NCBI RefSeq assembly: GCF_902726545.1
Contig: NZ_CACVAD010000032.1
Span: 1 to 56,113, forward strand
Direction: 5' to 3'
Source: Yersinia artesiana
GTDB taxonomy: Bacteria; Pseudomonadota; Gammaproteobacteria; Enterobacterales; Enterobacteriaceae
DNA: 56,113 bases
Numbering within the stretch: position 1 is the stretch's first letter; each line of letters begins with the position of its first letter. The notes below the pieces were generated by a model. It was not told where the DNA came from and ran no database searches. It was given only the letters and a program-made list of their open reading frames with translations. A program made the position numbers and the translations under genes. This document shows positions 1-56,113 of the stretch, in pieces.

Positions 1-1
1 T

Positions 2-220
2 TATAGGGATTGGTATGATATAAAAGATGCAGTCAGATATATCTCTAGTCTAGTCAGAAATATTGAAAAATATCTTTATCGGCTAATTGCTATATGTATT
101 GTGACTTGGGTTTGTGTGTTTTTCATATCCAACTTTGGTTGGCATGAGTCCGAAAAATATTTCCATACAGAAATTGATTATAATTTTGTCAATACAACCA
201 AAGTTAATTTTAGTAGTTAG
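2..220 (+). CDS. C-terminal end of an unknown membrane protein (partial)
   Basis: An open frame enters from the left edge and stops at TAG (218-220), leaving 72 residues. The visible part has a charged stretch (about residues 1-28), one hydrophobic segment (about 29-45, with LIAICIVTWVCVFFI) and a polar tail ending in NFSS. It lies 28 bases before the repeat-protein gene on the same strand, so the two could be co-transcribed. The family cannot be recognised from the tail. It might be a transporter or membrane component of the putative RiPP cluster, but that is only inference from position. Confidence 0.6.
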   Translation, partial: YRDWYDIKDAVRYISSLVRNIEKYLYRLIAICIVTWVCVFFISNFGWHESEKYFHTEIDYNFVNTTKVNFSS

Positions 221-248
221 CATGACAACATAACAGGGGTTAGATAAG

Positions 249-671
249 ATGAAGCCATACATTATGAATTATAGTGAAACGATCACTATGAAACAGTCTG
301 TTGCGATCCAAAATACAAATATTTTAGATGTTACCACAAGGACATTCACTATTGAGACTGATGATCACGATGAAATTTTAGGGCTTGCAACAATAATTAC
401 TGAGCGGATTGAAAACTCAGATAGTGACGAAATCAGTGCATATTCTACTTTTCAAACACATACAGTTGAAAATAGTGATAGAGATGAGATTTCCTGTGCT
501 GGCACGATGGTCACTGCGGTCATTGAGAATTCTGATACTGATGAGTGTTTGTTATTTTCAACAATGGAAACGAGAGTGTTAGAAGCGGCTGATTCGGACG
601 AGATTTCTTATTTGATGGCTGATTCAACTATCATGACTAAGGTATTTGAAGCTACGGATAATGATGAATAA
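249..671 (+). CDS. Acidic repeat peptide, candidate multi-core graspetide (omega-ester RiPP) precursor
   Basis: This 140-residue protein has a 28-residue leader-like N-terminus followed by six repeats of T-x-x-T-x-x-x-E-x-x-D-x-D-E. The first Thr of each falls at residues 29, 48, 67, 86, 105 and 127, an exact 19-residue period for the first five. The last repeat ends at the stop codon. Repeated Thr donors followed by Asp/Glu acceptors are the hallmark of graspetide precursors; as I recall it, the thuringinin group motif TxTxxxExxDxD is close. In that family an ATP-grasp ligase forms Thr-to-Asp/Glu ester links. No ATP-grasp gene is in this window; it would have to lie upstream. Start: AGGGG at 235-239 is well spaced before ATG 249. 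A non-RiPP acidic repeat protein is the alternative. Confidence 0.7.
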   Translation: MKPYIMNYSETITMKQSVAIQNTNILDVTTRTFTIETDDHDEILGLATIITERIENSDSDEISAYSTFQTHTVENSDRDEISCAGTMVTAVIENSDTDECLLFSTMETRVLEAADSDEISYLMADSTIMTKVFEATDNDE

Positions 672-835
672 TTCTGTTGTTATTCATTAGTGTATAGGCC
701 CTTCCTAAGATAATTGTGGTCGGGCTAAATTGACTCCCCCTATATCCTCACTCCCCCACCCCCACACTATTCACCCCATTCACCAACCTACAAGATCACC
801 CCCATAACCCGCACCCACTCTGGCTTCGGCCCCTC

Positions 836-1011
836 TGAACACTTTCCCTCAGACTCTTCAGCAACTGTTCAGGTGTTCAGTTTTTAATAGCTGCCATCCA
901 TGAACTAATGAACACATCTGAATACTGACTGAACAGTTATTAGTAAACTATTCAGCCGGTTTTTATCTTTGTATTTCAATTAATTAAATCTATTCCTGAA
1001 CACGCTGAACA
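836..1011. repeat. TGAACA iteron cluster downstream of alpha, candidate crr/ori-type region
   Basis: In the gap between the repeat-peptide gene and the alpha stop codon, the hexamer TGAACA or its complement occurs at 836, 866, 874, 909, 930, 997 and 1006: seven copies in 176 bases on both strands, plus near matches such as TGAACT at 901. Phage P4 alpha protein binds decameric type I iterons containing GTGAACAG in its origin and cis-replication region, so this position and motif fit a replication control site. The surrounding 672-830 stretch is C-rich and holds no gene that I can see. No binding evidence exists here. Confidence 0.5.
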
Positions 1012-1030
1012 AGCCAGAGGGAAGAAATAA

Positions 1031-3325
1031 TTAGTGGGGTGGCTCTTCCGGTTGCGGATGGTGGGGCAGTGCCAGGGCGGGGAGCCAGTCATTGGCGGTA
1101 TCGGATAAATCCATGTTGTAGCGGAACCCTTTGTCAGTTCTGGCTTTTTTGTATTCTGCGCCGAACTCTTTCATTACTTTGGGAAAGTCTTTGCCAAATT
1201 TGGTCAATGATAATGAACGCTGATGGCCGTAAGCCTCCATATAAGCCAGATAAGCGTGATACAGATAAATGCGTGGGGCGCGAGGGGAAATTGCCAGCGT
1301 TCCCATATACATACCGACCGCCTCGCCCAGCTCGACAATGTGCGCACAGAAGCCATAAAGCGGATCGGCATCCCGCTTAACCCCCATCGCCTCCCGTGAA
1401 TCTCGCTGCTCAAGTAGCAACTTTCGCGCCTTGTCCTGATCGGCAAATTCAGCCAGCAGGCAGCGGATCACCACCGGCAGCTCGGCCGCGATTTTCTCGC
1501 CGATTCGCGGATCTTTATCCGCCTCTTTCACTGGATGGTTGAACGCGAAAATCACCCGCCGTCGGGCAATACCGCCTTGTCGCTCAGTGAAACTCATCGG
1601 CTCGTTATTGGTCGCCAGCACCACGGCGGTTATCAAAGTGCTGAATTGTTTCTCATATTTGCCGTCGATTTCCACTAAATCCCCGCCGGTGATGGCTTTG
1701 ATGCCCGCCCCCTCGCCGACATATTTCACCTGATCGGGCAGCGTAATCAGGCTTTTGCCGACAAACTGCGCGCGCCCTCTGGCCTGATCAAGCGCCGCCA
1801 TATTGCCGGAGGCGGTGTTCTGGCGGCCCGCCAGCAAAGTGGCGATGTGGGTAAATACCGATTTCCCGCTGCCGCCCTCGCCAGTGACCTCGAGGAACAA
1901 TTGCCAGTCGAAGCGGTTAGACAGGATGGTAAACAGCGCAGCTCTGATACGGGCCATTTTGGGCCATTCGTCATTGGCCGCATGGGCCAGCCACTTGGTG
2001 AAATGCGGGGCGTGGTGTGCCAGATTTTCGTCTGGCTGCGGTTCGGTGAATATGATGTCGTTATGATGCTGCAACCAATCATTGGCGCGATGCGGCCGGA
2101 ACTGTCTGGCTTTCAGGTCATAAACCCCATTCTGAAAGCCGATCAAGTGGCGCGGCGGCTCGGCCATGATCGGGATTTGCAGCTTCATCGCTTCAATGGC
2201 ATTGCGGATACCGGCCGGTGAATACGGCGTGTCGTTGGCGTTGAAAATCATCACCAGCTCGCGCCGCAACACACCATCGGGCAGCTTGCCCCAGCGCTCG
2301 CCATCATAGTGATACACCGTTTCACTCTCAGCATGTACCGCAATCTGACCATAATGTTCGGCCAATAACTGCCCGCGCTGGCTGGCGGCCATTTGCGATA
2401 AAGCCGGATGTAACCCTTTGTTTTCAGCCACCTGGCTCACCGGCGGCGGCTGATACAAACCATGATAAAAGCTGTTACGCGCCTGCCCGGTACCGGCTTG
2501 CTGGCGGTAATCATCCCAATCGGCTTTATACGGAGTCGGCGGCAGTGTCACCCAACCATCGACCACGCTGGCCACTTTTTCTGCGGCCAATTGGCCGGTA
2601 TTGGCAGCACCTTGCGGGTTAACATCATTATCAGCGGCAATGATGATTTTCGCGGCAGGCCAACGGGTACGACATGCCTGCGCCACCGACAGCAGATTAC
2701 CGGCATCGATGGTAGCGATAATCACGGCGGCCGGTAGCAACAACCCCAGACTTTGCGCCGTGGCGTAACCCTCGGCCAGCACCACGGTTTCAGCCTGTTC
2801 CGGCAGCGGTTTGAGTGGGATAAACGCGCCTTTTTTGCGGCTACCGGCGATCAGTTTTTTCGTGCCGTCGGGCCGGATAATCTGTGCGCCGGTGCTGTCA
2901 CCCGCCATATTCTGCAATATCAGCAATAACGAACCATCCGGCAGAATAGGTAATTTATGGCCGCTCAGACCTTTATTAATTAAATAGCGAGATTCTCCTG
3001 GCGTGGTTTTCGCCATGAGAGAGGCCAGATCCGGCGCTTTAGGTTTGGGCAAGATACCGAGAATATCGGCCACCAGCTGCGCGGCTTCTGTCAGCGAACA
3101 TTGCCGGACATTTTTCACCAGATCCAAACCGTCGCCGGATCGGGGTTCGCACTGATTACAAAACCACGTTCCCGCGCCCTGACGGTCATCAAAACGAAAG
3201 CGGTCTTTGCCGCCACAGGCCGGACAGGGGGAGTGCTGTTTGCTGTGACAGATCGCCAGCGCATCCAGAATACAGTCCCATTTTCCGCGCGCCTGAGTCG
3301 CGACCCCAGCAATAAATTGATTCAT
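1031..3325 (-). CDS. P4 alpha-like primase/helicase
   Basis: At 764 residues this is close to the P4 alpha protein, a primase, helicase and origin-binding protein. An N-terminal zinc motif (C34, C37, C56, C59; CPACGG and CNQC) is followed by a Toprim domain with the catalytic Glu in VLAEGYATA (182-190) and AADND (230-234). A helicase core carries Walker A GEGGSGKS (482-489). The C-terminal part would bind iterons. In the satellite family it starts DNA replication of the element without host primase. It is the last gene of the leftward module. All major motifs are intact, so it is likely functional even though no integrase is visible. Confidence 0.95.
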   Translation of the reverse strand: MNQFIAGVATQARGKWDCILDALAICHSKQHSPCPACGGKDRFRFDDRQGAGTWFCNQCEPRSGDGLDLVKNVRQCSLTEAAQLVADILGILPKPKAPDLASLMAKTTPGESRYLINKGLSGHKLPILPDGSLLLILQNMAGDSTGAQIIRPDGTKKLIAGSRKKGAFIPLKPLPEQAETVVLAEGYATAQSLGLLLPAAVIIATIDAGNLLSVAQACRTRWPAAKIIIAADNDVNPQGAANTGQLAAEKVASVVDGWVTLPPTPYKADWDDYRQQAGTGQARNSFYHGLYQPPPVSQVAENKGLHPALSQMAASQRGQLLAEHYGQIAVHAESETVYHYDGERWGKLPDGVLRRELVMIFNANDTPYSPAGIRNAIEAMKLQIPIMAEPPRHLIGFQNGVYDLKARQFRPHRANDWLQHHNDIIFTEPQPDENLAHHAPHFTKWLAHAANDEWPKMARIRAALFTILSNRFDWQLFLEVTGEGGSGKSVFTHIATLLAGRQNTASGNMAALDQARGRAQFVGKSLITLPDQVKYVGEGAGIKAITGGDLVEIDGKYEKQFSTLITAVVLATNNEPMSFTERQGGIARRRVIFAFNHPVKEADKDPRIGEKIAAELPVVIRCLLAEFADQDKARKLLLEQRDSREAMGVKRDADPLYGFCAHIVELGEAVGMYMGTLAISPRAPRIYLYHAYLAYMEAYGHQRSLSLTKFGKDFPKVMKEFGAEYKKARTDKGFRYNMDLSDTANDWLPALALPHHPQPEEPPH

Positions 3326-3500
3326 GACTCTTCCTTTTTACGCCCGGTTTCCGGCGGATAAAATCCATTTTCGGGCCATTTTTAACACCCATGGAAATGT
3401 TTTAAATTTTATAAATACAATTTATATATCAATTAGATGCAGATAATCTGATTCTGCTGTCCAGTAGTTGAACCCGGCAGAAATATTCGTAGACTCGCTG

Positions 3501-3569
3501 TATCCACCACGCCAACCTTGCTCCGTGGTGGATAAACGCCCCGATGGCATTGAGGCTTGTCGGGGCGTT
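3501..3569. ncRNA. Two adjacent perfect hairpins in the alpha leader (structured RNA candidate)
   Basis: Stem 1 pairs TATCCACCACG (3501-3511) with CGTGGTGGATA (3524-3534), 11 of 11 pairs. Stem 2 follows with no gap and pairs AACGCCCCGA (3535-3544) with TCGGGGCGTT (3560-3569), 10 of 10. No U-run follows on either strand, so these are not ordinary terminators. They lie about 180 bases upstream of the alpha start. In P4 the alpha operon leader encodes the CI immunity RNA and its pairing partners. A comparable regulatory RNA is one possibility; a bidirectional barrier or protein site is another. Confidence 0.45.
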
Positions 3570-3624
3570 CCTTTCGATATATCCGCAGCCGGAGGAAAAT
3601 AACGTTTCTGTTATTTTTTAGCCT

Positions 3625-3948
3625 ATGAACTACACCATTGAATATTACGATGACGACGTCATCACCCAGCTTCTTGCCCAACCCATCAGCTTGCAGGCCA
3701 ATTTTATTAGCCTGGCTCAGCGCATGAAGCGCTACGGCGTTAGGATGGTTGATGCCACCCCGAAGCATTACGAAGAGGTGTTTGAGCTGTGTTTTTTTGA
3801 GCCAAAAGGCTGGAATCGCGTCATTTTTATGGCGCAAATAGACTGGCAGATTGTTATTTTGCATATTGTGGTGCAAAAAACGGCTTATATGCCGTGGAGA
3901 GAAAAGGGCAAAGCCGCCAAACGAATGAAGGAGTTGCGATTTGGATAA
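3625..3948 (+). CDS. RelE/HigB-like (Gp49 family) toxin
   Basis: A 107-residue protein opposite to the surrounding satellite genes. The layout matches phage-derived HigB/Gp49 toxins, ribosome-dependent mRNA interferases. These have an N-terminal Tyr/Asp-rich strand, a central region ending LCFFEPKGWNRVIF, then a strand pair VILHIVVQKTAYMPWREKGKA that recalls the family pattern of a hydrophobic strand followed by KKTxKTP and a basic helix. The usual KLRG segment before LFELR has drifted, which lowers confidence in activity. It overlaps the start of a short downstream frame, as toxin-first modules often do. An AT-rich hairpin (3596-3619) precedes it. Confidence 0.7.
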   Translation: MNYTIEYYDDDVITQLLAQPISLQANFISLAQRMKRYGVRMVDATPKHYEEVFELCFFEPKGWNRVIFMAQIDWQIVILHIVVQKTAYMPWREKGKAAKRMKELRFG

Positions 3949-4093
3949 TAAACGCCAACCACCCAGCCTGTCCCATGAACAAGTGGTCGCCCTAATGCTA
4001 AAGAAACCGGCGGTGAGGGCAGAATACGAACGGCTGGAGCGCCAGGATTTCGCCATCATTGATGAGACGCTTAAGGAAATACATTCCGAATAA
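3941..4093 (+). CDS. Very short putative antitoxin partner (TTG start)
   Basis: The frame begins at TTG 3941, eight bases inside the end of the toxin frame, with AAGGAG about seven bases upstream, a strong ribosome binding site. It encodes 50 residues. The segment LMLKKPAVRAEYERLERQD resembles the N-terminal helix of HigA-type antitoxins (xPxVRAEYExL). The expected helix-turn-helix domain is absent because a stop follows at 4091. It is therefore either a minimal antitoxin that keeps only the toxin-binding helix or a truncated one. It was identified by hand from the sequence. Confidence 0.6.
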   Translation: MDNKRQPPSLSHEQVVALMLKKPAVRAEYERLERQDFAIIDETLKEIHSE

Positions 4094-4106
4094 TGTTTAG
4101 GCGCAT

Positions 4107-4307
4107 TCATTGTTTATTTTCCCGTGAATGTGCAATTTGCTGTTCAATCCAGTCATTCACCTCACTTTCAACAAAAGCGATGGCCCGCCCGCCTATTTTT
4201 ATCGGTGGTGGGAAGCGCTTTTGTTTTAAGAGTTTATAAACCCAAGGCCGGCTAAAACCGGTACGTTTTAATACTTCTGGCAATCGGATTAATGATGAAT
4301 AGGTCAT
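4107..4307 (-). CDS. AlpA-family DNA-binding regulator
   Basis: This 66-residue protein has the AlpA/excisionase-type winged helix-turn-helix: LIRLPEVLKRTGFSRPWVYKLL, then the basic KRFPPPIKIGGRAIAF wing, then a short helix EVNDWIEQQI. In P4-like islands AlpA proteins activate or regulate integrase and element gene expression. Here it heads the alpha side of the satellite, separated from alpha by the oppositely oriented toxin module. The start codon ATG 4307 is preceded by GGAG in the leader. Length and motif are typical. Confidence 0.9.
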   Translation of the reverse strand: MTYSSLIRLPEVLKRTGFSRPWVYKLLKQKRFPPPIKIGGRAIAFVESEVNDWIEQQIAHSRENKQ

Positions 4308-4488
4308 TCCATGACTCCTGTTATCTCTCGGTGGCTACTGAATTAATTGAAACAAAATCAGGCCGTAATAGGGGGAAGTGGCAAATAAATAAAAGGAACC
4401 TTTATTCCGGTTGTTTTAGGTCAATCCGTAACGCGAATATGTTAGTTGGAAACCCATAGCGGCGAGTTGGAAATAAACTTCCACTCGT

Positions 4489-4803
4489 CTAAGGATTATC
4501 GGCCTCGGGCAGAGAAACGAGCAGCGCCTCGCTGATCAAGTTGCTCATTTGCTTTTCGGTCACCATTTCTCCGCTGAAACCCGCGTTGAGCATGGCCTGA
4601 GTCGCCACACGGGCAATGGCAGTTTTATTCATTTTGACGCCGCGCCGGCACTGCGGGTTGTTCCTGGCTAACGCGATTGCCATACCGGCAATAAACGCCA
4701 GCGCGGTTTCTTTACCGGCAAAACCACCCCAGTTCTCTTCCGCTTGCCGCTGCTCCGGCACCCGTACAGCGCCCGGCGGCAGCGGCCAGTGAAAGCCATT
4801 CAC
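4489..4803 (-). CDS. Small satellite/phage-type protein of unknown function
   Basis: A 104-residue frame with a GTG start at 4803, just after the stop of the upstream gene. It begins with a Pro-rich stretch (HWPLPPGAVRVP) and has a helical middle with ALAFIAGMAIALARNNPQ. Proteins of this general look sit between alpA and other small genes in P4-like islands of enterobacteria; I do not know their function. It is part of the leftward gene run and is GC-richer than the next gene upstream. No catalytic motif is visible. Confidence 0.6.
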   Translation of the reverse strand: MNGFHWPLPPGAVRVPEQRQAEENWGGFAGKETALAFIAGMAIALARNNPQCRRGVKMNKTAIARVATQAMLNAGFSGEMVTEKQMSNLISEALLVSLPEADNP

Positions 4804-4809
4804 CTTAAG

Positions 4810-5169
4810 CTAGCTCTCTACTTCTGCTTTTAATAAATAACCGTCATAGCGAATATCTTTATTAGCATTGGTATAACTAATATCCCGACAACTTAATAGG
4901 TTGCAATCCACTGCATCCCATAATGATTTCTCATAATTAATTATTACAATTCCTATATCATCAGTTTGAATAGAATAAGGTATCACCCCGACAATTAATG
5001 CCGCAGTTTCTTTTATTGTGATATTAATTCTGGATAGAAATGGCGTTAGCCATCCTGGCAATTTATCTTTAAGAATGTTTTGATATTCTTCGTCACTGTC
5101 ACGCAGGTTAATCTGCAAAAGCTGTTCTATTTCAGTGCGGTTAAATCCGATGTAATCATAACAATTCAT
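4810..5169 (-). CDS. Small AT-rich hypothetical protein in satellite
   Basis: A 119-residue protein starting MNCYDYIGF, followed by acidic helical segments and a hydrophobic middle (AALIVGVIPYSI). It is clearly more AT-rich than its neighbours on both sides, which suggests a separately acquired gene inside the satellite. It sits 12 bases downstream of the 5182-5547 gene and just before the GTG start of the 4489-4803 gene, consistent with one leftward transcript. No family is recognised; anti-phage or immunity roles are common for such slots but unsupported here. Confidence 0.6.
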   Translation of the reverse strand: MNCYDYIGFNRTEIEQLLQINLRDSDEEYQNILKDKLPGWLTPFLSRINITIKETAALIVGVIPYSIQTDDIGIVIINYEKSLWDAVDCNLLSCRDISYTNANKDIRYDGYLLKAEVES

Positions 5170-5181
5170 GCTGTTAATACC

Positions 5182-5547
5182 TTAGAAGGGAAGTTCGTGA
5201 TCATCCTCCTCATCGGGTCGGTGATTAAATTCGCTAGGTTTATAACTTTCAGGTATCCATCCATCACAAGGCGCTCCATCCATTTTAGGGTTGGCCATCG
5301 CTGCCGAGAGCAGATCAAAATAGCAAAATTGGGGGTCATCAAAGCTGGGGGAGCGGATAATACCGAGCGCGTCCTGAATCAGTAACGGCGGTGAAACTGG
5401 CCGGGCATCCGTCAATTCTATCAGCAGCCAGTTGGCTATCTGTGCCTGACTCATTGCGGGGTGGAGACGCGAAATTCGCTGAATCAACTCCCTGATACTG
5501 ATAAATTCCTGCTGCTTTGCCTTGAGCTTTTCCGCTGGGTTTATCAT
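5182..5547 (-). CDS. Small satellite-encoded hypothetical protein
   Basis: A 121-residue protein with a basic N-terminal helix (EKLKAKQQEF), then SIRELIQRISRLHP and QIANWLLIEL, and a strongly acidic C-terminus (DEEDDHELPF). The middle shows an arrangement typical of small phage proteins that build on a DNA-binding-like helical core, but no named domain is certain. It leads the run of three small leftward genes. The ATG at 5547 is preceded by GGAGTAAT. Function unknown. Confidence 0.65.
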   Translation of the reverse strand: MINPAEKLKAKQQEFISIRELIQRISRLHPAMSQAQIANWLLIELTDARPVSPPLLIQDALGIIRSPSFDDPQFCYFDLLSAAMANPKMDGAPCDGWIPESYKPSEFNHRPDEEDDHELPF

Positions 5548-5729
5548 GAGATTACTCCTGTTATCTCTGGTTGGCCCTGCTTTGAATGATACCGAACATA
5601 ATGGTTCAAAGTGAAAGTAGTAGGGGGATGGTGCTGATTTAGGATGTGAATTGGGATTTATAGGGTTAACAAAAATCTATACCCAGAGTTTTTATCAAGC
5701 AATAATAAACGAGCATTTGAGTAATAGAA

Positions 5730-5755
5730 ACGCCCGAGTTAGCGTAATCAGGCGT
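5730..5755 (-). terminator. Putative terminator for the 5771-6741 gene pair
   Basis: Read on the minus strand, ACGCCTGA pairs with TCGGGCGT across a ten-base loop (seven Watson-Crick pairs plus one G-U). It is followed by TTTCTATT. It lies just after the stop codon of the 5771-6418 gene, separating that pair from the small satellite genes downstream. Confidence 0.6.
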
Positions 5756-5770
5756 ATTAAATCGGGGGAT

Positions 5771-6418
5771 TTAGATAATAGATTTGGTTGCGGCCAAAAC
5801 GTGATTATTGTGATTACGCCATGATGGTGTAAAGCCCAATGTCTCCAGATTGCTCAGTTCGACATTATCTGGGTTTCCCCAAATAGTATCAGCAATTTCC
5901 AGCAAAGATTTTCTATCACCCTGAAAACTGATCCTTTCGCCGTGCTCGTTAATTTTATAATCCAATGTATGACCATCCACATTTAGAATGGTTAACTGGA
6001 TGCTGTCATCTTTAGACAGACCAAACAGCCAAAGCACCATCCCGCCCTCAGTCTGATAAGTATCACTTATTACAGCACCGTAATGGTCAATAATGGCTTT
6101 ATAGGTGGCAGTAGACACGCCCCCACCTTGATATTCTTGTGAGACATAAGCTGATTCAACTTGGGGTAAACGTTGGCCTAAATCCACTGGTGGGGTGAGG
6201 TCGAAAGTCAAAACATAGCTTGCTATATGCTCACCTGAAAGTATCTCTTTGATATGAAGATGGGCCATATTACTCCCATCATCTTCAAGTAATGCTTGAA
6301 AGAGGTCACCATTCGGGGTTTTAAATTCAGGGAGCCATAAAAAATGGCCGGGAGCTAAATCATTAACTTCCGGCCATTTTAATATTTTATCGTGTTCAGC
6401 AATTAAATTGGGTGACAT
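5771..6418 (-). CDS. Unknown protein with GNAT-like motif, second gene of a pair
   Basis: A 215-residue soluble protein. The segment ESAYVSQEYQGGGVSTATYK (about residues 88-107) resembles the acetyl-CoA binding motif A of GNAT acetyltransferases (V-x-x-x-x-Q/R-G-x-G-x-G/A), followed by AIIDHYG. The N- and C-terminal parts are not recognised, and the rest of a GNAT fold is not obvious, so acetyltransferase activity is only a suggestion. It overlaps the preceding gene by 16 bases, a tight two-gene operon ending at its own terminator. It could be satellite cargo such as a toxin, effector or anti-phage pair. Confidence 0.65.
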   Translation of the reverse strand: MSPNLIAEHDKILKWPEVNDLAPGHFLWLPEFKTPNGDLFQALLEDDGSNMAHLHIKEILSGEHIASYVLTFDLTPPVDLGQRLPQVESAYVSQEYQGGGVSTATYKAIIDHYGAVISDTYQTEGGMVLWLFGLSKDDSIQLTILNVDGHTLDYKINEHGERISFQGDRKSLLEIADTIWGNPDNVELSNLETLGFTPSWRNHNNHVLAATKSII

Positions 6419-6741
6419 GCAGATAGAGTCCCTTTCTTACTGAAGAACAAATCAACCGCTTTTTGTGAGAAATCGATAGAGGTATCCTGCAAATCATTCC
6501 AGAAAAAAGCTTGGTTAACTGGACGAGACTTACCGTTTTTCTCAATAACGATTTCAGATACTGGGCGTATTTGTTCATAGGCAGCGGCTTTTTCCCAGCC
6601 GGTACGAACGACCATCAATAGGGGACGTTCTTTACGATTCTTCATGCTTCTCACTTCAAAGCCACCCAAAACACCAGGTACGGTAAAACACCCAATACGC
6701 TCGGTTCTGTTAGCAATAGTATGTGGCGAATGTGTGATCAT
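6403..6741 (-). CDS. Unknown protein, first gene of the cargo pair
   Basis: A 112-residue protein when started at ATG 6741 (MITHSPHTIANRTERIG), which follows GGGG at a suitable distance. A longer frame begins with TTG at 6789 but has a weak leader. The sequence has a basic stretch (MKNRKERPLLMVVRTGW) and mixed alpha/beta character, with no recognised domain. Its end overlaps the start of the 215-residue partner. The tight overlap suggests the two products act together. Function is unknown. Confidence 0.6.
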   Translation of the reverse strand: MITHSPHTIANRTERIGCFTVPGVLGGFEVRSMKNRKERPLLMVVRTGWEKAAAYEQIRPVSEIVIEKNGKSRPVNQAFFWNDLQDTSIDFSQKAVDLFFSKKGTLSACHPI

Positions 6742-6973
6742 ATTCAGGCCCCAAACAGTGAGAATTAAGTGGTTATAGTTTAAGCGCAAAGAGGCCTGAC
6801 GTCCACCAGCTTCTACTGATATCTCATGGTGTCAGCACGTTATCTACCTTTGATTCATGGGTAAAATAGTTGTCTGGAAATGATGATTTTGATGGTTGAG
6901 TACATGATAAGAATGGCCGGATGTTCCCGTGATTTGCATGTTTCTTTAGCTGCGCTGAGAGACACAAAATAAT

Positions 6974-6995
6974 TTGGGGGTATTATTGGGGGTAT
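6974..6995 (+). repeat. Tandem TTGGGGGTAT pair near the right end of the satellite region
   Basis: TTGGGGGTAT occurs at 6974-6983 and again at 6986-6995, a 12-base period, in the 357-base gene-free stretch 6742-7098. Similar G-rich direct repeats occur beside integrases of tRNA-associated islands and may be arm-type binding sites. No integrase or tRNA fragment could be found next to them, so this may be the scar of a lost integrase end. I see no other structure in this gap. Confidence 0.4.
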
Positions 6996-7098
6996 ATAGA
7001 AAATTGGATGAGGAAAATAATATTATTTAACAATGTATTAGGTGTTTAATTTCGCTCCTGTAGGGTCAAATGCACGTCAGGGAAATACCCCAAGCGTT

Positions 7099-7689
7099 CT
7101 AGCTGCGTATCGTCTCTAACCAACTGGTGACCGTTTCTGTGGTTCTTCGCTCCTGGTCGCATTCAATGACCAGCGGTTTTTCCCGGCGGGCTGTTGGGGC
7201 GAGACTGGCAAGGATGTCGTCGCTGTCTCCTTTACCGTAGCCACCGTGGGTAATGAAGGGGATGAGTAATTTGCCCGCAAGGTTGTGGCTGCTGAGAAAT
7301 GTTTGCACTACGGGCGGCACGCTGGTCCCCCAGATCGGAAAGCCTAAATATACGGTCTCATAACGTGAGATATCTGCGACGCTATTTTTTAATGCGGGTT
7401 TTATTCCCCGTTTACGCTCATTTTTTGCCTGTTCAACAGTCTGAAAATAGTCTTCCGGATAAGGCGCGGTCGGTTCGATTTCAAACAGATCGGTGTTCAG
7501 GCTGCGGTGAATGACGCCCGCAATCACCCGAGTGTTACCGCTGCGAGAAAAGTACGCCACCAGAATACGGATTTTACCCTGCACGTTTGCGTTTCCGGTG
7601 GTCGCTGATGCCAGGGAAACGTTCGCCAGAGTGAGCCCGGCAAGTGCGGTAATCAACATTCTGCGAGTGGGATCATGTTCCATAATCAA
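7099..7689 (-). CDS. Exported flavodoxin, Tat-type signal
   Basis: This 196-residue protein begins with a leader (DPTRRMLITALAGLTLANVSLASA) that has a twin-arginine start and an Ala-x-Ala end. A flavodoxin domain follows: RILVAYFSRSGNTRVIAG is the FMN phosphate loop, YLGFPIWGTSVPPVV gives the aromatic side wall, and PFITHGGYGKGDSDDI the second FMN loop. Flavodoxins are normally cytoplasmic, so Tat export (already folded with FMN) is unusual and meaningful. It lies three bases after the cupin-CMD remnant stop, with both behind the operator at 8060-8075. Role inferred: periplasmic electron carrier or reductase. Confidence 0.9.
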   Translation of the reverse strand: MIMEHDPTRRMLITALAGLTLANVSLASATTGNANVQGKIRILVAYFSRSGNTRVIAGVIHRSLNTDLFEIEPTAPYPEDYFQTVEQAKNERKRGIKPALKNSVADISRYETVYLGFPIWGTSVPPVVQTFLSSHNLAGKLLIPFITHGGYGKGDSDDILASLAPTARREKPLVIECDQERRTTETVTSWLETIRS

Positions 7690-7692
7690 CTC

Positions 7693-7977
7693 CTAATTGT
7701 TTGCGAGCGCCTGTTGCAGCGCCTTTTCTGCCCGCGTAGCCGCATCATTTTCACTATGTTCACGCAGAACCTGTGCCAGTTGGCGAACACGGATGTTGTT
7801 ATCCGGTTTAAAGAGAGGATCAACCCGAACGCGACCGGTAAAGTTCTCCGCTGGCCCATACACCACGCTCTGACTTCCGGCGAGGGAGATATGGACAGCG
7901 GGATTTTGCTCCGCTGCCCAGGATGAAAATGTGAAGAGGGGCAGTAACAGCCCGAGGTAACGTAAATGTCTGATCAT
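7693..7977 (-). pseudogene. In-frame deletion fusion: cupin N-terminus joined to CMD-protein C-terminus
   Basis: The 94-residue frame is a chimera. Residues 1-62 (signal peptide, then ENFTGRVRVDPLF) match the start of the intact secreted cupin at 15873-16352. Residues 65-94 (RQLAQVLREHSENDAATRAE) match the last 30 residues of the intact carboxymuconolactone-decarboxylase protein at 15131-15895. The intact genes are adjacent in the same order, so one deletion from mid-cupin to late CMD explains it. All cupin metal ligands and nearly all of the CMD domain are gone. The frame stayed open, so a short secreted peptide may still be made. Confidence 0.85.
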
Positions 7978-8037
7978 GCAAAGCGTCCTTATCTACGATG
8001 ATGGGGAGGGTTTGCAAATGATTCTAATAAGGGTGAC

Positions 8038-8075
8038 ATGTCGTCAGACTGACGCCAGCCTGACAATTCTGTCAG
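8038..8075. promoter_or_regulatory. Operator, CusR-type palindrome before the 7099-7977 unit
   Basis: CTGACAATTCTGTCAG at 8060-8075 is a near-perfect palindrome (TGACA-N4-TGTCA). A second inverted pair, GTCAGACTGAC, lies just upstream. The same composite occurs at 9522-9537 and 16436-16451. It resembles the CusR box TGACAA-NN-TTGTCA, and a CusR-like regulator is encoded at 17911-18600. It lies about 90 bases before the cupin-CMD remnant and flavodoxin start. Confidence 0.7.
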
Positions 8076-8082
8076 TGAACCC

Positions 8083-8775
8083 CTATTGTGGCGACATCGC
8101 TTTGCATTTTCTAAAAATAAGAAACCAAAGTAAAAAGCGCGTAATTAATGAAAATAAAACAATAATGGATAGGTAGCGTAAATAAAAAAGAAGGGCAGAT
8201 TCATCGTAATCGAAAAAGGAGAAATCTACCTTCATCAGCAAATAATCGAGATAGTCCTGGTTCAGTAACCAGTACAATCCCAGTAATGCGATTATCGAAA
8301 AAATCCCCGGCATAATGACATTTGCAAAGTGTGAGTTGTCGGGGATGTTCAGGATCCGGCAGAGAAACGTTGCCAGCATTTTCCAGTGCAACCCGATATG
8401 CAGCGCCAGAATGAGCATTCCCCAGTGGACCGACGTCATGTGTACTTTTCTGACCCAGCTCGCCGGGTTGTGGAACGGCAGGTTCAGAAGGATATGTCGG
8501 GACAGCATCATGCCAGAGACAATAGTGGTCAGGATGACAACGAATGTCACTGCATTAATGACTCTGTTAACTACTTGCATCGTTAAAGGAATATTTGGCG
8601 ACAGTGACCACAAGCGATGCCTGTTAAGGTATAAATGCAAAATGATGAGCAGCGTAAAAATAATACCCACCCATTCATGTACGATTTCCCCGTGAAGGTG
8701 AAACCCCATCAGTACCAGTAGAAGTAAAGTCATCAGCGTATCCTGCATGACCTGGAAAATATAAATTTTCTTCAT
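8083..8775 (-). CDS. DUF4405 membrane protein, cytochrome b-like
   Basis: A 230-residue integral membrane protein with about five or six hydrophobic helices. It has His residues inside helices at spacings typical of haem ligation: GFHLHGEIVHEWVG, IILHLYLNRHRL and VHMTSVHWGMLILALHIGLHW. DUF4405 proteins resemble the membrane cytochromes of the ferric-reductase/MsrQ type. It ends eight bases before the 8060-8075 operator and starts ten bases after the exported flavodoxin at 8785-9441, so it shares that transcript. Inference: it carries electrons across the inner membrane to exported flavodoxins. The actual partner and haem content are not shown. Confidence 0.8.
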   Translation of the reverse strand: MKKIYIFQVMQDTLMTLLLLVLMGFHLHGEIVHEWVGIIFTLLIILHLYLNRHRLWSLSPNIPLTMQVVNRVINAVTFVVILTTIVSGMMLSRHILLNLPFHNPASWVRKVHMTSVHWGMLILALHIGLHWKMLATFLCRILNIPDNSHFANVIMPGIFSIIALLGLYWLLNQDYLDYLLMKVDFSFFDYDESALLFYLRYLSIIVLFSLITRFLLWFLIFRKCKAMSPQ

Positions 8776-8784
8776 GTCGATGGA

Positions 8785-9441
8785 TTAACGCTGTGGCTGG
8801 ACTTGTTTTACCCATTGCTCAACCTGCGCGGGTACGTCAGGGCCTGAAATATCATTGCGTGAGATCGAGAGCGCACGAGTGACTAATTTGGCCTGTGGTT
8901 GCATGCGGGCAATTTCTCGCAGGGAGTCGGCTAAACGGCTGCCTCCATGGGTGGTAAAGGGAATGACCGTTTTACCGGCAAAGTCATGTTGCTCAAAGAG
9001 GCCATATATCACCATTGGCATGGTATACCACCAGATGGGATAGCCAACGTAAATGATGTCGTAATCGCTCAGGTCGGGGAGCGGCGTTTTTAGTGAGGGC
9101 CTGGCTTTAGTTTGCTGTTCCTTTTCGGCAACGCGTAAAAGTGCATCATGCTGGCGAGGGTAGGGAGTGGCGGTTTCAATGCGAAACAGATCGCCGTGAG
9201 TCTGCTCCTGAATTAGCTGTGCAATAAACTGAGTGCTGCCGGCCTTCGGCGTGTTTTTTTGTAATACGCTGGCCCCGGAAAAACCGTCTACGGCATCAGG
9301 TTTCATTTCCTCGGGCTGGGAAAAATAGATAATCAGCGTGCGGGATTGTGCGGATGAATCCTCTGATGCGAACGCGGGCTGTCCCAGAAGCCCCATGACA
9401 ATCATCGCCAGAAACCCGCTAAATACCTTTTTTATTCTCAC
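8785..9441 (-). CDS. Exported flavodoxin, Sec-type signal
   Basis: A 218-residue protein with a Sec-like signal peptide (MRIKKVFSGFLAMIVMGLLG, cleavage near AFA-SED), then a flavodoxin fold. RTLIIYFSQPEE begins the FMN loop, but about 25 residues are inserted before the GSTQFIAQLI helix. VGYPIWWYTMPMVIY and FTTHGGSRLADSL form the other FMN contacts. It is the first gene of the unit that continues into DUF4405 and follows an operator at 9522-9537. A second, Tat-type flavodoxin is at 7099-7689. The reaction is unknown; NAD(P)H or membrane cytochrome could be the reductant. Confidence 0.9.
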   Translation of the reverse strand: MRIKKVFSGFLAMIVMGLLGQPAFASEDSSAQSRTLIIYFSQPEEMKPDAVDGFSGASVLQKNTPKAGSTQFIAQLIQEQTHGDLFRIETATPYPRQHDALLRVAEKEQQTKARPSLKTPLPDLSDYDIIYVGYPIWWYTMPMVIYGLFEQHDFAGKTVIPFTTHGGSRLADSLREIARMQPQAKLVTRALSISRNDISGPDVPAQVEQWVKQVQPQR

Positions 9442-9505
9442 TGTTTCATTCCTTCAATCAGCAGTGGTTAGTCTTAGCAGTAATTCTGGCGCAGGTAGGC
9501 TGACA

Positions 9506-9684
9506 TCAGACTGACGGCTCTCTGACAATTTTGTCAGAAGGCTTAGAGAGTTGGCGTCCGGATTTTGTCTCTGAAATCAGTCTTTCTGTTCGGATAGCAT
9601 CAAGCTGTTTAGCAAACGTCAGCCCAAATGTATTGATACCGTTCTCGCTATGGGCAAAACATCTCCCCGGTGCATAATGGCGAC
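9506..9684 (-). pseudogene. 3' remnant of a second histidine kinase gene
   Basis: Read leftward from about 9684, the sequence gives VAIMHRGD, then after a one-base shift AHSENGINTFGLTFA, and ends SDKIVREPSV-stop at 9506. The intact kinase at 16420-17895 ends with the same elements (VAIMHRGDVFARSENGINTFGLTFAL to TDNIVRQPSA-stop). All upstream kinase domains are missing. As in the intact locus, the kinase stop region carries an operator (9522-9537) for the next gene. This shows that a second complete two-component locus once stood here. Confidence 0.85.
9522..9537. promoter_or_regulatory. Operator, CusR-type palindrome before the Sec flavodoxin
   Basis: CTGACAATTTTGTCAG is the best match in the window to TGACAA-NN-TTGTCA. 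The inverted pair TCAGACTGA again lies upstream, at 9507-9515. It is about 80 bases before the flavodoxin start at 9441 and inside the decayed kinase remnant, mirroring the intact locus. Confidence 0.75.
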
Positions 9685-10135
9685 TGTATTGGTTTTGATA
9701 AACTCACGGGCAATAGCCAGTTTAATGTATGGTTTTATTGCTATTTTATTCAGGGTATAAGAGGCCGCCAATATTGTCCCTAACTCACTTCGCCATACGG
9801 TTCCAGTACCAGATTGGTATAAACCGGTAATTGATAACCACTTTCCAGCGAGGCGGTAAGGGCATTTTGACTGTATTCCGCTCGCGCGCCTTGAGTATTC
9901 AATTCATTATTAAAACGGTTAGCTTTCAATACCGTATCAATATAGAGTCCACTTTGATCCAGATAGGTCAGGTAGAGGCCACCACTGTAACTGCGAATAT
10001 CCCCATTGGCTCCTGCACTATGAGTAGCTTTAACATCGGATGAACTGTAGCCAGTAAATACCCCGACCAGCATATTACCCCGACTCAACCCCAATTGCTT
10101 ATCTGCTCCGATCTCCATGCCGTTCAAGGTATTTT
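9685..10135 (-). pseudogene. Autotransporter beta-barrel fragment, broken at both ends
   Basis: The main open part (9780-10127) reads GADKQLGLSRGNMLVGVFTGYSSS, then SGGLYLTYLDQSGLYIDTVLKANRF and LEPYGEVS-stop, which is the repeat-strand pattern of the autotransporter outer-membrane barrel. After a frame change the C-terminal strands continue as NKIAIKPYIKLAIAREFIKTN (about 9685-9760). That runs straight into the histidine-kinase remnant. The N-terminal passenger and the first barrel strands are absent; stop codons lie immediately upstream. The call rests on the barrel pattern and is a decayed gene, not a working one. Confidence 0.8.
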
Positions 10136-10256
10136 AACTTTACCTCTCTAAAAATATTGTAGAGTTTATGGACCAAATATTCGGAACAAAACGCTATTCA
10201 CATTGATATCTCATACAGTGAACATAGATAAAACTTCTGCATACAGGTAGATAAAA

Positions 10257-11372
10257 ATGGAAAAGCTATTTACACCACTTAAAGTCGGTAATATTACTCT
10301 GAATAATCGCGTCGTGATGGCACCGATGACGCGTTCAAGAGCCAGAAAAGGTGATATTGCAGATGAGTTGACGGCAGAATATTACGCACAACGGGCATCT
10401 GCCGGGTTAATTGTCACTGAAGGCGCTCAAATTTCTGTGCAGGGGCAGGGCTATCTGTTTACTCCGGGTATTTACAGTCAAGAACAAGTAAAGGGATGGT
10501 CTTTAACGACTCAGGCCGTGCATGAAAAAGGTGGGAGAATTTTCCTGCAATTGTGGCATGTCGGTCGCATTTCCCATACCAGCCTACAGAATAACGGTGC
10601 TGCTCCGGTCAGCAGCGTCGCAGTAAAAGCCGAAAACAGTCACTGTTATGCACGAGATCAAAACGGTAACCCAGGCCAAGTACCCGTTTCAACGCCACAA
10701 GCTCTGACGATTGATGGCATTAAAGACATTATCAATGATTATGTTATGGCGGCGGAGAATGCGATTGAGGCGGGTTTTGATGGCGTCGAAATTCATGCTG
10801 CAAATGGTTATCTGTTGGAACAGTTTATTAATGGTGGACTGAATACTCGCAATGATGAATATGGTGGTGAAAGCCATAGCAATCGTATTCGCTTCACGCT
10901 TGAAGTGACCGATGCTGTATCAAAAGCGATCGGAAGTGATAAAACGGGCATCCGGTTGGCACCTTTTGGCCGTCTTTTCGATATGCACGCTTTTGAAGGT
11001 GAGGAGCAGACATGGCTACAACTTGCTGATGAACTAAATACTCGCTCGTTGGCGTATGTGCATCTCAGTGATCAGCAAACCCTGGGTCAGCAAGCTATTC
11101 CTGATGGATTCATTCAAAAATTCAGAGCCGTATATCAAGGTATTTTGATTATTGCCGGTGGGTTTGATAAACAGCTGGCAGAAAAGTACCTCCAAGCTGG
11201 ATGTGCTGATCTAATTGGTTTCGGTCGCCCCTACATTTCTAACCCTGATTTGGTGGAAAGAATGAAAAATGACTGGCCGTTAACTGAACCTGATCGCGCG
11301 ACGTTCTATGGTGGTACAGAAGTTGGCTATACAGATTATCCGTTCTATTCAACACAATTGGATAATCAATAA
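10257..11372 (+). CDS. Old yellow enzyme, NemA-type ene-reductase
   Basis: A 371-residue FMN enzyme of the old yellow enzyme family, which uses NADPH to reduce activated C=C bonds, quinones or nitro compounds in the cytoplasm. Visible features are the N-terminal LFTPLKVGNITLNNRVVMAP, FLQLWHVGRISH, the substrate pair in EIHAANGYLLEQFI (His and Asn), RNDEYGGE and the C-terminal phosphate-binding DLIGFGRPYISNPDLVERM. The length is usual and the frame intact. It is convergent with the LysR gene, with two bases between the stops. Its place beside other redox enzymes suggests electrophile detoxification. The exact substrate is not readable. Confidence 0.93.
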   Translation: MEKLFTPLKVGNITLNNRVVMAPMTRSRARKGDIADELTAEYYAQRASAGLIVTEGAQISVQGQGYLFTPGIYSQEQVKGWSLTTQAVHEKGGRIFLQLWHVGRISHTSLQNNGAAPVSSVAVKAENSHCYARDQNGNPGQVPVSTPQALTIDGIKDIINDYVMAAENAIEAGFDGVEIHAANGYLLEQFINGGLNTRNDEYGGESHSNRIRFTLEVTDAVSKAIGSDKTGIRLAPFGRLFDMHAFEGEEQTWLQLADELNTRSLAYVHLSDQQTLGQQAIPDGFIQKFRAVYQGILIIAGGFDKQLAEKYLQAGCADLIGFGRPYISNPDLVERMKNDWPLTEPDRATFYGGTEVGYTDYPFYSTQLDNQ

Positions 11373-11374
11373 AA

Positions 11375-12286
11375 TCAGTCCAGTAAACCCGTTTCTGCGG
11401 CTCTGACCAATTCATCCACTACATAACGGATTTTGGGTAGTAACTGACGATTTTTTGGCCACAACGCGCTGATGGGCATTTCACCACCGGAATGCCCGAT
11501 AAGAACTTCTTTTAATTCCCCACTTTGCAAATATTTGCCGACGAGCCAGAGCGGTAACTGACATAGACCACATCCCGCCAGCGTGGCGGCCAGCATCGCA
11601 TCACCATCAGCAAACTCATGTGTTGGCGTCGGGGTATAACGGCGAATTTGTCCGGTATTGTCTTTCAGCAACCAGGATATAGGTTGGTTACGTCGAAAAC
11701 CAACCACACACTTATGCTGGCTCAACTCTTCTGGTTGGGCCGGCTCTGCGTGAGATAAGAGGTAATCCGGTGAAGCACAAATTACCAGCTTTTGAGTTGT
11801 CAATCTGCGGGCAACCAGACCACTACTATCCGCGAGTTCGCCGATACGTATAACCAGATCAATACCTTCTTCAATAGGATCAACAAATCGCTCGCTGAAT
11901 GTCACGGTCAATGCCAGTTCGGGATACTGACGGGTAATATCAAGCAGAATAGGCAAGATACGCTGTCTGCCAAATGCAGCCGGTAAATCTACCCGTAAGC
12001 GCCCGGCGGGGTGGGTAATATGAGCGGTCAATTCTGCTTCAGCAAGTTCCAGAATATCGATTGCACTCTGACAACTGGCAAGAAACTTTTCACCATCAGG
12101 CGTGAGACTCAATCTTCGTGTCGACCGCTGAAAAAGTTTAAGCCCCAACCGATCCTCCAGACGACTCACACTCTTTCCTACCGCTGATTTTGTTAGCCCG
12201 AGCCGTTCCGCAGCCGCAGTAAAACTGCCGTGTTGAGCTGTTGTGACAAAGGCAGTAATACCGCCGAGATGATCTGTTTTTCTCAT
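11375..12286 (-). CDS. LysR-family transcriptional regulator
   Basis: A 303-residue regulator with an N-terminal winged helix (AAERLGLTKSAVGKSVSRLE, residues about 22-41, then DRLGLKLFQRSTRRLSLT) and a C-terminal inducer-binding domain of usual length. The divergent neighbour is the EthD gene (start 12521) across a 230-base gap, the normal LysR arrangement. The old yellow enzyme gene converges on its other side. Likely targets are the EthD gene and itself; the inducer is unknown. It belongs to the common CrgA-like group with a TKSAVGKS recognition helix. Confidence 0.93.
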   Translation of the reverse strand: MRKTDHLGGITAFVTTAQHGSFTAAAERLGLTKSAVGKSVSRLEDRLGLKLFQRSTRRLSLTPDGEKFLASCQSAIDILELAEAELTAHITHPAGRLRVDLPAAFGRQRILPILLDITRQYPELALTVTFSERFVDPIEEGIDLVIRIGELADSSGLVARRLTTQKLVICASPDYLLSHAEPAQPEELSQHKCVVGFRRNQPISWLLKDNTGQIRRYTPTPTHEFADGDAMLAATLAGCGLCQLPLWLVGKYLQSGELKEVLIGHSGGEMPISALWPKNRQLLPKIRYVVDELVRAAETGLLD

Positions 12287-12520
12287 ATATTCACTAGTCT
12301 GTTCAGATTGTTGACGGTGTTTTTCTCAATGGAATACCCGCCGGATATCATCAAAAAATATAACGATAGCGTTCTTCAGGGCATTCAATTGTAGAATTTA
12401 TGTCTATAAAGATGATAGCAAAACCATATTTATAGTCTAAATGGAATCAATCATAGTATGCACCAGAATTAATGTTTCGCCTTGGGGCGACAACGCTCAC
12501 TCTGGATACTGGAGATAACC

Positions 12521-12847
12521 ATGACCGAAGTTAAAGGCTTTAAACATGTAGGTTTGCTGACAAAGAAAAAAGATCAGAGCTTCGACGATTTTGTCGAATA
12601 CTGGCAGGAGATACACACGGCTATCACTCTTAAATTACCCGGTCTTCGTGCTTACGTACTGAATCCAATCGACCGGCGCGTCTATCCCGACTCACCCATT
12701 GATGGTTTTTCGGAATTATGGTTCGACTCGCTGGAAGATGCCGTTGCTGCGTTTGATTCCCCGATAGGAAAAGCTGCATTTATCGACGTACCTAATTTTG
12801 TCGATGCAGTGGCAGTCACTTATGTCACCGAAATTAAAAAGCTGTGA
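12521..12847 (+). CDS. EthD-domain protein
   Basis: A 108-residue protein from ATG 12521, chosen because GGAG ends six bases upstream and the longer frame begins with an unlikely codon. The domain FVEYWQEIHTAITLKLPGLRAYVLNPI is the EthD/dimeric alpha-beta barrel pattern (F-x-x-Y-W-x-x-x-H). DGFSELWFDSLEDAVAAFDS completes the barrel. Related proteins are small ferredoxin-like dimers found with aromatic or ether catabolism and reductases; their own reaction is often unknown. It is divergent from the LysR gene. Confidence 0.88.
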   Translation: MTEVKGFKHVGLLTKKKDQSFDDFVEYWQEIHTAITLKLPGLRAYVLNPIDRRVYPDSPIDGFSELWFDSLEDAVAAFDSPIGKAAFIDVPNFVDAVAVTYVTEIKKL

Positions 12848-12989
12848 AGTGATTATTTATAAATAAGACGTTGGATGGGATGACGCGAAAATAGCACGGC
12901 CACCGCGATATTCTGAATAAAACATCAGCGACACCTTACTGGAGTCGCTGATTGTGAGTTAAGACATTATGCTGAGTTGGCTAACAATA

Positions 12990-13898
<909 letters not shown>

Positions 13899-13970
13899 TT
13901 ATAGGTCGTAATTAGATAAGCTTAATGAGCAGGATTCATTAATTAGCGATACATCCTGCGTTGTTGAGTG

Positions 13971-15035
13971 TTACTGCAAATCTTTTTCTTTCAGGAACTG
14001 ACTGACCTGATCGGCAATTGCGACATTATTCAGATCAGAAAAAGGGAAGTGCGTGTTGCCCTTTATACCCACCTCTGGCAAATGGATGACCGTGACATCG
14101 CCACCGTGCTTATTCACCACGTCACGCCACTCGCGAGCCATTGCCAGACGTACTCGCCAGCTATCCTGTGCGGGCATGGCGGTTGGTTTATCTGGAATGT
14201 TATCGCCATAAAAGATCACAATAGGAATTTTGGTGAGCGCCATAAATTGATCTAGCGGCACCGGTTCGCCTTTCAGGGTATCGAACGCGCTTGGCATCGG
14301 TGCCGGTAATTCATTCTCCGGGAAGACAAAGCTACTACCCGGTTCAAAGGCAACGATAGCTTTCACTTTGTTATTTTTCATTGCGGTGTACCAGCCCGGC
14401 CCACCGCCCTGAGAATGGGTGAACAGGATAGCCGGGCCGGTTTTATCCACCAGCGCCGACATAGCATCGGAAATAACGTTGAGATCAAAAGGCCCGGTGT
14501 TGGGGGTCATCTGGCGGAAATACTGATTCAACGCCTCTTTATCGTGAGAGAACTGAACGCCGTTAAAATAGTCCGGCCAGACACCGACACGGAACTGATT
14601 GAACCACATCTGTTCATCCGGTTTGGGCGTGACCGTTCCTTCAACCGTGGTGCGTCCTGCTTTGCCGCGACGCGGTTGGTCCACCAGATAAGTCGAAAAC
14701 CCCCGCCGCAGGAATATATTCTGGAAGCCTTCTCGACCATCTGGTGTGCTTTCCCAGGTATGAGAAGACTGCCCGGCACCATGCAGCATTATTAACGGAT
14801 ATTTATGCGGATTTTCTGGGATTTGATAAAACACATAAGCATGATCGCCATGATAAGTCTGCCCGGCAGAATCCAGTGGCTTTTTGGCGTCGAATTTCCC
14901 CGCTGCCGTCATGACGGTGCCACCAACAGAAAAACTTCCTTGCTCCTGAATAACCAACGGTTCCGCATAAACTGACGAGGCGGTCACGCCCCCTGCCAGC
15001 ATGCAAAATACCAGTGTTTTTAACAGCATCTTCAA
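13971..15035 (-). CDS. Secreted alpha/beta hydrolase (esterase-like)
   Basis: A 354-residue protein with a signal peptide (LLKTLVFCMLAGGVTASSVYA, residues 4-24). The alpha/beta hydrolase core has an oxyanion region PLIMLHGAGQSSHTWE, a Ser nucleophile in ILFTHSQGGGPGWYT (G/S-x-S-x-G type), an acidic site near VIFYGDNIPDKP, and a His near GNTHFPFSDLN. This class is annotated as secreted esterase or lipase in many bacteria. It is transcribed leftward, about 95 bases after the CMD-protein stop. Substrate unknown. No CusR-type site was seen directly upstream, so it may share the upstream transcript. Confidence 0.9.
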   Translation of the reverse strand: MKMLLKTLVFCMLAGGVTASSVYAEPLVIQEQGSFSVGGTVMTAAGKFDAKKPLDSAGQTYHGDHAYVFYQIPENPHKYPLIMLHGAGQSSHTWESTPDGREGFQNIFLRRGFSTYLVDQPRRGKAGRTTVEGTVTPKPDEQMWFNQFRVGVWPDYFNGVQFSHDKEALNQYFRQMTPNTGPFDLNVISDAMSALVDKTGPAILFTHSQGGGPGWYTAMKNNKVKAIVAFEPGSSFVFPENELPAPMPSAFDTLKGEPVPLDQFMALTKIPIVIFYGDNIPDKPTAMPAQDSWRVRLAMAREWRDVVNKHGGDVTVIHLPEVGIKGNTHFPFSDLNNVAIADQVSQFLKEKDLQ

Positions 15036-15130
15036 GGTGACTTCCTCTATGTCGGTTTTGAGTCGATATGATCTGAATTGTTCAGCTTGATGACTTAACT
15101 ACAAGCAGTCTCAAACCAATAAGTCATTGC

Positions 15131-15895
15131 TTACTTTGCCGTAGCCAACGCTTGTTGCAGTGCCTGTTCAACCCGTGTTGCGGCATCGCCCTCACCATGC
15201 TCACGCAGCACTTGTGCAAGCTGGCGCAGTTGTGCTGCTGTTAGCCCGACACGCAGACTGGCTCGCGTATGTGACAGCAATTGCGCTTCCACACCCGGAG
15301 TGGCGGCTAGCGCACCGACTGTTGCCAGCTCGCGGCTTTGCCAGTCCAGATTGTCACGGGCAAAAATATCGCCAAATAAATGTGTTTGCAGGAATTGATT
15401 AATCACTGGGGCAAATTCAAAAACCGGGCCTTGTACCGGCGCGCCGGATATTTTGGTCTGATTAGCTGTCCCCACACGGCGGAGTTCATCACCGACCGGA
15501 ATCGGGCTAACCGGCTCTTTGCCTTGAACATCGTTAATACCGCGTTGCTTGCGCTCATTAACAACTTTCATTAATTCATTCAATGCATTGAGACTGCGAG
15601 GAAAACCGGTATAAGCATAAAGCTGAACAAGGATTTCTTTAGCTTCATTCACTGTCAACCCGGCATCCAGCCCTTGATTAAGTGCCGCATTGAGTTTTTC
15701 CATCTGGCTGCTGGCCATATAAGACGCAATCAGGGGAATAGCTTGCTGGCGCGCGGATAGCGTGTCGGAAACGGTTTGTTGCTGATTCATTTCTGATGCT
15801 CCTGTCGTTACGGGGGCGGCATGTGCTGTCAGACTCACGCTGAAAACCAGTAAAGCCGCGGCGGTGAGAACTTTAATCTGCGTGGTATTGTTCAT
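15131..15895 (-). CDS. Exported carboxymuconolactone-decarboxylase-like protein
   Basis: A 254-residue protein with a signal peptide (VLTAAALLVFSVSLTAHAAP) followed by two CMD-type halves. The first carries ILVQLYAYTGFPRSLNAL, the second SRELATVGALAATPGVEAQL. The AhpD-type catalytic CxxC pair is absent (YAYTGFP stands in its place), so peroxidase-cofactor activity of the AhpD kind is unlikely and the gamma-CMD-type active site is a better comparison. Export is unusual for this family. It overlaps the cupin stop by 23 bases, a tight operon. Its last 30 residues survive in the deletion remnant at 7693-7977. Confidence 0.88.
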   Translation of the reverse strand: MNNTTQIKVLTAAALLVFSVSLTAHAAPVTTGASEMNQQQTVSDTLSARQQAIPLIASYMASSQMEKLNAALNQGLDAGLTVNEAKEILVQLYAYTGFPRSLNALNELMKVVNERKQRGINDVQGKEPVSPIPVGDELRRVGTANQTKISGAPVQGPVFEFAPVINQFLQTHLFGDIFARDNLDWQSRELATVGALAATPGVEAQLLSHTRASLRVGLTAAQLRQLAQVLREHGEGDAATRVEQALQQALATAK

Positions 15896-16352
15896 CGGTC
15901 ACTTTCTCCATCCAATTAACACTCTTTCCATCAACGATCCCGGTCACTGCCAGATGTGTCATCGCGCTGTCAGGTGCTGCGCCATGCCAATGCTTAACCC
16001 CTGCGGGGCACGACACCACATCTCCTGGTCGGATTATTTGCACCGGCTGACCTTCTGCTTGAGTCAAGCCAACGCCGGATGTGACGATAAGCCGCTGTCC
16101 GGCGGGGTGGGTGTGCCAGGCCGAGCGAGCGCCCGGTTCGAATGTGACGTAAGCTGCGGAAACGGCTATGTCTTTATCCGCAGTAAAGAGGGGGTCGACA
16201 CGTACACGGCCGGTAAAGTTTTCCTCTGCGCCAAAAATGGCTTTCTGGCTTCCGGCAGGAGCAATCTGTGCTGTGGTGCTTTGGGCCAACGTGACAGCGG
16301 AGAAGGTGATAAGCGGGACTAATAGCCCGAGATAGCCGATTTTTCCGATCAT
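15873..16352 (-). CDS. Exported cupin protein
   Basis: A 159-residue protein from ATG 16352, preferred because AAAGGACGC precedes it and the signal peptide (MIGKIGYLGLLVPLITFSAV) then starts correctly. The cupin barrel follows with metal-ligand motif SAWHTHPAGQRLIVTSG (His pair) and, in the second motif, GVKHWHGAAPDSAMTH. Single-domain cupins with this pattern are often annotated as quercetin-dioxygenase-like or carboxymuconolactone-associated proteins. It is first in an operon with the CMD gene and follows the operator at 16436-16451. A truncated relative lies at 7693-7977. Confidence 0.9.
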   Translation of the reverse strand: MIGKIGYLGLLVPLITFSAVTLAQSTTAQIAPAGSQKAIFGAEENFTGRVRVDPLFTADKDIAVSAAYVTFEPGARSAWHTHPAGQRLIVTSGVGLTQAEGQPVQIIRPGDVVSCPAGVKHWHGAAPDSAMTHLAVTGIVDGKSVNWMEKVTDEQYHAD

Positions 16353-16412
16353 GCAATGCGTCCTTTTAGTTAAAAAGCTCATGCTTTGTCGGTTTGATTC
16401 TAACCAGAGTCA

Positions 16413-16451
16413 AATGTCGTCAGGCTGACGGCTGCCTGACAATGTTGTCAG
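16413..16451. promoter_or_regulatory. Operator, CusR-type palindrome before the cupin-CMD operon
   Basis: CTGACAATGTTGTCAG at 16436-16451 is a perfect TGACAA-NN-TTGTCA site, with the GTCAGGCTGAC inverted pair just upstream. It lies within the last codons of the histidine kinase gene and about 85 bases before the cupin start, so the operon promoter is embedded in the kinase 3' end. Confidence 0.75.
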
Positions 16452-17895
16452 TTGACGCCGAAAATGCACTTTCAGGTGCTTGCGCCGAGCGCTGGCTTTG
16501 TTCCGCGCAAGGTTCGCCGTCAGTAGATAGTGCAAACGTCAGCCCAAAGGTATTGATGCCGTTCTCGCTACGGGCAAACACATCACCACGATGCATAATC
16601 GCGACGGCGCGTACAATCGACAGCCCCAGACCGTGGTGAGTGTCACTTTTGGTTCGTGAAGAATCCACCCGATAAAAACGCTCAAACAGGCGATGCAAAT
16701 GTGTCGCTGCAATAGGATCACCAGGGTTTGATACTGCAACACTGGCCAGATTGCCACTTTTGCTTAACCGTACTGTAATGGTGCTTTCAGGCGGTGAATG
16801 CCTTGCGCTGTTTTCCAGCAGATTGGCAAGTGAACGGTGAAATAAACGCCGGTCAATGTGAGCAATTACATCGCCTTGTACATCCAGTGAAAGCTGCTTT
16901 TCAGCGAACGAGGGTTCAACATATTCCGCCGTTTTAAGCGTTTCTTCGCGCAGTGAGACGCGTGTTAACTGAGCGGCATGATCACCGGCGTGAGCGTGTG
17001 ACAGGAACAGCATATCGTTAACGATGGACGTCATTCGCTCCAGTTCTTCCAGATTTGAACCCAGCAACTCTTCAAGTTCCTCCGGCGAACGCCGGCGTGA
17101 CAGGCCCAGTTGTGTTTGACCTATCAGATTGGTGAGGGGAGTACGTAATTCATGAGCGACATCGGCGTTAAAGCTCTCAAGCTGCCGCCAGGCGATTTCT
17201 TGGCGCTCAAGTACACCATTGAATGAGGTCGCCAACTGCTGAAGCTCTTGCGGTAATGCGCTGCTATCCAGTCGTTGGCCGTGATCTCCCGGCGCCAGTT
17301 GCTGCGCCTGCTGACTCAATGCGCCTACTGGACGCAGGCCGATGCGGGAAACGGCATAACCCAGTAACGCAACAATAAACACACCTAAGGCAGTAATAAT
17401 AAGCAATGTCTGTGTGAATGCATCCAGCGTGCCCATATAAGGTGTGGAATCGATAGCCACGACATAGCGCAGTGCCGGCCTTTCTCCATTAGCTGGAATC
17501 GTTTTTACCAGCAGAAACAACGAACAAGCTCCCTCGGACGTGCCGGGTAACTTGTTAAAGCCCTCTTTCAGCGCTGACCAGTCGACGCCCACGGGTGGGG
17601 GGCCGCCCACGCTAAAACGGGGGTTGTCACTGACTATCCAATAACGTACCCGTTCCCCCTCTGAACTGGCCAAGACGGTAAATTTATTCGCCAGTGTCGA
17701 CCAGCCCTCAGCCGAGGTTCGCGCAATGATCCATGGACTCATCAATGATTCGCGAAAAAGCAGCTCGTTATGCATCTGCTTTTGCAATGATTCATGTAGT
17801 GAGCTTCTGAGCAGAATGCCGATCGCCGAGACTATCAGTAAGGCGGATAAGGCAAACATTAATGCCAGATGTAGGGATATGGATCGCCTGAACAT
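16420..17895 (-). CDS. Sensor histidine kinase, CusS/HprS-like
   Basis: A 491-residue inner-membrane kinase from ATG 17895, which has AGGAG upstream; a GTG 15 bases earlier overlaps the regulator stop. TM1 is near residues 9-29 and TM2 (LIITALGVFIVALLGYAV) near 165-182, with a periplasmic loop of about 130 residues between. HAMP then leads to the H-box VAHELRTPLTNLI (phosphorylated His 248 in this numbering), the N-box LANLLENSARHSP and the ATP lid THHGLGLSIV. It partners with the response regulator just upstream. Family members sense copper, oxidants or HOCl; the signal here is unproven. Confidence 0.93.
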   Translation of the reverse strand: MFRRSISLHLALMFALSALLIVSAIGILLRSSLHESLQKQMHNELLFRESLMSPWIIARTSAEGWSTLANKFTVLASSEGERVRYWIVSDNPRFSVGGPPPVGVDWSALKEGFNKLPGTSEGACSLFLLVKTIPANGERPALRYVVAIDSTPYMGTLDAFTQTLLIITALGVFIVALLGYAVSRIGLRPVGALSQQAQQLAPGDHGQRLDSSALPQELQQLATSFNGVLERQEIAWRQLESFNADVAHELRTPLTNLIGQTQLGLSRRRSPEELEELLGSNLEELERMTSIVNDMLFLSHAHAGDHAAQLTRVSLREETLKTAEYVEPSFAEKQLSLDVQGDVIAHIDRRLFHRSLANLLENSARHSPPESTITVRLSKSGNLASVAVSNPGDPIAATHLHRLFERFYRVDSSRTKSDTHHGLGLSIVRAVAIMHRGDVFARSENGINTFGLTFALSTDGEPCAEQSQRSAQAPESAFSASTDNIVRQPSA

Positions 17896-17910
17896 GCGTT
17901 TCTCCTGCAC

Positions 17911-18600
17911 TTAATTCAGTGTGTCGGGTCTGACTTCAAGGACATAGCCCATACCACGCACGGTATGCAGTAACTTGACCTCAAATGGCGCATCAATCTT
18001 GGCGCGCAGACGTTTAATCGCAACCTCAACCACGTTGGCGTCGCTGTCAAAATTCATATCCCACACCTGCTCGGCGATCATCATTTTTGACAGGATTTCC
18101 CCCTGGTGACGCGCCAACAGGCTGAGCAAGGAGAATTCTTTTGCTGTTAGCTCCAGTCGGGTTCCGGCTCGAAACACGCGACGAGCCAGCAGATCCAGAT
18201 GCAGATCATGGATCTGTAGCTGTGTGATATCTGCGCCATCTGTCGAGCGGCGACGCACCAGCGCTTGAATACGAGCTACCAGTTCAATTAGTGAAAAAGG
18301 TTTAGGCAGATAATCATCGGCACCAAGACGCAGGCCTTTGACGCGCTCATCCACCGAACCTCGAGCAGAAAGCATCAATACCGGTGTTTGTTTATTGGCA
18401 CGAATGCCCTCCAGCACCCGATAGCCATCCATGCCGGGCAACATGACATCAAGTATTATGGCATCGTAATCATATTCCAGCGCATAATGCAGCCCCTCTG
18501 CACCATCAGCCGATATATCCACGCTAAAACCCGATTCCCCCAGCGCCCGGTTTAAATAGGACGAGGTTTTTTCTTCATCTTCCACTAATAACAGTCGCAT
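17911..18600 (-). CDS. OmpR-family response regulator, CusR/HprR-like
   Basis: A 229-residue regulator with a receiver domain (phosphorylated Asp 51 in [13 protein letters not shown], Lys in DYLPKPFS) and a C-terminal winged helix typical of PhoB/OmpR ([14 protein letters not shown], then [18 protein letters not shown], ending [11 protein letters not shown]). Heavy-metal-type regulators of the CusR, CopR and HprR group share these features. Its promoter region (18671-18755) holds operator-like elements, suggesting autoregulation together with the divergent hydrolase gene. The same type of site is found before three other units in the window, so it likely controls the envelope redox genes. Confidence 0.94.
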
Positions 18601-18670
18601 CCACTATCTCCTCTGTTACTTGTCTGCTATACGCGGCCACGCTGATGTTAGCCCACTCACGCCAACATCT

Positions 18671-18755
18671 TGCTGACAACTTCCTGTCATTTCTGTCAGT
18701 TTCGCGCGTCTTGCTAACTGACAAAATTGTTATTTGCCCGTCATGATGTTGTCAG
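18671..18755. promoter_or_regulatory. Shared promoter region with degenerate CusR-type sites
   Basis: Between the response regulator and the secreted hydrolase genes, CTGACAAAATTGTTAT (18719-18734) is a TGACA-N4-TGTTA site with one mismatch. TGACA-N6-TGTCA lies at 18674-18689 followed by TTCTGTCAG, and a TTGTCAG half-site lies at 18749-18755. Several half-sites of the same word in 85 bases suggest cooperative regulation of both divergent genes. Confidence 0.6.
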
Positions 18756-18836
18756 CCCCGTCTCCTTAAGCTAAACCTGCAATATCCACGATAGATGCCC
18801 CACGCATCGGGCTATAACTTATTTCGGGAGATGACC

Positions 18837-19886
18837 ATGAAACTCAACTTGTTAAGTGCAATGCTACTTACGGCAATGGCCGGCATTACTTCAGTTCATG
18901 CCGCAGATTACAAACAGAATCCATTTACTTTGGTATACGACGGTGCCATTACCGAGAATGTTAAGGGCAAGGTTAATATTCACCCGGTGAAATATGATCT
19001 TCATGGCATTCAAATTGCTGCAAATGTCTACACACCGGCTAACTACGATCCAGCCAAAAAATACCCTGCGGTGGTGGTTGCTCATCCTAATGGCGGTGTT
19101 AAAGAGCAGGTTGCCGGATTGTATGCTCAGCGTTTGGCAGAACACGGATACATCACTATCACCGCTGATGCTGCTTATCAGGGAGCCAGTGGTGGTATGC
19201 CGCGCAATGTAGATAAACCCGCCAATCGCATTGAAGATATTCACGGTATGGCTGATTACATTAGCCAGTATCCCGGTGTTGATAGCACCCGCATTGGCTT
19301 GCTGGGTATCTGTGGCGGCGGCGGTTATTCACTGAAAGCCGCCCAGACCGACAAACGGTTTAAAGCATTGGCGACACTGAGTATGTTTGACTCCGGACTG
19401 GTACGCCGTAACGGGTATCAGGATTCCCAGCTTTCCACCATTCAGGAACGCTTGAAGCAAGCCTCGGATGCGCGTGCAAAAGAGGTCGCCACTGGTGAAA
19501 TTACCTATACCGGCGATGCTCAATTAACCGATGAGCAAATTGCCAAACTGCCTTTTGATCTCTATCGCCAGGGCTTTGAGTATTACGGCAAAACCCATGC
19601 ACACCCAAATTCAACCTTCCGCTATACCCTGAGCAGTCTACTTGATTTGATGAGTTTTGATGCGCAAAGCAATATGGACTTAATCAATCAACCGCTGCTG
19701 ATGATGGCGGGCACCAAAGCAGATTCGCTCTATATGACCGAAAGTGCATTCAAAAAGGCCACCGGCACGCAGAATAAAGAGCTGTTCCTGATTGATGGCG
19801 CGACGCATATCGAAACCTATTGGGTACCTCGTTATGTCGATCAGGCGATGAGCAAGCTAGATAATTTCTTTGATAAAAATATTTAA
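18837..19886 (+). CDS. Secreted dienelactone-hydrolase-like enzyme
   Basis: A 349-residue protein from ATG 18837, seven bases after GGGAG; the longer frame lacks a good start. A signal peptide (MKLNLLSAMLLTAMAGITSVHA) leads into a DLH-type alpha/beta hydrolase domain. The nucleophile elbow IGLLGICGGGGYSLKA carries Cys in the G-x-C-x-G position, as in dienelactone hydrolase. The acid appears in LLMMAGTKADSLYM and the His in LIDGATHIETYW. The substrate is probably a small ester or lactone in the periplasm. It diverges from the regulator gene across an operator-rich region. Confidence 0.88.
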   Translation: MKLNLLSAMLLTAMAGITSVHAADYKQNPFTLVYDGAITENVKGKVNIHPVKYDLHGIQIAANVYTPANYDPAKKYPAVVVAHPNGGVKEQVAGLYAQRLAEHGYITITADAAYQGASGGMPRNVDKPANRIEDIHGMADYISQYPGVDSTRIGLLGICGGGGYSLKAAQTDKRFKALATLSMFDSGLVRRNGYQDSQLSTIQERLKQASDARAKEVATGEITYTGDAQLTDEQIAKLPFDLYRQGFEYYGKTHAHPNSTFRYTLSSLLDLMSFDAQSNMDLINQPLLMMAGTKADSLYMTESAFKKATGTQNKELFLIDGATHIETYWVPRYVDQAMSKLDNFFDKNI

Positions 19887-19887
19887 C

Positions 19888-21099
19888 TCAGCGTTTTGTC
19901 ATCCCGGTGGTCAGTGCTATCAATGCACTGGCCACTGTAAATACGGCAATTATCCAGCCCATTGTCCAGGGGGTCCCATCGCTAAGCAGTGCCAGAAGCA
20001 AGGAAGAGATAATACCACTTCCGTATTGCAACGAACCCATCAGTGCTGAAGCCGAACCGGCAACATCTGGCACCGCATCCAATGCGGCGGCAGTGGAGGT
20101 TGCTGCAATTATTCCGTTCATGGAAAAGAAGATAAACACCGTCCCTACAATCAGGCTAATTCCGCCGATGCTTAATCCGGTAGCAACAGCGAGTACCACT
20201 GCGGCGAGGGTGGCGACAGAGATAGCGAACTTGAGTAAAGATTCAAGCGGATATCGATGCACCATGCGTCTGTTTACCATGCTAACTGCCATCAACCCGA
20301 CGATATTCAGCGCAAATAGCCAGCCGTAATGTTGTGGATCGACACCAAAGTAAGTGATGTAGACAAAAGGGGATCCGGTAATAAATGCATAGGCCGCAAC
20401 ATAGTAGAACGTCAGGCATAACGTGAAACGCATGAACTTTGCATTAGTCAGTAATCTGTAATAGTTATGAAAAGCACTGGATAAAGAGGCTTTAACCCGT
20501 TTTTCTTCAGGTAATGTTTCTGTTAACCATCGTAATGAGATAAGCATTAACACACCGATGATTGCCAGTAGCCAAAAAATAGCATGCCACGATGTATTTT
20601 TAATCATTTGCCCGCCAAGCAGAGGCCCGGCAATCGGTGCGATAGCCATAATAATCATCAGGGTAGAGAGCATCTGAGCTGCACGGGTACGGCTAAACAG
20701 ATCGCGGATCATCGCTCGTGCCAGCATAGGCCCCGTACAAGCTCCCAGAGCCTGAAATACCCGCGAGAAAACAATCTGCCCGATATTCGTTGATAAGGCA
20801 CAACCCAGAGAACCGATGATGAACAAGATCATACCAATGACCAGGGGTAAGCGCCGCCCCAGGTGGTCGCTAATCGGTCCCCAGATCAATTGAGCGATAC
20901 AAAAGCCAATTAAAAAACCAGTGATAGTCAGTTCTGCATCGCCCTGTAACTCTTTCGCCATAACGGGCATGGCGGGTAAATAGATATCGGTAGATAGGGA
21001 AGTAAACGCCATCAATGCACTAAGTATTACGACAAAAAGCAGTCCTGTCGTTTTAGCTGAACTTGCCTGAGAATTGAGCATAGCCATCCGTCTAAGCAT
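19888..21099 (-). CDS. Bcr/CflA-type multidrug exporter (MFS)
   Basis: A 403-residue membrane protein with about 12 helices. The conserved loop motif GPISDHLGRRLPLVIG between helices 2 and 3 and the early STDIYLPAMPVMAKEL are the signature of the Bcr/CflA drug:proton antiporter group. It converges on the secreted hydrolase gene, with one base between the stops. The start is uncertain: ATG codons at 21099, 21087 and 21081 are all in frame and none has a strong ribosome binding site. Its substrates cannot be read from sequence. Confidence 0.92.
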   Translation of the reverse strand: MLRRMAMLNSQASSAKTTGLLFVVILSALMAFTSLSTDIYLPAMPVMAKELQGDAELTITGFLIGFCIAQLIWGPISDHLGRRLPLVIGMILFIIGSLGCALSTNIGQIVFSRVFQALGACTGPMLARAMIRDLFSRTRAAQMLSTLMIIMAIAPIAGPLLGGQMIKNTSWHAIFWLLAIIGVLMLISLRWLTETLPEEKRVKASLSSAFHNYYRLLTNAKFMRFTLCLTFYYVAAYAFITGSPFVYITYFGVDPQHYGWLFALNIVGLMAVSMVNRRMVHRYPLESLLKFAISVATLAAVVLAVATGLSIGGISLIVGTVFIFFSMNGIIAATSTAAALDAVPDVAGSASALMGSLQYGSGIISSLLLALLSDGTPWTMGWIIAVFTVASALIALTTGMTKR

Positions 21100-21244
21100 A
21101 AGTAATACAGCTTATGTTATCGGGATTATGTCCATTGATAATGGTGTTTAGCGGGATAAGTGCTATGAGCCATGCTCATGAATAATAACTTCATAATTGA
21201 TCGATGGTGACGATCAATAAATTAAAAATGATAAGTTTTAACTA

Positions 21245-21271
21245 TTATGTTTTTTTCTTGTGGGCCGATTT
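21245..21271 (+). promoter_or_regulatory. Sigma-28 (FliA) promoter for the first chemoreceptor
   Basis: TTATGTTT at 21245-21252, an 11-base spacer, then GCCGATTT at 21264-21271 fits the FliA consensus TAAAGTTT-N11-GCCGATAA with a few changes. It ends 28 bases before the chemoreceptor start codon. Confidence 0.65.
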
Positions 21272-21298
21272 ATATAAAGCATACAAGGAGAAAGTAAG

Positions 21299-22873
21299 AT
21301 GCTAAATAGTTTTAAAGTTGTTAATGGTTTGATTGTTTTATTGATAGTATTTTGTTTGCTCCAACTCAGTACCGTTGCCGTATTTTTTCCGATATTGAGT
21401 AACGACAGAGAAAATTTTGTTAATCAGCAAGAGATCAGCAATCAACGAACTGAATTGACGGGTGCTTGGGCCTATTTGCTTCGGACTCGTCTTCAGGCTA
21501 ACAGAGCGATACTCAGCTATCTTATGGAAGATAGCAGCACAGCGGAAGGCCGGAAAGAGTTCAATGAACAATTGGCAGCGGCAAAAGAACGCTTTAGTGA
21601 TGCCAAAAAATATTGGGCTACCTATGAATCTATCCCTCATCATAATGAGTTGCTTTTTCAGGAACTAAAGAATAATTACAGCATGTTGGATAATGCACTG
21701 ACTGAACTCATTAAATTTATCGATACGGGTAATACTCAGGCAGCATATGAACTGCAAGTCCAGAAAAGTCAGGTTGATTTTGAAAAGGCATATAACCTCG
21801 TCATTGCAGATATGAATACTTTTAATCAGCAGGTGATTAACCACAGTCTGCAATCTTATAATTTGGCCATCTGGGCCAGTGTCGGCGTGCTGGTTATTCT
21901 CCTGTTGGTGGTTATTGGCGCGTGGTCAGGAGTTCGCTTTACACTGATCTCTCCGCTGAATAAGATTGCCGCGAGTATCCGTCATATTTCCAGTGGCGAT
22001 TTGGCGCAGAATATTGATGTGCATGGCACCAATGAAATGGGGCAGTTGGCAGTATTACTGCGCAGTATGCAGGATCGTCTGGGGCAGACTGTAGATGAAA
22101 TTCGTACGCGCGCGGATGTTATTTTAACCGGAGCCAGTGAAATTTCCGCCAATAATAATGATCTCTCCTCGCGCACAGAACAACAGGCCGCGGCATTGGA
22201 AGAAACGGCGGCCAGCATGGAAGAGCTGACTGCGACCGTCAAACAGAATGCAGAAAATGCCTCTCAGGCCAGCTTGTTGGCATTAAATACCTCTAAAACG
22301 GCACAACGTGGCGGCAGCGTCATGGATGAGGTGGTGCATACCATGAGCGAAATAGCCGAGGGTTCGCGGCAGATTACGCATATCACCAATGTTATCGACA
22401 GTATCGCTTTTCAAACCAACATCCTGGCATTGAATGCTGCGGTTGAAGCTGCCCGTGCCGGTGAACAAGGGCGGGGATTTGCCGTGGTCGCCAGTGAAGT
22501 CCGTAACCTGGCACAACGCAGTGCAGAGGCCGCGAAGGATATCAAAAAACTCATTGAAGATTCGGCACAAAAAGTCAACGTTGGCTCAGGTTTAGTCACC
22601 AATGCTGGCGAAACCATGGCGGAAATTGTGGATGCGGTAACGCGAGTGACCGCTATTATGAGTGAAATAGCTTCTGCATCTGACGAGCAAAGTCGTGGCA
22701 TTGTGCAGGTGGGAATGGCGGTGACGGAAATGGATCAGGTCACTCAGCAAAATGCTGCGCAGGTTGAAGAGTCGGCTGCTGCTGCTGCTGTCTTGGAATC
22801 ACAAGCCGGTAATTTGACTGAAGCTGTCTCTATTTTTCGTATTAAGCCCAACACCAGCACAGTACTGAACTAG
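21299..22873 (+). CDS. Methyl-accepting chemotaxis protein 1
   Basis: A 524-residue transmembrane receptor: TM1 near 10-31, a periplasmic ligand-binding bundle of about 155 residues, TM2 near 190-212 (LAIWASVGVLVILLLVVIGA), a HAMP segment (LISPLNKIAASIRHISSGDL), and a signalling tip with [20 protein letters not shown]. The C-terminus (NTSTVLN) lacks a CheR/CheB tethering pentapeptide. The start ATG 21299 has AAGGAG upstream and sits just after a FliA promoter. A terminator follows at 22957-22989. The ligand cannot be predicted. Confidence 0.95.
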   Translation: MLNSFKVVNGLIVLLIVFCLLQLSTVAVFFPILSNDRENFVNQQEISNQRTELTGAWAYLLRTRLQANRAILSYLMEDSSTAEGRKEFNEQLAAAKERFSDAKKYWATYESIPHHNELLFQELKNNYSMLDNALTELIKFIDTGNTQAAYELQVQKSQVDFEKAYNLVIADMNTFNQQVINHSLQSYNLAIWASVGVLVILLLVVIGAWSGVRFTLISPLNKIAASIRHISSGDLAQNIDVHGTNEMGQLAVLLRSMQDRLGQTVDEIRTRADVILTGASEISANNNDLSSRTEQQAAALEETAASMEELTATVKQNAENASQASLLALNTSKTAQRGGSVMDEVVHTMSEIAEGSRQITHITNVIDSIAFQTNILALNAAVEAARAGEQGRGFAVVASEVRNLAQRSAEAAKDIKKLIEDSAQKVNVGSGLVTNAGETMAEIVDAVTRVTAIMSEIASASDEQSRGIVQVGMAVTEMDQVTQQNAAQVEESAAAAAVLESQAGNLTEAVSIFRIKPNTSTVLN

Positions 22874-22956
22874 ATAAGAAGGTAAAAGAGTGGCTTTGTG
22901 TTGAGTAAAAGAACAGCCACAAAACCTTTCCATGCTCTTATTTAAAATAAGACGCC

Positions 22957-22989
22957 AAAAACACCGTTAATCTTAACAACGGTGTTTTT
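22957..22989 (+). terminator. Terminator after chemoreceptor 1
   Basis: AAAAACACCGTT pairs with AACGGTGTTTTT around a nine-base loop and ends in a T-run. It lies about 85 bases after the chemoreceptor stop. Confidence 0.85.
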
Positions 22990-23062
22990 ATATTAGTTAG
23001 ATGTTGTGACTAATCATGGCGTCACTTGAAAATAAACCCTGCCAGGAAGTTTAGCCTGTATT

Positions 23063-24649
23063 ATGAATAATATTCCTTTATTAAAAGCGGTTAAAATTAT
23101 TATGTCATTACTACTGGTAATGATGATTTTATTTGCTGCACATGACATATACTCATCCAATCAAGGTCATGAACAAACGTTATTTGCAGAAAAAACAAAA
23201 TTACAAAGAGACGAAATTGATGAACTTAACTATAACGTCGCCATCATCCGTGGGATGTTTAATGAACAGGCTTTGAACGGAGCATTAAATAAACCAATAA
23301 ATGATGAGTGGGTTAAATATATTCAAGAGTTAATTACGGCATCAAGAAAATTACTCATATCTTATAACAATACAGTTAAAAACAATAACATCTATGATGC
23401 TGTTTCTATCGAGATTCATAAGGATATTTCTTATGTCCTGGATTACTACGATAATGCAATAAATGACGTTATTGCAGGAACATATAGAAATGACCAGGAA
23501 AACCGTATGGGAGATATTTTTAAAAAAATTGGCGACGATGTTAAAGAATTTTCCGCAATAAATTCTAATGCCTATAATAATGTGCTTGCCGCTGCGGAAA
23601 GTGTGAAGTCACAATCTTATGTTATTGCTATGATGCTGTTATCACTCTATCTGTTAATTATGTTAATGGCTGGAGTCTGGTTTAACAAAAATATCATCCT
23701 CAAAATCAGGCTTGCTTGTGATATTTTTGACAAAATAAGCAAAGGGGATTTGACCTCCAAGATTTTATACAAAAGTAAAAATGAGATAGGTCTTCTATTT
23801 ACTCGTCTGGAAGATATGCAGATAGCACTGAAACAGACCATCTCTGTGGTAAAAGAGAGCACTGTTATTATTACACATGGCTCGACAGAAATTGCTGACG
23901 CTAATTTCAATTTATCTTCTCGCATTGAACAACAGGCCGGTGCACTACAGGAAACCGCCGCCAGTATGGAGGAAATAAAAACCACTGTTGCCAGCAATGC
24001 CCAAAATGCACAACAGACTAACCAGCTATCCCATACTGCGAGTGAGGCTGCCAGAAACGGTGCTGATATTATGCATAATGTTGTCTCCACCATGACAAGT
24101 ATTGAAGAGAGCGCCAAAAAAATTGCAGAAATTACCAGCGTTATTAACAGTATTGCCAGTCAGACTAATATTCTGGCACTGAATGCAGCAGTAGAAGCAG
24201 CGCGGGCCGGTGAGCAAGGTCGCGGGTTTGCCGTTGTTGCCTCTGAAGTGAGAAATTTGGCCTCGCGCAGCAGCAATGCCGCCAGAGAAATTCATGTATT
24301 GATCAATGATGCGGTTGGCAATATTTCACACGGCTCTAAACTGGTGGCTAATGCCGGTGACAGCATGAATGAAATTGTCCATTCCATCACTAATGTCAGT
24401 GATATTATGCAGGAAATTGCCGTTGCTTCCGAACAACAAAGTGCAGGTATCAATCTGATTACTGTCGCCATTAACCAGTTAGATAACATGACACAGCAAA
24501 ATACTTTATTGGTAGAGGAATCAGCTCGAAATACGCGAACACTTAATAATCAAGCGAAAGAACTGTCAGCGACGGTTGCGGTGTTCCAGATAGACGATAA
24601 TGCAGAGAGTCCGAAAACATCCGTATCTGCTTTGGCAGTCCCTGCTTAA
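23063..24649 (+). CDS. Methyl-accepting chemotaxis protein 2
   Basis: A 528-residue receptor with TM1 near 8-27, a periplasmic domain rich in Asn and Lys, TM2 near 192-212 (VIAMMLLSLYLLIMLMAGVW), HAMP, and a signalling domain ([26 protein letters not shown]). Its periplasmic domain is AT-rich and unlike that of receptor 1, while the signalling half is closely alike, so the sensory part has diverged or was exchanged. There is no tethering pentapeptide (it ends ALAVPA). No clear FliA promoter was seen upstream. A GC-rich hairpin (24676-24705) lies downstream, before srfC. Confidence 0.94.
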   Translation: MNNIPLLKAVKIIMSLLLVMMILFAAHDIYSSNQGHEQTLFAEKTKLQRDEIDELNYNVAIIRGMFNEQALNGALNKPINDEWVKYIQELITASRKLLISYNNTVKNNNIYDAVSIEIHKDISYVLDYYDNAINDVIAGTYRNDQENRMGDIFKKIGDDVKEFSAINSNAYNNVLAAAESVKSQSYVIAMMLLSLYLLIMLMAGVWFNKNIILKIRLACDIFDKISKGDLTSKILYKSKNEIGLLFTRLEDMQIALKQTISVVKESTVIITHGSTEIADANFNLSSRIEQQAGALQETAASMEEIKTTVASNAQNAQQTNQLSHTASEAARNGADIMHNVVSTMTSIEESAKKIAEITSVINSIASQTNILALNAAVEAARAGEQGRGFAVVASEVRNLASRSSNAAREIHVLINDAVGNISHGSKLVANAGDSMNEIVHSITNVSDIMQEIAVASEQQSAGINLITVAINQLDNMTQQNTLLVEESARNTRTLNNQAKELSATVAVFQIDDNAESPKTSVSALAVPA

Positions 24650-24675
24650 ATATTAAATGTCTTATCTACTCTGAG

Positions 24676-24705
24676 CACACATCTGCTGGTAACAGCAGGT
24701 GTGTG
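24676..24705 (+). terminator. Hairpin between chemoreceptor 2 and srfC (weak terminator)
   Basis: CACACATCTGCTG pairs with CAGCAGGTGTGTG around GTAA, with one G-U pair. There is no T-run, so termination may be weak or factor-dependent. It sits between converging genes. Confidence 0.5.
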
Positions 24706-24869
24706 GTTCATGACAAAGCGATCGATAACTCAGTGAGTGAAGGATTTACCGTACCTAGATATAAGGGCACTCCAGTGGCTTGTGGCACTTGTATTTAAAA
24801 CTAAGAGTGATCCCAACAGCACCTTTCCCCTTCATTCCACTTTGTCGGAATATATTTAGTTTTATCGCA

Positions 24870-27056
24870 TCAGGTTGTTTTTATTATTTCACGCTGCTGG
24901 ATTTTTATTACCGATAATAAAATAGCGCGCAGTGTTTCTCGTGATGCATCACCTATATCGTCAACACTGATGTCATTGACATTCTCACTGGCACGGTTTA
25001 ATAAGGCCACCAACCAGTCGTAAATATATCTGGCATTACCATAGGTGGCTTGTTCACCCAGATGTGTCAAACGTGTATTTGTACTTGCCTGCGGTGGTGG
25101 TGCAAAGATAACGGATCCTTTATCAATTCGACTTAATGGGCGTTCGGCAATAGCCACTTGATGGTATCCCAGCCAACTGACGAAATCACTGATGACATTA
25201 GCGGCGCGGGTAACCGCCATGGCTGCATCATCGCCATTTTGTGCCAACACTTTTTTCAAGGTCGCCAGCAGTTCAAGCCGATAACTGGTAGTAATGAGAA
25301 TGTCGCATAATGTTTGAAGTTGTGCTGTTTCAAGTCCCAGTGCGGGAGCCACAGTTTGACGGGACACCAACTGACGTAAGTGATTCAACCATAACGCATA
25401 TACCTGTGAGGCAAAGTCGCTAGGTGGGCAAACTGCGGGGGGCGTCGGGGTTATATCGGCAAATAGATCGATATTGAGCATCAACTCTGCTGGTTTATTG
25501 ATGATTGTCTGATGATATTGCTGCCAGCATTGCTGCAAGGTATCGCGGGGCAGCATAAGGTTATCGATAAGCTCGCCATGCTGTGTCGCTTTCGATTGCA
25601 GTGTACGAATCAGTGCTTCGGTGTGCTGTCGGGTTGCTTGCACGCTATTCTCACGGTCAGGGGCAATAGTGCCAAATTGGCTGAGAACCTGCGCGAATAA
25701 TGCATCCTGCAATGTGGTCAGACGCTGCTGCCGATTTGAGTTACTCAATGCTGCCGCCAGCCATTCCTGTAGGCTGGCTCTATTGCGATTATCCACAGCC
25801 TGCAATGTCCCCCAACGTTTACCCGACTGAGTCACAAAGCGCTGAACGGTATTATCAGCAGGGCCACTTTGCGTAAAGCGTATATCGAATGGTGTAATGG
25901 CCCAGACCAGTCGCGGTAGTTTGCTGTGCTGGGGGGTTTGGGTCTGTTCAACCCAGCGCACCAGACGTTTTGCGACCGGTGTTGGATGTTGGTTATCAGT
26001 CTGGGAATAACAAATCAACAGGGTATCGGGTTGCAAGCTGTCTTGATAATAGTTCAACTGGTGGTCTGGGATATCGAGCAGATCAACACCCGGGAGTGAT
26101 GATTGACGGCTGAGTGTGAAGGTTATTTCTGCGCAAACCGGGGTCAGTTCATGTTGTGCAATGCTCTGGCGTGCCTGACTTTTGCCATGATGCAACGGGC
26201 AAACGATGATATCGGTATTGTGCTCAGTGTGTTGTGGCGGTGCGGGAAACAGGAATCCTTTGCCGGGAAGTAGAAAACCATCTACCACCAAACTGGCCGG
26301 AGCCAGTAGCTGCGACACATTACCCAAGTGGTGTAATGTTTGTGCCTGTTGCTGCCATTGTGCCGTAAGCGTGGAATCCTCTCCCCACAAGAGAGATAGC
26401 AAAACAGCACGGTCTGAAAGGTTCAGCCACGGAGCCAATTCTGCCATCTGATGTAACAGCGCATCATCGAGTTGATGTGGGCCACGGACGCCCTGCTGAT
26501 AGCTATGGGCGAGCGCTGAAAATTGTTCACGGGTCATACTGGTGCTGAGGTCAACTTGACGACACATTTGCAGCTCGCTGAGTATCGAGGCAATAACGCT
26601 GTTTGGTACCCGGCGCGGTGCCTGACCCGTCTGATATTGGCGTATTAACCGCTGCGCCAGTTCGCTTTCATTGAATAGTGTCAGTAACAACGGATGATGT
26701 TCTTCCACGACGGCGGGGGGCGAATCGGTGAAGCGAACAGCTATCGATGTAGGCGCGTTATCGGGGTTGATATGCGTCAGATAGTTAAGCGTTTTTTCGC
26801 CTAACTGAACATAAATTTCATCACGGCCATCGGCGGCAATCATTTTGAGTAAATGATGTTTCCCTTCAATGCAGCCGCCATATAATCCCAGGGTCAGAGG
26901 AACTTGATTTAGAGCATCAATTTGCTGCTGGCGATGGCGCAGCTGTGTTAAGCGTGCCAGATAGCTGTCAGCTTCAAGGTGCAGATGTGCAGAATGTGTA
27001 CGGGTCGTTTCCACCCAACTCGTGAGTTGGTTTAGCATCGTGTCAGGTTGATTCAT
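24870..27056 (-). CDS. srfC: SrfC family protein
   Basis: This 728-residue protein starts at ATG 27056, where ATGA overlaps the srfB stop by four bases; longer frames read through srfB. Near residues 52-70 the sequence TLGLYGGCIEGKHHLLKMIA resembles a degenerate nucleotide-binding loop, and the rest is Gln- and Leu-rich with no certain domain. SrfC was named as a putative virulence effector in Salmonella; its function is unknown. It is the last gene of srfABC. In several enterobacteria this operon lies among flagellar genes and responds to FlhDC, which fits its position here. Confidence 0.9.
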   Translation of the reverse strand: MNQPDTMLNQLTSWVETTRTHSAHLHLEADSYLARLTQLRHRQQQIDALNQVPLTLGLYGGCIEGKHHLLKMIAADGRDEIYVQLGEKTLNYLTHINPDNAPTSIAVRFTDSPPAVVEEHHPLLLTLFNESELAQRLIRQYQTGQAPRRVPNSVIASILSELQMCRQVDLSTSMTREQFSALAHSYQQGVRGPHQLDDALLHQMAELAPWLNLSDRAVLLSLLWGEDSTLTAQWQQQAQTLHHLGNVSQLLAPASLVVDGFLLPGKGFLFPAPPQHTEHNTDIIVCPLHHGKSQARQSIAQHELTPVCAEITFTLSRQSSLPGVDLLDIPDHQLNYYQDSLQPDTLLICYSQTDNQHPTPVAKRLVRWVEQTQTPQHSKLPRLVWAITPFDIRFTQSGPADNTVQRFVTQSGKRWGTLQAVDNRNRASLQEWLAAALSNSNRQQRLTTLQDALFAQVLSQFGTIAPDRENSVQATRQHTEALIRTLQSKATQHGELIDNLMLPRDTLQQCWQQYHQTIINKPAELMLNIDLFADITPTPPAVCPPSDFASQVYALWLNHLRQLVSRQTVAPALGLETAQLQTLCDILITTSYRLELLATLKKVLAQNGDDAAMAVTRAANVISDFVSWLGYHQVAIAERPLSRIDKGSVIFAPPPQASTNTRLTHLGEQATYGNARYIYDWLVALLNRASENVNDISVDDIGDASRETLRAILLSVIKIQQREIIKTT

Positions 27057-30025
27057 TTTGGGTATACACTCCCGCTGTCTATCCAATAGTGATTGACACC
27101 GTTATAGCTGTTGGCAAGGGTGTTAAGTTTTAGCTTCAGTTCATTGAGCGGCACTGGTGTACCATCCTGCATTCTGGCTCCCACCAGGGAAAAGCCCCCG
27201 CTGCGTGGATCCTGTTGTAGCCGAACGTGTAATACACCATCGCCGGCGATACTCTTTGCCAGTTGCGGGGAGTTTATTTTCAGCAGATAGAGTGGGGTTG
27301 CAGGCCAACGCTCGTCGGCTAATTGACGAAAGCCAAGGCAGGCATCTCCCCGTAGCGGGAAGTTGAGGTTTTCATCCAATCGCGAATTGGGATTATCAAG
27401 GTCAATATCGCGATACCAGATATTTTCTTCGTTTAGCCTGTGGCTACCATCAAGCACACCAAGATAGCGAATAGTGGAATAGGCCTGAATATCGGCGGCT
27501 TTAAAATTGAAGCCCGGCAGGCGTAGATCCATTGCCAAACAGCAGAGCATTGCCCCCAGCGCTGCGGTTGATTTTGGATTGACCACGCGCCCATGACGAC
27601 CAAAAGGAAAACGCTCATGGATCGGGTAATTATCCAGCCAGACCAGGCGGTTCACCGGTACGGGTTGCAGGTGGCGCAGTAGTGCCTGGATTCCTGGCAG
27701 TCGGGATGGCCGCCCGGTTATCAATAACACATCACAACAGTAATGGCTGACGACTTCACATAAAGATTGCAGCGGAGCAGTAAGAGTAAATCGTCCCGTC
27801 AACAGGGCTTGTTTGAGTGTTGCCAGTTCCACCCGTAGCGGAGTATCCAGCACATTAAATGGAGTTGCATCCGCAGGGAGCAACGGCTGAATCGCCTGAT
27901 GAATATAATTCATGACATTCTGAGTTGGCTGCTGGACTAACAGTTCACCAAATCGCCCGTCAAACAGCGCATCATGGTCGTGAGGGGAGCAGTGCTCCCA
28001 ACTGGCCAGAATGGCGTGTCCCAGCGGTATAAATAACTGTAAGGTTGTTTGTTGACGCAGTGTGGCACGGTTGCTGTCAAGATCAGTAGTACCGAACAGC
28101 TTAGCCATTACGCCTGCCGAATCGGTAACGCCGGCTTGATGTAACGCCTGTTGTAACGCGGGTAAAACGCAGCATTGGATCACATCCAGTAGGATATCGT
28201 CCCCTGCGACTTTAAACCCCTCACGGAACAGCAGGCGCGGAGTGATTTTCACATTACAACCGATACCCTCATCCAACTGATACTGGGTAATAGCCATATC
28301 GGTTGTGCCACCACCAATATCAATCGAGGCTACCCGCAGAGAGCTTCCCGCTGGGGCATCTGGCTCTGGCAAGCGATCGGGGCGAGCCAGACTCTGGAAA
28401 AATTCGTGAGAGTGTCCGGCATAATTATTCATTGCCTCGTTATACAGCCACACTAATTGGCCGCATGTCGCTTCATCCCATTCCATATGCACGGTTGGCA
28501 GCGCAATCATCTCGTTTTTTTGTGCACAGGAAAGGGGGCGCATTTCGTCATCCGGATGCCAGCCGAACGCTTGCCAGACCAATTTTGTCGCTTCCTGCAT
28601 CCGCAAACGAAAAATTTCACGTTCCTGTTTTGGCATCGCCGAAGGCAGGGTCAGGATCAGGTGACGTAGCTGACGCGGTGCCTGCGGCAGCCCCATATTC
28701 TGGCGGTGACTGACACTGTTTATTTGCACCAACGCCTGTGCCAACACTTCACATAGCATCATTGTCATAAGAGAGCTGCGGCTATAATTCGGTGAAAATA
28801 CCGGCAGTTGCTCATCCAACGGCAGGCTATCTAATGGTTGCCCATCGTCATTCATCAGGTTCATCAATGGCAGTGCAATGGCGCGTGGCTCACTACTTTT
28901 TTTGCCACTGAGTTGGCTGAAACGCCAGATTTGAGATGCCGGAGTATCATCCCATAGATAACGGCGTGGGCTGGAAATTCCGCTGGTTCCATCAGTCCCC
29001 TGACGCTGCATCGCCAGTTGGCGAGCCTCATCGCCGACACGTACCATCGACGGCCAGATAAACGCATCATCGCGGCCACTTTCCATGGAGAAGTGGTGTT
29101 TGCCAAACCTGGCTTCATTGAACTCAAGGCGGCTGGTGAACAAGGGTTCGCTGATAAATTGTGGTTCACCGAGTGAACGGATTTGCAATTCTGAGCTTTG
29201 CTGCAATCCAGCATTCTTTTCGCCGTGGTCTTCCAGTATGACCCCACAGGTGTGGGTGTTTCCGACATCCAGAATCAGATCGACGGCAATGGTCGGTGCG
29301 CTCAGTGTTTGTGTAACGATTTGTACTTCGGGTATGGCAAGCTGGCTACCGAGCATCTCAAGAATATTGAGAAAATGCGCCTGATACTCAAATGCTTTCA
29401 GCGCACCATTAAGCTCATGCTCGCTGCGCGCTTCCTGTTGCCTGGCGTAATGGACAAAGACTTCACGTAGCCAGCCATCGACCCAGGTTTGATCGAGAAA
29501 TTCACCGATTTCATTGTTCTGCCAGGCAAGAGCAAAATACGCACCATTGCGGATATCATCTTCAGTGGGCATCAACTGACGAGTCGAATCGCCCTCGGCA
29601 GATATTTTGGTGTCAAACGCGATGCAAATACGCCAGGTATAGCCAGATGGATCGGGGTGTTGCAGGCTTTTAATATGAACGCGCGCCCAGTTTTCGGGGC
29701 TATGACTAAAGCTACGCGCCGGGCCAAAACGCATAAAAGGCAGAGGCAACCAGACGCCATCCAGCACTTTCAGCGAATGTTCGAGTGTGATGGTACTTTC
29801 CGGTTTGAGGATTTCGGGGGCACTGCCATTCTCTCCAGGTAGCACAAACCGGTCTGAGTGAGCATCGTAGTCAAGGCGCAACAACGGGCCGTTGACACTT
29901 TGGCGCACGAAACGACCGCGATGTGGATGGGTGGTCACAGGAGTAAGACCAAAATCCAAAAACTGGATGCTACTGTTTTTGACCAGAGTCACACTAGATT
30001 TATAGTCGATAAGGTTTGCCAGCAT
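27053..30025 (-). CDS. srfB: SrfB, actin/Hsp70-fold ATPase-like protein
   Basis: A 990-residue protein of usual srfB length. Signs of the actin/Hsp70 fold are readable: phosphate loop 1 VDLILDVGNTHTCGVILED (about residue 245), phosphate loop 2 ASIDIGGGTTDMAITQY (about 590) and the adenosine-region VLLITGRPSRLPGIQALL (about 780). It is therefore likely an ATP-binding protein, though its role is unknown. It overlaps srfC by four bases and follows srfA by a few bases. The three products probably form one complex. Confidence 0.93.
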   Translation of the reverse strand: MLANLIDYKSSVTLVKNSSIQFLDFGLTPVTTHPHRGRFVRQSVNGPLLRLDYDAHSDRFVLPGENGSAPEILKPESTITLEHSLKVLDGVWLPLPFMRFGPARSFSHSPENWARVHIKSLQHPDPSGYTWRICIAFDTKISAEGDSTRQLMPTEDDIRNGAYFALAWQNNEIGEFLDQTWVDGWLREVFVHYARQQEARSEHELNGALKAFEYQAHFLNILEMLGSQLAIPEVQIVTQTLSAPTIAVDLILDVGNTHTCGVILEDHGEKNAGLQQSSELQIRSLGEPQFISEPLFTSRLEFNEARFGKHHFSMESGRDDAFIWPSMVRVGDEARQLAMQRQGTDGTSGISSPRRYLWDDTPASQIWRFSQLSGKKSSEPRAIALPLMNLMNDDGQPLDSLPLDEQLPVFSPNYSRSSLMTMMLCEVLAQALVQINSVSHRQNMGLPQAPRQLRHLILTLPSAMPKQEREIFRLRMQEATKLVWQAFGWHPDDEMRPLSCAQKNEMIALPTVHMEWDEATCGQLVWLYNEAMNNYAGHSHEFFQSLARPDRLPEPDAPAGSSLRVASIDIGGGTTDMAITQYQLDEGIGCNVKITPRLLFREGFKVAGDDILLDVIQCCVLPALQQALHQAGVTDSAGVMAKLFGTTDLDSNRATLRQQTTLQLFIPLGHAILASWEHCSPHDHDALFDGRFGELLVQQPTQNVMNYIHQAIQPLLPADATPFNVLDTPLRVELATLKQALLTGRFTLTAPLQSLCEVVSHYCCDVLLITGRPSRLPGIQALLRHLQPVPVNRLVWLDNYPIHERFPFGRHGRVVNPKSTAALGAMLCCLAMDLRLPGFNFKAADIQAYSTIRYLGVLDGSHRLNEENIWYRDIDLDNPNSRLDENLNFPLRGDACLGFRQLADERWPATPLYLLKINSPQLAKSIAGDGVLHVRLQQDPRSGGFSLVGARMQDGTPVPLNELKLKLNTLANSYNGVNHYWIDSGSVYPK

Positions 30026-30029
30026 GGGA

Positions 30030-31382
30030 TTATTTACTCACTTTTATCAACGTGACAGGAACCACAGTATCGCCGTCATAGCGGCCGGTGCACTGTGCCG
30101 GGCCGCTAAGGCCTTGGGTGCAGGTGATCTCTGGTAGTGGATAGCGACTGCCATCGCTACACTTGGCCTGACCACGACTTTTGATTATCAGGTTTCCGGA
30201 TTGCATCAATCCCACTTCAATATCTGATTTACAGGTAATGCTGTCGCCATGCATGGTGCGAACGGTGCCGGTATTATTACTGTTTATCTGATAGCGTAGG
30301 CTGGGTGGCTTACCGGTTATCGGGTTTTTGACGTCGATGGTTGCCCGCCAGATACCGGTTAGAAATTTGGTTGAGCCAGCTTTGACCGCGTTGGGCGGGA
30401 GTACCAGTGCATTTTTTATTGCTTCTTTCGGCACCTCTGGCGCTTTGGTGATGGTCACCGGAATCACTACCGGAGCAGGAATAACCTGTGCAGGTTGTAA
30501 GGGTAATGAGTGTGTGAGGGCGATCATTGGTTTTCGAGGAGGCTGTTCGATAATCGGAATTGGGGGGATTTGCTGCTGGGAAAACAGTGACGGCAGCATT
30601 TTTGTTAAATACGGATATACCACCGGGATAGCAACAAATAATATGACCATCAGCATGATAACCAGCCTGACTTTGCGCAGAGTACGCGGCCAGGCAGGGA
30701 GCGATTTTTGTGGCTGAGGTGGGGTAACCTCTGGCGCGGCCTCATCCGCCACAATTGGTGCCACTGGCTGCGGCTGTGAGATTCGTGATTTGCTCAATGT
30801 GACAATAACGGGTTCAGGATCACCAAGAGTATCGTCGTCGTCTTCTTTTTCTGTTTCAGTGGGTTGTTCTGCTAACTGTGCGATATCTGGCTCAAGTGGA
30901 GCAGATTGGCGCAGGCACTCAAATACATCTTCCCGTGCTGAGTGATGCAGATTCACAAATCCCCAAAAGGTGATTACCGGTTTGTCATCAATCAGATAAA
31001 TATGTGAGCTGGCCGGAAACTGGAACACCTTGGTCAACAAAGAGCCAAATAACTGAAGTGAGGTCTTTTCGGCTTGCAAACAACGCTGACTTATTGCTGA
31101 AGCGGTGACCAGACAATTGTCTAAATAGCACAGTGCCTGTTCGCGTTGTTCTTCGCTGGCAGATACCCAAGGCGTGACAATGCCATTGAGTGGTGAATAC
31201 CAGTCGACTTTATCTTCTACATCATTGTGCTGAGGGATCGCCAGACAATCGAGAATATGCTGTTGCTTGCGCAAGCGCAGTGTCTCGCGTATTTGTAACG
31301 CGCTATCAAATATTGTCTGTCCATTTTCACCCAGCGCGATGAAATCATCCAGATATCCGCTGCGCAATATTATTTTTGCCAC
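30030..31382 (-). CDS. srfA: SrfA family protein
   Basis: A 450-residue protein, first gene of srfABC. The N-terminal half is globular and soluble (RSGYLDDFIALGENGQTIFD). It is followed by an acidic linker rich in Glu, Asp and Pro, one membrane helix (LVIMLMVILFVAIPVVYPYL, near 242-261), a Pro-rich linker and a C-terminal domain with two Cys pairs (ITCKSDIEV, AKCSDGS, ITCTQGLSGPAQCTG), likely periplasmic. This suggests an inner-membrane anchor for SrfBC. Function is unknown. About 215 bases of gene-free DNA separate it from flgN; no FliA site was seen there. Confidence 0.9.
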   Translation of the reverse strand: MAKIILRSGYLDDFIALGENGQTIFDSALQIRETLRLRKQQHILDCLAIPQHNDVEDKVDWYSPLNGIVTPWVSASEEQREQALCYLDNCLVTASAISQRCLQAEKTSLQLFGSLLTKVFQFPASSHIYLIDDKPVITFWGFVNLHHSAREDVFECLRQSAPLEPDIAQLAEQPTETEKEDDDDTLGDPEPVIVTLSKSRISQPQPVAPIVADEAAPEVTPPQPQKSLPAWPRTLRKVRLVIMLMVILFVAIPVVYPYLTKMLPSLFSQQQIPPIPIIEQPPRKPMIALTHSLPLQPAQVIPAPVVIPVTITKAPEVPKEAIKNALVLPPNAVKAGSTKFLTGIWRATIDVKNPITGKPPSLRYQINSNNTGTVRTMHGDSITCKSDIEVGLMQSGNLIIKSRGQAKCSDGSRYPLPEITCTQGLSGPAQCTGRYDGDTVVPVTLIKVSK

Positions 31383-31599
31383 TTCATCAACCTTGCCTTA
31401 TAGATCTGCTTGTTAATTAACGCTGTGGTCAACTAACGATGAACTGTCTATTTTAACGGCTTTAGCGACAAAAAAACGGCAAAGAGAATGGCCGAAGAGT
31501 GGACAAAAGTGTTGGCTAATAAAACGATTGTTTATCCGAATTAAACTTCCTCACTAAATAAAGGAAGCTTAATTTGATAAATTCATTCTTAGCGGAGGA

Positions 31600-32049
31600 T
31601 TAAACACTAATGTTATAAACCTTGCCAGAAAGGGAATTGTTCGATTGACCATCAGGGCTATACAATGATGAGTTTGACCCAGCCTTGTTGACAACACTCT
31701 TTAGATCATTTGTTTTCTGCATATGCAGTTCGAGCAATACAGATATTTTTTTATTTAACTCGTTAGCAACAGTCACTTTCTGGATGATATGGCTCCAGTA
31801 AGACGCCAGACGTGAATTTTGATGATAAGGCGCAACCAGCTTTAATATAATTTCCTGCTGTTTGCGCTGTTCATCATAATGACTGATTGTTGATAACAAT
31901 TGGCTTTTACTATCAGAGACTATTTGTAATGACACTGGATTTATCTGTGTCCGTCTTAATTGATTCGCCTCTTCGATAAGAATCGCTTCAAGTTCTTCGA
32001 GAGATCCCTCCAATTTGAGCAGAATGGATCGTAGGTTTTCCATTTTCAT
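31600..32049 (-). CDS. flgN: FlgN, export chaperone for FlgK and FlgL
   Basis: A 149-residue helical protein (LRSILLKLEGSLEELEAIL) with the length and position of FlgN, a cytoplasmic chaperone that pilots the hook-filament junction proteins FlgK and FlgL to the export gate. It follows flgM by 14 bases in one transcript read from the FliA promoter at 32410-32436. Both partners FlgK and FlgL are encoded downstream at 40807-43423. Confidence 0.93.
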   Translation of the reverse strand: MKMENLRSILLKLEGSLEELEAILIEEANQLRRTQINPVSLQIVSDSKSQLLSTISHYDEQRKQQEIILKLVAPYHQNSRLASYWSHIIQKVTVANELNKKISVLLELHMQKTNDLKSVVNKAGSNSSLYSPDGQSNNSLSGKVYNISV

Positions 32050-32063
32050 TTATTTATTACAGC

Positions 32064-32360
32064 TTATGATAGTTGAAAGATATCTTGCACTAAGGCATTG
32101 GCGATTATATCAGTATCGAGATCCAGTGTACCCGCGTCCATAGATGCCTGAATTTTAGCAAGGCGGTCGTAGTCGATATCGTCAGAACTGTCGGTTTGTA
32201 TCTGCTGGGTTAACTGACTTAATTTAACCTGCGTACCGGAGTTTTCGCTGTTCTCAATTTGTTGCGAACTGACGTCTCCTGTTCTTGGACGCATGATTAA
32301 ATCCTGCTGAGCATTAACAACCGTCACGGGTAGGGGTTGTTGTGTTCGGTCTATACTCAT
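32064..32360 (-). CDS. flgM: FlgM, anti-sigma-28 factor
   Basis: A 98-residue protein from ATG 32360, which has GAGGATTATT upstream; the ORF could open further but without a better start. The C-terminal half (DDIDYDRLAKIQASMDAGTL, then IIANALVQDIFQL) is the FliA-binding part of FlgM. It blocks FliA until the hook is complete and is then exported. Its own promoter at 32410-32436 is of FliA type, giving feedback. flgN follows. Confidence 0.95.
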   Translation of the reverse strand: MSIDRTQQPLPVTVVNAQQDLIMRPRTGDVSSQQIENSENSGTQVKLSQLTQQIQTDSSDDIDYDRLAKIQASMDAGTLDLDTDIIANALVQDIFQLS

Positions 32361-32409
32361 AATAATCCTCGGCAATTTGTTGGCATCGTGGCTTGGCGGT
32401 ATAAATATA

Positions 32410-32436
32410 ATATCGGTGGTTATCAAAAAAACTAAA
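32410..32436 (-). promoter_or_regulatory. Sigma-28 promoter for flgMN
   Basis: On the minus strand TTTAGTTT, an 11-base spacer, then ACCGATAT. The same TTTAGTTT-N11-ACCGATA word is found before flgK. The start of flgM is 50 bases downstream, and the -35 part lies at the flgA stop. Confidence 0.85.
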
Positions 32437-32437
32437 A

Positions 32438-33148
32438 TTATTCTTTAAGATTAATATTCACTTTCCCGTCAGGGGCGACGGTTCCCGTCATAATTTGCCC
32501 TGAACGCATTGTTACTCTTAGCGTTTCTCCTACCGCGGCATTGTCCATGGCTTTACCTTTCGCGCGTATGCGAAACCCTGCTCCAGAGGCGACAACCTCG
32601 ACTTCTCGTCCGGAAGTAATCGCCCAACCTTCACGTAATTGATTTTGCACGATAGGCTGTCCATGACTGATAGAGCGTGCCGCGGTCTGGCCAATAATAT
32701 TGTCTTTATTAAACACCAGCCCTGCCGGTAGGCGCTCAAGTGAACCACTGCGAGAGATAATATCTTCAGGTTGGATGAGTGCTCCTGGCTTAATGGTGTG
32801 GCGGGCTGTCCACCATGTGCCTTGCGCCAGAACCGCGATCTGAATAAATTTTCGCTTATTACCACACTGTGCGATCACACTTTTATTGCCGGTCAGTCGG
32901 GTGTTATTACCGGCAATAGAGAGTTCCGGATCAGGGCACAGCGAGTTTAGTTGGTCGGCAGAGGTCAGAATTTTTATGGTGCGATTCAACTCAGCACTAG
33001 CCGCTATACTACTTTGCGCATTCACTAATGCGGTTATTTTCTCAGTGAGTGAATTACCAGGGGAATAGGGGGTTGCAGTAGCATCAAATATTTTAAGGCA
33101 GAAAATAAACAGTAATAAAGTGACGAAGATATTGCGTGAGGGTAACAT
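32438..33148 (-). CDS. flgA: FlgA, P-ring assembly chaperone
   Basis: A 236-residue periplasmic protein with a signal peptide (IFVTLLLFIFCLKIFDATA) and a C-terminal SAF-like domain (GQPIVQNQLREGWAITSGRE, VRVTMRSGQIMTGTVAPDG). FlgA helps assemble FlgI around the rod. It diverges from flgB, as in other enterobacteria, across a 271-base region that should carry FlhDC-dependent promoters, though I could not pick a clear box. Confidence 0.94.
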   Translation of the reverse strand: MLPSRNIFVTLLLFIFCLKIFDATATPYSPGNSLTEKITALVNAQSSIAASAELNRTIKILTSADQLNSLCPDPELSIAGNNTRLTGNKSVIAQCGNKRKFIQIAVLAQGTWWTARHTIKPGALIQPEDIISRSGSLERLPAGLVFNKDNIIGQTAARSISHGQPIVQNQLREGWAITSGREVEVVASGAGFRIRAKGKAMDNAAVGETLRVTMRSGQIMTGTVAPDGKVNINLKE

Positions 33149-33419
33149 GCTATTGTCTGGCCTTAGTATTATTTAATGTAGAGTAAACTATTTGTTATCG
33201 ACTTTCTGGGGCTGGAATTATATGTCAGGAGTTAACTTTATTAACGTGTTAAATACTGCAATTTATGACGCCAATTCTTCGGATAATGATATTTTACCTT
33301 GACTGAATAATTCATCCTTTTAAAAGGGGATACTTTTGACTGATCCTTGCCGTATAAAATAGAAACTTTCGCCCCTAGAATATAAGCGTTAATCTACATA
33401 AGGCAGGGGCCGGTTTTTC

Positions 33420-33827
33420 ATGCTTGATAAACTTGATAATGCATTACGTTTCCAACAAGAATCACTCAGTTTATTGACCCAACGTCAGGATATATTGGCC
33501 TCGAATATCGCCAATGTCGATACGCCAGGGTATTTAGCCAGAGATATAGATTTTTCACAGCAATTAAAAAACGCTGTGGAAAGAAGTGCGCCTGAAAAAG
33601 GCCCTCTCACCCTGGCATTAACCTCCGGAACGCATATTGCAGGTTTAGCACCTGCAATTAATAACAATCAACTACTTTATCGTATTCCGGATCAGCCTAG
33701 TGCGGATGGTAATACCGTTGATATGGATCGTGAGCGTGTCAGTTTTGCTGATAACAGTATGAAATATCAATCCAGTCTAACCATTCTCAGCACACAAATT
33801 AAAAGCATGATGAGTGTCATCAATTAG
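33420..33827 (+). CDS. flgB: FlgB, proximal rod protein
   Basis: A 135-residue rod component. Typical N-terminal motif [23 protein letters not shown] and a coiled-coil C-terminus ([20 protein letters not shown]). First gene of flgBCDEFGHIJ, transcribed rightward. Length matches the family. The gap to flgC is only five bases. Confidence 0.96.
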
Positions 33828-33832
33828 GGTTA

Positions 33833-34246
33833 ATGAGTGCCATGTCAACATTCAGCATATTTGATATTTCGGGGTCCGCGATGGCGGCCCAATCTAAACG
33901 GCTTAATGTCAGTGCCAGTAATATGGCCAATGCCGACAGCGCTGTGGGGCCTGATGGTCAGCCCTATCGTGCGCGGCAGGTTATTTTTCAAGTTAACAAT
34001 GCACCAGGGCAAGAAATCGGCGGTGTCCGGGTGAGCGAGTTGGTAGAAAGCAACGAACCCGATCGCATGCTCTATGAACCGGGAAATCCACTTGCAGACG
34101 AGAATGGCTATGTTCGCATGCCGAATGTCAATGTCGTCAATGAGATGGTCAACACCATCTCGGCGTCTCGCAGTTATCAGGCCAATGTCGAAGTTATGAA
34201 TACGGCTAAATCAATGATGTTAAAAACATTGACTCTGGGTCAATAA
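33833..34246 (+). CDS. flgC: FlgC, proximal rod protein
   Basis: A 137-residue rod protein with [27 protein letters not shown] and the C-terminal [26 protein letters not shown]. The start may be ATG 33833 or ATG 33842 (MSTFSIF); both are close to the flgB stop. Required for the rod with FlgB, FlgF and FlgG. Confidence 0.95.
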
Positions 34247-34257
34247 GGGACGGGGAA

Positions 34258-34935
34258 ATGGCTGTTTCACCAGTAATGAGTAGTAGTAATACATCCGCTA
34301 ACGAATCCAAAAGCGGTGGTAATAGTGTTGAGGATTTAACCGATAGTTTTATGACATTGCTGGTTGCTCAGATGCAAAATCAGGACCCAACCAACCCGAT
34401 GGATAATAACCAGTTAACTTCCCAGTTGGCACAATTTAATACCGCATCAGGGGTTCAGCAACTCAATACCACATTGAATGCAGTCGGTTCACTGGTCACC
34501 AGTATGCAGCAGATGAATGCCGCAGATTGGGTTGGGCGTCGCGTGTGGATTGAGGGCGACTCGGTTGTTTCCCTGACCGAAGGTGGGAATCAAGAGTTTG
34601 CATTCTCGCTGGATAACGATGCCGACAAGGTTACGGTCACGTTAACGGATTCGCAGGGCAATGCCTATGCTGCCGAATTAAAGAATGTCAAAGCGGGTGT
34701 GAATAAATTCAGTCTTGATGACCTGAGTGGTTTCCAACCCTCCGAGCCGCCACCGGATATTGAGGGCGGATATAAAGTTTCATTCTCTGCCGCAAATAGT
34801 GAAGGTGGCGTGCCGAATATCGTTGCACTGAAACAAGCCAAAGTAGATGGCGTTTCATTCTCTCCTAGCGGTGCGGTGTTGCAGTTGGGATTAAATGGTA
34901 GCGCGACGTTAGGCGATATTTATTTCATTGAATGA
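34258..34935 (+). CDS. flgD: FlgD, hook-cap protein
   Basis: A 225-residue hook scaffolding protein. N-terminal MTLLVAQMQNQDPTNPMDNN and TSQLAQFNTASGVQQL are the family signature, followed by a Tudor/Ig-like C-terminal region (VGRRVWIEGDSVVSLTEGG). It caps the growing hook and is discarded when the hook is complete. Located directly before flgE, 43 bases away. Confidence 0.96.
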   Translation: MAVSPVMSSSNTSANESKSGGNSVEDLTDSFMTLLVAQMQNQDPTNPMDNNQLTSQLAQFNTASGVQQLNTTLNAVGSLVTSMQQMNAADWVGRRVWIEGDSVVSLTEGGNQEFAFSLDNDADKVTVTLTDSQGNAYAAELKNVKAGVNKFSLDDLSGFQPSEPPPDIEGGYKVSFSAANSEGGVPNIVALKQAKVDGVSFSPSGAVLQLGLNGSATLGDIYFIE

Positions 34936-34978
34936 TCCAATTTTAGTATTTCATTTTTAGTATTCAGGAAGATTAACC

Positions 34979-36205
34979 ATGAGTTTTTCACAAGGCCTTA
35001 GTGGATTAAGTGCAGCTTCACAAGCCCTCGATGTCGTCGGTAACAATATTGCCAACTCCCAAACAGTGGGATTCAAATCAGGTTCCATTGCCTTTGCCGA
35101 TGTATTTGCCGGCTCACAAATCGGGATGGGGGTGCAGGTCTCTGCGGTTAACCAAAATTTCAGCGATGGCGTTTTGGGGAGTGGCAGTAGCAGCCTAGAT
35201 ATGGGCATCCAGGGCAATGGTTTTTTCCGTTTGGTGAATGAAGCCGGTCGCGTGTTTTATAGCCGCAATGGTCAATTCAAAAGTGATGAAAACGGCAATA
35301 TCATGAATAACCAAGGGATGTTTTTGACCGGTTATCAGGCCACAGGTAATCCGCCAACAATCCAACCCGGTGCGGCGATAGGGCCGATTCAAATCCCATC
35401 AGGGCAGATGGTAGCACGCGCTTCTGATGGCGGTACTCTCAACGGTAATCTGGACTCCGGCACTACAGCAATCGATCAAACCGCTAATCCTTTTGATCCG
35501 GCAGACAACAAAAGCTACAACTCGGTAAGTCAGGTCGATGCTTTCGATAGCCTCGGCAATAAGCATACTATCAATATTTATTATGTGAAAACCGGTGACA
35601 ACGAATGGAAAGCCTATTCCAGTAATACCACTTCACCGCTGTTGGATGGTAGTGGTGATCCGGTTTATCAAGAACTTGAACTGAATTTTGATACCTCAGG
35701 GCAACTGACCACCAATCCGGCGAGATTAAACATACAGGGTGCGGCCTTTAATGGTGGCGAAGCCTTGAACTTTGATCTGGATATGGCGGGCATGACCCAA
35801 CAGGCATCCGATACGTCAATGAATAGCCCGACCACTACCGGTTATGCTCCCGGCTTAATGAATGGTTATGTTGTTGGGGATAATGGCCAGATTGTGGCCT
35901 CTTACAGTAATGGACAACAGCAGTTGCTGGGTCAGGTTGTGCTGTCGAATTTCACCAATCCGGGTGGATTGTCTTCTCAAGGCGATAACTGCTGGTCGGA
36001 GACGCCGGAATCAGGGCAACCCGTTACTGGTGTTTCCGGTACGGGGAATCTGGGGACGCTGTACGGTAATCGGCTTGAAGCCTCTAACGTCGATCTGAGT
36101 AAAGAGATGGTCAACATGATCGTCTATCAACGTAACTACCAGTCCAACTCACAGACCATTAAAACCCAATCTGAACTCCTTCAGATCCTGGCTAACCTCG
36201 GTTAA
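34979..36205 (+). CDS. flgE: FlgE, hook protein
   Basis: A 408-residue hook subunit. N-terminal GLSGLSAASQALDVVGNNIANSQTVGFKSG and C-terminal EASNVDLSKEMVNMIVYQRNYQSNSQTIK are the conserved coiled-coil ends. The middle (residues about 150-330) forms the hook surface. ATG 34979 has an AGGAAG upstream. Length is close to the E. coli protein. Confidence 0.97.
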   Translation: MSFSQGLSGLSAASQALDVVGNNIANSQTVGFKSGSIAFADVFAGSQIGMGVQVSAVNQNFSDGVLGSGSSSLDMGIQGNGFFRLVNEAGRVFYSRNGQFKSDENGNIMNNQGMFLTGYQATGNPPTIQPGAAIGPIQIPSGQMVARASDGGTLNGNLDSGTTAIDQTANPFDPADNKSYNSVSQVDAFDSLGNKHTINIYYVKTGDNEWKAYSSNTTSPLLDGSGDPVYQELELNFDTSGQLTTNPARLNIQGAAFNGGEALNFDLDMAGMTQQASDTSMNSPTTTGYAPGLMNGYVVGDNGQIVASYSNGQQQLLGQVVLSNFTNPGGLSSQGDNCWSETPESGQPVTGVSGTGNLGTLYGNRLEASNVDLSKEMVNMIVYQRNYQSNSQTIKTQSELLQILANLG

Positions 36206-36217
36206 CGGCAGACTCCT

Positions 36218-36973
36218 ATGGATCGCGCAATATATACCGCAATGGGTGCGGCTAATGCCGCCCTCAACCGTCAGGGTGTGGTGTCAAACAACCTGGCCAA
36301 TGCTTCAACGACCGGCTTTCGTGCACAGCTTTCGGCTTATCGCGCGGTTCCGATTAATGGCCCTTCTGTCGAAACCCGAACACTGGTGACAGAGTCGACG
36401 CCTTACCACGATGATTCGATGGGAACGATCAACCAGACTGGCCGTAATTTGGATGTGGCGTTACCTCAGGATGGCTGGCTGGCAGTGGAACTGCCGGATG
36501 GCGGTGAGGCTTACACCCGTGCCGGCAATATTGAAGTCGATAGTGAAGGCTTATTGACGGTCAGAGGGCTGCCGGTCATCGGCGATGGCGGAGCAATCAA
36601 TGTCCCGCCGCAGTCAGAATTGACGATTGCTCCTGACGGCACTATTACCGCCCGTGGCGCAGGGGAAGAGCCTTCAGCACTGGCTCAGGTGGGGAGGCTG
36701 AAAATGGTGAATGCCCAACTTCAGGATCTACACCACGGTGACGATGGCCTATTTCATATCGCTGATACCTCACCCAATGCCGGGTTGCCTGAGTTACCGG
36801 CAGATCAGGATCTGCTGTTAATTCCCGGCGCGCTGGAAAGCAGCAATGTTAGTCCCGTGAAATCAATGGTCGACATGATAGCCACCGCACGTGGATTTGA
36901 CATGAATATGAAAGTCATCAGTGCGGTGGATGATAACGAAAAGAAAGCTAACCAGTTACTGGCCATGGGGTAA
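36218..36973 (+). CDS. flgF: FlgF, rod protein
   Basis: A 251-residue proximal-rod protein, with the flgFG N-terminal motif AANAALNRQGVVSNNLANASTTGF and C-terminal SSNVSPVKSMVDMIATARGFDMNMK. Twelve bases separate it from flgE. Frame intact. Confidence 0.96.
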   Translation: MDRAIYTAMGAANAALNRQGVVSNNLANASTTGFRAQLSAYRAVPINGPSVETRTLVTESTPYHDDSMGTINQTGRNLDVALPQDGWLAVELPDGGEAYTRAGNIEVDSEGLLTVRGLPVIGDGGAINVPPQSELTIAPDGTITARGAGEEPSALAQVGRLKMVNAQLQDLHHGDDGLFHIADTSPNAGLPELPADQDLLLIPGALESSNVSPVKSMVDMIATARGFDMNMKVISAVDDNEKKANQLLAMG

Positions 36974-36997
36974 GCCCGGGCAAAGAGGAATTTCAGT

Positions 36998-37780
36998 ATG
37001 ATCCGTTCTTTATGGATTGCCAAAACCGGTCTTGAAGCACAACAGACCAATATGGACGTTATCTCCAATAACCTGGCAAACGTCAGTACTAATGGGTTTA
37101 AAAGACAGCGTGCGGTATTTGAAGATTTACTTTATCAAACGTTACGTCAACCCGGTGCGCAGTCTTCAGAGCAGACGACTATCCCGTCCGGATTGCAGTT
37201 GGGAACCGGGGTACGTCCGGTGGCAACCGAGCGCATCCATAGCCAAGGGGGATTGACGCAAACCAATAACAGCAAAGACCTGGCAATTGAAGGGCACGGG
37301 TTCTTCCAGATCCAATTGGCCGATGGCACCACCGCTTATACCCGCGACGGTTCTTTCCAGTTTGACCAGAATGGTCAACTGGTGACCGCGAGCGGTTATC
37401 CGGTACAACCGGCCATCACTATCCCGCAGGATGCGGATACTTTGACCGTGGGTAATGACGGCATCGTGAGTGTCACCGTGCCGGGGCAAACTGCACCGCA
37501 GCAGGTGGGGCAGCTCACGTTAAGCACCTTCATTAACGATTCCGGTCTGGAAAGCATTGGTGAAAACCTCTACCGCGAAACCCAGGCTTCCGGTGCGCCC
37601 AATGAAACCACGCCCGGCCTGAATGGTGGCGGTAGCCTTCGACAAGGTTATGTCGAAACCTCCAACGTTAATGTGGCGGAAGAGCTGGTGAATATGATCC
37701 AGACTCAGCGCGCCTATGAAATTAACAGTAAAGCGGTATCGACATCGGATCAGATGTTGCAACGCCTGACACAACTTTGA
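36998..37780 (+). CDS. flgG: FlgG, distal rod protein
   Basis: A 260-residue distal rod protein with [31 protein letters not shown] and C-terminal [27 protein letters not shown]. Full length, 24 bases after flgF. The stop overlaps a possible early start for flgH. Confidence 0.96.
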
Positions 37781-37854
37781 TAGCAGCCATAAGTCTGGCC
37801 TCTGCCTTGCAAGCAGGGGCCGATTTACGGTTGTTTTTGCCCGTAGTGGATGAA

Positions 37855-38610
37855 ATGAAAAACCAGCCTTGTTCCGCCATATCCGAAATGAATACACCTC
37901 TTACATCCCCAAGTCTTAAACGTGGCCTGGGGCTGTTGTCGACCTCTGTAGTACTGACGTTATTGTTGACGGGGTGCGCTTATCTCCCTCACAAGCCGTT
38001 GGTCGATGGTGCCACCACTGCCAGCCCGTCGTCACCGGCAATGGTGGTCGCTAACGGGTCAGTTTTTCAGACCGGACAGGCGATGAACTATGGCTATCAG
38101 CCCATGTTCGAAGATCGTAGACCGCGTAATGTAGGTGACACATTAACGATTGTGCTGCAAGAAAATGTCAGTGCCAGTAAAAGTTCCTCTGCCAATGCCA
38201 ACCGTAACGGCTCAACCGGCATCTCATTCGATACCGTGCCTCATGCGTTGAACGGGTTATTTGGCGGTGATAAAGCCAATGCGGCTATCAGTGGCAGCAA
38301 TGATTTCTCAGGTAAGGGCGGTGCCGCCGCGAGAAATACCTTTAGTGGAACCATCACTGTTACCGTGCAGCAACTGCTGGAAAACGGCAACCTCAAAGTG
38401 GTGGGCGAGAAGCAGATTGCCATCAATCAGGGGACTGAATTCATCCGTTTCTCTGGGGTGGTAAACCCCCGAACCATCAGTAGCAGCAACTCGGTCATTT
38501 CTACCCAAGTATCCGATGCGCGTATCGAATATGTCGGTAATGGATACATCAACGAAGCGCAACAGATGGGTTGGTTGCAACGTCTGTTCCTCAACCTTTC
38601 TCCTTATTAA
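37855..38610 (+). CDS. flgH: FlgH, L-ring lipoprotein
   Basis: An outer-membrane L-ring lipoprotein. The lipobox [10 protein letters not shown] has the modified Cys at about residue 40 of the 251-residue product. The frame opens at TTG 37777; ATG 37855 is a plausible start (gap of 74 bases from flgG), and ATG 37888 is another. The conserved [21 protein letters not shown] and C-terminal [20 protein letters not shown] are present. Ten bases separate it from flgI. Confidence 0.95.
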
Positions 38611-38620
38611 TGAACAGCTA

Positions 38621-39739
38621 ATGAAAACTTCATTTCTCACATTATGTTTGAGCCTATTTTGTACGGGCTTGATTGTTTGGATGCCACACAACGCTCAGGC
38701 AGAGCGCATTCGCGATTTAACGTCTATTCAGGGGATTCGAAGCAATTCTCTGATGGGCTACGGGCTGGTGGTTGGACTGGATGGCACCGGGGATCAGACC
38801 ATGCAAACGCCGTTCACCACACAAAGCCTGAATAACATGTTGTCCCAGTTAGGGATCACGGTACCTGCCGGTACCAATATGCAGCTAAAGAATGTGGCGG
38901 CGGTGATGGTCACTACCGATTTGCCTCCGTTTGCCCGGCCAGGTGAGAAAATCGACGTTGTTGTCTCTTCGCTGGGGAATGCGAAGAGCCTACGCGGCGG
39001 TACCTTACTGATGACGCCGATGAAAGGGGTGGATAACCAAATTTATGCGCTGGCTCAGGGGAACTTGCTGGTATCTGGCGCAGGTGCGCAAAGTGGCGGT
39101 AGCCGGGTGCAAGTGAATCAGCTAAACGGAGCGCGGATCAGTGGTGGTGCGACTGTTGAACGCGAAGTGCCGGTTAGTTTTGCTAACGAGAGCATCCTGA
39201 GATTACAGCTTAACGAAGAGGATTTTTCTGTTGCTCAGCAAATGAGTGATGAGATAAACCGGCGTTTCAGCGGGGCCGCCATTGCTGAAGACTCTCGTAC
39301 CATCAAGCTGTTCACGCCCACGGACAGTGCGGCAAAAGTGCGCTTTTTGGCCGCAGTACAAGATATTCCGGTTCGAATTGGGGTGATGGACGCCAAAGTG
39401 ATTGTTAACTCCCGCACCGGTTCTGTGGTGATGAACCGCTATGTTTCTCTGGATGCTTGCGCCGTGGCGCAGGGGGATTTAACCGTGGAAGTCTCCCAGA
39501 CCAATGAGGTCAGTCAGCCAGACACCCCATTGGCCGGTGGACAAACTGTCGTGACACCAAACACGCAGATATCAATTCGTGAGCAAAATGGTCATCTGCA
39601 ACGCGTGAATACCAGTGCGGATCTGAATAGCGTAGTGCGAGCGCTTAATAGCCTGGGCGCAACACCAAATGATCTGATGTCGATCCTGCAATCAATGAAA
39701 AGTGCCGGTTGCCTGCGCGCCAAACTGGAGACTAACTGA
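38621..39739 (+). CDS. flgI: FlgI, P-ring protein
   Basis: A 372-residue periplasmic protein from ATG 38621. The longer frame would overlap flgH; starting here gives a clean signal peptide ([24 protein letters not shown]). Conserved parts are [31 protein letters not shown] and the C-terminal [21 protein letters not shown]. FlgI forms the P ring with help from FlgA. It overlaps flgJ by one base (TGATG). Confidence 0.96.
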
Positions 39740-40686
39740 TGAGCAGTTCAGCACTCTCTTCAGGGGCGGCGTTTGATGTTCGCAGCTTGGATGCTCTGAA
39801 ACGCGAGGTAAAAAGCAACTCTTCGGAAGGAATAAAAGAAGCGGCGAAGCAAATGGAGGGCATGTTTATTCAGATGATGCTCAAAAGTATGCGAGATGCT
39901 TCTTTTAAAGATGGTCTGCTACATAGTCAGGCATCGGATATGTTTACCTCGATGTACGATCAACAGATATCACAAAATATTGCCGATCAAAGTAAGATGG
40001 GATTTGCTGACTTGATGGTTAAGCAAATGGGGGGGGAAACGACAGCGGTACATAATACGCCCGGCGCCTCCCCGGCTCCTTATAGCCTGAACCTGGATTT
40101 ACTCAAGCGGCAATATGCAGCGCCATCGCCACCGGCTCAGTCGCAAGATGAAGGTGAAGCGATACGCTATACGGGTAAAGGCGAGAAAAATACCAGTTTT
40201 ATTTCCCGCATGTTAGGCCCAGCTATTGCCGCAGCACAAAAAAGCGGGATTCCTCACCAGCTTATTATTGCTCAGGCAGCACTTGAATCTGGTTGGGGAA
40301 ATAAGGAAATTGCAACAACAAGTGGTAAACCTAGTCATAACTTATTTGGCATAAAAGCGACGCCGGATTGGAAAGGGGATACCACGGAAATAATGACAAC
40401 AGAATATATAAATGGCGCGCCACAAAAGGTGAAAGCGGCATTTAGAGTATATCCATCTTATTCTGAAGCTCTGTCAGATTATACCTCGCTGTTAATGAAT
40501 AATCCCCGTTATCAAAATGTTGCACAATCTGCTTCACCAGAACATGCTGCTCGGGCATTACAGTCTGGGGGATATGCCACCGATCCAAGTTATGCCAAGA
40601 AATTAATAAGTATCATTCAGCAAGTGAAAGGGAATATTGATCAGGGCCTGAATGCCTATAAAACCGATCTTTCTTCATTATTTTAG
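39739..40686 (+). CDS. flgJ: FlgJ, rod cap and peptidoglycan hydrolase
   Basis: A 315-residue two-domain protein. The N-terminal part (AAKQMEGMFIQMMLKSMRDASF) is the rod-cap domain. The C-terminal part from about residue 165 is a glucosaminidase-type hydrolase (GIPHQLIIAQAALESGWGNKEI with catalytic Glu, then PSYSEALSDYTSLLMNNPRY). It opens the cell wall for rod growth. No frameshift or domain loss. Confidence 0.96.
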   Translation: MSSSALSSGAAFDVRSLDALKREVKSNSSEGIKEAAKQMEGMFIQMMLKSMRDASFKDGLLHSQASDMFTSMYDQQISQNIADQSKMGFADLMVKQMGGETTAVHNTPGASPAPYSLNLDLLKRQYAAPSPPAQSQDEGEAIRYTGKGEKNTSFISRMLGPAIAAAQKSGIPHQLIIAQAALESGWGNKEIATTSGKPSHNLFGIKATPDWKGDTTEIMTTEYINGAPQKVKAAFRVYPSYSEALSDYTSLLMNNPRYQNVAQSASPEHAARALQSGGYATDPSYAKKLISIIQQVKGNIDQGLNAYKTDLSSLF

Positions 40687-40696
40687 CAAATGAAGG

Positions 40697-40723
40697 TTTA
40701 GTTTATTTTTGAACAACCGATAG
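40697..40723 (+). promoter_or_regulatory. Sigma-28 promoter for flgKL
   Basis: TTTAGTTT at 40697-40704, spacer of 11, then ACCGATAG at 40716-40723. This is a very close FliA-type promoter, matching the one at flgM. It ends 84 bases before the flgK start codon. Confidence 0.85.
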
Positions 40724-40806
40724 ATTATATAGGTGCGAATTTTCCTACGGAATAATCCTGGTGAAACTCGCTAAAGAATTTGCAGAGAATACAATGTCGG
40801 TGATTT

Positions 40807-42450
40807 ATGAATCTTATTAATTTGGCCCAGAGTGGGCTTAGTTCAGCACAAGCGGCACTTAATGTCGTCGGCAATAACTTGAATAATGCTGTAACAGTAG
40901 GGTATAGCCGACAAAGTATTATGCTAGGCCAGGCCGGTGGCAAAACCACGAATGCTGGCTTCTTTGGCTATGGTGTTCAGGTTGACGGTGTTCGGCGTGC
41001 TTATGATGGATTTATCAATAATCAATTACGAAGCGCGACCACAGAATTTTCTGCATTAAATGGGCGTTACCAGCAGCTTAGCCAAATTGATAACATGCTG
41101 GGAGATGATACGAATAATATCTCAGTCACCATGAATAATATCTTTGGCGCGCTGGAGAAAGTGAGTAGTGACCCGGTAAGCCAGGCTGCCCGCCAAGGCG
41201 TATTATCCCAATTCAAAGCCATTTCTTATCAGTTTAATAGCAATAGCAATACTCTTAACGGATTGGAAAAAAGCACCAATACGCAGATTAGCCAAAGTGT
41301 ATCTGACATCAATGCCGGGGCAAAACAGCTCGCAAAACTGAATGAAGAGATTGCTAAGATCTACGGTCAGACTGGTGAGCTACCCGCTGATTTACTTGAC
41401 CAGCGTGATTTAGTGTTGGAGCAAATCAGTGCGCAGGTGGGGATTCGGGTCAATGAGAATCCAACCACTGGCCGGGTTGATGTCACTATGGCGAATGGCA
41501 TGCCATTGGTTAATGGTGATCGCTCTTATCAGCTTGAAGCATCAGCTTCGCCAGAAGACCCATCTAAAACTATCGTCTCATATGTAGATGCATCGGGTAA
41601 TAAGATGCAACTGGACGAGGAGCAAATGAGCTCCGGCAGATTGGGTGGGTTGTTTAAATTCCGTAATGAGGACTTAGTTGATGCCCGCAACCAGTTAAAC
41701 CAACTGGCATTGCAGATGGCCAATAAATTCAACGAGGTTAATGCGGCAGGTTTTGATCGCGAAGGGCTGCCGGGCGGAGATCTCTTTAATATTGCTGACC
41801 CTGTTGCCATTGCGAACCGAAATAATACCAGTGATTCCACATTAGACGTCAGCTTTACCGATATCAGTCAGGTGAAGGCTGAGGACTATACCTTAACCTA
41901 TAAAGGCCCCGGCGCGAATGATTGGGAAGTACAAACCAGCGCTGGCAGAACGATTACGCCAACTATTGGTGCCAATGGTGAATTAGAGTTTGATGGTATT
42001 TCCATTATGCCTCAGGGAACACCAGAACCTAATGATAGCTTTGTTTTAAACCCGGTAGCGGGTGTCGCAGGGTCACTTAGCGTTGCTATTACTGATGTGG
42101 ATAAAATAGCGGCCTCAAGTTCATCCGATCCTGATGAGCAAAGTAATAACGAAAATATCAAAGATATGATTGCCATCAAAAGTGAAAACTTGGTTGGCAA
42201 TGCAACTTTGACCGAGGCTTATGCCAGTTTGGTGAGTTCAGTTGGTTCATCAATGACGGCACTTAAAGCAGATGCGGCAACGACAGGGAAAGTTTTAGAC
42301 GCTGTTATTCTTCAGCAGCAATCCGTTTCTGGCGTTGACCTGAATGAGGAATACATGAATTTACAACTGTATACCCAATATTATCAGGCGAATGCGCAAG
42401 TGCTCCAGACGGCGACAACGCTCTTCGACACACTATTGAGTATTAGGTAG
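40807..42450 (+). CDS. flgK: FlgK, hook-filament junction protein 1
   Basis: A 547-residue junction protein. N-terminal NLAQSGLSSAQAALNVVGNNLNNAVTVGYS and C-terminal VSGVDLNEEYMNLQLYTQYYQANAQVLQ are diagnostic. The length is typical. It is the first gene of a FliA-controlled flgKL unit. FlgN is its export chaperone. Confidence 0.97.
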   Translation: MNLINLAQSGLSSAQAALNVVGNNLNNAVTVGYSRQSIMLGQAGGKTTNAGFFGYGVQVDGVRRAYDGFINNQLRSATTEFSALNGRYQQLSQIDNMLGDDTNNISVTMNNIFGALEKVSSDPVSQAARQGVLSQFKAISYQFNSNSNTLNGLEKSTNTQISQSVSDINAGAKQLAKLNEEIAKIYGQTGELPADLLDQRDLVLEQISAQVGIRVNENPTTGRVDVTMANGMPLVNGDRSYQLEASASPEDPSKTIVSYVDASGNKMQLDEEQMSSGRLGGLFKFRNEDLVDARNQLNQLALQMANKFNEVNAAGFDREGLPGGDLFNIADPVAIANRNNTSDSTLDVSFTDISQVKAEDYTLTYKGPGANDWEVQTSAGRTITPTIGANGELEFDGISIMPQGTPEPNDSFVLNPVAGVAGSLSVAITDVDKIAASSSSDPDEQSNNENIKDMIAIKSENLVGNATLTEAYASLVSSVGSSMTALKADAATTGKVLDAVILQQQSVSGVDLNEEYMNLQLYTQYYQANAQVLQTATTLFDTLLSIR

Positions 42451-42505
42451 CCCCTCATTGTTTACTGCGGCACGAGTAGTTTGATAATAGATTAAGGAAA
42501 TTTCG

Positions 42506-43423
42506 ATGCGTCTTAGCACCCAGTATATGTATCAGCATAATATCGATAGTTTGTCGAAGGCGATGACAAGCGGCAATGATATTTATATGCGCTTATCCGC
42601 CCAGCGAAATTTATTGACGCCTTCTGATGATCCCGCTGGGGCTTCTCAGGCTGTCATTTATCAAAATGCGCTGTCAAATATGAATCAATTCGATACCGCT
42701 CGTCTTTATGCTAAAGATGCGTTGCAACTCGAAGATAATGTTCTCACTTCTTTGGGCAATATTTTAACCAAAAATTTGAGTGAAAAAATTGTTGCGGGTG
42801 GCAACGGTGTCCATTCTGATGCTGACCGGCAGGCGCTGGCGACAGAATTACAGGGCATTCGCGATAACATGTTGGATTTGGCTAACAGTACCAACAGTAG
42901 CGGCCGCTTTATTTTTGCCGGCTTTAATACCGGAACCCGGCCTTTCCTGCCAGATGGTTCCTATGTCGGTGGTGACTCACCCATGACCCAAATTGTGGCT
43001 GATAGCACTGAAATGCAAGTCGGGCATACCGGGCGTGACGTCTTTATGAGTGGGTCTGCTGACGATCTGTTTGTTCAGTTAGATAAAGCCATCGCGGCAT
43101 TGAATACACCTGTAGACACTGATGCTGATCGTGAAGCGCTGCAACAAACTCTGGATAGCGTCAATATTTCTATCAAGAAAGGGATTGATAATCTCGGTAA
43201 GGTGCAGGCACAAGTGGGGACCAGTCTCCAACAAATAGATTCTCTTGATCTTAGCTCGGCGACACAAAAAATTAATCTGGAGTCACGGCTGCAAGAAACC
43301 GTGGGTTCAGATTACGATTCAATTATTACACTAATATCCCAATCTAAAATGACTGAATTCGCTCTTAGCTCTTCCTTTATGGTATTTCAGAGCATGCAAA
43401 AAATGTCGATATTTAATATGTGA
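42506..43423 (+). CDS. flgL: FlgL, hook-filament junction protein 2
   Basis: A 305-residue junction protein with flagellin-like ends: MRLSTQYMYQHNIDSLSKAM, RNLLTPSDDPAGASQAVIYQ and C-terminal TEFALSSSFMVFQSMQKMSIFNM. It joins FlgK to the filament. AAGGAAATTTCG precedes the ATG at 42506. Confidence 0.96.
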   Translation: MRLSTQYMYQHNIDSLSKAMTSGNDIYMRLSAQRNLLTPSDDPAGASQAVIYQNALSNMNQFDTARLYAKDALQLEDNVLTSLGNILTKNLSEKIVAGGNGVHSDADRQALATELQGIRDNMLDLANSTNSSGRFIFAGFNTGTRPFLPDGSYVGGDSPMTQIVADSTEMQVGHTGRDVFMSGSADDLFVQLDKAIAALNTPVDTDADREALQQTLDSVNISIKKGIDNLGKVQAQVGTSLQQIDSLDLSSATQKINLESRLQETVGSDYDSIITLISQSKMTEFALSSSFMVFQSMQKMSIFNM

Positions 43424-43566
43424 TATTAATTTTCAAAACTTTACATTGTTAAAATTATTGTTCTTATTATTTAACTTATTTGTGAAGGTTATTGTTGTAA
43501 TAATTTACTGATTCTTTATCTCTGCGAAATGTCAGCAGCAGTTATCTGTTGTGATTAAGGTTAATC

Positions 43567-45231
43567 ATGTTTAAAAAATTGAAAATATCGACAGGTATTA
43601 CTTGTATTCTTAGTGTCTTCGTTGTGTTCTTGATGCTGGTAACGGCATACAGTTTGCTGAATTCTATTTCGAGTAAAGATAACTTTAATCGTACTTTTAT
43701 CGCAGCAGATAATATGAACGGTATGCGTGACTCTGTTTTTAACCTTTATAGTGGGTTAGCGCATGTTAATGCCTTGATGCTACAAACAAATCTTAACCGA
43801 GTTGTTGAGCCAGCATCGATTGAGAATGCTAAAAGTATTCTCGCCAGATCCAAAGAGGCAATGGCGACATTTATGTCAACGCCGTTTAATTCGTCTGAAA
43901 CTGAACATGCCGCTGCCGAGTTGAATCAACAGTTTGCGAAAGTATTAAATTTCTCAATTGAAAAACTGAATTACATTGCCAATCCCAGCAGTATGCCGGA
44001 CACCCTGGATAGCGAAATGCATGAACGCGTTGTCCTACGAGAGAAAATAGATATTTTTGAAGTTGCTGCCAATAAACTGAACAACCAATTTACCAATCAG
44101 GCAGAAGAAGATTACCACGAGATGATCTTCATGGCGGTAGTGGTGCCGATCACCTCAATTATCTTATTGCTGCTGGTTCGTCTTTGGTTAAAGCGCGCCC
44201 TGGTTATGCGCATGGTACAAACGTCGCAATCTATCAAAAAGATCGCCAGTGGCGATTTGAGTGAAGCTATTGATGTTGGGGACGAAAATGAACTCGGCCT
44301 GATGTTAATTGAACTGGAAAAAATGCGTGTATCGCTGACTGGCACTGTTGCGGGTATCCGTGATGGCGTGACCCGTATTTATAGCAATGCGCAGGAAATA
44401 GCACAGGGTAATACTGACCTGTCAGCACGAACAGAAGAACAAGCCTCGGCATTGCAGCAAACTGCAGCCAGCATGGAAGAGTTAAAAACAACGGTGCGCC
44501 AGAATGCCGATAATGCCCATACCGCACGTCAGTTAGCAGAAAGCGCCAGTCTTAATGCGGGTAATGGCGGCAATGTCATGACTAACCTCGAAAATATTAT
44601 GCAGCAAATCACCCAGAGTTCGCGTCAGATTGCTGATATCAACAGTGTCATCGACAGTATCGCAAATCAGACGAATATTCTGGCGTTGAATGCAGCAGTT
44701 GAAGCTGCCAGAGCGGGTGAGCAAGGTCGCGGGTTTGCCGTTGTCGCAGAAGAAGTTCGCAATCTGGCGAAACGCAGTGCTGATGCAGCCAAAGAAATTA
44801 ACCAGCTCATCACCACCAGCGTATCCAATATCAGCACCGGTTCTCAGCAGGTTGATCAGGCGGGAATGGTGATGAAGGATATTGTGAATTCTGTAACTCA
44901 AGTAACTGATATTATGGGTGAAATAACCTCAGCCTCTGATGAGCAAAGCGCCGGTATTAATCAGATTGCTCAAGCCGTAAATGAGATGGACCAGGTGACG
45001 CAACAAAATGCTGCGATGGTTGAAGAGGCCGCAATGGCAGCCAATAATCTGGAAGTGCAGTCAGAAGCGCTGGATGGCATTGTGTCTAAATTTATTATCC
45101 ACCAATCTACCGCTGAAAAACGAGTGGAACGGGAACGCGAAACAAAGGCCCCACGTTTTAGTTCTACATCCACTAAAAATGAACCTGAAATGAACAAAAA
45201 TACAGCGGAAGGGCAGTGGGAAACCTTCTAA
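43567..45231 (+). CDS. Methyl-accepting chemotaxis protein 3, with CheR/CheB tether
   Basis: A 554-residue receptor with TM1 near 10-33, a periplasmic bundle, TM2 near 190-207 (MAVVVPITSIILLLLVRLW), HAMP and signalling domain ([20 protein letters not shown]). The last residues are GQWETF: the xWxxF tethering pentapeptide recruits CheR and CheB. It is the only chemoreceptor of the four in the window with this tail, so it may act as the major receptor. It lies between flgL and fliA. Confidence 0.95.
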   Translation: MFKKLKISTGITCILSVFVVFLMLVTAYSLLNSISSKDNFNRTFIAADNMNGMRDSVFNLYSGLAHVNALMLQTNLNRVVEPASIENAKSILARSKEAMATFMSTPFNSSETEHAAAELNQQFAKVLNFSIEKLNYIANPSSMPDTLDSEMHERVVLREKIDIFEVAANKLNNQFTNQAEEDYHEMIFMAVVVPITSIILLLLVRLWLKRALVMRMVQTSQSIKKIASGDLSEAIDVGDENELGLMLIELEKMRVSLTGTVAGIRDGVTRIYSNAQEIAQGNTDLSARTEEQASALQQTAASMEELKTTVRQNADNAHTARQLAESASLNAGNGGNVMTNLENIMQQITQSSRQIADINSVIDSIANQTNILALNAAVEAARAGEQGRGFAVVAEEVRNLAKRSADAAKEINQLITTSVSNISTGSQQVDQAGMVMKDIVNSVTQVTDIMGEITSASDEQSAGINQIAQAVNEMDQVTQQNAAMVEEAAMAANNLEVQSEALDGIVSKFIIHQSTAEKRVERERETKAPRFSSTSTKNEPEMNKNTAEGQWETF

Positions 45232-45423
45232 ATGAGACGGTAGTTTCATTTAGCGGTGTTAATCAGTATCGCAGGTGATAATTTCATTAATGTTGGATAT
45301 TGCGCGATAAAGACAAAATTTAAGTTCCGGATTGCGCAATATTGTATCGCCTTATCAGGCTATTTGATCTCAGATTTATCCTTAATAATATCGTACGTTT
45401 TTTGTAGGCTGGATAATGTAATT

Positions 45424-46149
45424 GTGAATGGTATTTATACCCATGATGGTGTCGTGCAGAAGGAAGAGTTGTGGCCCAAATATGGTTTTTTGGTTCGGCA
45501 TGAAGCTCTACGTTTACAGGCTCGTTTACCCGCCAGTGTAGAGCTTGATGATCTTATTCAAGCTGGGGCCATAGGGCTACTGACTACGATCGACCATTTT
45601 GACCCTAAGAAGGGAATAGGATTAAGCACTTACATTACTCAGCGCATTCGCTGGGCGATGTTAGATGAACTGCGGGAGCGTGATTGGGTGCCGCGCCGGG
45701 TTCGTAGTAATGGACGTGAAATTGCTGCCACTATTCAACGTATAGAACAAGAAAGTGGTCAGGTAGCAACCGAAGCTGAAGTTGCTGCAAGTATGGGGGT
45801 GACGTTACGTGAATATCAACAAATGTTGGCTGACACTAACACCAGTCAGCTCTATTCTCTGGATGAATTACAAGAGGAATTCTCAGACAGTGTAGAGCAG
45901 CCAGATATTCAGAATGAAATGTTGAATCCCTTGCATGAAATAATGAAAGGAAATTTAACTAAGCAAATTAGTCGAGAAATAAAAGCACTGCCAGAAAGAG
46001 AACAACTTCTTTTGAATCTCTATTATCAACAAGAGTTGAATATGAAAGAAATAAGTGTGCTTTTAGATATTACGGAAACGAGAGTTAGTCAGCTACATAG
46101 TCAGGCAATTAAACGATTGCGCGCAAGATTAGATGCTCTAAGTCAATGA
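45424..46149 (+). CDS. fliA: FliA, sigma-28
   Basis: A 241-residue sigma factor for late flagellar genes. The start is GTG 45424 (then NGIYTHDG), as in E. coli; the longer frame 45256-45423 has no good start. Region 2 includes DLIQAGAIGLLTTIDHFDPKKG and FGLSTY-like ISTYITQRIRWAMLDELR, followed by DWVPRRVRSNGRE and region 4 ITETRVSQLHSQAIKRLR. Its targets here include the promoters of flgM, flgK, fliC and chemoreceptor 1. No fliZ or fliY follows; flhD is the next gene. Confidence 0.96.
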   Translation: MNGIYTHDGVVQKEELWPKYGFLVRHEALRLQARLPASVELDDLIQAGAIGLLTTIDHFDPKKGIGLSTYITQRIRWAMLDELRERDWVPRRVRSNGREIAATIQRIEQESGQVATEAEVAASMGVTLREYQQMLADTNTSQLYSLDELQEEFSDSVEQPDIQNEMLNPLHEIMKGNLTKQISREIKALPEREQLLLNLYYQQELNMKEISVLLDITETRVSQLHSQAIKRLRARLDALSQ

Positions 46150-46645
46150 ATTTATAATGATATAATATTTTTATTGATTTAAATCATTATTAAACCAAGA
46201 ACAGAGTTTAATAAAAAGGCTTGGTTTAATTAGGGGTTTATTTCAATGAAATATTCATTTGTTAGAGTGCATGATAATTAAAAGTTGAGCTTGCCGAATA
46301 AAGTGGTTATTATATTGAAACAGTGTTCCTCTCACCGTCTTTTGCTTTGAAATATTAGGTACGATGAACGGTCTCTGCTTTTTGGCATATTAATGTATTG
46401 AGTCTGACGAGGGTCTGGTAGAGCAATATTTGATTTCAACATGATAAATGAGCGTGGCGATACAGAGTCATGTTTTACTTTCATGATGTATATAACCAAT
46501 AAGGCGATAAAGATTATCCTATTGTTAAAAAGATTATATCTAACGTGATCGATACTCTAACTGTAGGTTTAATTTATTTATCAAATTTCAGCAGATTAAT
46601 TAACATTCATTCATGCTGTCGGTGAAATGAATATGGTAACCGAAA
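46150..46645. other. Gene-free flhDC upstream region
   Basis: About 496 bases between fliA and flhD are AT-rich and hold no reading frame of interest. In enterobacteria the flhDC leader is long and carries several regulator sites and a structured 5' UTR, so this is probably such a region. I could not pick clear promoter elements, CRP sites or OmpR/RcsB sites with confidence. Confidence 0.7.
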
Positions 46646-47005
46646 ATGATTTTAGGAAGTAATGTAGGAGCTGTCGATCAGCAGTTACAGAGAATCCATG
46701 ACATCAATTTGTCCTATTTGTTATTGGCTCAACAATTAATTAGAGAAGATAAATTTGCGGCGGGCTTTCGCCTGGGATTGACGGAAGCGACTATTGATAC
46801 GCTAAAAGAATTGTCACTCCCTCAGTTGATAAAACTGGCATCAACCAACCAGTTGATTTGTCGTCTTCGTGTTGATAACGAAATTGTTATTGATAACTTG
46901 ACTAAAGACTCTCGTATTGAGGCTTTGCAGCAGATCCATACGGGCATCATTTTGTCCACCAATCTGCTTAATTCGCTTTCTGAGCAAAGCATCACACCAA
47001 CTTAA
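46646..47005 (+). CDS. flhD: FlhD, flagellar master regulator subunit
   Basis: A 119-residue protein. [38 protein letters not shown] and [19 protein letters not shown] align with E. coli FlhD. It forms a hetero-hexamer with FlhC that activates class II flagellar promoters. The start may be ATG 46646 with a ten-residue extension before the conserved part. FlhC follows after eight bases. Confidence 0.95.
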
Positions 47006-47019
47006 CGGGGTTAGTGATT

Positions 47020-47574
47020 ATGACTGAAAAAAGTATATTGCAGGAAATTAAAGAAGTACAAATTGCAATGGAGCTAATTTCTTTTGGTGCTCGTATGCAA
47101 ATGTTGGAAAGCGAAACGAGTTTGAGCCGTAGAAGATTATTACGCTTGTACAAAGAGCTCAGAGGATGCCCGCCGCCTAAAGGAATGCTACCTTTCTCAG
47201 AAGACTGGTTTATGGCATGGGAACAAAATATTCACTCATCTATGTTTTATAATATCCATCTTTATCTGCAAAAGACTGAGCCTTGTAGACCTATAGAAGC
47301 AACTGTAAAAGCCTATCGATTATATCTGGAACAATGCCCACCTCAACCAGGTGAAAAGCAAGTTCTTGGCTTAACTCGTGCGTGGACACTATTAAGATTC
47401 ATCAATTGTGGAATTATAGAACATAAAGAGTGTTGTATTTGTGGTGGGGGATTTGTGGTAACGAGTGAACATTCAAAAAATCCTTTTACCTGTAGTTTAT
47501 GCAGCCCACCTTCTCGTGCAATTAAGAAATGTAAAACGCCTGATTCACCAGAAGAGAACCCCCTTATCGTATAA
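47020..47574 (+). CDS. flhC: FlhC, flagellar master regulator subunit
   Basis: A 184-residue protein from ATG 47020 (GGGG lies upstream). Conserved [20 protein letters not shown] and [15 protein letters not shown] are followed by the zinc-binding cysteines in ECCICGGGF and TCSLCSPP. With FlhD it binds FlhDC boxes upstream of early flagellar operons. The C-terminal tail ([15 protein letters not shown]) is variable. Confidence 0.96.
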
Positions 47575-47718
47575 ACGATAAGTCGTTAAATAGATTTTAG
47601 TCATAAACAATAGTATCAATTTTATTTGGTACGGCTGCCCCGTTTCTAAAATTTATGACAACCAAGCATTTACAAGCATTTAGGTGTGGTTTGAGTATTT
47701 AATTATTAAGGAGTGTAT

Positions 47719-48609
47719 GTGCTAGTCATTATTGGTTATTTGGTTGTCATTTTGACTGTTTTCGGTGGATTCAGTCTCGCGGGGGGGCAACTAGGTGCAC
47801 TTTACCAACCAAGTGAGCTTTTGATTATTGGGGGCGCAGGAGTAGGGGCTTTTATTGTCGGTAATAATGGCAAATCAATAAAAGCCACATTGCAGTCACT
47901 GCCACATTTATTCAGAGGTTCGCACTATACCAAAGCGCTTTATATGGACGTTCTGGCAATGATGTATTTGCTGCTGACTAAAGGTCGGCAGAATGGCCTT
48001 ATGACGCTGGAAAATGATATTGAAGACCCGCAGAACAGCGCTATCTTTACCGCTTATCCACGCTTGCTTGCAGATCGTGAATTAATGACGTTTATCATTG
48101 ATTATTTACGCCTAATGATAAGTGGCAGCATGAATGCTTTCGAAATAGAAGCATTAATGGATGAGGAAATTGAAACCTGTGAGCATGAACATGAAGTGCC
48201 CGCTAATAGCTTAAATGCTATCGGTGATGCCTTACCTGCTTTTGGTATTGTTGCCGCAGTGATGGGGGTGGTGAATGCATTGGCTTCCGCAGATCGCCCG
48301 GCTGCTGAATTAGGTGAGCTGATTGCTCACGCCATGGTGGGAACCTTCCTGGGTATTTTGCTGGCTTATGGATTTATCTTGCCACTGGCAACGTTGCTAC
48401 GCCAAAAGAGCAGTGAGCAGCTCAAAATGCTGCAATGTATTCGCGTTACCTTGTTGTCGAGTATGAATGGCTATGCACCTCAGATCGCGGTTGAATTCGG
48501 TCGTAAAACACTCTTCTCCTCTGAGCGTCCAACCTTTGTTGAACTGGAAGAACATGTCAGAGAGGTGAAATCCTCGGCAAACAGCAGCGCAACGGATAGC
48601 CCGTCATGA
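47719..48609 (+). CDS. motA: MotA, flagellar stator proton channel
   Basis: A 296-residue inner-membrane protein with four helices. GTG 47719 is chosen because AAGGAG lies six bases upstream and the product then begins MLVIIGYLVVILTVFGGFSL, like MotA; the frame extends two codons upstream. GALYQPSELLIIGGAGVGAF and the helix pair near AFGIVAAVMGVVNAL are conserved. It overlaps motB by four bases (ATGA). It forms the torque-generating stator with MotB. Confidence 0.96.
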   Translation: MLVIIGYLVVILTVFGGFSLAGGQLGALYQPSELLIIGGAGVGAFIVGNNGKSIKATLQSLPHLFRGSHYTKALYMDVLAMMYLLLTKGRQNGLMTLENDIEDPQNSAIFTAYPRLLADRELMTFIIDYLRLMISGSMNAFEIEALMDEEIETCEHEHEVPANSLNAIGDALPAFGIVAAVMGVVNALASADRPAAELGELIAHAMVGTFLGILLAYGFILPLATLLRQKSSEQLKMLQCIRVTLLSSMNGYAPQIAVEFGRKTLFSSERPTFVELEEHVREVKSSANSSATDSPS

Positions 48610-49595
48610 GTAACCAGCGGCAACCTGTAATTATCGTTCGTAAACGCAAGCGACATAAACACGGCCACCACGGTGGCTCCTGGAAGATTGCTTATGCGGA
48701 TTTTATGACTGCGATGATGGCTTTCTTTCTGGTGATGTGGCTGCTCTCTTCTTCCACGCCTCTGCAACGTGAGCAAATTGCGGACTACTTTAAAATGCCA
48801 CTGAAATTATCAGTGGCACAAGGTGATAAAAACAGTTTAAGCAGCAGCCCGATTCCAGGTGGCGGCGATGATTATACCCAGCAAGATGGGGAAGTTCTCA
48901 AGCAGACGTTGAATAAGCTGGATAAGCAAAAGAGTACGGTCAATTTAAAGCGTGCTCACCAGAAACTCGAAAGTTTGATCAATAACGATCCTCGTTTAAG
49001 TCATTTCCAATCGAATCTTCGACTTTCCCTCACCGATGACGGGCTGCTTATTCAGATAATTGATAGCCAAGAGCGGCCGATGTTTAAAGTGGGTAGCAAG
49101 GAGCTGGAGCCTTATATGCAGGGCATTCTCCAGGCATTGGTTCCGGTGCTTAATGATCTTCCCAACAGAATCAGTCTGACAGGCCATACAGATTCATTAC
49201 CTTACGCCAGGGGTGAGGTGGGGTATAGCAACTGGGAGCTGTCATCTGACCGCGCCAATGCATCACGCCGTACCTTGGTCGCTGGAGGATTGGCGGATAA
49301 TAAGTTCCTGCGCGTTATTGGCACAGCGGACATGATGAACCTGGAAAATATTAAACCGGATGACCCTATCAACCGGCGGATCAGTATTTTGGTCCTGAGC
49401 AAGGATAAGGAAAAGTCCATTTTGCAAGAAGATACAGTTTTGCAGAATGCGTCTGATAATCAAGGTAGTGAGAAAATAATAACAGAACTGAAAAAGATGT
49501 CGGCCAGTGAAATAGCACCAATTGAGGTGGCGCCGGCGGAAACAGTTCCTGCTAATTCTATACAGGAAAAGGTTGAACAAGATGGACGTGAGTGA
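48606..49595 (+). CDS. motB: MotB, stator peptidoglycan anchor
   Basis: A 329-residue protein. The single helix SWKIAYADFMTAMMAFFLVMW carries the conserved Asp that conducts protons (ADFMT). The periplasmic OmpA-like domain has SLTGHTDSLPYARGEVGYSN and WELSSDRANASRRTL, which bind peptidoglycan. The last residues overlap the start of cheA. The C-terminal extension after the OmpA domain is longer than needed and rich in Glu and Pro. Confidence 0.96.
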   Translation: MSNQRQPVIIVRKRKRHKHGHHGGSWKIAYADFMTAMMAFFLVMWLLSSSTPLQREQIADYFKMPLKLSVAQGDKNSLSSSPIPGGGDDYTQQDGEVLKQTLNKLDKQKSTVNLKRAHQKLESLINNDPRLSHFQSNLRLSLTDDGLLIQIIDSQERPMFKVGSKELEPYMQGILQALVPVLNDLPNRISLTGHTDSLPYARGEVGYSNWELSSDRANASRRTLVAGGLADNKFLRVIGTADMMNLENIKPDDPINRRISILVLSKDKEKSILQEDTVLQNASDNQGSEKIITELKKMSASEIAPIEVAPAETVPANSIQEKVEQDGRE

Positions 49596-51597
49596 TTTTT
49601 ACCAAACCTTTTTTGATGAAGCTGATGAATTACTGGCTGATATGGAAAGGCATCTTTTAGAGCTTGATTTCATTTCGCCGGATAAGGAAATGCTGAACGC
49701 GATATTTCGCGCTGCTCACTCGATAAAGGGGGGAGCGGGGACCTTTGGTTTTACGGTATTGCAAGAAACGACGCACATACTGGAAAACTTGCTGGATGAC
49801 GCCCGGCGTGGGGAACTGACGCTAAATAGCAACATCATTAATCTGTTTCTGGAGAGTAAAGATATTATGCAAGATCAGCTTGATGCGTATAAATCCTCGC
49901 AGGAGCCTGACCAGGACAGTTTCCAATATATTTGTGATGCTTTGCGCCAAATTGCGCAAGAAGATAAACAAAATAGCGTAGCGGTAGTCGCTCAATCTGA
50001 GCGACAAGTCACGCCATTACCCGAGTCTTCTCAGTGTCAGCTTAGGGTATCGATAAGCGCGGTTCCTGCGGGCGATAAAGCGGTTTTACTCGAAGAGTTG
50101 GCCAATCTGGGTGAGGTAGTCAGCCAGCAACAAGAGGCTGATGTGTTACATGTCCAGTTACAGACCACGACATCTGCAGACGATATCCTCGCCGTATTAT
50201 GTTTCATACTCGAACCGGAACAGATAACCATAAAGGCCTGTGAGCCAAAGCTCAACGCCGTGCTGGATGCACCAACAGCACCGGTTGACGCCATCGCGCC
50301 AATACGTGAAGAGCTTGCCAGAGGAGAGAATGAGCATCAGCATCAGCAAAAAACATCAGCCAATACTCCGGTAGCCAGGCCAAAACCTGCGGCAAAAGCG
50401 CCAGCTGCGGAGTCAGGTAGTCTTCGGGTTGCGGTAGAAAAAGTCGATCAGATTATTAATCAGGTCGGTGAACTGATCATTACTCAAGCCATGCTTTCCC
50501 AGCTTTCTGGTGTGCTGGACCCCGCCTTACATGACACCTTGATCAGCAGTATTGGTCAGATGGAGCGTAACGCGCGTGATTTGCAGGAATCAGTGATGTC
50601 CATCCGAATGATGCCGATGGAATATGTGTTTAGTCGCTTCCCGCGTTTGGTTCATGATCTGAGTGGCAAACTGGATAAAGAGGTTGAGCTGACGTTAAAA
50701 GGCGGATCAGCTGAACTTGATAAAAGTCTGATTGAACGAATTATTGATCCCCTGACTCACCTGGTTCGCAATAGTCTGGATCATGGCATTGAGTCTATTG
50801 ACGCACGTTTGGCAAAAGGTAAACCCGCCAAAGGCAATTTGACGCTTTCGGCGGAGCATCATGGTGGCAGTATTGTTATCGAAGTGATTGATGACGGCGC
50901 AGGTTTAAATCGCGAAAAAATATTGGCACGCGCTCAATCTCAAGGGATTGCGATTAACGAAAACTGGAGTGATGAAGATATCTGGATGCTTATTTTTGCC
51001 GCCGGTTTCTCCACGGCAGAAAAAGTCACCGATGTTTCAGGACGCGGTGTGGGTATGGATGTGGTGCGCAGAAATATCCTGGCAATGGGCGGTCATGTTG
51101 AAATTTATTCCGAACAAGATAAAGGCACTACCATCCGCATTATTTTGCCACTCACATTGGCTATTTTAGATGGAATGTCGGTGCGTGTCGGCGATGAGAT
51201 CTATGTTCTACCACTCGGAACTGTCATGGAGTCACTCAAGCCCTCCGAAAATGCACTGTTTCGGATGGCGGGCGATGAATTGATGTTACAAGTCCGGGGA
51301 GAATATATGCCCCTGGTTGAGTTGCATCAGATTTTCGATATTAAGAGCGATTTCACACTAGCCAATGACGGTATTGCCGTTATTTTGCAAAGTGCTGGCT
51401 GTCGCTATGCATTACTTGTCGATCAATTAATTGGTCAGCATCAGGTTGTGGTGAAGAACCTTGAACTTAATTACCGCAAAGTTCCGGGTATCTCAGCCGC
51501 GACAATTCTGGGTGATGGCAGCGTGGCATTAATTCTTGATGTGGTTGCGTTAGTCACTCTTTGCAAAAATAAAACCGCAGCAGAAAAACAACATTAA
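49582..51597 (+). CDS. cheA: CheA, chemotaxis histidine kinase
   Basis: A 671-residue kinase from ATG 49582, matching the family start MDVSDFYQTFFDEADELLAD; it overlaps motB. P1 carries the phosphorylated His in FRAAHSIKGGAGTFGF. P2 (about 160-235) binds response regulators. P3 dimerises near LRVAVEKVDQIINQVGELI. P4 has the N-box HLVRNSLDHGIE, G1 DDGAGLN and G2 GRGVGMDVVRRN. P5 is the CheW-like end (ILDGMSVRVGDEIYVLPL). All parts are intact. CheR, CheB, CheY and CheZ are not in the window. Confidence 0.97.
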   Translation: MDVSDFYQTFFDEADELLADMERHLLELDFISPDKEMLNAIFRAAHSIKGGAGTFGFTVLQETTHILENLLDDARRGELTLNSNIINLFLESKDIMQDQLDAYKSSQEPDQDSFQYICDALRQIAQEDKQNSVAVVAQSERQVTPLPESSQCQLRVSISAVPAGDKAVLLEELANLGEVVSQQQEADVLHVQLQTTTSADDILAVLCFILEPEQITIKACEPKLNAVLDAPTAPVDAIAPIREELARGENEHQHQQKTSANTPVARPKPAAKAPAAESGSLRVAVEKVDQIINQVGELIITQAMLSQLSGVLDPALHDTLISSIGQMERNARDLQESVMSIRMMPMEYVFSRFPRLVHDLSGKLDKEVELTLKGGSAELDKSLIERIIDPLTHLVRNSLDHGIESIDARLAKGKPAKGNLTLSAEHHGGSIVIEVIDDGAGLNREKILARAQSQGIAINENWSDEDIWMLIFAAGFSTAEKVTDVSGRGVGMDVVRRNILAMGGHVEIYSEQDKGTTIRIILPLTLAILDGMSVRVGDEIYVLPLGTVMESLKPSENALFRMAGDELMLQVRGEYMPLVELHQIFDIKSDFTLANDGIAVILQSAGCRYALLVDQLIGQHQVVVKNLELNYRKVPGISAATILGDGSVALILDVVALVTLCKNKTAAEKQH

Positions 51598-51624
51598 TTT
51601 GTAGCGATTGAATGAGGTAATTTG

Positions 51625-52131
51625 ATGAACTTCTCGGGAATAGAAAAACAATTTGGTGATCAAAATGTCGGTCAGGAGTATTTGGTCTTCACCTTAGGAA
51701 ATGAGGAGTATGGCATTGAAATCCTCAAGGTTCAGGAAATTCGGGGCTATGACCGTGTAACCCGAATTGCTAATACACCTGACTTTATTACCGGGGTGAC
51801 CAATCTTCGCGGTGTTATCGTTCCTATTATTGATCTTCGGGTTAAATTTCAACTGCCCTCTGCGGATATAAATGATAATACCGTCATTATTGTATTAAAT
51901 CTGGCTAATCGTATTGTCGGTATTGTTGTTGACGGGGTATCAGATGTGCTGTCATTAAATGCTGAACAAATTAAACCTGCACCGGATTTTTCTACCACAC
52001 TTTCAACCAAATACTTGCTAGGTTTAGGTACACTGAATGAACGTATGCTTATCCTGGTGGATATAGAGAAATTACTCAATAGCGAAGAGATGGAGATTGT
52101 TGAGCAAGTTGCTGAGGCTGTCTACGAGTAA
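51625..52131 (+). CDS. cheW: CheW, chemotaxis adaptor
   Basis: A 168-residue adaptor linking chemoreceptors to CheA. Conserved [36 protein letters not shown] and the C-terminal helix are clear. ATG 51625 is preferred over an adjacent TTG. It follows cheA by 27 bases, so motAB-cheAW are probably one transcript. Confidence 0.96.
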
Positions 52132-52336
52132 CATCATTTCAAAATGTGTGGCAAGGATAAAGTATCCGTAATATGTAACGGGCAAGGATACTACTAATAT
52201 AAAAATAATGAAACACCAAGCATAATGGGTTTTAGTATCCATGGCATTTCTCTGTCTACCGTTGGATTTGTCAGAATACAGAAAATAATTTGTGAGGTGT
52301 TTTTATTAAAATAATAAGTTAAGAAGGATAATAATT

Positions 52337-53884
52337 TTGTTCCCATCTATCAGTGTTAAAAAGGTGGTGAAATTCCACCTTTACGTCATTGTGCTTTTCT
52401 TTATTATTCTGGCAGGGTTAAGTTTAAGAACCTCTGATATCTCGCGAGATAATTTTGATAACACCATTAAATTACACAACCGTTCTGCTTTGGTGAATAA
52501 GGCACTGTATAAACTGATGGAGACGCGTGGTGATGTTCTCTTTATGAAAACCGCGATGTTAACCAATCAGGTGCCAAATCAGCAAGTCATTAACTCTATC
52601 AATAACAATAATAAAGAGATCCGAAGCATTGTCTCGCAATGGATCAAAGAGCCAAAAATGGCAACCTATTCTCAGGAGTTGTCAGAAAGAACTGGAGCCA
52701 TCTTTATCAAGGTTCTGGATAATTACATGGTTTATCTTGAAAACCTGCAACAAAATACCTCCGTTATTGATGATGCCGATGCGCTTATCGTGCAATTGGA
52801 AACCTTAATTGCCGAGTACTCGTCGATTGCTGATAATCTGATGCAAGAATTTGATGTTAAAGCAGACTATTTGCATTACACATTGGTAATTGCTCTGGTC
52901 ATTATTACTGCACTCTATATCTTGCTCTACCTCTCATTTATTCGATATATCACTAAGAATATCCTCAATCGCCTTTCTGAAGCTGCGCAGATTTTTTCCG
53001 CCATCAGCAAAGGGCAACTTTCTCGCAAAGTGTCACAATGCGGAACTAATGAAATAGGAAAGTTATTTGCCGCGATTGAGAGTATGCGTTGTTCACTCGC
53101 GAAAACGATTGCGGACGTTAAAGAGATAGCCATTAATATCAAGCATAGCTCGGTTGAGATAGCCGAAGGTAATAATGATTTGTCTTCACGTACTGAAGAG
53201 CAAGCCAGTGCGTTGCAGGAAACTGCCGCCAGTATGGAACAAATTAAAACCACGGTTGAAAATAATACCTCCCATGCTCATGAAGCCAATAAACTGGCGA
53301 CAGACACCAAAGCGATGGCCGATAGTGGCTCCGTTATCATGGTTGATGTGGTGCATTCGATGGATACCATTGCCAGCCATGCCAACCAAATTTCCAATAT
53401 TATTAAAGTGATAGACGGTATTGCCGGTCAGACCAATATTCTGGCACTGAATGCTGCGGTGGAAGCGGCGCGCGCCGGTGAGCAAGGGCGTGGTTTTGCG
53501 GTAGTCGCAACCGAGGTGCGCAATCTGGCACAGCGCAGTTCTGATGCCGCGAAAGAGATCAGAAATCTGATTGAGCGCTCGGTGCTGGATACTCAGGCCG
53601 GTAGCAAACGTGTGGATAGCGCTAAAAATACCATGACGGAAATTGTGGCGATGGTGAGCAAGGTCAGCGACATTATGCAGGATATCACCCAGGCTTCTGA
53701 GGAGCAGACGATGGGGATCCGCCAGGTGGCGGTGGCGATTAATCAAATGGATGTGGTGACACAACAGAACTCGGCATTAGTTGAAGAGTCGGCGACCATC
53801 ACCTCAGTGATGAATGAGCAGACGGCCATCATGGAAGAGATGATGTCAGTGTTTCAAATTGAGGAGTCGCGCGAACCGGCCTAA
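52337..53884 (+). CDS. Methyl-accepting chemotaxis protein 4
   Basis: A 515-residue receptor. It starts at TTG 52337 with AAGGAT upstream; no good ATG is nearby. TM1 near 10-28 ([17 protein letters not shown]), periplasmic bundle, TM2 near 181-200, HAMP, and signalling domain ([20 protein letters not shown]). Its C-terminus (ESREPA) lacks a tethering pentapeptide. It follows cheW by 205 bases and precedes a terminator at 53936. Confidence 0.94.
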
Positions 53885-53935
53885 ATCGAACCTGCGATAG
53901 ATAACCATTGTTAGCCACATCAGGGAATAGTATTA

Positions 53936-53960
53936 GCGGCAGACTTTTCTGCCGCTTTTT
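53936..53960 (+). terminator. Terminator after chemoreceptor 4
   Basis: GCGGCAGA pairs with TCTGCCGC around a four-base loop, followed by TTTTT. It is a classical rho-independent terminator 50 bases after the chemoreceptor stop. Confidence 0.9.
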
Positions 53961-54072
53961 ATTATATCTATCCACTGCTGATTATTTACCTCTGCCAATC
54001 ATTAATAGTTCTGGCTGCTAACTTCTAGCACTTCACTTATATCTACCAATAATTCCTGGGTGGTTTGCAGCA

Positions 54073-54300
54073 TTAAGCGGTTGGCGTTGGTGAGAGAATA
54101 GTCAGCGCGGGTGAAAGTGTCACTTTCATTTCAATCTTATTATCAAGCAAGAACTGGAATGCTGCGCATTCACTATTTAATATTAGCTCGATACAGGGTT
54201 CTTCACCGGTATAGCGATTGACGATAGTTTTGATATCTTCTTTAATCTCGGTCATGACATCATAAAGCAAGGCTTTGCTTTCATCTGTTATTTCCTTCAT
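54073..54300 (-). CDS. Small unknown protein between chemoreceptor 4 and fliC
   Basis: A 75-residue protein preceded by GAGGAAG at a good distance from ATG 54300. It has an acidic helical N-terminus (DESKALLYDVMTEIKEDIK), a central segment with two Cys and TGEEPCIELILNSECAAFQF, and ends LSPALTILSPTPTA. No domain is recognised. It is read leftward, in the same direction as fliC, but lies beyond the fliC terminator and so has its own promoter. It may relate to flagella by position only. Confidence 0.6.
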   Translation of the reverse strand: MKEITDESKALLYDVMTEIKEDIKTIVNRYTGEEPCIELILNSECAAFQFLLDNKIEMKVTLSPALTILSPTPTA

Positions 54301-54648
54301 TAGACTTCCTCTTTGATTGTTAAATATAGTTGCCTGTTTCGTTTTGGATAAAACGATATTGTCTTTCCCTACCGAGATAGGGGGTGGGTGACATAAGTCA
54401 CTGCTGCTTATTTTATCAATAGCGAGAGTTTGGCCGCCAGACTGTATTTATCTTTGATGTAAATAGACCGATGGTTGTTTTAATACCTTAGTCATAAAAA
54501 TGGATTAATATCATTTTACAGCATCTGCGTGTAAAAATTATACATTTAATAGCGAGGGTTATACAGTATTATTAATAAATAATAGGCAAGTCGCATGGCG
54601 TTATGAAATAGAGTAAGAGATTAGCTTGATGGTCACCGACAAAATAAA
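54301..54648. other. Gene-free region between the small gene and the fliC terminator
   Basis: About 350 AT-rich bases with no convincing reading frame. It should contain the promoter for the 54073-54300 gene. I found no FliA-type site in it. Confidence 0.6.
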
Positions 54649-54680
54649 AATCCCCCCAGCCGATAAAGGTTGGGGGGATT
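54649..54680 (-). terminator. Terminator of fliC
   Basis: On the minus strand AATCCCCCCAACC pairs with GGCTGGGGGGATT around TTTATC (one G-U pair), followed by TTTTATTTT. It lies 46 bases after the fliC stop. Confidence 0.93.
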
Positions 54681-54725
54681 AAAAGGTTCACTACATACAC
54701 AGAACCTGGAGGGTATTAAGGCTAA

Positions 54726-55877
54726 TTAGCGCAGCAGAGACAGTACGTTCTGTGGTACCTGGTTCGCCTGAGCCAACACGGTGATACCGGCTGATTGCAG
54801 GATGTTTGCACGGCTCATGTTAGACACTTCAGAAGCGAAGTCGGCATCCAGAATACGTGAACGGGATTCAGTCAGGTTGTTGACTGTGCTGTTCAGGTTG
54901 CTGATAACCGAGTCAAAACGGTTCTGCGAAGCACCCAGGCTGGAACGCAGTTTATCAACCATAGCTAATGCGTCATCAACCGTACCCAACTGACCAGCTG
55001 CACCATTTATTTGCTCCAGTTGCGTGTCAGATGCTGCGCCACCCAATGTAAATGCGACTTCGGCTGGATCACCTGCACCTGTATCTTCAGCAGTGAAAGC
55101 AGCAGTTAAGACATTGCTGACTTCAGTGCCATCAGCCTTTTTACCGATAGCCACAAATGAGGTCGTGCCATCCTCGGCAGTAATCATATGCACTTTACCG
55201 GAGCCACCAGCGCCAAATGCTTCAGTTTCCATAGCGGTAATGTCTGCAGCGGTTAGTACGACATCAACGTCGTCACCACTGTCTGTACCGCTTAGCGTCA
55301 TACCGGCAGCGACTTGTTTCACCGTCACGACCTCAGCGCCTTCCCCGCCGACAACTGCAAAATCCAGCATCCCCAGCGTTTCAGCATTCATCTGGCTCAG
55401 GTTGATATCAATGGTCTGGCCATCGTTAGAACCCACCTGAATGCTCAACGTCTGCTCTTTGCTCAGTACTTTTACGCCGTTAAACTCGGTCTGTTCAGAG
55501 ATACGGTTGATCTCTGCCAGACGTGCGTCGATCTCATCCTGAATCGACTGACGGTCAGATTCGGAGTTAGTGCCATTCTGCGCCTGCACGGTCAAGCGAC
55601 GGATATTCTGCAAGTTATCATTAACTTCGTTCAGAGCACCTTCAGTGGTCTGCGCAATGGAGATACCGTCATTGGCGTTACGTGAAGCCTGAGTCAGGCC
55701 GGTGATGTTCGCGGTGAAGCGGTTGCTGATTGCCTGACCAGCGGCATCATCTTTAGCGCTGTTAATACGAACACCTGAAGACAGACGCTCAATTGCAGTA
55801 CCCAGTGCAGACTGAGATTTATTCAGGTTATTCTGCGCTACCAGGCTCAGGGAGTTGGTATTAATGACTTGTGCCAT
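54726..55877 (-). CDS. fliC: FliC, flagellin
   Basis: A 383-residue flagellin, shorter than the E. coli form. The conserved N-terminal part ([38 protein letters not shown]) and the C-terminal part ([20 protein letters not shown], ending [10 protein letters not shown]) form D0/D1. The central part (about 180-285) is the variable, surface-exposed D2. It is transcribed leftward from a FliA-type promoter. In many enterobacteria fliD lies divergently next to it, which would be just outside the right edge. Confidence 0.97.
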
Positions 55878-55958
55878 GAAATTTCTTCCTCATGTATTGA
55901 TGGATAATAATGCAATCACTTTGCAATATGTAATGCGTATTTCGTTCGCATATTAAAT

Positions 55959-55985
55959 ACATCGGCATGAAAAAAATTCTCTAAA
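55959..55985 (-). promoter_or_regulatory. Sigma-28 promoter for fliC
   Basis: On the minus strand TTTAGAGA, a spacer of 11, then GCCGATGT. The -10 core GCCGAT is exact and TTTAG is shared with the flgM and flgK promoters at the same spacing. It lies 82 bases before the fliC start. Confidence 0.6.
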
Positions 55986-56113
55986 TTAAATTTTATAATT
56001 TTTTTATTTTAAAAGTTGAGGTGAGAAAACCCTTATGCATATTTTATGCAGTGAGTTAATCAATAACTAATTAAAAATTAATAGCTATCAATTGAAATGC
56101 ATACAAGTTTGTC

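Follow-up and report, generated by a model that had tools for sequence, protein, structure and literature searches.

A probable multi-core graspetide precursor of Yersinia artesiana and its three-gene operon on mobile elements

The window, by which we mean the whole stretch of 56,113 nucleotides of Yersinia artesiana DNA that was analysed, is the entire contig C32 of its genome, and its left edge is therefore an assembly end that falls inside a gene. This truncated gene, an open-ended reading frame on the forward strand (2..220), encodes in bases 2-217 the last 72 residues of a predicted membrane protein, with one hydrophobic stretch in the hydropathy profile and 89% identity to the C-terminus of the corresponding protein in the same-genus genome G023. 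It is followed by the gene under study (249..671, forward strand), which runs from ATG to TAA and encodes 140 amino acids without any match in Pfam or NCBIfam. The motif TxxTxxxExxDxDE begins at residues 29, 48, 67, 86, 105 and 127 of the translation, giving matches to six core repeats on the forward strand at 333..374, 390..431, 447..488, 504..545, 561..602 and 627..668. An earlier reading of the sequence alone (the sequence-only reading) had described five repeats with an exact 19-residue period and a sixth ending at the stop codon, and recomputation returned the same arrangement, with spacings of 19, 19, 19, 19 and 22 residues and the sixth copy closing on the last residue. All six copies carry Thr at +0 and +3, Glu at +7 and +13, and Asp at +10 and +12. 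When the precursor was shuffled after residue 20, six TxxTxxxExxD copies were found in 0/2,000 shuffles, the maximum being two. Comparison with the 95% identical copy at locus L030 gave, for this one pair, dN 0.021 and dS 0.086, and none of the seven amino-acid differences falls at repeat offsets 0, 3, 7, 10, 12 or 13.

The gene and its motif were further followed through an alignment of 14 precursors, a set that omits L027 (the row of which looks the same as that of L033), the G023 copy cut by an insertion sequence, and L037 and L038. The alignment contains 23 invariant columns, all of them in the leader or at the T, T, E and D of the repeats; T, T, E and D at +0, +3, +7 and +10 are invariant in four repeats. 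In total, the 14 precursors hold 69 copies of TxxTxxxExxD, four to six apiece. D occupies +12 in 57/69 copies, an acidic residue is found at +11 or +12 in 66/69, and E at +13 in 23/69; as the copies were selected by the motif itself, only the free positions are informative in these counts from +11 to +13. On the basis of sequence, a pair of donors and a pair of acceptors in each repeat, TxxTxxxExxD, would fit best. The donors and acceptors proposed at the outset (Thr at +0 and +3, acids at +7, +10, +12 and +13) are all present in the six window copies, and T, T, E and D recur in the relatives. However, E at +13 is probably not an acceptor, because it is uncommon among the copies.

The N-terminal residues 1-28 (249..332, forward strand), including MKPYIMNYS, constitute the predicted leader, based on the alignment and on a published leader signature. 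Seven of its residues, M, K, P, Y, M, Y and S (MKPYxMxYS), are invariant in the 14 precursors. The signature Phhx(1,2)h is present in about half of graspetide precursors (PMC8939145); PYIMNY of the window leader fits it, as do 12/14 precursors under strict matching, the two outside the strict pattern being L035 and L036 (PYTMLY). Hence, the 28-residue leader that had been suggested from the sequence alone gains support from conserved residues that fit the signature, whereas its exact border with the core at residue 28 stays a prediction. A GG-type site is absent from the leader region of the window precursor. A leader followed by a core in which Ser/Thr/Lys donors stand ahead of Asp/Glu acceptors is a feature of graspetides, and the precursors here show it with Thr as the donor.

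The precursor is the third gene of an operon. In 13/13 other distinct precursor loci that were read, the gene order is ATP-grasp ligase, membrane partner, precursor, and at the junctions measured in nine operons the genes overlap by up to 11 bases or stand up to 24 bases apart. The three-gene operon contains no protease or transporter gene. The proposal of a graspetide had been staked on an ATP-grasp enzyme lying within 10 kb of the precursor in at least some carrier genome; the search found such a ligase two genes upstream of all 13 other precursors, which supports the graspetide reading. The window's own genome was searched with a ligase from a relative of the same genus, and the N-terminal part of the enzyme (residues 1-189) was located where contig C49 ends, with 98% identity to the relative's copy. 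By subtraction on the relative's gene order, about 956 bases separate the matched parts of C49 and C32, and the two contigs would be adjacent in the genome. Beyond the ligase fragment, C49 carries two small genes, a phage-type integrase and tRNA-Arg.

The four ligases tested (L005, L006, L008 and L011) match the NCBIfam model TIGR04187 with E 2e-47 to 3e-57, although their scores stay under the curated cut-off of that model, and two of the four reach the cut-off of Pfam PF21068. An ATP-grasp ligase of the MvdC/MvdD kind encoded together with the precursor is a feature of graspetides that these operons share. Compared with solved structures, a profile built from seven ligases matched CdnC (E 3.6e-40), the MdnB/C-type ATP-grasp ligases 5ig8 and 5ig9, AMdnB, an MvdD-like protein and 7drm (E 2.4e-10), which we take to be PsnB. 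The entry 5ig9 is named as MdnC in PMC7823629. DWR and ExN are invariant in the seven ligases and align with the same residues of four solved chains. DxR and ExN are conserved residues of graspetide synthetases with recognised roles. Searches of 394 genomes of the order and 398 of the phylum returned, at E 1e-40 or better, the window's own ligase, that of G047, or distant ligases (3e-41 to 2.5e-51). In G023 (L005 7441-8707) the precursor match stops after residue 39, where IS3-like open reading frames, recognised by eye, begin; the ligase and partner are still open despite the interrupted precursor.

Full-length partners comprise 280-356 residues with one to three hydrophobic stretches, some of them long enough for two helices, and the partners scanned gave no significant match in Pfam or NCBIfam. 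In an AlphaFold model of the partner (8-row alignment, pLDDT 78), three long helices accompany a strand domain at the N-terminus; structure comparison returned generic helical matches only, in the range that is common for helical bundles with this tool. A colicin V match of the partner fragment was weak (E 0.02) and was dismissed. Identity as a SLATT-type effector is not claimed, with no SLATT match in Pfam among six partners and three outgroup membrane proteins, nor is homology between the partner and these outgroup proteins (hhalign probability 2.3%, P 0.021; not significant). At L026 (10911-11731), as in L031, the partner is in two open reading frames; at L026 the ligase and precursor are open.

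The precursor was found in 3/99 genomes of relatives and in 2/394 genomes of the order, the own genome included in both counts, and among 369 genomes of the class in the own genome only. A scan of GTDB contigs gave 33 pattern matches, of which five were confirmed as loci (Marinomonas, Photobacterium, Aliivibrio, Pseudoalteromonas and one Colwellia metagenome-assembled genome), and IMG/VR yielded five ligase loci from 126 pattern matches and three precursor loci from six. Related operon DNA is present in 94/5,426 E. coli genomes, always on the chromosome: the L027 operon in three genomes (97.4 to 99.8%) and the L035 operon in 91 (99% or more). No DNA match to window positions 1-1000 was found in plasmids, nor any match to the window precursor in phages or to the Aliivibrio precursor in plasmids. 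The suggestion of a new subgroup in an enterobacterium consequently has to be widened, since the family also occurs in E. coli and marine gammaproteobacteria and is not restricted to one enterobacterium.

Next to the operon but outside it, the window carries a D5-type primase/helicase on the reverse strand (1031..3325; Pfam D5_N, Pox_D5 and Toprim_3; PHROG DNA primase), presumably of the type found in P4-like satellites. The region 1031-6789, with this primase beside the operon, contains the remains of a satellite-like element, and 4107-4307 is taken to encode a small AlpA-like regulator. The homology between the window and L030 stops about 170 bases past the precursor, where the window continues with the primase. 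Because C49 carries the integrase and tRNA-Arg and the window side the D5 primase, the window operon most likely lies within a satellite-like element at a tRNA gene. Two or three copies of a 0.66-kb segment, with 69-98% identity, surround the cargo in elements of this kind (L030 4009-4668, 9841-10501 and 14577-15213; L005 11543-12199 and 15592-16249; L039 1637-2299), and such repeats could allow cargo exchange by recombination.

For counting, the loci were grouped by us into 12 lineages: window/L005/L030; L026/L031; L027/L033/L034; L028; L029 (a 4-kb contig); L006; L035-L038; L008; L009; L010; L011; and L012. Integrase, phage or mobilisation genes adjoin the operon in 7/12 lineages, as judged by family search or annotation. 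At L028 (9998-12107) the operon sits in a prophage, on the opposite strand, between the endolysin gene and a Q-like antiterminator, a usual place for prophage cargo. At L012 it adjoins a phage replication gene A protein, at L009 a phage-type integrase, and at L026 it is near phage tail genes.

Defence or candidate-defence genes likewise adjoin the operon in 7/12 lineages, as determined by PADLOC on hand-picked neighbours. Three batches were submitted, in which 7 of 8, 10 of 10 and 8 of 10 proteins matched, the weak matches of L009 (second batch) and L026 (third batch) being left uncounted; the control, ten ordinary window proteins from 10.3 to 27 kb that do not represent mobile loci, gave one weak match. 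At L030, the intact sister of the window operon, AbiEii and AbiEi lie about 0.26 kb downstream. SIR2-HerA follows about 0.1 kb downstream at L027 and, by annotation, at L033 and L034, and L033 also carries ApeA. PtuA and PtuB (Septu) are found upstream at L036 with a retron-type reverse transcriptase downstream, and GajA and GajB (Gabija) upstream at L006 with a type II methylase and restriction enzyme on the other side. At L008 (Marinomonas pollencensis) a type IV restriction enzyme is located about 0.44 kb upstream, and at L011 a PDC-S59 ATPase, a candidate defence gene, ends 11 bases upstream. L010 (Aliivibrio) is flanked on both sides by BREX genes, with BrxL and PglZ on one side and on the other PglX and a protein that PADLOC names Orf5, HEC-06 and type IV, presumably GmrSD-like. 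No clear defence gene was seen in the stretches scanned at L009, L012, L026, L028 and L029, nor in the annotation of L035, L037 and L038, so that among L035-L038 only L036 has one. As for the operon itself, 0/10 of its proteins from L030, L033, L010 and L012 matched PADLOC-DB 2.0.0 at E 0.01, and the precursors of two relatives and of L030 had no PADLOC match.

For the possible exchange of cargo, islands of E. coli were compared. The TraD-relaxase region of L033 is found in 777/5,426 E. coli genomes, 124 of which hold 80% or more of the region, and from the 777 carriers four further islands, picked from 30 listed, were read. L053 corresponds to L033 in its ssrA site, relaxase (WP_021535604.1) and ApeA (WP_021535605.1); its slot between integrase and TraD holds a methyltransferase, an ATP-binding protein and a PD-T7-5-like protein in place of the graspetide operon and SIR2-HerA. 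The slot of L054 (tRNA-Phe) contains, by annotation, Kiwa genes and Dcm/Vsr, and that of L055 (tRNA-Phe) a methyltransferase with NsnA/NsnB-like proteins. At L056 type III restriction genes lie left of the pilus genes, with the integrase beyond the stretch read. Hence, 3/3 further islands with the slot read hold other defence or restriction genes there. Similarly, the defence cargo of E. coli islands described in PMC10121019 occupies tmRNA and tRNA sites on mobilisable elements; the tmRNA site is there reported to be a hotspot that mobilisable elements and satellites use, and the elements to have exchangeable defence cargo, and the term ATP-grasp does not occur in the main text of that paper. 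In combination, the named loci show that the operon is carried by mobile elements and occupies positions that defence genes also use. This neighbourhood is no proof of a defence role, because islands carry cargo of many kinds.

TxTxxxExxDxD is the core motif of thuringinin-type graspetides, and the repeat had initially been called near, but not identical, to it. The counts in the family bear this out: against the 69 TxxTxxxExxD copies stand 12 occurrences of TxTxxxExxDxD in ten precursors, one of them in repeat 1 of the window precursor, and the repeating unit is TxxTxxxExxD rather than the thuringinin-type core. The thuringinin-type peptides (cluster 13 of Makarova 2022; groups 3, 5 and 6 of Lee 2020 as cited there) likewise contain multiple core repeats in which Thr, Glu and Asp follow one another in this order. 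Moreover, PMC8939145 describes cluster 13 as multi-core and assigns to thuringinin loci a specific, uncharacterised membrane protein (cluster 18), so that a membrane protein is shared with the operon studied here. The microviridin and chryseoviridin synthetases (CdnC, AMdnB, 5ig8 and 5ig9) belong to the same ligase family (E 4e-40 to 8e-37) and share DWR and ExN; however, the leader here is not PFFARFL and the core is not the microviridin motif. Plesiocin, with the core TTxxxxEE, also has several repeats per precursor, bicyclic in that case, and PsnB is related (7drm, E 2e-10) but more distant from the present ligases than CdnC.

The mechanism that we propose builds on the operon as read, with ATP-grasp ligase, membrane partner and precursor in that order. 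The ligase would recognise the conserved leader MKPYxMxYS, activate E(+7) and D(+10) and link them as esters with the Thr residues at +0 and +3, two per repeat, and the window peptide would thereby lose up to 12 waters (216 Da). D(+12) may aid recognition, and E(+13) is probably spare. Because the operon lacks a protease or exporter gene and the window leader region a GG-type site, the peptide may remain with the cell, working with the membrane partner. Finally, satellite-like elements, prophages and mobilisable islands would carry the operon as exchangeable cargo, at sites that anti-phage genes occupy as well, and conflict with phages or other elements would be its most likely role. We hold this overall reading, a multi-core graspetide precursor encoded at 249..671 in a three-gene operon that serves as exchangeable mobile cargo with conflict as its most likely role, with high confidence. 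From sequence comparison, the identity of the window gene as a graspetide precursor is in itself very likely. An anti-phage or anti-element role taken by itself is a sizeable minority prospect, and anti-phage defence as such is put forward tentatively. A further version, which would be somewhat unlikely, is a graspetide-based immune module carried by mobile elements, in which the cross-linked peptide with its many repeats and the cognate membrane protein would work within the cell to counter phages or competing elements; the membrane protein could, for instance, be the effector and the peptide its regulator or target-binding part.

Conversely, the product might leave the cell as a protease inhibitor or inter-bacterial agent, comparable to plesiocin and the microviridins, with the partner as exporter and the mobility reflecting horizontal spread only, a possibility that we regard as rather doubtful. 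In its favour, all graspetides characterised by then were protease inhibitors, and the uncharacterised membrane proteins encoded at thuringinin loci were suggested to act in transport (both PMC8939145). However, the operon holds no protease or ABC-type gene, a loose GG-type pair is absent from residues 1-45 of 10/14 precursors, and one to three hydrophobic stretches in the partner would be few for a transporter. It is unlikely that the partner is instead a biosynthetic accessory for the activity or stability of the ligase, with no effector role: that its gene always accompanies the ligase gene and is translationally coupled to it would agree with this, and partner-dependent graspetide synthesis is known, e.g. 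from rosaritide synthetase and its partner protein, but the partners published in PMC13097080 are a predicted PPIase, 2OG oxygenase and beta-lactamase, whereas here a membrane protein is predicted. An addiction or immunity module, in which a harmful membrane partner would be restrained by the peptide or the reverse, is improbable; the three long helices of the partner model, the constant linkage and the mobility genes alongside in 7/12 lineages would suit it, and the split L026 partner beside an open ligase and precursor argues against it. An unmodified acidic repeat protein is highly improbable: repeats alone are common in many unmodified proteins, but the invariant Thr and acid positions and the graspetide-type ligase in the operon speak against it.

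In the literature, which was mostly open-access, no account of graspetides as defence cargo was found among the matches listed, the nearest published idea being RiPP families co-expressed with defence-related genes in ocean data (PMC11118758). What is newly described here is the setting, i.e. a graspetide operon beside defence genes on mobile elements. The MKPY-leader family itself may fall within a graspetide group published in PMC8939145 or PMC13097080; the latter counts 19 groups as new beside 24 earlier ones, and some groups have long precursors built of repeats and co-occurring proteins that lack models. An operon that occupies an island slot elsewhere filled by defence genes, with related DNA in 94/5,426 E. 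coli genomes, brings a biological role of graspetides within reach of ordinary phage assays in laboratory strains. Should the immune-module reading be true, the active component of such a defence system would be a ribosomal peptide cross-linked by an enzyme. The compact ligase and six-core precursor are in addition a resource for work on peptide cross-linking.

The motif is not private to the MKPY-leader family, because a distant operon in G1044 (L048/L051) has four TxxTxxxExxD copies behind another leader. This operon likewise contains a ligase and a membrane protein, with one long and a further hydrophobic stretch; it differs in its leader (QPFVLK) and in its order of precursor, ligase, membrane protein, and a profile comparison of the membrane proteins was not significant. 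The MKPY leader is absent from the three distant operons read (L046, L047 and L048). L046, L047, L048/L051 and L049 are distant graspetide-like operons, with leaders PFLAK and QPFVLK and also with a membrane protein, and at L049 an OLD-like ATPase/TOPRIM gene comes next after the operon. Related ATP-grasp proteins, at about 30% identity, are moreover encoded by Leptospira phage LE1 (KF114876.1, 59114-60061) and by a phage from human faeces (MT835913.1, 8836-9765).
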